33,626 nucleotides of DNA from positions 1 to 33,626 of IMG/VR virus record IMGVR_UViG_3300030382_004130. One strand, written 5' to 3'. Origin of the DNA: a virus. Below the pieces are notes generated by a model. The model worked only from the letters and a program-made list of their open reading frames with translations, had not been told where the DNA came from and searched no databases. Position numbers and translations under genes: made by a program. Positions 1 to 33,626 of the stretch are shown here, in pieces. Numbering within the stretch: position 1 is the first letter of the stretch; every line of letters begins with the position of its first letter.

Positions 1-722
1 GCATATTGGGTAGTAGTATAATGATCATCATATCCATAATAGAATCCTAAAGTATACCAAGGATTTACAGCATTACCATTTTCATCTGATTCATTTAACC
101 AAATTTGTATAGGATTATATCCATAAGGACGCTCATGTGTACGATACATAACCCCAGCTGATAAACTAAATTCTTTACCAATAGGTAATTTAGCCCTTAC
201 TTCTGCAGATTGATAATTAAAATCTATTTTACCTTGCTTTCTACTTTCAACTTTGACCATATGGTATTTACCACTGTGTTTTAAAAAGTACCTATGATTG
301 TCATATAGCTCATCTCTTTCTCTTTCTTTTTCCCAATGAAATACATATTCTAATCCTTTAACTGGCGAATTTGTAGCAGATAAACCTACATTGTTTTCAG
401 TTCCATCATAATATTGTTTGCCTTTTACTTCATAATCATATCTAGCTAGTTTACGGATACCAAATCCATATCTATAATCAAAGTCGTGATAAACTGTTCC
501 ATCTACTACAACTGGTATGTCATATAACCCGCCGTCTGGGTTAGTCCTGACAAAATAGTCTGGTACGTTTTCTTTAGGATTTTGCATATCACCAGCTACA
601 TATATAGTGCTATACTTGAATAATTCTTTATAAACATCTTTAAAGAATTTTCCTTTTTCTTTTTCTTGGCCACTTACATTAAATGTAATAAGTAGACATA
701 GAGCTAATAAAATTTGTTTCAT
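1..722 (-). CDS. Secreted, outer-membrane-like phage protein (partial, runs off left edge)
   Basis: The reading frame starts at 722 and is still open at base 1, giving about 240 residues without the C-terminus. Residues 1-19 form a clear signal peptide (MKQILLALCLLITFNVSGQ), with no lipobox cysteine and a likely cut before Gln, as is common in Bacteroidota. The mature part is rich in Tyr, Phe, Gly and charged residues in alternating short strands, for example GFGIRKLARYDYE and later FSLSAGVMYRTHERPYGYN. This pattern fits an outer-membrane beta-barrel or surface beta-protein. The start overlaps the stop of the upstream 29-aa gene as TAATG, suggesting translational coupling. It lies at the downstream end of the structural operon, so a late role is likely: host-envelope remodelling, superinfection exclusion or lysis. 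I do not recognise a named family, and barrel topology is inferred from composition only. Confidence 0.75.
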   Translation of the reverse strand, partial: MKQILLALCLLITFNVSGQEKEKGKFFKDVYKELFKYSTIYVAGDMQNPKENVPDYFVRTNPDGGLYDIPVVVDGTVYHDFDYRYGFGIRKLARYDYEVKGKQYYDGTENNVGLSATNSPVKGLEYVFHWEKERERDELYDNHRYFLKHSGKYHMVKVESRKQGKIDFNYQSAEVRAKLPIGKEFSLSAGVMYRTHERPYGYNPIQIWLNESDENGNAVNPWYTLGFYYGYDDHYTTTQY

Positions 723-811
723 TATTTGTATTTTTTAAACATTAATTTATACATTAATTTATTCCATGCTTCTTGTATTTTATCAATACATTTTGTTATT
801 AATTTTTTCAT
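722..811 (-). CDS. 29-aa cationic amphipathic peptide
   Basis: A tiny frame fits between the giant virion gene and the secreted-protein gene. It starts at 811, 9 bases after the giant gene's stop, and its TAA overlaps the next ATG as TAATG. The peptide begins MKKLITKCIDKIQEAW and ends KLMFKKYK. It has about nine Lys against two acidic residues, hydrophobic residues spaced 3-4 apart, one Trp and one Cys. That is the profile of a short membrane-active amphipathic helix. The tight fit on both sides, and the fact that it fills an otherwise unexplained gap, support real translation. A lysis or membrane-targeting role is inference. It could instead be only a coupling leader for the downstream gene. 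Confidence 0.5.
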   Translation of the reverse strand: MKKLITKCIDKIQEAWNKLMYKLMFKKYK

Positions 812-820
812 AATTTTATT

Positions 821-3800
821 TTAATTTTTAACTTGTTTCCCTTTTTTAACTTTTACATAATATACTACAGTTCCTGCCGGGGATTGTAATTCTACAATAT
901 CTTTAGGGTCGAAATCTTTTAAATTTCTATACATAACTTTTTTATAACCTTGTGCTTTTAATTTTCTAATATCGTTTTTGTAATCTTTTTTTGCTTTTTC
1001 TATAGCTATTTCTTCCTGGTCAATAGTACTTTGTAACCCCCAATAAGGTAATCCTACACTCCAACTACTCCACCCTAAAATCAATGCTACTCGTTGCCAT
1101 GTTCTAGTCTCTTCGTCCATAGCCATCCTCATATTCATCATTTTTCTCATTACCCTATCTATTGGTATATTAGTTGCAGCGGAAATCAATTGAGAAAGTG
1201 CTAAATAAGCTGGATTATCCAAACTCCACCCACGCTTAGTAATTTCTTCCATATTCCAATTAAATGTTTTAGCTGTCGTTCTTAGTTTGCGTATCTTTGA
1301 ATCTAAAACTGGAGATACACCAAATACTTCCCATACTGCTTCTTCATAATCTGGGCTTTTCTGCAAACTTTCGTATCGTACTCGGAGTAGCACATTTTTA
1401 ACTGTAGATATTGCAGCCCCACCAAATCCGAGTCCAAATAATAATGAATCGGCCATACCATTTACAATTTTAGCTAATCTATCTTTTTCTTCCTCGTCTG
1501 TTTCATCATCAAATAACATTGCAAATAATGCCTGTTGTAATGCATTAAATATTATATTTTGAACTGTAGTATAATAAATTATTTTAGATAAATTACTCAA
1601 ATCGCTTTCACGTTGAGTCATACCTGGTTTTTTTCTTCTATTATATAAATCTCTAATAGCTTTTTTGGTCATCCTGTTATATTGCATTGTAACATTCTGG
1701 AATGCTAATAACACTCTACCCGCTAAACTAGCTTGTTGTTGTGATATTTTACTAGGATTACTAGACTGCTGACTTTCTTCTGATATAGCATAGAAATCAT
1801 CAAATGCTTTTGCCTCTGCTTCTGCTTTAGTATATTTTTTACTTGTTTCAGGATTAATTCTATTTAATAAAGCATTTCTTCTATTTATATAAAAAGTAGC
1901 TCCACCTGTTGCAATTGCCAAACTGTCCATTATTCTTGTAATAATAAATCCTTTATCAAGTAGATAGGCTATAGCCCCTTTCATACCACCATCTTTAGCG
2001 GCATTGGCTAATTCAGCTTCGTTAACATTAATCTTTAAACCATCTCGTCTATTAACTAAATAATCAGAATTCATTAATTTCACCACTGTTGGCCAATATT
2101 CTGCGCTAGCAAAAGCTTTGGCTGCGGCATATATATTATTATCACCCCAATTTATAAAGTTTACATTAGATATAAGCTGAAGTAGTCCAGATTTTACATT
2201 TAAGAACATTACAGCACCAACAGAGCCATTTAGCCAATCAAGCATTTCATTTACTATTCTTGCCCCACCACCTTGATATACCGGTCTATTACTACCAGAT
2301 TTCATTCTACGTAAACTGTCTTTTAATGCTTCAACCCATTTCTTGCCATAAAGAGCTTCTAGTTTAAGTAAGTTTTTCTCTGAAAATATAATATTAACAT
2401 TCTCATCAAATTCGGTCATAGCTTTTCGTCTAAACTCTCTATCGATACCACCCATTATATCGCTATCAATTGTGCCTGCAACCCAATTTTCTGCTGGAGC
2501 TGGATATTGTTTACTTTTATTAATTAACATTACATTATCTGCAAATGACATAAGCTCTGCATCGTTTTCCACAGCTTTGACTAAAGCATTTTGATCACGT
2601 TTAGATAATCCAGGAATTTCCATTCCTTGCTTAGTCCACATATAAACTCTCATTGCCTGGGACTTTGTATATGGCCCAACACCTATTTGGTCCATTAGGG
2701 GGTTTCCTTTTATACTTGATCGTAGTGAAGGAAAAACTTCTTTAAGCGCAGCAAAATCATTAGCTACAGCGACTTTAGCTGATAATATAGATTGATCAGC
2801 TTTATTATAAGGTCCTATTAAATTATCTTCAATCCATTTAGCATGTCTATTGCCTTGTTTACCATAACCCATTAGATCTTGCATTAATCCTAAAAAGTCT
2901 TCAGCCGAAGGCGTAATAGTTAATTGTCTACCCATCCATTTAAAAAATCCTTTATCTTTTTTCTGTCCTTCAATTTTTGCTCTAGCTGGAGAATATTGTG
3001 CCTGAGCTTTCACGCCCTGAGACTCTTCTAACATTTCATTAAATTCCTTGTCAAGGTTTACCGATTTATCAGCTATAGCTTGCTGTACTTTAGATTTAAT
3101 ATCTACTTGGTCTAAAATTTGTTTAACTGCGTCTACATTCATTTTTGAATCATCTGCAAAATAAAAGTCATTATATCCTTCTTGAGTTTTAGATAATACC
3201 CATTGGGCTTTAGCTTGTGGGCTACCATCTTCTAATCCTGTAATATTTTTTATTGGTATATTTAATCCTATACCATCTAAAAATAATTTTATATTTTGTG
3301 CCGACGCTTGTGGTCTCGCTGTAAGAACATAAATATCTCCACTACCAAACTTATCTTGTCTACGTAAAGCAAGATCTGCTAATGGTCCTTTTTTAGCTCC
3401 TTTAACATTTTCAAATTGGGAGAAATCAAACTCTGCCCCTTGTTCAGTTAATATACTTGCTTGCTCTGCAAATTGTGCTGGCGTTAATCTTCTTAATGTA
3501 CCATCAAGCATTGAAACTAAAACCTGTTCTTTAGTTTTAGCCAATGTATCATCCATATCAAATACACTAATACCTTTTTTCTTTTTATTTACTTTCTGCG
3601 CATTTACTTGGGTGTCTAAAGAATTTTCCAAAATCTTTTTAACCTGTTTGGATGTTCTAGGCACTCTACAGGGCGATCCACAAAGTTTTTGTAAAAAATG
3701 TGGCATATATTCTTGTACATTTAATTTAGCATTATCTGCTAGAATCGCAGCAGGAAGAGCTGCTTTTAAATAATCTTGAGTCTGTTTAGTATCCCATTCC

Positions 3801-6800
3801 CCTTTATTATATTTCATAGCTGCAAACGCCTGTTCTTTAACTACATTAGGATAAAAAGGAACCCACATAGCAACCTTATCTATAACTTGTCTGCTTCCGT
3901 TCATTAATTCTTTAGCAGTATAAGTTTTACCATTAACAATTACATTAGATCTTATATCAGCATTAGAGATTTCGAACATAGTTGCCATTTTACCTGTCTT
4001 GCGGTTATACATTTCAATGTCGTTACCGTTTTTGTAAAAATATTCATTAGCATATCTTAATAGTCCTTTAACTTTTAAAAACTCTTCTAAAGTAATTTTA
4101 CCAGCTTTATATTCATTATATTTTTGAAGTATAAATGGATGTAATTCACTTTTGGCATTCCAGGTTTCATTAAGTTCAGTACCAAACACCCCAATATCTC
4201 CTTTATTATATGTAGCTTCTTGCTCTACCCCAGTAACAGCAAGTTGAACTAAATCATTTTCAGATAACCATTGCTCTATACCTTCACTAATTGCTTCATT
4301 TGAAGTCTCTAACATATCCCCTATCATTCTAATTTGATTACCAAATTGAACTAAATGCTCTTTTATTATTTCAGCGCCTTTGTAAAAATGTTTCATCTTC
4401 CCTAATACAGGACTTAATTGTCGCCCAATATTCATTGTAAAGTTAGATTTAGCAAATAATATATCTAGTAAAGGAGCTAAGAGTTTTCTATTTAATTTTC
4501 TAAAAATTTCAAATATTTTTTTTCTGCCTTTCTTTGCTTCGTTTGTATTGTCAATATTTGTATCAATTAATTTATTAAGCGAATTTATAGTTTGTTTAAG
4601 GGTTTTACCCGGTAAAGATTGTCCTTTAATAGCCTTTTTAATATTTTCATTAGTTTTAAAGCCTTTATCTTTAAAAATTGCTAATAATTCTTTTTTAAGA
4701 AGCGCTATACTGCCAATTTCTCCTTTATCATAAGCAGTTTGTGTTGCTTCAAATTTAGCATCTCTATTTTCTAACTGACTAGGTTTATATTTGGGCTCGC
4801 CATGTTTTTTTAAATATGCTTCATTTTCAATCCTACGATCTTCCCTAATTTTAGCATCTCTCTCTTTTGCGGCTTGAAGGTTATTTATATTTGATATATA
4901 ATTTATAGTACCTCCCCCTCTTTTATCCATAACTGTTTTACTATAACCTTGGGATAAATTACTGGCTTTCAATATTTCCCTGGGGTCTAAGCCTAATTCT
5001 GTTAAAGCAGTAAATAATACCTCTTGAGCATCTAATATTTCTTGTTTAGTACTAGTTAAATAATCTTTATTGAATTTGTTTATTAAATAATTTATACCAT
5101 CCGAAGTAGCTCCTTTATAACCTCGCGCCCATGTTTTATTAAAATCTTTTTGTGAAAATTTTGCTGGGGTTAATTCTCTATCTTTACCTGTATAAATATC
5201 AATTCCAGAGTCTTGAACTGCTGTTGTTTCTGTCCCAAAAATTCTAAAGACTTCTTGTATCGCGAGTTTTATGTTTTCTTTATTTTCACCTTTAGCTTTT
5301 TTAAGCTTAGCTCTTAGCTCTTCAACTGAGTAGTCGCTCCATAATTCTTTTACTTTGTTCCTTCTCTCATAAATAGCAGCGATATTCACTCTTTCATAAA
5401 GTCTCCTAGGAAAATACATTCTTCCATGGATCACTTTCTTGAAATCTTTCTCCCAAAACCAGTCATATGCGCGAAGGTGTCTAGTGTGAGGGCTCTTATC
5501 AAATTCTTTTTGTAACATTTTATCAAAAAATGTTAATCCCTCTAAACTAATTTCTTTTAATCGTTTTTTACGCTTTTCGTTTCTTTCTACTGCTTTTTTT
5601 ACATTTTTTATTGGTGGTGGTGGTGGTGGTGGTGGTGGGCTCGCAACCGCAACTCTATCAAATGAAGTATCTTCTAAATTTCTTCTATCTAATTGCTGAT
5701 CAATAGTATCTATAAATTGCTCTGCTGTTATAGGAGAATTTTGCTCCTTAAGCATCCCATCTAATTTATTCATAAAATCTTTATCGACTTTTAATTCTTG
5801 TAAAGACTCTAATGCTATATCTTTAGCAATTAATTGGAATAAAGATTTAGCTCTTTTTACATATTTAGATTTTTGTTTAGAAGATAAATCTTTACCTATA
5901 AATTCTATAAAATAATCTTTTAATGTTTGTTTTGAAGGAATAGTTATATCGAAAATTTGTTTATTATAACTACCTTTTTTACCAGTTTTAGGACTTATAC
6001 TTGTAGTAGGTGTTGTACCTGTTTCTTTAATTCCAAATAAACTTTTTCCACCTACTTGAAATCTATTTTTCATATCATAAACTGATATGTTTTTTACAAA
6101 ATTACTATCGAATAATTTATTAATAAAATCAGAGTAAGGTTTTGAAGCTAATGTTCCTATAGATCTTTTTACATCAGCCCATGTGTTTTTTGTTGCTTCT
6201 TTTTCTAATGCTTTTACTATTTCATTAACTGATTTACCTTTATTTACTAAATTAGATATAGTACTTCTAGTATCCTCTTTTATTTGATTTATAGTTTCAG
6301 CAGAAATATATTCTTCTATTATGGGGTTATTACTAACAGTTATTTTTTTCCTTTGCTTAGGGCCAACTTCCTTTTCTTGTGACGACTCTTCAGCAACACT
6401 CTCAATTTCTTTTTTGACATTTGGATCATCAATTCTTAAATCTGTTCCTTGCCCAATTGCTGCTTCACTATAAATTGTCTTTCTCTTTCTCATTAAAGAT
6501 TCGGTAGAATAGGTGCTCCATGTTGCTCCTTTACCTTCTTTATAGTTTCTTATAACTGGGGCTAGCGCAGATCTTACCGCGTCCCATACCGCTTTGGCTT
6601 GTATAGATCCAGCCTCTGGATCAAACCCTACAGCTTTCATATATAAAGCTTTATTAGAATTTATTAAAGTATTAATAGCTGCATTTTTAGCACTAGGTGA
6701 AGCCTTAGGGTCATTTATTGTTTTTAATAAAAGCTCATTAGTTCCACCCTCATCTGCAATTGCCGCTTCATCTAATATAGCTGCTTCATCTATCTCAACT

Positions 6801-9800
6801 AAATCCAAATCCGCAGCTTCAGGGGTAGACTTAGCATTTTGAGCTTCTATTTGTTTTTCTCTTTTAATAGCTTCAAAGCTTCTTCTTATTAAAGTAGGAC
6901 TAGCTTCTACACCCATCCCAAAATCAGTCTCTAAATCTAAACCTAAATCTCCTATTTGCTGTTGGAAATCTTCCCACTTTGTATCTTCTTTAATTATACT
7001 AGTATCTTTTAATCCTATATCTTGTAATATTCTTTCACTAGTATTAGCTAATTGTATTACTTCTAAATTATTAGCTTGATTTAATAAATCTAATTCACTC
7101 GCATCCCAAAACCCAGGTTCCCCGCCAGGGATAAAATAATTTCCTGGCCTTAAAGATTTAGGTTTAACATCTTGTATGGTTGGGCCTTTTTTAACTGGGG
7201 TTAATCCATCGTCTTGAATACTAGGGTCTCTAGCAAGAGCGGGGGCGGCCCCAGGGCCACCTCCATCATCACCTCCATCATCATCTCTATAATATTTCTC
7301 AATAAATGCAGCATTTTCCCTTGAAAGACCTTTATCAATAAAAGGTAATATACTTTGAGCAGTAGTATCATCTACTCTCTCTTGCATTATCTTTTTTATT
7401 TTTTCATCAATTTCAGCCTTTAGCATTATTTCATTAATACTTAATTCTTTATTACCAGTTTTTTTAATAATATTTTCTAATTTTTCTTGTGCTACTAATA
7501 ATCTAATTAATTCTGCTTTCATTGTTCCTCTAATTTCCGAAGGTATTTTAAGAGCTGCTTCTCTTATAGCTGAAACTTCTTTTATTTGAGTATACTTATC
7601 CTTTTTTAATAAAGATTTATCTTTTTTTATTTTATCAATAATTTGTTTAAAATAATTATCATTAACTTGGAATGTACCTGCATCAGGATCCATGTCTATA
7701 TTAATTGCTCGATTCATAGCTTGAGTAGCATAACTAGCAGGGCTCGTTCCCGCGGCAGATGTAGCAGACATAGATATTGCGGCACCAGTACCAAATAATT
7801 CACCCATTTGATAACCCATGTTATAATTAGTCATAAGCTCATCAAAATCAATATTTTTTCTAAATGGACTGTCTATTTGCTCCCCTGGCATTTTAACAAA
7901 ATTACCACCTACTTGTTCTAAGTAATTTTGGAAAAATTCTTCAAGCCCTTCTTTATAAGGAGTTACCCCAGCGGCTACTACTTTCGGCGCTGCGGTTGCT
8001 ACCACCCAGTTTAAAAAAGTATTTTTCATCATTTGCTGTGCCATTGAATTACCTAAAATTCCCTCAGCCATTCCTTTCCCTGCTTTTCCCATAGCATAAT
8101 CACTAGCAAATGAAATAGCGGCTACACCTGCTGCTGGTAAAATTGCAGCTAATTGGTCGCCATATCTATTATCTTTTAAAGCTTCCATATATTCTTCAAG
8201 AGTATATCCCCCTTCTCCATATTCTTTATCCATTTGCCTCTGAACTCCATCCATATATAAAGATCCATATGTTTGGGCTCCTTCTATTAAACCCCCAGCA
8301 GCAGCAAATATATTACCAACCGTAAATGCTGTAGCAGCAAACCCTTTAGAAAAAGCCCCTTCAGGAGCTAGAGTAGCTATAGTACCTATACCATAAGCGG
8401 TAGTTGCAACAGCCTGTGGAATGAAATTTTGAATTTGCTCAACACCCTGCGCCATTCTTCCCAATAATCCATCAATAGTTAAATGTTCAAAAGGACTTTC
8501 TCCTCCAGGAGGGAGTGATGTTATAGCGTCAAAAATATTCCATTTAGGAACTTCTCCTGTTAATGGGTCTATAAGATCTAATTCATTAAATTTTTGTTTT
8601 CTTTTTAATGCATCAAGATATTCAGTAATATCTTCTTCAAAATTTTCGGTAGTATTCCCTAATCTTAATTTTTTTCTTTCATAATAGTCTCCAATATTAT
8701 CATCCTCACTCCACGTTACTGTATCAAAAGATTCAGGTTTAAAAATCCAAGAGCCAAATCTGCGATCAAACCTATTCTTTAATTTATTCCAATCATAATG
8801 TCCAGTACTACTAATAACACCGTCATCTAAAGCCTGCTCAATAGCATCTAAAGATTCCCCAATACTCATATTATTATTAAGTATACCAAGTTCAAAAGCT
8901 TTATCTAATTCATCAACAATCCCTGACCTCCTTTCATACCTTTCTTTTTGCGCAGCAATTTCAATACTATTAGCCAGCTCAGTTAAGCCGGCTCCTAGTT
9001 GGCCCTCTTCATCCCCTTCACCAGGCTCCCATACATGTTTCCACCACATTTCCTTAGTATCAGCCCACCACTTATCTTTTCTCGCTTTCCAACTTCTATC
9101 CCCTGCATCATATGCTTTGCTTTCTTCTTCAACCCACTTTAAATTAGGATTTTTGAATCTTGCGTAATCTTTACTAAGCTTTTCATAAAATTTACTCCCT
9201 GTTACTCCATATTCTTTAAATATTTGTGTAGCTTCTTGGTCTTTAGTTAATCTTTTAGTATATTCATCATTATACCATTTTTCAAATTCTTGTTGAACAA
9301 ATTCAATTTGATGTTGTTGTGGGTTATTTGGATCTATATATTTAGCGCCTAATTCATTCATCTTTTCTAAAGCTGTTTGCTCTAGTTCATTTCCAATTCT
9401 AGTGCTTATCGCATTAAATCTAGGATCATTTAAAGTAGCCTTACTAACAGTTTCTTGATATGATATTTGTAAATCTTTATCAGAATTTTTAATATCCTCT
9501 AATCTGGGGGCAAATCTTTCCACATAAGCTAAAGCGCTAGGATCAGCTTCTGTTGCCATATTTAATTCTTCAGCGGTTACTTCATTTCTTGTAGCAGGAT
9601 TATTATATCTTTCTAATATAGCTTCTCTTTGTGCTATAATATCTCTGCTTGACTCTAATTCTAAAAAATCCCTTTCATCTAAATTATTAACTCCATCAGA
9701 TAATTTTTTAATTAATTCTAATCTTGATTCACTTCCTCCTCTCCATAATTTATTATATTCTTCCTTGCTCATGCCTATTAATTCTCGTGCTCGATGGAAA

Positions 9801-10708
9801 TTTAAACGATCAACCGGGCTTATAGTGCCATCAAGTATTGCTTCTGTATCAACTATATTAAATACATCCCCCACATCCCAAGACTGTAAATTTATATTTT
9901 CTATATTTTCAAGCAAAACCCTCAAGTCATCTGATAACTTAGATTTTTCATTTAGTAATTCTGTTAAAATATCACCCTCCTTAACCCGTAATGTACTTGG
10001 TACATTTTCTTGTAATTCTTTCTTTAAACGATTATATTCTTCAACATCAACTTCACCCTTATGTTCCCCTTCTTGAATTGTTGGAGGATTATTTCTTAAT
10101 TTATTTATTTGGTCTTGATAAGATATAAGTTTTTGATCAAAAGTAATTGCGTTTTGTCTCTTTTTTTCATTATCTAATTGACGTTGGATTTCTTCACCTT
10201 CTTGGATATTTCTTCTACTTAAAAAATCCTGATAATTAGTCATGCTTGGCATATCATCAACATTAACTTCTTCTTCCTCTTCTACTCCAAATAATCCTTT
10301 ATTCCATGCATTAAAATCTTCTCCATCACTCAACATACCTCTTTGAGATAAATAAGAGTGAGTTCTCATTTTTAATACAGGTTGATTATTTATTCCTTGT
10401 AACCAGTCTTCATAACTTTCATCTTTACCTAACATGCCTTGATCCTTCAAATACATCCAAGTTCTTTTAGATAATTCTGCATTACCTATAAAACTTTTTT
10501 CTCTATCTACTATTTCTCCTTTAGAATTAATATTAGGATTTCCTGGGTTATCAGCATTTTTATAATTTGATAACCAATTAGCAGCATAAGATGCTAAATC
10601 AACAAAATCTTCACCTCCACTTTTTTCCCATAAAGCTTTAACTTTTGCTCTCCATTCTTGGGGAATTTGTGCCAAAGGATTTTGACCTTGTATTACTGTT
10701 TCCGGCAT
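821..10708 (-). CDS. Giant multidomain virion/ejection protein (3295 aa) with HAD domain
   Basis: This 3295-residue protein is probably an internal (ejected) virion protein, by its position after the tail genes and its size. Visible layout: an acidic, helical N-terminal region (to ~750); hydrophobic helices at ~757-778, 790-806, 851-868 and 896-914; a Gly/Asp/Pro-rich linker at ~1140-1160; a segment at ~1330-1425 resembling sigma-70 region 2 (KGATWSTYS, W1397, then MRKRKTIY); a run of nine Pro at 1691-1699; a basic helical region; and a HAD domain at ~2375-2535. HAD motifs present are D2384-x-D2386-x-T (VFDMDDT), T2463 (VLTAR), K2500 and D2519-D2520 (FADD). The last ~700 residues are helical with hydrophobic stretches at ~3043-3068 and 3086-3106 and a motif FQNVTMQYNRMTKKA near 3000. 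I see no DxDxD polymerase signature other than the HAD loop, and no obvious lytic transglycosylase. Start at 10708 follows an AT-rich leader, 16 bases after the previous stop. Confidence 0.85.
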   Translation of the reverse strand: MPETVIQGQNPLAQIPQEWRAKVKALWEKSGGEDFVDLASYAANWLSNYKNADNPGNPNINSKGEIVDREKSFIGNAELSKRTWMYLKDQGMLGKDESYEDWLQGINNQPVLKMRTHSYLSQRGMLSDGEDFNAWNKGLFGVEEEEEVNVDDMPSMTNYQDFLSRRNIQEGEEIQRQLDNEKKRQNAITFDQKLISYQDQINKLRNNPPTIQEGEHKGEVDVEEYNRLKKELQENVPSTLRVKEGDILTELLNEKSKLSDDLRVLLENIENINLQSWDVGDVFNIVDTEAILDGTISPVDRLNFHRARELIGMSKEEYNKLWRGGSESRLELIKKLSDGVNNLDERDFLELESSRDIIAQREAILERYNNPATRNEVTAEELNMATEADPSALAYVERFAPRLEDIKNSDKDLQISYQETVSKATLNDPRFNAISTRIGNELEQTALEKMNELGAKYIDPNNPQQHQIEFVQQEFEKWYNDEYTKRLTKDQEATQIFKEYGVTGSKFYEKLSKDYARFKNPNLKWVEEESKAYDAGDRSWKARKDKWWADTKEMWWKHVWEPGEGDEEGQLGAGLTELANSIEIAAQKERYERRSGIVDELDKAFELGILNNNMSIGESLDAIEQALDDGVISSTGHYDWNKLKNRFDRRFGSWIFKPESFDTVTWSEDDNIGDYYERKKLRLGNTTENFEEDITEYLDALKRKQKFNELDLIDPLTGEVPKWNIFDAITSLPPGGESPFEHLTIDGLLGRMAQGVEQIQNFIPQAVATTAYGIGTIATLAPEGAFSKGFAATAFTVGNIFAAAGGLIEGAQTYGSLYMDGVQRQMDKEYGEGGYTLEEYMEALKDNRYGDQLAAILPAAGVAAISFASDYAMGKAGKGMAEGILGNSMAQQMMKNTFLNWVVATAAPKVVAAGVTPYKEGLEEFFQNYLEQVGGNFVKMPGEQIDSPFRKNIDFDELMTNYNMGYQMGELFGTGAAISMSATSAAGTSPASYATQAMNRAINIDMDPDAGTFQVNDNYFKQIIDKIKKDKSLLKKDKYTQIKEVSAIREAALKIPSEIRGTMKAELIRLLVAQEKLENIIKKTGNKELSINEIMLKAEIDEKIKKIMQERVDDTTAQSILPFIDKGLSRENAAFIEKYYRDDDGGDDGGGPGAAPALARDPSIQDDGLTPVKKGPTIQDVKPKSLRPGNYFIPGGEPGFWDASELDLLNQANNLEVIQLANTSERILQDIGLKDTSIIKEDTKWEDFQQQIGDLGLDLETDFGMGVEASPTLIRRSFEAIKREKQIEAQNAKSTPEAADLDLVEIDEAAILDEAAIADEGGTNELLLKTINDPKASPSAKNAAINTLINSNKALYMKAVGFDPEAGSIQAKAVWDAVRSALAPVIRNYKEGKGATWSTYSTESLMRKRKTIYSEAAIGQGTDLRIDDPNVKKEIESVAEESSQEKEVGPKQRKKITVSNNPIIEEYISAETINQIKEDTRSTISNLVNKGKSVNEIVKALEKEATKNTWADVKRSIGTLASKPYSDFINKLFDSNFVKNISVYDMKNRFQVGGKSLFGIKETGTTPTTSISPKTGKKGSYNKQIFDITIPSKQTLKDYFIEFIGKDLSSKQKSKYVKRAKSLFQLIAKDIALESLQELKVDKDFMNKLDGMLKEQNSPITAEQFIDTIDQQLDRRNLEDTSFDRVAVASPPPPPPPPPIKNVKKAVERNEKRKKRLKEISLEGLTFFDKMLQKEFDKSPHTRHLRAYDWFWEKDFKKVIHGRMYFPRRLYERVNIAAIYERRNKVKELWSDYSVEELRAKLKKAKGENKENIKLAIQEVFRIFGTETTAVQDSGIDIYTGKDRELTPAKFSQKDFNKTWARGYKGATSDGINYLINKFNKDYLTSTKQEILDAQEVLFTALTELGLDPREILKASNLSQGYSKTVMDKRGGGTINYISNINNLQAAKERDAKIREDRRIENEAYLKKHGEPKYKPSQLENRDAKFEATQTAYDKGEIGSIALLKKELLAIFKDKGFKTNENIKKAIKGQSLPGKTLKQTINSLNKLIDTNIDNTNEAKKGRKKIFEIFRKLNRKLLAPLLDILFAKSNFTMNIGRQLSPVLGKMKHFYKGAEIIKEHLVQFGNQIRMIGDMLETSNEAISEGIEQWLSENDLVQLAVTGVEQEATYNKGDIGVFGTELNETWNAKSELHPFILQKYNEYKAGKITLEEFLKVKGLLRYANEYFYKNGNDIEMYNRKTGKMATMFEISNADIRSNVIVNGKTYTAKELMNGSRQVIDKVAMWVPFYPNVVKEQAFAAMKYNKGEWDTKQTQDYLKAALPAAILADNAKLNVQEYMPHFLQKLCGSPCRVPRTSKQVKKILENSLDTQVNAQKVNKKKKGISVFDMDDTLAKTKEQVLVSMLDGTLRRLTPAQFAEQASILTEQGAEFDFSQFENVKGAKKGPLADLALRRQDKFGSGDIYVLTARPQASAQNIKLFLDGIGLNIPIKNITGLEDGSPQAKAQWVLSKTQEGYNDFYFADDSKMNVDAVKQILDQVDIKSKVQQAIADKSVNLDKEFNEMLEESQGVKAQAQYSPARAKIEGQKKDKGFFKWMGRQLTITPSAEDFLGLMQDLMGYGKQGNRHAKWIEDNLIGPYNKADQSILSAKVAVANDFAALKEVFPSLRSSIKGNPLMDQIGVGPYTKSQAMRVYMWTKQGMEIPGLSKRDQNALVKAVENDAELMSFADNVMLINKSKQYPAPAENWVAGTIDSDIMGGIDREFRRKAMTEFDENVNIIFSEKNLLKLEALYGKKWVEALKDSLRRMKSGSNRPVYQGGGARIVNEMLDWLNGSVGAVMFLNVKSGLLQLISNVNFINWGDNNIYAAAKAFASAEYWPTVVKLMNSDYLVNRRDGLKINVNEAELANAAKDGGMKGAIAYLLDKGFIITRIMDSLAIATGGATFYINRRNALLNRINPETSKKYTKAEAEAKAFDDFYAISEESQQSSNPSKISQQQASLAGRVLLAFQNVTMQYNRMTKKAIRDLYNRRKKPGMTQRESDLSNLSKIIYYTTVQNIIFNALQQALFAMLFDDETDEEEKDRLAKIVNGMADSLLFGLGFGGAAISTVKNVLLRVRYESLQKSPDYEEAVWEVFGVSPVLDSKIRKLRTTAKTFNWNMEEITKRGWSLDNPAYLALSQLISAATNIPIDRVMRKMMNMRMAMDEETRTWQRVALILGWSSWSVGLPYWGLQSTIDQEEIAIEKAKKDYKNDIRKLKAQGYKKVMYRNLKDFDPKDIVELQSPAGTVVYYVKVKKGKQVKN
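5612..5638 (-). repeat. (CCA)9 triplet repeat encoding nine prolines
   Basis: On the coding strand nine identical CCA codons follow one another inside the giant virion gene, encoding residues 1691-1699 between an Ala-Ser and a basic Lys-rich segment. Identical codons make it a true microsatellite as well as a polyproline linker. Length changes would be in frame, so it would vary linker length but not switch the gene off. Confidence 0.9.
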
Positions 10709-10724
10709 ATTATTTATTTAAAAT

Positions 10725-12119
10725 TTATACGTTTTCTTTAGGATTTTGTATAGTAGTTAGAGACCCGTCTCCACCCATTTTAATCCCCGCAGCAGTATCT
10801 GGACAAGCAACTGGACCTCCATTCCCATCTGTACAGTTATCAGTTGCGCTTGGTATTACATCTGGATTCATAACCTCTTTATCAACAAATGATTTTAAAG
10901 TATTATCATAATAATATTTTTCATAAGCAGCATAAAATTGTGTTTTAAAGTCTTCGCTTATATTATTACCATCATATATTAAATTTCCAGGAGCCCCTGG
11001 CATTCCTAATTTATAATTTATAACGCCACCCTCTAGTTTATCTAAAAATTCTTGTGGCATATCCTTAATATAGTCTGTTCCTGCAAAATTATTATTCCAA
11101 AAAGCAATTGCATCTTTGGGGTTTGCTGGGTTCATCATTGCATCAGCCTCTGCTTTAGCCGCAGGTTTATATGTTGCTTTTAATTTGTCTTTATTCCAAC
11201 CTATAATATTATATTCATACTCACGATAGTATGTTTTACCATCTGATCCTGTATAGGCTACTTTTTTAGTTCTTCTTGTATCATCTCCAACTAAAGGTTT
11301 TCCGTTTATATCCGTTGATTGAAAGTCGGCATTTAATGTCACACCTGCCGCAGGAGTTCCATTCGGATTAAACATATCTTTAGGATTCATACCTGGGGGT
11401 CCTTTAAACATTCCACTAGCTTGGTTTATTCTAGTAGATTGGGGCCAATATTCTGGTGAATCTGAAACTAAATCTAAATCACCCTTTGTTAATCTTCCCA
11501 ACTCTTCTGAGTTCATTATGAATTCTCCATTTTCAAACTCAGGACCAGTAAATTTCCATGTAACATTACCAGTATATTCACCCTTTTCTTCATCAAAATC
11601 TGGTGTAGCATCTATTTTATATCCTTCATATCCTGGTGTTTTCCCCATAACTTTACTTATAATCTCTAAAGTATTATACATTGGGTCATTCTCATCAATA
11701 TTAGAATTACTAAGAAGATTATCAACTTGTTCTTGCCATGATGCACCCTGCTCAATTAATTGATCTGGTAATTCTAATAACCTAGCTTTATTAAGAGTTG
11801 CTTTAGAACAATTAGGATCATTTTCTCCACAATCTCCATCATTTATCATTGCGCCATACTCACCAAATTTTAAATTCAAACCCTCTAAGGATTTTTCAAA
11901 TATTGGATCATCAGCAACAGCTTTTTGTTGCAAAGGAGTCCAAGTATTATTATCAGTTTGAATTTGCTTTGTTTTCGCTTTATCTCTCTTTTCCTTTTGC
12001 TCTGCTACTTCAACTTTAGCATCTGCTACACTTTTAGCAGCGCCAGCAATGCTCTTAAACATATCTTTATAGTTTTCAGCTTGCGAAATTACTTTATATT
12101 GTGGATTTCTATATGACAT
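10725..12119 (-). CDS. Putative internal/structural virion protein (464 aa), unknown family
   Basis: I do not recognise a named family. The first ~55 residues are a charged helix (VADAKVEVAEQKEKRDKAKTKQ), probably a coiled coil. The remainder is soluble, acidic and loop-rich, with strands such as GNVTWKFTGPEFENGEFIM and KTYYREYEYNIIGW. Two Cys pairs are visible, near residues 97-104 (GDCGENDPNCSK) and 428-438 (NCTDGNGGPVAC). There is no signal peptide or membrane segment. It lies between the Ala-rich gp14-like candidate and the giant protein, where podoviruses usually keep ejected internal proteins, so an internal-core or ejection role is inferred from position. The start at 12119 follows the leader AATAAATAAAA, and the gene is 11 bases from its upstream neighbour. 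Confidence 0.6.
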   Translation of the reverse strand: MSYRNPQYKVISQAENYKDMFKSIAGAAKSVADAKVEVAEQKEKRDKAKTKQIQTDNNTWTPLQQKAVADDPIFEKSLEGLNLKFGEYGAMINDGDCGENDPNCSKATLNKARLLELPDQLIEQGASWQEQVDNLLSNSNIDENDPMYNTLEIISKVMGKTPGYEGYKIDATPDFDEEKGEYTGNVTWKFTGPEFENGEFIMNSEELGRLTKGDLDLVSDSPEYWPQSTRINQASGMFKGPPGMNPKDMFNPNGTPAAGVTLNADFQSTDINGKPLVGDDTRRTKKVAYTGSDGKTYYREYEYNIIGWNKDKLKATYKPAAKAEADAMMNPANPKDAIAFWNNNFAGTDYIKDMPQEFLDKLEGGVINYKLGMPGAPGNLIYDGNNISEDFKTQFYAAYEKYYYDNTLKSFVDKEVMNPDVIPSATDNCTDGNGGPVACPDTAAGIKMGGDGSLTTIQNPKENV

Positions 12120-12130
12120 TTTTATTTATT

Positions 12131-12880
12131 TTATGAAGTACCTGCTTTGAAAAAAGTTCCTCCTTCTGTTTTTAGATTAGCAGCCCCTACAGTCCCCATA
12201 ACATTTGCAACACCCCCTATTGTACCTGTTAAAGCAGCTGTAGCATCTGCATTGTGTTGAGCCATAGCAGCTTGAGCACCATCTAATTGTGTAGCAACCC
12301 TATCAATTTTAGCTGTTTCTCTAGCTTCTGTTTGAGTAAATACAAACTGTTTTCCTAAAGCCTCTTTATCTTGAACTCTTTCAGCTTGGGTTAATGCTAC
12401 ATCTTGAATTCTTGTTTTTTCAGCTAATCTTGCATTTTGTAAAGTTTGTTCGCCCTGTGCTCTTAGTTTTTCATTTTCGGCTTCTTGCATTTCAATACTT
12501 GCAGCAACATCTTTTTTACTAGCTAACGCTGCTTGTGCTAAAGCAGTTGCCCCGCCAGCTCCAGACCCAGTAGCCATAAGAGTGTCTAAAGTATTTGCTA
12601 AAGCAATATCGGCTTCTTCAATTTGCATTTCCGCTGCTCTAGTAGCAACACTTAAATTTGCATAGGGATTAGACATTTCTGAAGATAAGTCTTGTACTAC
12701 ACCAGTTAGATTAGTTATACCTTCATAAGGATTTATAACAGCTTGTCTATTAGCTTCTAATGAATCTAATTGTGCTTGGAGTCTTTTCCTTCTTTTAGCT
12801 TCTGCTTTCGCGGCTTTTTTGGATGCAGCCATGCCAGCTATACCACTGACTACTGTCATACCTGTTGCTACCCATGCCAT
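12131..12880 (-). CDS. Ala-rich helical internal virion protein (T7 gp14-type position)
   Basis: This 249-residue protein opens with a Gly/Ala-rich hydrophobic helix (VATGMTVVSGIAGMAASKKA). It continues with a basic stretch (KAEAKRRKRLQ), a long coiled coil, an Ala/Gly-rich middle (ATGSGAGGATALAQAALA), more charged helix with many Gln/Ala/Glu, and a Gly-rich hydrophobic C-terminus (ALTGTIGGVANVMGTVGAA). This layout, a short protein with membrane-inserting ends and an alanine-rich helical body, is typical of small internal/ejection proteins of podoviruses that help build the channel across the cell envelope. The next two genes downstream are larger candidate internal proteins, as in the T7 gp14-gp15-gp16 order. 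Sequence homology to gp14 is not claimed. The upstream leader overlaps the previous gene's stop (CAATTAAAACAATAAAATT before ATG). Confidence 0.65.
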   Translation of the reverse strand: MAWVATGMTVVSGIAGMAASKKAAKAEAKRRKRLQAQLDSLEANRQAVINPYEGITNLTGVVQDLSSEMSNPYANLSVATRAAEMQIEEADIALANTLDTLMATGSGAGGATALAQAALASKKDVAASIEMQEAENEKLRAQGEQTLQNARLAEKTRIQDVALTQAERVQDKEALGKQFVFTQTEARETAKIDRVATQLDGAQAAMAQHNADATAALTGTIGGVANVMGTVGAANLKTEGGTFFKAGTS

Positions 12881-12884
12881 AATT

Positions 12885-13370
12885 TTATTGTTTTAATTGT
12901 TGTATATTTTTTTGTGTTATAAATTTATCAAATTCTTCATAATTTATAGCTATATTTTCTTCTTCTAATTTTTCTAAGTCTTTTTTATTATCTGGATTTA
13001 AATGAACTGTTGTCCATATTAATTCTGTTTTAGCAAAAACAGCTCTCTTTACTCCAGCTGGTGATATAAAAGAACAAGGCCCTTCCATTTTTTTAACACC
13101 ATCACGCTCTGTTACTACCCAAGCTTCTCCTTTTAATAAGAACGCAGGATGCTCATGTTTATGTATTTTTCCTATAACCAACGTTCCTTCAGGAACTGTC
13201 ACTTCTCTTACATACATTCCATCTGAAAATAAATGTTTTAAAGGGCAATCAGCTGGTTCTATTTTATGTTCTTTATCTAAACTATTAATTCTATTCTCAA
13301 GTTCAACCACTCGAGATCTAAATTCTGGATTAGATAAGCTTAGATTCTTCTTTAAATCTAGTTCGTTCAT
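12885..13370 (-). CDS. Degenerate cupin-like phage protein
   Basis: The protein has 161 residues. Residues ~15-35 form a short helix (FRSRVVELENRINSL). Residues ~50-125 form a cupin-type beta barrel: VPEGTLVIGKIHKHEHPAFLLKGEA gives motif 1 with H70, H72 and H74, and GPCSFISPAGVKRAVF gives motif 2, where the usual histidine after P-x-G-x-x is Arg109. A further His (H123, in TTVHLNP) closes the domain. The metal site is therefore incomplete or rearranged. The C-terminal ~35 residues are acidic and helical. Small cupin-fold proteins are common in phage structural operons, where their role is unknown. Its position between tail and internal-protein genes suggests a virion accessory or a tail assembly factor. 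The fold call is fairly secure; catalysis is doubtful. Confidence 0.65.
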   Translation of the reverse strand: MNELDLKKNLSLSNPEFRSRVVELENRINSLDKEHKIEPADCPLKHLFSDGMYVREVTVPEGTLVIGKIHKHEHPAFLLKGEAWVVTERDGVKKMEGPCSFISPAGVKRAVFAKTELIWTTVHLNPDNKKDLEKLEEENIAINYEEFDKFITQKNIQQLKQ

Positions 13371-13380
13371 TTAATTTAAT

Positions 13381-14790
13381 TTATATAAATGTACTACTTA
13401 CTGCAAATAATTCTTTTAATCCATCAGGATCTGTAGTAGTATCTGTTTTCATTGTTACTGTAGCGTAATAAGCTTTTATGCCTGTCATAGAATTACCAAA
13501 TATTACCTCACCTGCAATTGGTGTTTGTGTATTATTAGGTATAACTGCCATATATTTATTTTGTTTTCTATCAAATCCTGCTCTATATTGTATATTGTTT
13601 TCTGTATATAATCCTTCATCATAACTATATATTTTACTATACTCATTTGCTCCTGCACCTTGTATGATAGTATCAACATGATTAATCCAATTACCACTAC
13701 TTGCATCAAAACCAGTTTCATCTGATATTAAAGCTGTAACTTCCCAACCATTTGTACCTTCATAGTTTATTGTTTGGAATGTTTTAATAGTATTAGGGGA
13801 TGGATTAAATACAAATTGAATAGATGATTGGTGAGTTCCCCCATAAAAACTATTTCTAGTTTGATTAGTATAATGCTTATACACTCTAGACTGGTCACTG
13901 TCATCTTTGGTTGTATAAAAATAACCTTGAGAACTAAACATATCTTCTGGCTTATAACTGTAAAAACTAGTCCATCCTTTAGACATTTCATCAAAGCTTA
14001 ATGTATAATATGTGCCATCCGAGGATATTTCTGTATATCTTGCATCGGGTTGTATAGATAAAACGTAGTTTTGATTATAAACATCATATGCTCCTAAAAT
14101 AGCCCCTGTACTAGTAACTACAGAAAGTTTATCTCTAAAGAAATCTATCATAAATGCATTAGATATTTCTTGTATTTGTCCACCAGCTAATTTTAATACT
14201 GCATTTCTATTTTTATCTACAAAATATTTTGTATACCCATATACTGCAAATGATTCTGGATTAGTTCCAATTCCCCAATTTCCTCCAATTGGTGTTATTT
14301 GGCCTATTACTATATTTGCCGAAGTCGTCATTGCTTGCCCTTCAGCAGAATATATTGCATCTTTATCTATTAAAGCTATATTTACTTTTCTTTCTTGGAA
14401 TACTATAAGATTTGTATCTTCAGCATAAAGTTTTTGTATAGTTCCACCTATGGGATCTACGCTTCTAGTTATTTCATCAGCAACACTAAATTGATTAGTG
14501 TTATTTATACCAGTTCTAGAATTAAAAATTCCAGAATAAATTAAAGAATTCCCTCTCCTTTGGGATTCATCATTTTCTTCTACTAAATAAGCTTTAACTC
14601 CATAGTCAGTACTAGTGTTATTATAGCCCCCTCTTATTCTTGATTCTTCTATATACCAATCTTTATCAGCATTTACTGTTTGTGGCGCATTCCAAGTAGG
14701 AGTAGGAACCCCCGCACTTGTTTGAGGAACATCAGCTAATCTCTTCATATAGTATGAGTTAAAATAAGAAACTTCTAATGTTAAAGCCAT
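13381..14790 (-). CDS. Tail muzzle/tube-like beta protein, second part (469 aa)
   Basis: This beta-strand-rich protein has repeated blades of the type SYFNSYYMKRL, WYIEESRIRGGYNN, NSLIYSGIFNSRTGINNTNQ, IQKLYAEDTNLIVFQERKV and KYFVDKNRNAVLKLAGGQI. The pattern is typical of propeller-like tail tube/muzzle proteins of P22 gp10-type and crAss-like podoviruses. The phrase 'T.D.L.VFQE.KV' followed by 'IDKDAIYSAEG' is what I associate with the C-terminal half of long muzzle proteins. Here it is a separate gene directly after the 1373-aa protein, 30 bases downstream, suggesting that the two products assemble together. There is no signal peptide or enzyme motif. Function is inferred from pattern and position. 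Confidence 0.6.
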   Translation of the reverse strand: MALTLEVSYFNSYYMKRLADVPQTSAGVPTPTWNAPQTVNADKDWYIEESRIRGGYNNTSTDYGVKAYLVEENDESQRRGNSLIYSGIFNSRTGINNTNQFSVADEITRSVDPIGGTIQKLYAEDTNLIVFQERKVNIALIDKDAIYSAEGQAMTTSANIVIGQITPIGGNWGIGTNPESFAVYGYTKYFVDKNRNAVLKLAGGQIQEISNAFMIDFFRDKLSVVTSTGAILGAYDVYNQNYVLSIQPDARYTEISSDGTYYTLSFDEMSKGWTSFYSYKPEDMFSSQGYFYTTKDDSDQSRVYKHYTNQTRNSFYGGTHQSSIQFVFNPSPNTIKTFQTINYEGTNGWEVTALISDETGFDASSGNWINHVDTIIQGAGANEYSKIYSYDEGLYTENNIQYRAGFDRKQNKYMAVIPNNTQTPIAGEVIFGNSMTGIKAYYATVTMKTDTTTDPDGLKELFAVSSTFI

Positions 14791-14820
14791 ATTATTACTA
14801 TTACTTGTTTTTATTAATTA

Positions 14821-17800
14821 TTACAATGGTCCTGAGCTACATTGACCACTGTAAGTAGCATCACTAAATTTAATGTCTAATGTTTGAGTGCCAGTCCCGC
14901 ATCCTTCACCTGTTACATTAGTAGTAAATGCTCTATATTCCCCTGCTACACTAAAGTTTTTAGTCACTGTTCCCACTACTCCTTGAGAAGCCTCTAGGGT
15001 TATATTATTTATTACCGCACTAGTTGTATCAACAGCTTGAGTCCAAGCCGAATTAGAGTCTTCTCTATATTGGACAGTAAAATAACAAGTCACACTACCA
15101 GCTGTGTCTGTTGTTAATTCAGGTTTAATATACATTACACCTTGAGTTAATGCACCAGTAGTAGATCCCGCGGCAGCATTAGCTCTTACATTATAAAATT
15201 GTATAGCATTGCTAGGGTATACCACACCATCTATAGTGCCATATGTTCCGGTACTACTTGTAGTATTACTAACTCCAAAAAATGTTTCATAACTTTGATT
15301 ACACCCAGCCACTGCAGAACCTTGCCTATTATAGCAAATTGCCTGAGGAACATGCTGAGTACCAACTGTAAATTGTATTGAACAATCTGGGGATTCATTT
15401 AAACCATTACCATCAACATCTCTAAGCCTAGGTTTTATTGTATAAGTACTTTGGTCTACTAAAGTTCCTTGATTAGCTGTTAAAACACCCGCAGAGGTCA
15501 TTGTAAATCCATTTAATATAGAAGCTGCATTAGTAGGATCTAAATCAAATACTAATCCTAATGCTTTATTTGCTGCAGTATTTCCTGCATTGGTTCCATT
15601 TTCCCCAGTAAACGTTTTAATAGTAGTGGTTGCTATAGTTATTCCACTCGGATTACTACAATTAGTAATAGTTGGCGCTACATTAGTCAATGTGGCTGTA
15701 TAGGTAGTAGTATTTGTATAAGTTGGATCTGTTCCAGGGTTAGTTGGAGTATAAACAGTTTCAAAGGTTATATTATATACATCATTAGATGGATTAGCTT
15801 CTGAAGAAGCTGTGTAGGTAAAATAAGTTGCTGCTGCACTTTTTAATTGATATTCTGCATTGTTAGTACTATAAACAAATTGAAATAAATTACTAACATC
15901 GGTTGTTTGATTTATATCATTAGCCCTATAAGCACTTAATATTTTAGGTACAACTGCTTGACTTGCTGCATTTCTAAATAAAGAATTATTAGTTATAGAA
16001 TTCCCATCACCTGTTTTAAAAACAATATTAGTCCCTATTTGTCCAGCTGGCGCTAAAGATTCTACAAAATCAGCTGAAGTATTATTTAAACTTACTACAC
16101 CAGGATATTGTGCATTTATTAAACTATTTAATGTAGCTATTTTACCTTGCAAAGATGTTTCATAAAATAGCTCTAATCTACTAAAAGTTGGTTTTGTTTC
16201 CGCAACACTTAAGCATGGCTCCATTGATTTTGTGTTTGTAGGTGCGCTACCCGCAGCCACTGTGTTACAGGTTGCCCCAATTGGACCCGGTACAGTTGGT
16301 ATAACTGAAGTTAGAGTCCATGCATTACTATTAGCTACTGTATCAATTTTAAGCGCAAAAGGATCTAAATCAGAATTATAAAATGGTTGTGCTATAGGAC
16401 TAGTACCCCATGGGATTGATCCTATTGCTAGAGGTTTTATAGTGCCACTAGGATTTTCGATAGTTCCTATTTGGCCATAAGGGCCCTCTGGGGCGCTTAC
16501 TACAAAAGGAATTCCTGATAATTCCATATCCCTAACTGTAGCAATACTCATTACTTTTTGAGAAAGCGCATTAGGATAGTATTGTTTATTCCAAGGAGAA
16601 TTTTCTTGAGGTATTCCGTAAGGCCTACCACTAGATTTATTATTAATATTAGGATTATTTACTCTTAAATAAAGTCTTTCACTACTTGTATATTCTTTAT
16701 CTGTAGGACCAACCTCAGATAAATTTCTAGGCACTTTATTAATATTGTCACTTAATAAAATTGAATAAGCAATTTGATTTCTATCTTTACTTTCTGTAAT
16801 AGGTAAACCATTAACCCATCCTGGCAAATAGACATTATAATATTCTTGTTCTTGTTGTTTTACAACTACTTTATAAGAATACCACCCTAAAGGATTTGTA
16901 GTAGCATGCCATATTCCTGGTTCCCCTTGAGAGGTTCCAGTACCAATTGCTGTATCAAATTGAACATTTAAAGCATCCCCCACCCAATCTATAACGGGAT
17001 TATTTACTTGATAAGAGTAAGTATTATATTGAGAAAATATAGTAGATCCTTGTTGTCCTGCTACATCATCATAAGCTGATAATATAACATCTGATTGTCT
17101 CCCGTATCTATCTACTAATATAATACCAACTTGATAAGTTCTACTTTGTTTTAATGTTTGATAAGGGGATTGTGTAATATTATTATAATATGGTTTTTTA
17201 GTAGCAATTTCTGCACTAAAATTTAAAGGGGCTGGGCTTGTATGTTTATCAATATAATTCCCATATACTATTCTATTACCTATTATTTCTTGTGATAATG
17301 CTTTAACAGGTACTTTATCATATACCCTTACTGTTTGATTAGAGGGTAAAGTTTTATAAGGCTTACTAGAGTTATAATCATAACTATAATAATATACATT
17401 AGTATTTGTTCCATGGATTCCATCATAAAATTCCATAAAAGGTAAAGTGCCAGTAGGAAAATTTATTAAATCAATAGTATCTAATACCTTAACTGCATTA
17501 GCATCAGATTCTTTATATAAAATATCTACATCTGTTATTAAAAGATTAGTCATATTAAGAGCCGCTGTACTTTCCGGCATTGGAATCTTTAAAATAATAT
17601 TTTGAATATTATTTTCAAACCATGCAACAATAGTAGATTTATATGCATTATCCATATCTATGGCTTCTGGAAATTGACCACCACCAAATTCACTATATTG
17701 TTTAGGAATAAAAACTGGTTGAGTAAATGGGGCCATTAAAGAATACTCATTATCTTCAAATTTAAATCTATAACTAAATCTTATAAATTTGTCTTCTAAA

Positions 17801-18942
17801 AATATAGGATCCCCTTTCCAAGAAGAATCATAATTTGGATTAGCACTTATTGTTACTGAATCAGTATCAACAAACCCATGCACAGCTGATGTTGTTATAG
17901 TCCATTCAACCCCGCTGCCGTTATAGTTTGCAGCAGCTGCAACGACTGTTAAATTATCTGCTATAGTTTTACTAGGCCCAGTTATAAAATCTCCTAATCT
18001 TGGTAACATGTCCGAATATCTTGCTGTGGTATTACCATCATACTCTATTTCTGTTGAAGGATATACTATTTTAAATGAAGTAGTGCTAGGCGGCGCACCA
18101 TTCACTGCACCACTATACCCATTAGACATATTTATTTCTGTTTTCTGTGTCGCAGTAGTTCTTTCAAATATTACCTTTATTCCATCTGCTACAGTTATTG
18201 CCTTGGATAAAACTAAATTATCACCATCTATTTTTATTACATATATAAAACTACTCCATTCTGGTGTAGAATCAATATAAGCATCATAAGGAGTTATAAG
18301 ATCTCCAATTTCAACACCAGTAGCGTCATCTACTATTATATTAGCAGAGTTATTAACAGCACCATCAAACCGTGCTAATACTCTGTCTATTAAATAAATA
18401 GGCTCGCAAGGAGCATATTTAGCTACAGATATGTGATCTTCAGTGATATAATGCGTAGGGACTGGTGCATTAGCTGGATTAGCTAAGGTAATGTTAATTT
18501 TTCTAGGTTGATTTAAATTATCTGTCCAAAATAATAAATCTTCAACTAAATTAACTCCAGTTATAGGGAAGGATTGATTAAAATTTAAAAAGCCACCTGT
18601 AACTAAAACTTTTTTAGTATATGGGGCAAATAAATCTAATTCATATATATAATTTTCACCACTAGTATTTCTATCTCCATTAACATTATTATAATCAGTA
18701 GCAAATAAATAAACTTTATTAGCTGCTTCATTAACATAATGTCCAATTACGGCTTCATTATTACTACCTAATAAACTAATAGATGTATTGCCTAATAAAT
18801 TTTCAAATTCCCCCACAGTTGAACCCTCTGATCTACTAATCATTAAATTAATAGCTTCTCGGTATTCTCCTGCTTGTAAAATACGAGAGTCACTATCTTG
18901 GTTCATTCTCCCTTTGAGAAAATTATTCTTTATTTCTGGCAT
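14821..18942 (-). CDS. Muzzle-like tail protein with Ig/cadherin-like C-terminus (1373 aa)
   Basis: The N-terminus (NFLKGRMNQDSDSRILQAGEY, then REAINLMISRSEGSTVGEF and LLGN) is a hallmark start of large tail tube/muzzle proteins in crAss-like and marine podoviruses, related in role to P22 gp10 and T7 gp12. Residues ~1-1000 alternate beta strands with loops, including IGNRIVYGNYIDKH and RTYQVGIILVDRYGRQSDV. From about residue 1030 the composition changes to Thr/Asn/Ser-rich beta repeats (TYTATLTNVAPTITNCSNP; later STYTIKPRLRDVDGNGLNE), resembling cadherin or Ig-like adhesion modules. The last ~150 residues hold several Cys. The protein likely forms the distal tail nozzle, and the tail extension may contact the host surface. 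The stop is 30 bases before the 469-aa partner. Start at 18942, 3 bases after the previous stop. Confidence 0.7.
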   Translation of the reverse strand: MPEIKNNFLKGRMNQDSDSRILQAGEYREAINLMISRSEGSTVGEFENLLGNTSISLLGSNNEAVIGHYVNEAANKVYLFATDYNNVNGDRNTSGENYIYELDLFAPYTKKVLVTGGFLNFNQSFPITGVNLVEDLLFWTDNLNQPRKINITLANPANAPVPTHYITEDHISVAKYAPCEPIYLIDRVLARFDGAVNNSANIIVDDATGVEIGDLITPYDAYIDSTPEWSSFIYVIKIDGDNLVLSKAITVADGIKVIFERTTATQKTEINMSNGYSGAVNGAPPSTTSFKIVYPSTEIEYDGNTTARYSDMLPRLGDFITGPSKTIADNLTVVAAAANYNGSGVEWTITTSAVHGFVDTDSVTISANPNYDSSWKGDPIFLEDKFIRFSYRFKFEDNEYSLMAPFTQPVFIPKQYSEFGGGQFPEAIDMDNAYKSTIVAWFENNIQNIILKIPMPESTAALNMTNLLITDVDILYKESDANAVKVLDTIDLINFPTGTLPFMEFYDGIHGTNTNVYYYSYDYNSSKPYKTLPSNQTVRVYDKVPVKALSQEIIGNRIVYGNYIDKHTSPAPLNFSAEIATKKPYYNNITQSPYQTLKQSRTYQVGIILVDRYGRQSDVILSAYDDVAGQQGSTIFSQYNTYSYQVNNPVIDWVGDALNVQFDTAIGTGTSQGEPGIWHATTNPLGWYSYKVVVKQQEQEYYNVYLPGWVNGLPITESKDRNQIAYSILLSDNINKVPRNLSEVGPTDKEYTSSERLYLRVNNPNINNKSSGRPYGIPQENSPWNKQYYPNALSQKVMSIATVRDMELSGIPFVVSAPEGPYGQIGTIENPSGTIKPLAIGSIPWGTSPIAQPFYNSDLDPFALKIDTVANSNAWTLTSVIPTVPGPIGATCNTVAAGSAPTNTKSMEPCLSVAETKPTFSRLELFYETSLQGKIATLNSLINAQYPGVVSLNNTSADFVESLAPAGQIGTNIVFKTGDGNSITNNSLFRNAASQAVVPKILSAYRANDINQTTDVSNLFQFVYSTNNAEYQLKSAAATYFTYTASSEANPSNDVYNITFETVYTPTNPGTDPTYTNTTTYTATLTNVAPTITNCSNPSGITIATTTIKTFTGENGTNAGNTAANKALGLVFDLDPTNAASILNGFTMTSAGVLTANQGTLVDQSTYTIKPRLRDVDGNGLNESPDCSIQFTVGTQHVPQAICYNRQGSAVAGCNQSYETFFGVSNTTSSTGTYGTIDGVVYPSNAIQFYNVRANAAAGSTTGALTQGVMYIKPELTTDTAGSVTCYFTVQYREDSNSAWTQAVDTTSAVINNITLEASQGVVGTVTKNFSVAGEYRAFTTNVTGEGCGTGTQTLDIKFSDATYSGQCSSGPL

Positions 18943-18945
18943 ACT

Positions 18946-20163
18946 TTAGTGTTTTATCCATTTAGATTTGTTACGCATTACCTGAGCAATTTCATCTAAT
19001 TTAATATTAGATAATCTTATTTTTGCATTTCTCAATGCGGCATATCTTTGTTTTTTATATTGCGGAGCAATTTGAACTGTAGCAACCCTAGTTGATAATA
19101 TACTATATAACAAATGTTGGTACATAGCTTCTTCAGCCATTTTAGGTACTTTTGTATTTTCATCATAAGCAAGGCCATCAGAAATATATTCAAGTATTAT
19201 TAATTTGTTTGCTAGATCACTAGAAAAATTAAATGTTCCTCTTTTTTCGTCTATATTAAACCATCCATTCATTTGCATATTAACAGGATCACCTCCATAT
19301 CTTTGGCCATAAAATCCACCATAAGCACCTTCACCCCACCAATCATACATATAAAGTAAAGGATTATTAGAATTTGTAGGATATAATCCAGTTATATTGT
19401 CTGGATTTGCTGCTTGCCAACGACTATTAGTTAAAGAAGTGCCGTCTACGTTATCCCCAAAATTATCTTGTACTATATCCCCTTGCGCGTCTTGTACAGG
19501 AGCTTCCCATGGGCTACTAGTTAATTGAGTAGGATAAATAGTATGCTTAACCCCATCTCCACTTATCCATGAAAGCTTAACATAGTTAACATAATCTTGT
19601 GGGATAATAACACTTAAATTAGGGCCAACAGTTAATTCTTGGGATTTAATGCTTTTTAATGTATCGTAACTAAATTCTTGTAAACCTCTTTTAGCATGAA
19701 AAATTACATCTGTTCTATTTACTCTAGGTATTAATTTATCTTGACCTACATATCCCACTATAAAGTTATTAACAATATCTTTTATAGAAATATATTCATA
19801 TCCTCCATAATTATTTTGAACTGCCCCTTCTTTTAACTGAACTTTAACATAAGTTCCTACACCTTGATTTAATCCAAGAGTTATAATACTATTTGTTTGT
19901 GCACCGTCTTGGCTAAAAGTTAATGTGTATGTAGTAATATATTCAGTCCAGTTGCTTAATCCATTAGGACTAGTATATATTCTAAAATTATTTAATGGGA
20001 AATCCGAATCAGCAGGATTCCAACTAGACCCACTACCCATAGACAATTTAGTATTAAATGTAAATGTAAAAACCTGCGTTTGTACTGATGTATAAATAAT
20101 CTGCGCACCCGCGTAATATTGTAAATTAGTTTCTCGGATTAATCCTCCGTCTGGTCTAGGCAT
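18946..20163 (-). CDS. Tail ring/adaptor protein with fibre-like N-terminal insert
   Basis: The protein has 405 residues. Residues ~20-125 look like a beta-sandwich of the T7 tail-fibre N-terminal kind: a strand pair TQVFTFTFNTKL, then NNFRIYTSPNGLSNWTEYI, TYTLTFSQDG and a final GTYVKVQLKEG. After this, residues ~130-215 contain VGYVGQDKLIPRVNRTDVIF, a helix (AKRGLQEFSYDTLKSIKSQE) and LTVGPNLSVIIPQDYVNYV, the pattern of gp4/gp11-like head-to-tail ring proteins in podoviruses. A Trp/Gly/Tyr-rich region (DWWGEGAYGGFYGQRYGG) follows, then a basic helical C-terminus (KKQRYAALRNAKIRLSNIK). It sits between the first ring gene and the muzzle gene with 3-base gaps. The head-tail connector role is inferred from position and pattern. 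Confidence 0.6.
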   Translation of the reverse strand: MPRPDGGLIRETNLQYYAGAQIIYTSVQTQVFTFTFNTKLSMGSGSSWNPADSDFPLNNFRIYTSPNGLSNWTEYITTYTLTFSQDGAQTNSIITLGLNQGVGTYVKVQLKEGAVQNNYGGYEYISIKDIVNNFIVGYVGQDKLIPRVNRTDVIFHAKRGLQEFSYDTLKSIKSQELTVGPNLSVIIPQDYVNYVKLSWISGDGVKHTIYPTQLTSSPWEAPVQDAQGDIVQDNFGDNVDGTSLTNSRWQAANPDNITGLYPTNSNNPLLYMYDWWGEGAYGGFYGQRYGGDPVNMQMNGWFNIDEKRGTFNFSSDLANKLIILEYISDGLAYDENTKVPKMAEEAMYQHLLYSILSTRVATVQIAPQYKKQRYAALRNAKIRLSNIKLDEIAQVMRNKSKWIKH

Positions 20164-20166
20164 ATC

Positions 20167-20865
20167 TTATGTTTTTGAATTTTGATCTTCTGCTTGTATT
20201 TCTGCTCCCGCTACTTGTACTATATTAGGATCATTTATTATTACCCCTGCATAAGCTAATATTCTTGTAATAACATTTGTTTGTTCTGATACATTTAACT
20301 CAAAGTTTTGAGTACTCCCTCCAGCATTAAATACAAACTGCCCTAAAGCGCCTTGAGTATAATCCCATACTATATCAGCAGGTGTCTTTAAATATGAAAA
20401 AGTAATATCTGTGGCTGTTACTATACTTGTAGGATATATGTATAAGTTGTCATTCTCATATAAATATATAGGAAAAGTTGTAGTGGGTTGAGTAAGTGGA
20501 GAAAGTAGTAATTGAGTTACTTCATTTCTTTGTGTATATTGAGTTAGTTCAGAACCTTTATAGAAAACAGTTCCTAATCTATATACATCGGTAGGTGTTA
20601 AGGTAAAAGGATTTGTACCAGCTGTAGCACCTGTTCTTTGGAAGAATTGTAAATTTTCTTCAATATTTTTTATACGGTTTGCATACTCCGTATCATTTTG
20701 TGGCATACGATACTGTTGATTTAGATCGTCTTCGTATTTCTCGAATATATTTAATTGAACCTGAGTTGCGACTTTGTTAAATTCATCAGGTGTCATATAT
20801 CCTCTCTGTTGTTGATTAAGGATTAACAAAACAGTTTTGTATACTGTATCTACGTTTATTGCCAT
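20167..20865 (-). CDS. Head-tail connector / tail tubular protein A-like
   Basis: This 232-residue protein starts with a helical section, INVDTVYKTVLLILNQQQRG followed by YMTPDEFNKVATQVQLNIFE, that I associate with a conserved ring protein of marine and Bacteroidota podoviruses. The middle turns to beta strands (IYLYENDNLYIYPTSIVTAT, DITFSYLKTPADIVW). A final helix (TRILAYAGVIINDPNIVQVA) ends in a polar tail. Size and place (first gene of the tail block, after the capsid region) match T7 gp11 or the crAss-like ring proteins. It is the first gene downstream of a strong terminator (20887-20908), so it must be transcribed by read-through or from a nearby promoter; I cannot identify one with confidence. 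Its stop is 3 bases from the next start. Confidence 0.65.
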   Translation of the reverse strand: MAINVDTVYKTVLLILNQQQRGYMTPDEFNKVATQVQLNIFEKYEDDLNQQYRMPQNDTEYANRIKNIEENLQFFQRTGATAGTNPFTLTPTDVYRLGTVFYKGSELTQYTQRNEVTQLLLSPLTQPTTTFPIYLYENDNLYIYPTSIVTATDITFSYLKTPADIVWDYTQGALGQFVFNAGGSTQNFELNVSEQTNVITRILAYAGVIINDPNIVQVAGAEIQAEDQNSKT

Positions 20866-20886
20866 TCTAGTATATTATTTATAATA

Positions 20887-20908
20887 AAAGGCGGCGTTAA
20901 CCGCCTTT
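20887..20908 (-). terminator. Intrinsic terminator after the post-capsid gene
   Basis: A perfect 8-bp stem (AAAGGCGG / CCGCCTTT) encloses a 6-base loop and, read on the minus strand, is followed by TTATTATAAAT. It is one of only two GC-rich hairpins seen in the AT-rich intergenic DNA of the window. It lies directly after the stop at 20916. Confidence 0.8.
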
Positions 20909-20915
20909 ATTTATT

Positions 20916-21686
20916 TTACTTAAGTTTTTTAGAAAGAGCTTTATACATTTCTACCCCTTCATCCGTTTTAAACCATGCAGCTAATGCTGAATATGGATTT
21001 TCATCAAATGGAACACTAAATAACTTCTTCTTAGTTGTTCCTGATTTAAAGCCTCTTTGATCTTGCGACAAATGTAGAAGACCTGCTTCTGTAGCTTTAA
21101 TACCAAAATTCCTAAGTTGGACATTATCATCTTTTGCTAATTCAATAAACAAATGTGGTTTTTCTTTAGCAAATTTAAGTAAATCTCTTTTTAGTTCTTT
21201 TGAACTTAATTGATCTACTACAGAGCCCATTTCTGTTCTCATTATTCCTTCAGCTTGATCTACTTCCATTTCTCTCGCCATAAGTAATGCATCAATTTCC
21301 CATTCAATAACACCTACTTCATCTTCTGCTTCTCTTACTGGCATTAATTCTTTGTATCTTTTATCCTTATCAGGATGATATAAAGAAAGTAATTTTTGTA
21401 AAGCTTGTTCTTGTTTAGGAACTGTTAAGGCGCCATCTCTGAAAACAATATGCTTTAAGGTAACTTCCCCTTTTTGTTCATCAACAAATGGTGAAGCTTG
21501 ATTAGTAGCAAATCTTAAGGCCCTTTGTTCTTTCTTTACTGGATCAAAATATAACAGAGGATATTTTTCTGTATGTCTTGATTTTATAGTATATGTTAAA
21601 GGGTTTTTATCTCCCCTGATAACATAAGTTCTATCTTTTATTTCCCAACTGTTTTTAGTTGAGATTTCTTTATTTTGTTTTGACAT
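20916..21686 (-). CDS. Conserved phage protein behind the capsid gene, unknown function (256 aa)
   Basis: The start is placed at the ATG at 21686 (MSKQNKEISTKNSWEIKDRT). A longer in-frame start at 21857 would overlap the capsid gene by about 107 bases and read through a terminator. N-terminal half (to ~110): beta-rich, with WEIKDRTYVIRGDKNPLTYT, YPLLYFDPVKKEQRALRFAT and FVDEQKGEVTLKHIVFRDGA. C-terminal half: charged helices (EVGVIEWEIDALLMAREMEV; SSKELKRDLLKFAKEKPHLF). It ends with VPFDENPYSALAAWFKTDEG, which looks like a compact conserved domain. I recognise the pattern as recurrent next to capsid genes of marine crAss-like phages, but know no function. Hairpin terminators flank it on both sides, so it forms its own transcription unit, suggesting dosage distinct from capsid and tail genes. 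There are no membrane segments. Confidence 0.75.
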   Translation of the reverse strand: MSKQNKEISTKNSWEIKDRTYVIRGDKNPLTYTIKSRHTEKYPLLYFDPVKKEQRALRFATNQASPFVDEQKGEVTLKHIVFRDGALTVPKQEQALQKLLSLYHPDKDKRYKELMPVREAEDEVGVIEWEIDALLMAREMEVDQAEGIMRTEMGSVVDQLSSKELKRDLLKFAKEKPHLFIELAKDDNVQLRNFGIKATEAGLLHLSQDQRGFKSGTTKKKLFSVPFDENPYSALAAWFKTDEGVEMYKALSKKLK

Positions 21687-21711
21687 AATATAATATAATT
21701 TAATAGTTAAA

Positions 21712-21738
21712 GGTATTGGGCGCCGAAGCGCCCTTACC
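21712..21738 (-). terminator. Intrinsic terminator with UUCG loop after the capsid gene
   Basis: On the minus strand the hairpin reads GGGCGC-TTCG-GCGCCC, a 6-bp GC stem with the extra-stable C(UUCG)G tetraloop. It is extended by an outer GGTA/TACC pairing and followed by TTTAACTATT. It sits 13-39 bases beyond the capsid stop, the classic place for a terminator or 3'-end stabiliser of a highly expressed capsid mRNA. Confidence 0.85.
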
Positions 21739-21750
21739 TCATAAAAATAA

Positions 21751-23232
21751 TTAAGCTGTAAATAATACGAAGTTATTTCTAGCTTGAGTACATAGACATC
21801 TTTCTGATAAGAAGTTAACCTCCATAGCATCAAGAGCAGAAGTATGTGCTCCACCAACTGAACCAGTTAGCCAAGACTTCATTCTTCTATCATCTGCTTG
21901 AGAAGCTCTATATCTTACATGTAAGAAAGGTCTCCTAATGTTTGTTCCCAGTAACTGATCGTATACTGTAGAAGTACCAGCTGGTACTAATACACCATCA
22001 ATGTTGTCACCATTAACAAAGTTAGTTGAACCACCTCTTAAAGAAGCATCGTTTAGATATTTCCAAGAAGTTTTATAGAAGTCATATGAACCTCTTCTAA
22101 AACCAGAGAAACCTAAGTTAAGCGCCATATCTTCAGAGTTTTCAAATACACCGTAAGATGTACCACCTGCTCCATAAGAGTTTTGTTGCGCTAACATGTT
22201 ATCAAATAATAACTCAGTTTTTCTGTCTAAGAAAAGCATATTTTCTTCAATAGCTCCCTGACTGTCTAATAACTGTAATACAGAATCGAAATCCTGAAGA
22301 GTTCCAGCGTATCCTGAAAGTACATTACCACCATTATTAATCGCAGCAAATAAACCTTCAGTACCAATAGATCCTGCAGTTGCTTGATTAACAAACTGTG
22401 TTAAACCAACGCCATTAAAACTAGCAGCGATTACATTAGTTGAAGCAAGTTCACCTTCAATCATTGCCATTTCTAGATAATCTTCAAATCTCATTCTAGT
22501 TTCACCTTCAGCTTTTAAATACCAAAGATAACCACTCGTACCATCTTCTCCAGCAACTTCAACCCAACCGATTTGTGCAGTATCAGATCCACTAACAGCG
22601 TATCTGTTTCTGATAATAATTGGTTTGTTACTAAAAGTTGATAATTGTGGCTCGATAGCAGGAATAGCTACTGTGCCATCTCCTGTACCACTTACACCTT
22701 TTGCAAATTCAGAACCGTAAACGAATACTTTACAGCCACCTCTTGCTACGTTAATATCATTAACTGCAGCTCTAGTATAAGGCTGTGCGTCTACAGTAGT
22801 AGCAGCAACAGCATATACAATAGCTTTTACAGTAAAGGCAGGATCCGCAGGATCCATAACCACGATAGTATCGTTTACAGCAATAACGTTTTGTACAGTA
22901 GTACCGTTTTGATTTGCAATAGTAATTCTATGACCAGTTTGAGCACCACCTGTCGCTTGAACAGTACAGTTATCATATGATATATGTAATCTGTTTTGTT
23001 CTGACCAAACTACTTGATCTGACATCATTGGCATCTCTGCACCGACCATTCTTAAGAAGCCGCCTACCGTTCTGTTTCCATAACGTTCTACCTCAGCTTC
23101 ATAAATTTCTGGTAGATATTGTTGTGAGAAGTCATTACCACCAGCGTCGTTAAAATTTAAGTAGTTAGAACTTAAAGTAACTGGCTGAGCAGTAGGTATT
23201 AGACTTCCAAATTGAGGACTTAATACACCCAT
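21751..23232 (-). CDS. Major capsid protein (HK97-fold, crAss-like size)
   Basis: The 493-residue product is the shell-forming protein. Evidence: it follows the scaffold gene, which follows portal and terminase; its length matches crAss-like capsid proteins; and it lacks signal or membrane segments. The N-terminus (FNDAGGNDFSQQYLPEIYEA) leads to a long helix-like spine region. Middle strands (KPIIIRNRYAVSGSDTAQIG) alternate with Gly/Ala-rich loops. The C-terminus (RPFLHVRYRASQADDRRMKS, LTGSVGGAHTSALDAMEVNF, ending LSERCLCTQARNNFVLFTA) matches the pattern I associate with capsid proteins of marine Bacteroidota podoviruses. An AT-rich leader overlapping the scaffold stop precedes ATG. A UUCG-loop terminator follows the stop, fitting high expression. 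There is no evident N-terminal protease domain or delta-domain; the separate scaffold likely fills that role. Confidence 0.85.
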   Translation of the reverse strand: MGVLSPQFGSLIPTAQPVTLSSNYLNFNDAGGNDFSQQYLPEIYEAEVERYGNRTVGGFLRMVGAEMPMMSDQVVWSEQNRLHISYDNCTVQATGGAQTGHRITIANQNGTTVQNVIAVNDTIVVMDPADPAFTVKAIVYAVAATTVDAQPYTRAAVNDINVARGGCKVFVYGSEFAKGVSGTGDGTVAIPAIEPQLSTFSNKPIIIRNRYAVSGSDTAQIGWVEVAGEDGTSGYLWYLKAEGETRMRFEDYLEMAMIEGELASTNVIAASFNGVGLTQFVNQATAGSIGTEGLFAAINNGGNVLSGYAGTLQDFDSVLQLLDSQGAIEENMLFLDRKTELLFDNMLAQQNSYGAGGTSYGVFENSEDMALNLGFSGFRRGSYDFYKTSWKYLNDASLRGGSTNFVNGDNIDGVLVPAGTSTVYDQLLGTNIRRPFLHVRYRASQADDRRMKSWLTGSVGGAHTSALDAMEVNFLSERCLCTQARNNFVLFTA

Positions 23233-23237
23233 AATTG

Positions 23238-23254
23238 TTTAATTTTAATTGTTA
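23238..23254 (-). promoter_or_regulatory. Shared 17-base AT leader before the capsid start
   Basis: The coding-strand sequence TAACAATTAAAATTAAA lies 5 bases before the capsid ATG and overlaps the scaffold stop. The identical 17 bases precede the gene starting at 30412, 4 bases from its ATG. No GGAGG is present, so this is likely an A-rich, SD-independent ribosome-loading leader of Bacteroidota type. Confidence 0.5.
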
Positions 23255-24480
23255 AATTTACGTTTTTTGATTTTCAATTTCGAACTATCTACTCCATCTA
23301 TAGCGCGAACTTTAAGACCTCCAATGAAAATGTCACCTTGTGTTTGGCGAACTCCAGTATCTGGATTTTTTGATCCATCAACTACAGTTTTTATTCCATC
23401 AGTTTTCCCTTGTTCGTAAAAATGATTTACTATTTTATCTATATTTTGAGCAGCGTACATAGCTTTATGATAACCTTTCGTGTCTTTAACATTACCTTCT
23501 TTATCCAAGAACCTCTCGACGAAGTTATTTAAATTAGATTGATTTTCTGCAACCGCACTGGGGTCCTTGACACCGTATCTATACTTCTTTTCTCCAACCT
23601 CGAAATCAAAACCTTTGAATTCATTAGAGAACATCTGTCTAGTGTTGTCAAGAAAATTTTTATGCTTTTGCTCAGCTATTTCTTGTTCATTGTTGTAGCG
23701 ATTAAAAAATTCCGTAGCTTTTTGTTGCTCTTGCGTTACGCCGGGCCTCAACTTGATTTCGTCGTAATATTTTTGCTTTAAGCTTTCTAAATGACTGCGT
23801 GCTTCTGCAACCGCTTCTTTTTTAGCGAGTTTCCTTTTTTTGATGTCTCGCTCTTCATCAACCTCCGCATCATAACTAAAAGTTTCTTCCATAATGAAAT
23901 CAACTTCTTCGTTATTTAGATGTGGTTTAGTATTTTTATAATATTCTTTTAATAAAACATCTTCGTTTATATCAGAATAATCTGCATTTAATCTTACATA
24001 ATCTTGAACTGTACCGCCAGTTTCTTTCATAAAGTCTACCAGTTTTTCTACATTTTCTGGTAAATCTGGAACTTGAGGTGATACTTCATCTATGATTGTT
24101 TGTGGTTCTATTGCCGACTTGTCGGTCTCTTGAATTTCTTCAATAGGCGATTCGGATTCTTGTACTTGCACGTCTTTCTCTGTATCGCTGACCCGTACTT
24201 CTCCGTCCACTCCTTTGCTATCTCCGGCTCCTTCGCCCACAGGTACCTCCTTTGTTTCTCCGATTGAAATGGCATCTTCTTGTGTTTTAGTTAAATCTAC
24301 TTTTATTGGTTCTTCAACTTTAGCATTAGCTTCTAGTGAAGTATCCACTTTAGATAAATCTACTTTAAAAGGTTTATCTGTTGTTTTAAATTTTTTAGGT
24401 TTGGATTTTATTTTCATTTCCCCACCTTCTGATTTAGCTTCTTGAGCTACCTCAGGCTTAGTTGTTTCTGTTTTTGACAT
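23245..24480 (-). CDS. Capsid scaffold protein
   Basis: This 411-residue, highly charged protein lies between portal and capsid genes, the normal place of a scaffold. Residues 1-150 are low-complexity, acidic and Lys/Glu/Thr/Val-rich (KIKSKPKKFKTTDKPFKVDL, VPVGEGAGDSKGVDGEVRVS). Residues ~140-290 are helical (LVDFMKETGGTVQDYVRLNA; DEERDIKKRKLAKKEAVAEA). The end is a small basic segment (GVDSSKLKIKKRKF), a likely capsid-binding helix as in other scaffolds. There are no enzyme motifs, so if it is removed from the prohead it would need another protease or exit intact. The stop is 12 bases before the capsid ATG. Identification rests on position and composition. Confidence 0.75.
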   Translation of the reverse strand: MSKTETTKPEVAQEAKSEGGEMKIKSKPKKFKTTDKPFKVDLSKVDTSLEANAKVEEPIKVDLTKTQEDAISIGETKEVPVGEGAGDSKGVDGEVRVSDTEKDVQVQESESPIEEIQETDKSAIEPQTIIDEVSPQVPDLPENVEKLVDFMKETGGTVQDYVRLNADYSDINEDVLLKEYYKNTKPHLNNEEVDFIMEETFSYDAEVDEERDIKKRKLAKKEAVAEARSHLESLKQKYYDEIKLRPGVTQEQQKATEFFNRYNNEQEIAEQKHKNFLDNTRQMFSNEFKGFDFEVGEKKYRYGVKDPSAVAENQSNLNNFVERFLDKEGNVKDTKGYHKAMYAAQNIDKIVNHFYEQGKTDGIKTVVDGSKNPDTGVRQTQGDIFIGGLKVRAIDGVDSSKLKIKKRKFNN

Positions 24481-24512
24481 AATATAATAATATAAAATTA
24501 ATTAATAAGTAT

Positions 24513-26882
24513 TTACATACGTTGTTTATTTTCAAAATCGATAGGCAGTAGATCATTATTTCTTTGATCAATCATTTCACTTTGTTGTGTGCCTTCCATT
24601 TGAGTTCTTTTATCTTTACGGTCTTCAATTAAAGATTCTTTTTCTTTCATTGCCCCAACTTCCATTTGTTTTAATTCTAAATCAAATTGGTGTTGTAATT
24701 GCATTTCTTGAGCTTTTATTTGTGCTTGTTCTTGAAATTTCTGTATTTCAATTTGAGCCTTTGCTTGTTCAAACTGAACATTAGAAGCTGTTAAAGCTTG
24801 TTGTTTTTGCATTTCAGCCTCAGCTCTTGCTTGATCTGCAGCTACTTTAGCTTGTTCAGTTGCTTGAGCAACCTGCTTTTCATGTTCTTGTTGAGCTTTT
24901 TGTTTTTCTTTACGTTTTTGTTTTAAAACATCATTAGCAAGTTTAAGATTGCTTATTTGTCTTATATCTATAGCATCTTCTAAATCAATACCACCTTGTT
25001 GTAAAGCCATTTGAATATTCTGCTCCAACATAGCTTTATCTTCTTCTTCTGGTTCAAGTTCTAAATAAATTCCAAAATCATGTAAAGGTAGGTTTTGGAT
25101 TTCAGCTAATGTACCCACATTATAAGTGGATACAGAACTTTTAAGAGAATTTAAAGTTAATGGATAATTTAAAGAATCTGCAATTTTTAAAGAAATATTT
25201 TCACATGTTCTTACGGTTAACCATAAACTAGCCTGCATTACGTGCCTAGTTGCAGTATTAGAGGCATTTACAGCCATCTTTTGTAATCCAACTAGTGTAT
25301 CTTGTTCTGGCATACTACCATCCCTGGCTTCATTTAGCCCGGTCACATCTCTTATTAATTGTAGATAGTATTGATAGGTTTGAATTAAACTTTGTACTTT
25401 ACCTTGTCCACTAGATGTAGCAAGTTCTTGGATAGGAACTTTACCAGGGTTCATATCTCCTTCCTGAGTAAGAGATCTACCAACTATAGAACCAGTTTGA
25501 AAATACATATTTAATGCTTCAGCAGGATTATAATTTGTACCATTACCAAGATCTACTTCTGCAATTCCATCCATATCTAAAAATACCCCATCTGGAACCA
25601 ATCTTGAAATTACTTGCTGTAATTTTAAATGAGTTATTTGAATCATATCTGCAAATCCTGTAATTCTACTTACAATAGAATCAATACGCCCTTTATATAT
25701 TCTTGGCGCACAAATAGTATAACTCATTTCTACCTTAGTGGTATCAGCCATAGGCCTTGTCATATTTTTAGATAACTCCCATTTTATTAATTCATTATTA
25801 CCTAAAATCTTAACCCCTTCAAAAAGTACTTCTATTTTTCTACTTACTTTAGAATAATTATCATTCTTTGGAGGGTCAAAAGTATCTGGTTTTTGTAATG
25901 CTTTTTCTAATCCAGATTCAGTTTCTTTTATTTTAAATACCTGTGTGTTATATGTCTTATATTCAAAGAACATAACTTGTATAGTATTTCGGTCATAAGT
26001 TTGCCAACCATATAGTTGTTGATTATTATAACCCCTTGTTTGTTGTATTTTTTCTAATTGAGCCTCTGTAAGGTGAGGAAATTGTTTAGCTATTTCAGGA
26101 ATAGTTAAACTTTTAATTTCTCCAACATAATATATATCTTCAAAATGTGGATCTTCTGTATAAGAATATATTAAATTAGCGGGGTCTACATAATCTAAAG
26201 TAACACCATTTGCTTTATTCCATTGAGTTTTAGCACACCCTATGCCTAAAGTTACTAAGTCATAATTAAATCTTTTCCTTATATTATCAAATCTATTTTT
26301 ATCTAAAGTATTATTAATTACTTCTTCTTCTGCAATTTCTATAGCTTGCTTATAACTTAATTGCATATGAAGATCTAATTCTTCTTGATTTTCAGGTAGA
26401 TTAGCAGGGTCAGGACTTTGATATTGATTAATCCCTAATGTATTTTTAACTTTTTCTAAATATGGTTTAGCTAGCATATCTTGTATAATAGCTGAAGCAT
26501 AATCAGTTCTTTTCTTTAATGAAATAGGGTCTTGCGCAAAAGCTTTTATTTCATAAAGTTTATTATTCATACCATTTGCTACTATATCTACAAATTTAGA
26601 AACAACAGGAACTGGTTTCCAATCTAAATTTAAATAAGACATATCGCCATTAATAGCTAACTCATCTTTATATTTTTGTGTAGGTTGTTCTCCTCTTGCA
26701 TATAATCTTAAAGTATGGAATCTGTTATAAGAAGTAGCAAATCTAGTACCATTACCACCTTGTCTCCACCATTCACTTTCAATAGCTTGTGCGACCTTTC
26801 TACCATATTCAATGGAAGCTTTCTCAGCATCTGGCACAGTTTGGCTTGGAAATGCGCTATTTGGATTTGCGTATGTATTCAT
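24513..26882 (-). CDS. Portal protein with long Gln-rich coiled-coil tail
   Basis: The 789-residue protein directly follows terminase (no spacer) and forms the DNA entry ring. The N-terminal region (EYGRKVAQAIESEWWRQGGN, LYARGEQPTQKYKD) and middle strands and helices (VTLGIGCAKTQWNKANGVTL; YVDPANLIYSYTEDPHFEDI) give the podovirus portal pattern. There is a membrane-free body and a long stem/clip region containing ITHLKLQQVISRLVPDGVFL and LIQTYQYYLQLIRDVTGLNE. From ~residue 640 to 770 it becomes a Gln/Ala/Lys/Glu coiled coil (QATEQAKVAADQARAEAEMQ, QIKAQEMQLQHQFDLELKQM). Length and this tail match crAss-like portals. The tail probably projects into the capsid as the barrel or contacts internal proteins. 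Start at 26882 follows leader AATTAAATAA. Confidence 0.85.
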   Translation of the reverse strand: MNTYANPNSAFPSQTVPDAEKASIEYGRKVAQAIESEWWRQGGNGTRFATSYNRFHTLRLYARGEQPTQKYKDELAINGDMSYLNLDWKPVPVVSKFVDIVANGMNNKLYEIKAFAQDPISLKKRTDYASAIIQDMLAKPYLEKVKNTLGINQYQSPDPANLPENQEELDLHMQLSYKQAIEIAEEEVINNTLDKNRFDNIRKRFNYDLVTLGIGCAKTQWNKANGVTLDYVDPANLIYSYTEDPHFEDIYYVGEIKSLTIPEIAKQFPHLTEAQLEKIQQTRGYNNQQLYGWQTYDRNTIQVMFFEYKTYNTQVFKIKETESGLEKALQKPDTFDPPKNDNYSKVSRKIEVLFEGVKILGNNELIKWELSKNMTRPMADTTKVEMSYTICAPRIYKGRIDSIVSRITGFADMIQITHLKLQQVISRLVPDGVFLDMDGIAEVDLGNGTNYNPAEALNMYFQTGSIVGRSLTQEGDMNPGKVPIQELATSSGQGKVQSLIQTYQYYLQLIRDVTGLNEARDGSMPEQDTLVGLQKMAVNASNTATRHVMQASLWLTVRTCENISLKIADSLNYPLTLNSLKSSVSTYNVGTLAEIQNLPLHDFGIYLELEPEEEDKAMLEQNIQMALQQGGIDLEDAIDIRQISNLKLANDVLKQKRKEKQKAQQEHEKQVAQATEQAKVAADQARAEAEMQKQQALTASNVQFEQAKAQIEIQKFQEQAQIKAQEMQLQHQFDLELKQMEVGAMKEKESLIEDRKDKRTQMEGTQQSEMIDQRNNDLLPIDFENKQRM

Positions 26883-29093
26883 TTATTTAATTATTTTTGA
26901 CAATATTCCTTTGTTATCATATTTTTTTATTCCTAAATCAATCTTTTCTCTTTTTCTTCTGCTTACTGGTGCATATCTATTTTTATTACATGCCATAATT
27001 GCAAGACCAGAGCTAATAGAAGCATCATGACTAGTTCTATTATTTATATCAAAAGCGGCCCAATCTTCTAATGTTCGTTGGAAATACATATCTCCATAAT
27101 CATCACCATTAAATCCTATAGAATTTTCTATATAAGATTCAATAGCTGCAGCATGTGCTTGTTTAATATCTTCACTTGAGTTTGGTATTCCACCTATTTC
27201 TTTTTCTGTTACCGAAAGTTTGTTCCAAAACTTATCAGGCCTATTCATTGCAAACCCTCTATAACCTCTTCTTTTAAAATGATATAAAAGCCTAGGTTTA
27301 TTATTTTCACATAATATTGGCATTCCATAAAATATACACGCCATTAATACATCTTCAAAAAATATTTCAGCTGTTTGTGGACGAGCTATATATTCTAAGA
27401 AAAAATGATCTGGAGGAGCCACTTCCATGCTAAACTTCGTTAATCCATGCAAAGACCCGTTAGACCCTCTTTTATCTACAGTTCCCGATATATCATAAGG
27501 ATCACATCCAAAGGCACCCATATGTTCATTACCAGGATATTTAATACCATTTTTTTCTATATACCTATTCTGTAAGTTTCTATGTGGCACCCAAGTTATA
27601 TAAAATCTGCCTTGGTTATTAGGTGCAAACACAACTCTTGTATCTTTTATGCCATTTTCCCAAATAAAATTACCTTGAGTTACTGAAGCTCTACTATTAG
27701 AGTCTTCATTAAAATCTATTTGTTGATATATCTTTGTTAAATTAAATAAAGAAGATTTAGATTCATCTCTAAAAGCATGCTTAGTAGTTCTTGGAAATTG
27801 TCTATAAAATTCATTTAAAGCGTCTTGATCGTTTTTTAATCCATCAACTTCATTTTCCCAATATTCGACGACCCCCAAACTGATAAATCCTCCTTGTGGG
27901 CCTTTAACTTCGGTAGCCGGGGTGTCAAAGACAGGCATCCCATTAGCATCAATGTATCCTTCGTAATTCCATTCCATAGGTATGAACAAAGAATATAATC
28001 CTGAGCTAGTTTGTCCATTGCGGTTTCTGTTTTTAACATTTGAGTTATCATATAATTTTTTAAAGTTTCTACCTCCTTTATCTAATGCGTTTGAAGTACT
28101 ACCCATCATACATTTGCCAATAATTCTACTACCTAATCTTAAAGTTGTTTTTGTAACCCTCCAATTATTTAAAATATTAGTTGGCCTTTCCCATTTACCA
28201 CTTTCATCATGTACTAATAGTTTTAATTTTTCACCATCATAACTATTATCACCAGTATTTTTCCAGTCAATCGTTGTATCTAATCCCTGTAATTCACTTA
28301 CTTCACTCCCCAGTTCTATCTTTCTTCTAGTAAATTTAGAAGCTGGAACTCTATATGCTAACTCTGTTTTAGGTCGATCCATACCATCTTGAATCGGTTT
28401 AAAAAAGAATGGATAGTTAACTGAAATTGGTACAACCTTATCGGTAAACATTTTTTTAGCATCTGGCCCAGTTTTAGATAATATTCCATATCGGGAATCA
28501 CTCGATATTGTGGCTAAATTTACAACCTCCCCTGAGGCCATAAAAGAGAATCCTGATCTACGATTTTTAAGGTAACACATTCCGTAACATCTTGCGTCTG
28601 CTTTACAAGCTTCCCAGAATATAAAGAATAATCTATTGGCTTCTCTAAAATCTGGTGGCCCAACATCAATCTTACTCCACTGCAAGTACATATAGTGAGT
28701 GCCAGTAAGATAAGTAGGTTTACCTTGATTATAAAACCAAAAACCTTCTTCACGTTTTTTAAATTCTTCATCAATATACTCAAACCATTTTTCTTTAAAA
28801 TCCTCTGGGTATTCTCTCCAGTTAAATACTGTTTTTATTCTGCTTAAAGCTTTAGGATATTCAGTTTTAGTCCAAGTTTTATTCTCAAATTCATGAGGTT
28901 TTTCTTCTTTAGGTAAAGCTATTCTAAGATTTTGTATTTCATAAATCTCTCCTATTTTACCAGTCTTACTAATAACTATAATATCATGTTCTTTATTATA
29001 TCCATATTCCCACTTATTATAACGATTTAATCGTTTAATAATTTTAGGTTTAATATGGTCATCTATAATTTTATATAAAGTTTGCTTATACAT
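26883..29093 (-). CDS. terL: Large terminase subunit (ATPase-nuclease)
   Basis: This 736-residue protein cuts and pumps phage DNA into proheads. ATPase: an arginine-rich, non-classical Walker A (KNRRSGFS, residues 176-183) and Walker B hydrophobics plus DE (LLVHDE, D296-E297), followed by a coupling-type motif near MGSTSNA. Nuclease: RNase H-fold acidic residues D531 (FGCDPYD), E596 (ILCENN) and D690 (SHDAS). The N-terminal ~130 residues (NKWEYGYNKEHDIIVISKTG, TWTKTEYPKALSRIKTVFNW) are longer than in T4/lambda types, fitting the large terminases of crAss-like and marine Bacteroidota phages. Its ATG overlaps the preceding stop as TAATG, and the portal starts immediately after its stop, so a coupled terminase-portal unit is likely. 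All catalytic residues appear intact. Confidence 0.92.
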   Translation of the reverse strand: MYKQTLYKIIDDHIKPKIIKRLNRYNKWEYGYNKEHDIIVISKTGKIGEIYEIQNLRIALPKEEKPHEFENKTWTKTEYPKALSRIKTVFNWREYPEDFKEKWFEYIDEEFKKREEGFWFYNQGKPTYLTGTHYMYLQWSKIDVGPPDFREANRLFFIFWEACKADARCYGMCYLKNRRSGFSFMASGEVVNLATISSDSRYGILSKTGPDAKKMFTDKVVPISVNYPFFFKPIQDGMDRPKTELAYRVPASKFTRRKIELGSEVSELQGLDTTIDWKNTGDNSYDGEKLKLLVHDESGKWERPTNILNNWRVTKTTLRLGSRIIGKCMMGSTSNALDKGGRNFKKLYDNSNVKNRNRNGQTSSGLYSLFIPMEWNYEGYIDANGMPVFDTPATEVKGPQGGFISLGVVEYWENEVDGLKNDQDALNEFYRQFPRTTKHAFRDESKSSLFNLTKIYQQIDFNEDSNSRASVTQGNFIWENGIKDTRVVFAPNNQGRFYITWVPHRNLQNRYIEKNGIKYPGNEHMGAFGCDPYDISGTVDKRGSNGSLHGLTKFSMEVAPPDHFFLEYIARPQTAEIFFEDVLMACIFYGMPILCENNKPRLLYHFKRRGYRGFAMNRPDKFWNKLSVTEKEIGGIPNSSEDIKQAHAAAIESYIENSIGFNGDDYGDMYFQRTLEDWAAFDINNRTSHDASISSGLAIMACNKNRYAPVSRRKREKIDLGIKKYDNKGILSKIIK

Positions 29094-29371
29094 TATTTAG
29101 ACCTCCTTTCTGCAAAACCTCCAAAAGTTTTTTCTTTTTTAACTTCTTCTTTAGGTTTTTCTTCTAACATATTTTTTTCTTCTTCAATTCTATTTAAAAT
29201 TTCAAAAGCATCAAATATAGCTAGCTTTTTAGTAGCTGCAGCATTTTTAAGTCTATCCGCGGAAATATCACTATCAGAATCAACAATAGGCTCCTTAGCA
29301 ACTTTGATTAACTCTTTTACTGCCACTTGCCCAGCTTGGATTATATTCTTCTTCGTTTCCTTTGTATTCAT
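29093..29371 (-). CDS. Small protein preceding terminase; candidate small terminase subunit
   Basis: This 92-residue, highly charged helical protein (KNIIQAGQVAVKELIKVAKE, then SADRLKNAAATKKLAIFDAF, EILNRIEEEKNML) has a basic tail (FGGFAERRSK). Its stop overlaps the terminase ATG (TAATG). Its first 77 bases overlap the end of the GroES-like gene in another frame. A gene in this place and of this size is often the small terminase subunit, but no helix-turn-helix is obvious to me. The function is therefore positional inference. It could also be a packaging accessory or chaperone adaptor. Confidence 0.6.
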   Translation of the reverse strand: MNTKETKKNIIQAGQVAVKELIKVAKEPIVDSDSDISADRLKNAAATKKLAIFDAFEILNRIEEEKNMLEEKPKEEVKKEKTFGGFAERRSK

Positions 29372-29921
29372 ACTTTATAACAATATCATTTGATTTCATA
29401 CAATAAATTCGCTTATTATTTATAATAAACTCCCATTCTCTTCCTGGTTTGTAACCAACTAAGTCTCCTGGGTTAATATTAGATACCTTTAATTCACTAT
29501 TACCTATTTGGAGTACACCTATGCACTTTTGCTCTAAATCAAGCGTTAAAGGATCATTATCTTTAATAGGTATTACAAAACATCTATCCATAAAAGGTAC
29601 CCAATTACTATTTTTTTTATATAAATATATTTGGTTTGGTTTACAAAAATATAAGTCTTTTTTAAAATATTGACTACTATTTCTTTCCTTCCCTCTTACA
29701 TCATACCATCTTCTAAATATATTATGGTGTATTATTACTTCATCTCCTTTTTTTATATCAAATTGATATGCTAGTGGTACTGAAACAACAATAGCCCTAC
29801 GACTAACCATTTTATGATCTTCAATATTAGTATTTAATACAAGAGTTTTATCCCCTATTTTAATTTCATTATTATACCTACCTTCTTTTGGGGTTATAAT
29901 AAAATCATATATACTATTCAT
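29295..29921 (-). CDS. GroES-like (co-chaperonin-type) phage protein, possibly tandem
   Basis: The protein has 208 residues. Two beta-barrel-like stretches resemble GroES/Cpn10 elements. Residues ~40-117 hold VVSVPLAYQFDIKKGDEVII and a strand set ending FVIPI. Residues ~133-187 hold GVLQIGNSELKVSNINPGDL, VGYKPGREWEFIINNKRIYC and a final SNDIVIKYEY. GroES typically shows V-G-D-x-V then strand, loop, and a last I-x-x-x-x-I strand; both halves echo this. Phage co-chaperonins such as T4 gp31 assist capsid folding, and the gene is two steps upstream of terminase, consistent with head assembly. No classical mobile loop GGI is evident. The ATG overlaps the previous stop (TAATG). The 3' end overlaps the next gene by 77 bases. 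Confidence 0.5.
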   Translation of the reverse strand: MNSIYDFIITPKEGRYNNEIKIGDKTLVLNTNIEDHKMVSRRAIVVSVPLAYQFDIKKGDEVIIHHNIFRRWYDVRGKERNSSQYFKKDLYFCKPNQIYLYKKNSNWVPFMDRCFVIPIKDNDPLTLDLEQKCIGVLQIGNSELKVSNINPGDLVGYKPGREWEFIINNKRIYCMKSNDIVIKYEYKGNEEEYNPSWASGSKRVNQSC

Positions 29922-30148
29922 TAATATTCTAAATCATATTCAACTGAGATAGCCATGTGAGAGTTAAACTTCTTCCATGGCATTACCTCATTACCTTTTT
30001 TTATATAGATATTATAAGAACTGTCCTCTTCGTCTAAACTAATATGATGAATTATATGACCTCCATAAACCTGTTGGCCTACAGAATAATGCATAGCTTC
30101 ATTTTTATAGTCTGCACCTATACTTATTTTTCTTATAATAGAGTCCAT
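29921..30148 (-). CDS. Small conserved phage protein (75 aa)
   Basis: This compact protein (IRKISIGADYKNEAMHYSVG, GGHIIHHISLDEEDSSYNIY, MPWKKFNSHMAISVEYDLEY) looks like a single small beta domain. There is no signal peptide, membrane helix or enzyme motif. I recall this pattern as common in marine Bacteroidota podoviruses near terminase, of unknown function. It is coupled to the next gene by a TAATG stop/start overlap and lies 3 bases from its upstream neighbour, so it is co-translated with the GroES-like protein. It may be a head-assembly accessory. Confidence 0.7.
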   Translation of the reverse strand: MDSIIRKISIGADYKNEAMHYSVGQQVYGGHIIHHISLDEEDSSYNIYIKKGNEVMPWKKFNSHMAISVEYDLEY

Positions 30149-30151
30149 GTC

Positions 30152-30412
30152 TTACTTTTCTTCAGACTTGTCTTCTTCTTTTATTTTTTCATAAGAACCG
30201 TCTTGTAAATTAATATTTACTTGACCGTATTTTTCTTCAAGTTCTTTTTTAGTAACATCAAGCTCTTTAGCAAAAGCGCCATACGCCCCTAAAATTTCAG
30301 CTTTTCTTAACTCTAATGAACCTAAATCCATTACAACTTGTTGAATTTTACCTTGTTGTTCTTTAACAGTTGTTAATTCCTGTTCTTCAATTTTGTTTAC
30401 TTTTTCTGCCAT
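30152..30412 (-). CDS. Small coiled-coil protein (86 aa)
   Basis: The protein is almost wholly charged helix: KIEEQELTTVKEQQGKIQQV, LGSLELRKAEILGAYGAFAK, then ELDVTKKELEEKYGQVNINL with an acidic/basic tail (KIKEEDKSEEK). Leu/Ile spacing fits a helical hairpin coiled coil. It follows the holin gene after a 59-base gap and carries the 17-base leader also found before the capsid gene, suggesting strong translation. The function is not recognised. It could be a spanin-like partner without a membrane anchor, or an assembly factor. No signal peptide is seen. Confidence 0.7.
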   Translation of the reverse strand: MAEKVNKIEEQELTTVKEQQGKIQQVVMDLGSLELRKAEILGAYGAFAKELDVTKKELEEKYGQVNINLQDGSYEKIKEEDKSEEK

Positions 30413-30416
30413 TTGA

Positions 30417-30433
30417 TTTAATTTTAATTGTTA
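30417..30433 (-). promoter_or_regulatory. 17-base AT leader identical to the capsid leader
   Basis: TAACAATTAAAATTAAA lies 4 bases before the ATG at 30412, identical to 23238-23254. It sits within the 30413-30471 gap, which also holds an AT hairpin (30451-30470: ATCAC / GTGAT stem) directly after the holin stop. The hairpin is too weak to call a terminator. Confidence 0.45.
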
Positions 30434-30471
30434 TTATTACTCTATTTATTATCACTTATTAATATGTGATT

Positions 30472-30927
30472 TTACTTTTTATATATACTAGTTGCTTTTT
30501 CAGTTGTGCGTCCACCGAAATAGGCTAAAACGACGGACATCATTATTTTCTCGAAAGTGTCATTCCATAATTCATTTATATGAAAAGGCAAGCTTTCAAT
30601 GCTATCTAAAATACCTGCTAAGGAAAAGATAACTATACACCATACTAATACTAATGGTCTAACATTTTTACTTAACCATGAATCAGATATAGAATCTGCT
30701 TGCCATCTTGAAGTGATAGATTCTATTTCTTTATTTTGTTGATCGTATATTATTTGTTGCAACTTAATCTTATCTTCTGCGCTTACATCAGATTTAGTTA
30801 TAGCCGCTAATGCTTCTTTAGGTGATGTAAGACCTTGTAATACGTTCCCTAAAGTAGGGTTAATAACAGAAGCCGCGCCAAATAATAGTTGCCCAACTGT
30901 TGTATCTTTAAATTTCTTTTTTGCCAT
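30472..30927 (-). CDS. Holin, GTA-type three-segment family
   Basis: The protein has 151 residues. A hydrophobic stretch at ~12-33 (GQLLFGAASVINPTLGNVLQ) is followed by a soluble helix (AEDKIKLQQIIYDQQNKEIE), then W75-QAD-x5-SWLSKNVRP. Two likely transmembrane helices follow at ~91-110 (PLVLVWCIVIFSLAGILDSI) and ~127-140 (KIMMSVVLAYFGGR), with a basic end. The phrase 'W-x-x-D-x-x-S-x-SWLSKNxRP' and terminal YFGGR are typical of the GTA_holin_3TM-type family in tailed phages. It would form the membrane lesion that times lysis. No endolysin is in this window, so the lytic enzyme must be elsewhere. The start is preceded by stop and T (TAG-T-ATG) of the 47-aa gene. Confidence 0.8.
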   Translation of the reverse strand: MAKKKFKDTTVGQLLFGAASVINPTLGNVLQGLTSPKEALAAITKSDVSAEDKIKLQQIIYDQQNKEIESITSRWQADSISDSWLSKNVRPLVLVWCIVIFSLAGILDSIESLPFHINELWNDTFEKIMMSVVLAYFGGRTTEKATSIYKK

Positions 30928-30928
30928 A

Positions 30929-31072
30929 CTATTTATTATAAGGGAATAACCTATTTAAAGCAGCTTTCTTTTTATTACAGCCACATCCTCCTGGAATTTT
31001 ATCTGCTAATTTTTTTATTCCTGTTGCTTGAGTAAATTTTTCTATAGTATCCCCAAATCCTTTTGATTCCAT
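30929..31072 (-). CDS. 47-aa small protein with Cys-Gly-Cys motif
   Basis: A short frame of 47 residues fills the gap between the holin and the HEXXH gene, starting 4 bases after the upstream stop and ending 1 base before the holin ATG. Sequence features: MESKGFGDTIEKFTQATGIK (amphipathic helix), KKLADKIPGG, CGC, then NKKKAALNRLFPYNK. I recall a similar 'F-G-D-x-I-x-x-x-T-x-x-T-G-I ... C-G-C-x-x-[KR]-x-x-x-L-N-x-x-F-P-Y' pattern next to holins and terminases in Bacteroidota phages. The two cysteines one residue apart suggest a metal or redox site. The function is unknown. It is too short for most gene callers, but the tight spacing supports it. Confidence 0.7.
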   Translation of the reverse strand: MESKGFGDTIEKFTQATGIKKLADKIPGGCGCNKKKAALNRLFPYNK

Positions 31073-31076
31073 TTTA

Positions 31077-31397
31077 TTATAATTTTTCGTAATCATCTGT
31101 TTTACTGTAAGCTTCTTTTTCCCAAGGTAAACTCGGATTACCTTCTTTCATTTTAGATCTTGGGTAAGTTTTACCTTTCCAATATACATTTTCATCATCA
31201 TAATCTAAATCGCCTCTTTTAATCTGGTCTATATGAATCTTTTCATGATCAATAATACTCTGATGATCTTTAGGGTGTAGTTCATCTGAAATTAAAATAG
31301 TACCATTATTATTTCCTTTGCCTAAACATCCTTCTTCTAAATCTCTCTCATATATTGGAGGTTGTTCTTCAAATGGGGGTTTTAGTTTAAAAGCCAT
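31077..31397 (-). CDS. Small HEXXH metalloprotease-like protein (106 aa)
   Basis: The protein has 106 residues with H51-E-K-I-H55 inside SIIDHEKIHIDQIKRGDL, the zinc-binding HEXXH of gluzincin/metzincin-like peptidases. A candidate third ligand is E93 or E95 (LPWEKEAY) some 38-40 residues later, and conserved-looking W/Y/G residues lie between (YWKGKTYPRSKMKEGNP). The N-terminus is Pro/Glu-rich (KLKPPFEEQPPIYERDLEEG). There is no signal peptide, so it would act in the cytoplasm or in the capsid. A head-protein maturation protease, or an enzyme that trims the neighbouring small proteins, is possible; both are inference. I recall similar small proteins in Bacteroidota phages, but their activity is unproven. 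It lies 4-9 bases from its neighbours. Confidence 0.65.
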   Translation of the reverse strand: MAFKLKPPFEEQPPIYERDLEEGCLGKGNNNGTILISDELHPKDHQSIIDHEKIHIDQIKRGDLDYDDENVYWKGKTYPRSKMKEGNPSLPWEKEAYSKTDDYEKL

Positions 31398-31406
31398 AAT
31401 TAATTT

Positions 31407-32201
31407 TTAATTTGAAAACCAACTTGCTATTTTAGCACCCATTTTACCAGTAAAAGTACTTAAACCAGTTGGTACTGTGGATATTGGCAATCGAGGTCCT
31501 TTTATACCGCTTGCTTTTGCAACATCTGTGATTTGATCTCCTAGTTTTAAACCTTTGAGGAATGTCCATCCTTTTGATTTGCCAATTACATTTTTTGTTA
31601 ATTTACCTGTATTCAAAACTTGGCCGCCAATTGGTAGGATTCCACCAAGCGCAAATGCCGTATCCTTAGCTCTAGCGGCAGTTCTACTATAATCTATATC
31701 TCTATTTTTAATACTTCTAAATGTATCTCCTATAAAATTTGTTACTGTTCGCCCACCGCTAAAAATAGTATTAAGAGCGTCAGCTCCAGCCCCATATACT
31801 GGGGTCATTCCGCCTGCAGTTCCCGCCATATTTATATAATCCAAAACGTTACCATCCCCTCTAGAAACTCTTTTTTCTTCTTCGTTCATCTCTGAAGCAT
31901 GACCCAACCCCAGCGTTAATGCACGTGTATTTTCTTCAGAAGCTTCAGCGACTACAGGTCCTTCATTATATTTCCTATACCATTCTTTTTTTTCTTCATC
32001 ACTACCATCTGTTGGGAATTCTGGTCGTTGAATTTTTTCCCTTGGAATAAATTTAGGAATATTTACTGCTGTAGATTCTGCTACTCTATTATTTTGTTCA
32101 ATAATATCTTCATCAGCATTAGGATCAGTATCTATCTCATTATCATTTAATGGTGATTGAAAAGCATTTCGGGATATACCCCAGTTTTGCGTATAAGGCA
32201 T
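31407..32201 (-). CDS. Virion-associated candidate with SPLN motif and hydrophobic middle (264 aa)
   Basis: This 264-residue protein starts MPYTQNWGISRNAFQSPLND, bearing the S-P-L-N motif shared with nearby proteins. Residues ~25-110 are acidic and charged (EDIIEQNNRVAESTAVNIPK; DGSDEEKKEWYRKYNEG). Residues ~118-260 are Gly/Ala/Ile-rich helices (DYINMAGTAGGMTPVYGAGA; FALGGILPIGGQVLNTGKLT). The basic hydrophobic C-terminus is TGKMGAKIASWFS. This profile, a polar head plus weakly hydrophobic glycine-zipper-like helices, is common in phage internal/ejection or pore-associated proteins. I recognise no named family. It lies 6 bases from the His-rich gene and 9 from the HEXXH gene, so a shared operon role is likely. 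Confidence 0.6.
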   Translation of the reverse strand: MPYTQNWGISRNAFQSPLNDNEIDTDPNADEDIIEQNNRVAESTAVNIPKFIPREKIQRPEFPTDGSDEEKKEWYRKYNEGPVVAEASEENTRALTLGLGHASEMNEEEKRVSRGDGNVLDYINMAGTAGGMTPVYGAGADALNTIFSGGRTVTNFIGDTFRSIKNRDIDYSRTAARAKDTAFALGGILPIGGQVLNTGKLTKNVIGKSKGWTFLKGLKLGDQITDVAKASGIKGPRLPISTVPTGLSTFTGKMGAKIASWFSN

Positions 32202-32207
32202 AATTGC

Positions 32208-32558
32208 TTATCTTTGTCCTTTAACTTTATCGGCGCCTTGTCCTTTTGCTCCTTCTCTTGTATTTTTAGCCCCTGCTTCTACAGCCTCTGCTGGATCTAC
32301 ATTTGCATTTACTGGTGATGAAGATCTTCTTGATACTCCTTCTTTCTTTTCATCGTGCTTTACATCTCCAGCTAATTTAGAAATATGTTTTTCATCAGCT
32401 GTTTGATTTTCATCTTTATATTTTCCGCCGTATTTTTGATCTTTATTTACGTCTTCTTTAAGATAAGTCATATGAGCTTTATCATCTCTAATTGCTGCTT
32501 TCACATTACTTTTTGTAATATGAGTATGCATGTGTTTGTGTATTGGGTGATGTGACAT
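32208..32558 (-). CDS. His-rich small protein with SPVN motif (116 aa)
   Basis: The protein has 116 residues. The start MSHHPIHKHMHTHI holds six His in thirteen residues, a plausible metal-binding arm. Next comes a charged helical middle (AAIRDDKAHMTYLKEDVNKD), then SRRSSSPVNANVDPAEAVEA, containing the motif shared with the neighbouring genes, and a Lys/Gly-rich tail (GAKGQGADKVKGQR). Composition predicts largely disordered, soluble protein. The function is unknown. It starts after the leader AATTAAAATAAATAAAAA, 19 bases from the upstream gene. Confidence 0.65.
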   Translation of the reverse strand: MSHHPIHKHMHTHITKSNVKAAIRDDKAHMTYLKEDVNKDQKYGGKYKDENQTADEKHISKLAGDVKHDEKKEGVSRRSSSPVNANVDPAEAVEAGAKNTREGAKGQGADKVKGQR

Positions 32559-32577
32559 TTTTTATTTATTTTAATTA

Positions 32578-33183
32578 TTATGTATATGCTATTATATTTT
32601 CTACATTAGTTAATGTATTTGGCGAAGATGTGTCTGCTGCACTTCCTACCATTACTCTTTGTACTACCAAAGGTAATATAGTACCTGGTTGAACAGCTGG
32701 GATAAATATATCCATACCGTCTATAGTTTTAACATAGACATCTGCTAAATCTGCTCCTCCATCAACACCAGACCCTACTTGAATTATAAATCCTTTTGGG
32801 TGGGCTTTATTAGCATCATAAATATTATAATCTTCTGTTGCTACACCTCCAGCAAATGGAAATAAATCTGCAGATAAAAGTAAAGTATTATTATCTACTA
32901 CTTGTTCAATTACAGCAGCTTCTGGCCCTAACCATGTTGTATTGGTCATGGATTTCATGTTATATACAATCATTCCTACAGAAACACCTTGATTATTAAC
33001 TGAATTATCTGCATTATATGTAGTTACAAAATTTGCATTAGTATCAATTAATTTTTTAGGATCGCCATCTGGCGTAGTGGCTGTAGTAGTACCGCTTGTT
33101 CTAACCACTGGCCCCGGAATATTTATAGTATCACTTAGTGCTACCGGGATTGCGCTAGTATACGAACTTGAATTTATTAACAT
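32578..33183 (-). CDS. Beta-rich head decoration/auxiliary capsid protein candidate (201 aa)
   Basis: This Thr/Val/Asp-rich beta protein includes DPKKLIDTNANFVT, then VSVGMIVYNMKSMTNTTWLG, VIEQVVDNNTLLLSADLFPF, a GFIIQVGSGVDGGADLADVY block, and the end FIPAVQPGTILPLVVQRVMV. The last part is what I associate with trimeric capsid decoration or head-fibre domains (P-x-x-x-P-G-x-x-L-P-x-x-V-x-R-V). It lies upstream of terminase in the small-protein cluster, an accepted place for auxiliary capsid genes. There is no signal peptide or membrane helix. The leader upstream is very A-rich (AAAAATAAATAAAAATAAAAA). Function is inferred. Confidence 0.55.
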   Translation of the reverse strand: MLINSSSYTSAIPVALSDTINIPGPVVRTSGTTTATTPDGDPKKLIDTNANFVTTYNADNSVNNQGVSVGMIVYNMKSMTNTTWLGPEAAVIEQVVDNNTLLLSADLFPFAGGVATEDYNIYDANKAHPKGFIIQVGSGVDGGADLADVYVKTIDGMDIFIPAVQPGTILPLVVQRVMVGSAADTSSPNTLTNVENIIAYT

Positions 33184-33199
33184 GATTTTTTATTTTTAT

Positions 33200-33626
33200 T
33201 TATTTTTTCTTACCTTTATATAAATCTCCTCCTGGTTTAAGCCTTTTTGCTAAATTATATTGAGGCGTCCCTGGTTCACAATCTGGATTAGGAAAAGGAG
33301 TACATCTTCCAGGTCGTTTAATTCCCATAAAATTAACTGGAGATGAAGACTTTCTTGAAGGTCCGTCTTCTTTATGAGACGCTCTTAATTTAGTTCTTTC
33401 TGCTATTTTAGCCTGGATTGCTGGATCTTCAAAAGGATCAGTATTTCTTTCATAATGCTTCTTCTTCATAGCTTCAATTTCTGCAGTTAAAGCTTTATCT
33501 TTTTCCCCATGAGAATTTAATGGAGATTGGGATGATCTTCTTTCTGGACCCATAGGTTGATTAGCTGCTTGAGTATTATCTTCATATCTCATTTCATCAG
33601 CTGCTTCTGGATCTCTTTTTGATGGA
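33200..33626 (-). CDS. Small disordered protein with two SPLN/SPVN motifs (possibly truncated start)
   Basis: The frame is open from the window's right end to a stop at 33200. The first in-window ATG is at 33592 (130 residues), but codons upstream of it (PSKRDPEAADE) are also open, so the true start may lie outside. Features: NTQAANQPMGPERRSSQSPL-N near the start, a charged helix (KDKALTAEIEAMKKKHYERN, FEDPAIQAKIAERTKLRASH), then PSRKSSSPVNFMGIKRPGRC and a Cys/Pro tail (TPFPNPDCEPGTPQ) ending in a basic KGGDLYKGKKK-like run (GGDLYKGKKK). It is probably largely disordered. The function is unknown. Two copies of the S-P-[L/V]-N motif make it a possible binding scaffold or processing substrate. 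Confidence 0.6.
   Translation of the reverse strand, partial: PSKRDPEAADEMRYEDNTQAANQPMGPERRSSQSPLNSHGEKDKALTAEIEAMKKKHYERNTDPFEDPAIQAKIAERTKLRASHKEDGPSRKSSSPVNFMGIKRPGRCTPFPNPDCEPGTPQYNLAKRLKPGGDLYKGKKK

Follow-up and report, generated by a model that had tools for sequence, protein, structure and literature searches.

We describe a complete HAD phosphatase domain located within P0001, a 3295-aa protein encoded by the gene that closes the virion-structural block in a phage genome fragment. Our preferred reading, held with moderate confidence, is that P0001 is a polyvalent-type virion protein that delivers a HAD phosphohydrolase at entry, with nucleotide or nucleic-acid-end phosphates as the likeliest substrates. 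HAD phosphatases of this kind recur in hundreds of uncultured phage contigs and appear to be movable cargo of giant virion proteins. Enzymes injected by phages are active while the phage DNA is at its most exposed, during the first minutes of infection, and ADP-ribosyltransferases, nucleases, and RNA polymerases are among the cargoes known so far; a virion-delivered HAD, if true, would add a new enzyme class tied to the chemistry of nucleotides or nucleic-acid ends.

The stretch of DNA analyzed herein (the window) comprises 33.6 kb (33,626 nt) and is the IMG/VR virus record IMGVR_UViG_3300030382_004130, a genome fragment. Upstream of the giant open reading frame (ORF), on the same strand, lie genes for TerL, the portal, and putative structural proteins, recognized by PHROG matches. 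The closest TerL and portal sequences are found in an uncultured genome, MW202828 (64% and 49% identity, respectively), and in podoviruses that infect Flavobacterium and Cellulophaga, namely those of Elemovirus, Callevirus (phi38:1), and Baltivirus; the Elemovirus isolates are 45% identical in TerL and 40% in the portal. Judged by these genes, the window phage is podovirus-like and falls within the Elemovirus/Callevirus group and, because its terminase and portal are nearest to those of the Flavobacterium and Cellulophaga podoviruses, its host is probably flavobacterial. The last structural gene of phi38:1, phi19:3, and elemo is syntenic with that of P0001, likewise encodes a giant protein, and is annotated as a structural protein. 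PADLOC returned only a weak match (E 0.0055).

Organization of P0001 and its HAD domain

P0001 is encoded on the minus strand (positions 821–10708) from an ATG start codon. Its N-terminal ~2365 residues (3614–10708, minus) are poorly conserved, contain no Pfam domain, and show a hydrophobicity peak at residues 790–809; segments of this region recur in just 2 to 20 of 101 proteins. The HAD domain and the following ~740 residues form one block with 83% identity to near relatives, as against about 25%–30%, often falling below detection, in the N-terminal region. In nearly all relatives with a visible ORF end, the HAD domain is located about 840–980 residues from the C-terminus. As a separate observation, residues ~1334–1420 (window positions approximately 6449–6709, minus) include a stretch resembling sigma-70 region 2 (LINSNKALYMKAV...VIRNYKEGKGATWSTYSTESLMRKRKTI), a pattern resembled in about 20 relatives; the case is weak, but a sigma-like domain carried by the virion would, if true, be worthy of note.

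The HAD domain spans residues 2366–2550 (3059–3613, minus), with the core at about 2379–2540. It contains, in order, motif I, D2384-x-D2386-x-T2388 (3545–3559, minus); motif II, T2463-A-R2465 (3314–3322, minus, with T2463 at 3320–3322); motif III, K2500 (3209–3211, minus); and motif IV, D2519-D2520 (3149–3154, minus). The first-pass annotation had placed a complete HAD domain with these residues in the 3295-aa protein, and translation reproduced its numbering of D2384, D2386, T2388, T2463, K2500, D2519, and D2520 exactly. In an alignment of 56 homologues from IMG/VR, D2384, D2386, T2463, R2465, K2500, D2519, and D2520 are invariant. Recruitment of loci by the C-terminal module of P0001 (C-module; described below) yielded a similar picture: among 80 such loci, every HAD domain found retains K2500, D2519, and D2520, and the T2463 position is occupied by T in 66 of 67 cases and by S in the remaining one. 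From this conservation, the four-motif HAD pattern is judged not to be a product of chance. Comparison with close relatives gave dN/dS values of about 0.09–0.16 (0.040/0.434, 0.088/0.605, and 0.191/1.167); purifying selection on the domain is strong.

The predicted structure agrees with the motifs. AlphaFold2, run with the 56-row alignment, produced a model of the domain with the HAD strand order (pLDDT 84.7, pTM 0.78), so that the HAD core, whose absence from a structure prediction would have spoken against the first-pass annotation, is present in the model. Foldseek matched the model to the HAD phosphatases human PSPH, AphA, Nir2 LNS2, and T4 Pnkp at TM scores of 0.41–0.50; the matches with the top E-values (FakB and DegV) were discarded as spurious, their TM scores being below 0.3. 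No curated family cut-off was passed: the window domain scored 22.3 bits against DUF2608 (cut-off 22.6), and weak matches to family models, including those obtained with relatives, were to HAD-IA/IIIC/IB, HAD_2, Acid_PPase, and pyrimidine 5'-nucleotidase. Because the curated models recognize it only as a generic HAD, the domain represents a divergent HAD subfamily. Sequence searches of the PDB returned no confident relative, and tblastn of the HAD domain against annotated phage records gave a single match, in an uncultured 462-kb record that was matched by the HAD only.

The HAD domain is not a constant feature of these proteins. Among the 80 C-module loci, it is present in the same ORF in 66, in a separate frame in 1, and nowhere on the contig in 13, and is therefore an optional cassette rather than an indispensable part of the virion; on a quick maximum-likelihood tree, its absence requires at least 4 changes. 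In one relative (L008:8059-12772), the giant is split into a 482-aa ORF followed by a 1096-aa ORF that carries the HAD and C-module, and the HAD and C-module block may therefore exist as a protein of its own.

Several other arrangements were observed among the relatives. In many of them, a domain with invariant E, H, and R (the "EH" domain; 27 sequences) directly precedes the HAD; its motifs are H..R..AP, EH..PA, NY.Q, and RYFN (for example, L193:9278-9958 and L160:9152-9820), and in relatives that lack the HAD, it is located directly N-terminal of the C-module linker. The EH domain matched no consistent Pfam family and was not detected in the window. A 2207-aa ORF on a contig from a Flavobacteriaceae MAG (L205) has an extra domain, GNAT-like by eye, between the HAD and the C-module. 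In another phage group (L270, L271, and L272), the same HAD is N-terminal in a 1218-aa protein and is preceded by an LTE leader.

C-terminal module and proposed virion delivery

The C-module (residues 2557–3295; 824–3040, minus) shares the block conservation of the HAD and is all-helical in the AlphaFold2 model (pLDDT 76.8). Foldseek found no match for it in the PDB, and tblastn found none in 50,697 phage records; the module is thus missing from the annotated phage collection searched, a sizeable gap in what laboratory phage biology covers. In the viral Foldseek library, the module matched numerous giant phage proteins in their C-terminal parts, with E-values of about 1e-9 to 1e-4, the TM scores being modest (0.3–0.55) and the rmsd high for several. 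A number of these proteins are annotated as large polyvalent proteins, and one is an Elemovirus structural protein.

Like polyvalent proteins, P0001 is large, has several domains, and is encoded by a gene that lies among the virion genes; from its gene position and fold, we infer that it is a virion protein. Based on the fold match of the C-module to large polyvalent proteins, P0001 is best read as a protein of this class, with the HAD as its putative cargo. Packaging and injection have been inferred for the class as a whole (Iyer et al. 2017, PMC5512222). The words "phosphatase" and "haloacid" have zero occurrences in the text of that survey, and the HAD therefore appears to be unlisted as polyvalent cargo. 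In searches against Pfam, P0001 matched no family at E ≤ 1, including the catalogued polyvalent domains (MPTase, ART, ParB, MuF, and LPD models).

The same HAD subfamily is also found as stand-alone proteins of about 175–340 aa in large T4-like phage contigs. A [LIVM]xE leader motif located no more than 16 residues before motif I is present in 55 of 57 distinct stand-alone HADs (shuffled sequences: mean 23, maximum 34), in a test that was post hoc and on related sequences; in 44 of 70, the leader is followed by S or A. In the giants, the motif precedes the HAD in just 5 of 101, and the window giant is without such a leader. The leaders MKLLLENWRxYLNE and MIKLKDLLxE are common to unrelated ORFs of the same contigs, and a gp21-type prohead protease (PF03420) was found in 9 of the 24 contigs searched, among them all 8 that exceed 140 kb. 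According to PMC9026906, T4 internal proteins carry short capsid-targeting propeptides that are cut after L/I-x-E, and the proteins are ejected into the host. The L/I-x-E leaders together with the gp21-type protease suggest that members of the HAD subfamily are packaged and injected, and provide a second, independent case for virion delivery.

Capsid-targeting-like leaders were also seen on many unrelated ORFs of L217, L226, L238, L259, L261, L281, and similar contigs, some of these ORFs being ADP-ribosyltransferase-like by eye (YHG motifs). The leader-sharing ORFs of T4-like contigs may amount to a catalogue of injected effectors.

Under the polyvalent-protein reading, P0001 would be incorporated into the particle at a late stage and be carried into the host together with the DNA, the C-terminal helical module probably serving in packaging or delivery and the HAD directly upstream of it being the enzymatic cargo. 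Following the standard HAD mechanism, D2384 would form the aspartyl-phosphate and D2386 act as the acid/base, while T2463 and K2500 would hold the phosphate and D2519 and D2520 would bind Mg2+. The phosphatase would thus act before the expression of any phage gene, most likely on nucleotide or nucleic-acid-end phosphates. Catalysis, presence in the virion, injection, and substrate class are each put forward here as probable properties of the P0001 HAD. The suggestion in the first-pass annotation of a packaged or injected phosphatase or nucleotidase, which was worded with caution, gains support from the HAD fold and residues, the polyvalent-like C-module, and the leaders on stand-alone relatives.

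Nested kinase, candidate substrates, and alternative readings

In 6 of the 80 relatives, five of them distinct (L136/L146, L147, L150, L178, and L192), a P-loop kinase is nested within the HAD, on the C-terminal side of motif I; six sequences that seemed to have a gap at this motif proved to carry a kinase inserted downstream of an intact DxD. The kinase matches AAA_33 (E 9e-16), the PHROG polynucleotide kinase (E 3e-12), and Zeta_toxin (E 1e-11), and its weak PDB matches include chains of CthPnkp as well as T4 Pnk. The nested state requires at least 3 changes on the quick maximum-likelihood tree. Three lineages with stand-alone HADs (L018, L281, and L029) have a gene of this kinase family nearby; at most stand-alone HAD loci, no such kinase was present in the DNA examined, and P0001 itself is without one. 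The nesting of a kinase in a HAD, which three lineages show, offers a concrete biochemical hypothesis: because relatives repeatedly pair the HAD with a polynucleotide-kinase-like P-loop domain, nucleotides or nucleic-acid ends would be the likeliest substrates.

Profile comparison against single sequences (hhalign) ranked AphA first (probability 75), followed by T4 Pnkp (35) and the T5-type Dmp (31), with other E. coli HADs below 2. The model for DNA/RNA 3'-phosphatases, TIGR01664, matched 1 of 39 members weakly (E 0.059). Matches to PHROG_415, "polynucleotide kinase," were set aside as proof of PNKP identity, being found in 14 of 14 control genomes; in one T4-like contig, another locus gives a far stronger PHROG_415 match (E 4e-37). 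Taken together, the profile ranking and the kinase pairing point to nucleotide or nucleic-acid-end phosphates, without deciding between them.

A more specific scenario, which we advance as tentative, is end healing: prior to phage expression, the injected HAD, sometimes with a kinase, would mend the ends left where host defense nucleases have cleaved RNA or DNA, having been delivered by two unrelated routes, polyvalent giants in podovirus-like phages and capsid-targeting leaders in T4-like phages. RNA ligase was not detected in the giant-encoding contigs (PF09414; 19 contigs, all possibly incomplete; the search with PF09511 was without a positive control), and the lack of PF09414 speaks, as far as these contigs go, against a full set of T4-type RNA repair functions in them.

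A virion-delivered phosphatase could also be active on other small molecules, such as alarmones or defense second messengers, sugar phosphates, or envelope lipids, with the nested kinase resembling zeta-toxin or UDP-GlcNAc kinases. This reading, which we regard as somewhat unlikely, is favored by the best profile match, AphA, being a broad-specificity class B acid phosphatase and by the presence of a lipid-binding HAD relative, Nir2 LNS2, among the fold matches. It would also account for the Zeta_toxin match of the kinase and for the name UDP-N-acetylglucosamine kinase that one close giant has in the library of viral folds, and polyvalent proteins with zeta-toxin-like kinases have been described (PMC5512222). 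However, the kinase scores higher to AAA_33 and the PHROG polynucleotide kinase than to Zeta_toxin, its weak PDB matches include CthPnkp and T4 Pnk, and a kinase beside a phosphatase is a known layout of end-healing enzymes.

Less probable still, and in our view doubtful, is a role for the HAD in the producing cell or in virion assembly, with nucleotides or a virion precursor as possible targets, the giant being a structural or tail-tip part not delivered to the cytoplasm. The giant is indeed encoded in the late structural block, and its cultured syntenic homologues are named simply structural protein, but the fold match of the C-module is to polyvalent proteins, and the capsid-targeting-like leaders of the stand-alone relatives point to the head interior. 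That the HAD fold is degenerate or purely structural and lacks catalysis would fit its dispensability in 13 of 80 relatives; we consider it very improbable given that the catalytic residues are invariant in 56 sequences, dN/dS is about 0.1, and a structural fold could do without the full set of four motifs. Finally, crAss-like virion RNA polymerases are, as P0001 probably is, giant Bacteroidota-phage virion proteins with a D-x-D motif, but that the DFDD-like motif is their metal-binding DFDID misread as a HAD has next to no probability and is rejected on motif pattern and fold: the motif is D-x-D-D-T, not D-x-D-x-D, and is followed by the T, K, and DD motifs in order, AlphaFold2 gives a HAD, and the stand-alone relatives of about 175–340 aa are complete HADs.

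Comparison with known systems

With polyvalent delivery of a HAD phosphohydrolase as the preferred reading, P0001 can be set against several known systems. The Elemovirus, Callevirus, and Baltivirus phages share the gene order of the window, with a giant as the last structural gene in both, whereas their giants have no HAD motif and no detectable sequence similarity to P0001. Large polyvalent proteins (PMC5512222) are similarly giant and multidomain, are encoded in a late or virion gene block, and have swappable enzyme cassettes; the C-module of P0001 fold-matches proteins annotated as ART-PolyVal, large polyvalent protein-associated domain, MuF, and nuclease, whereas the known domains of the class are not recognized in P0001 by Pfam. 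The T4 internal head proteins and Alt have a capsid-targeting sequence and undergo gp21 cleavage; the stand-alone HADs resemble them in the L/I-x-E leader and in the gp21-type protease of their contigs, and the passages of PMC9026906 consulted mention no HAD among them.

Two phage phosphatases are of particular relevance. The T5-type Dmp, the deoxynucleoside-5'-monophosphatase of phage SP15, is a pre-early, HAD-like phosphatase that would likewise act at the start of infection. It is expressed from the first-entering DNA and is not known to be packaged as a protein. The HAD profile A5, searched at E ≤ 1 against SP15, matched nothing in its genome (a search without a positive control, the SP15 group being reported to encode a Swiss-army-knife HAD), and the Dmp appears to be a family separate from the window HAD. 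T4 Pnkp (PseT) and the PNK-HAD or "Swiss-army-knife" HAD of phage RNA repair (PMC7824862) combine a HAD phosphatase with a kinase partner, as do relatives of P0001. In T4 Pnkp, the kinase is N-terminal to the HAD, whereas in the window relatives, it is inserted inside the HAD, and T4 Pnkp is expressed in the cell, whereas the window HAD is probably delivered by the virion.
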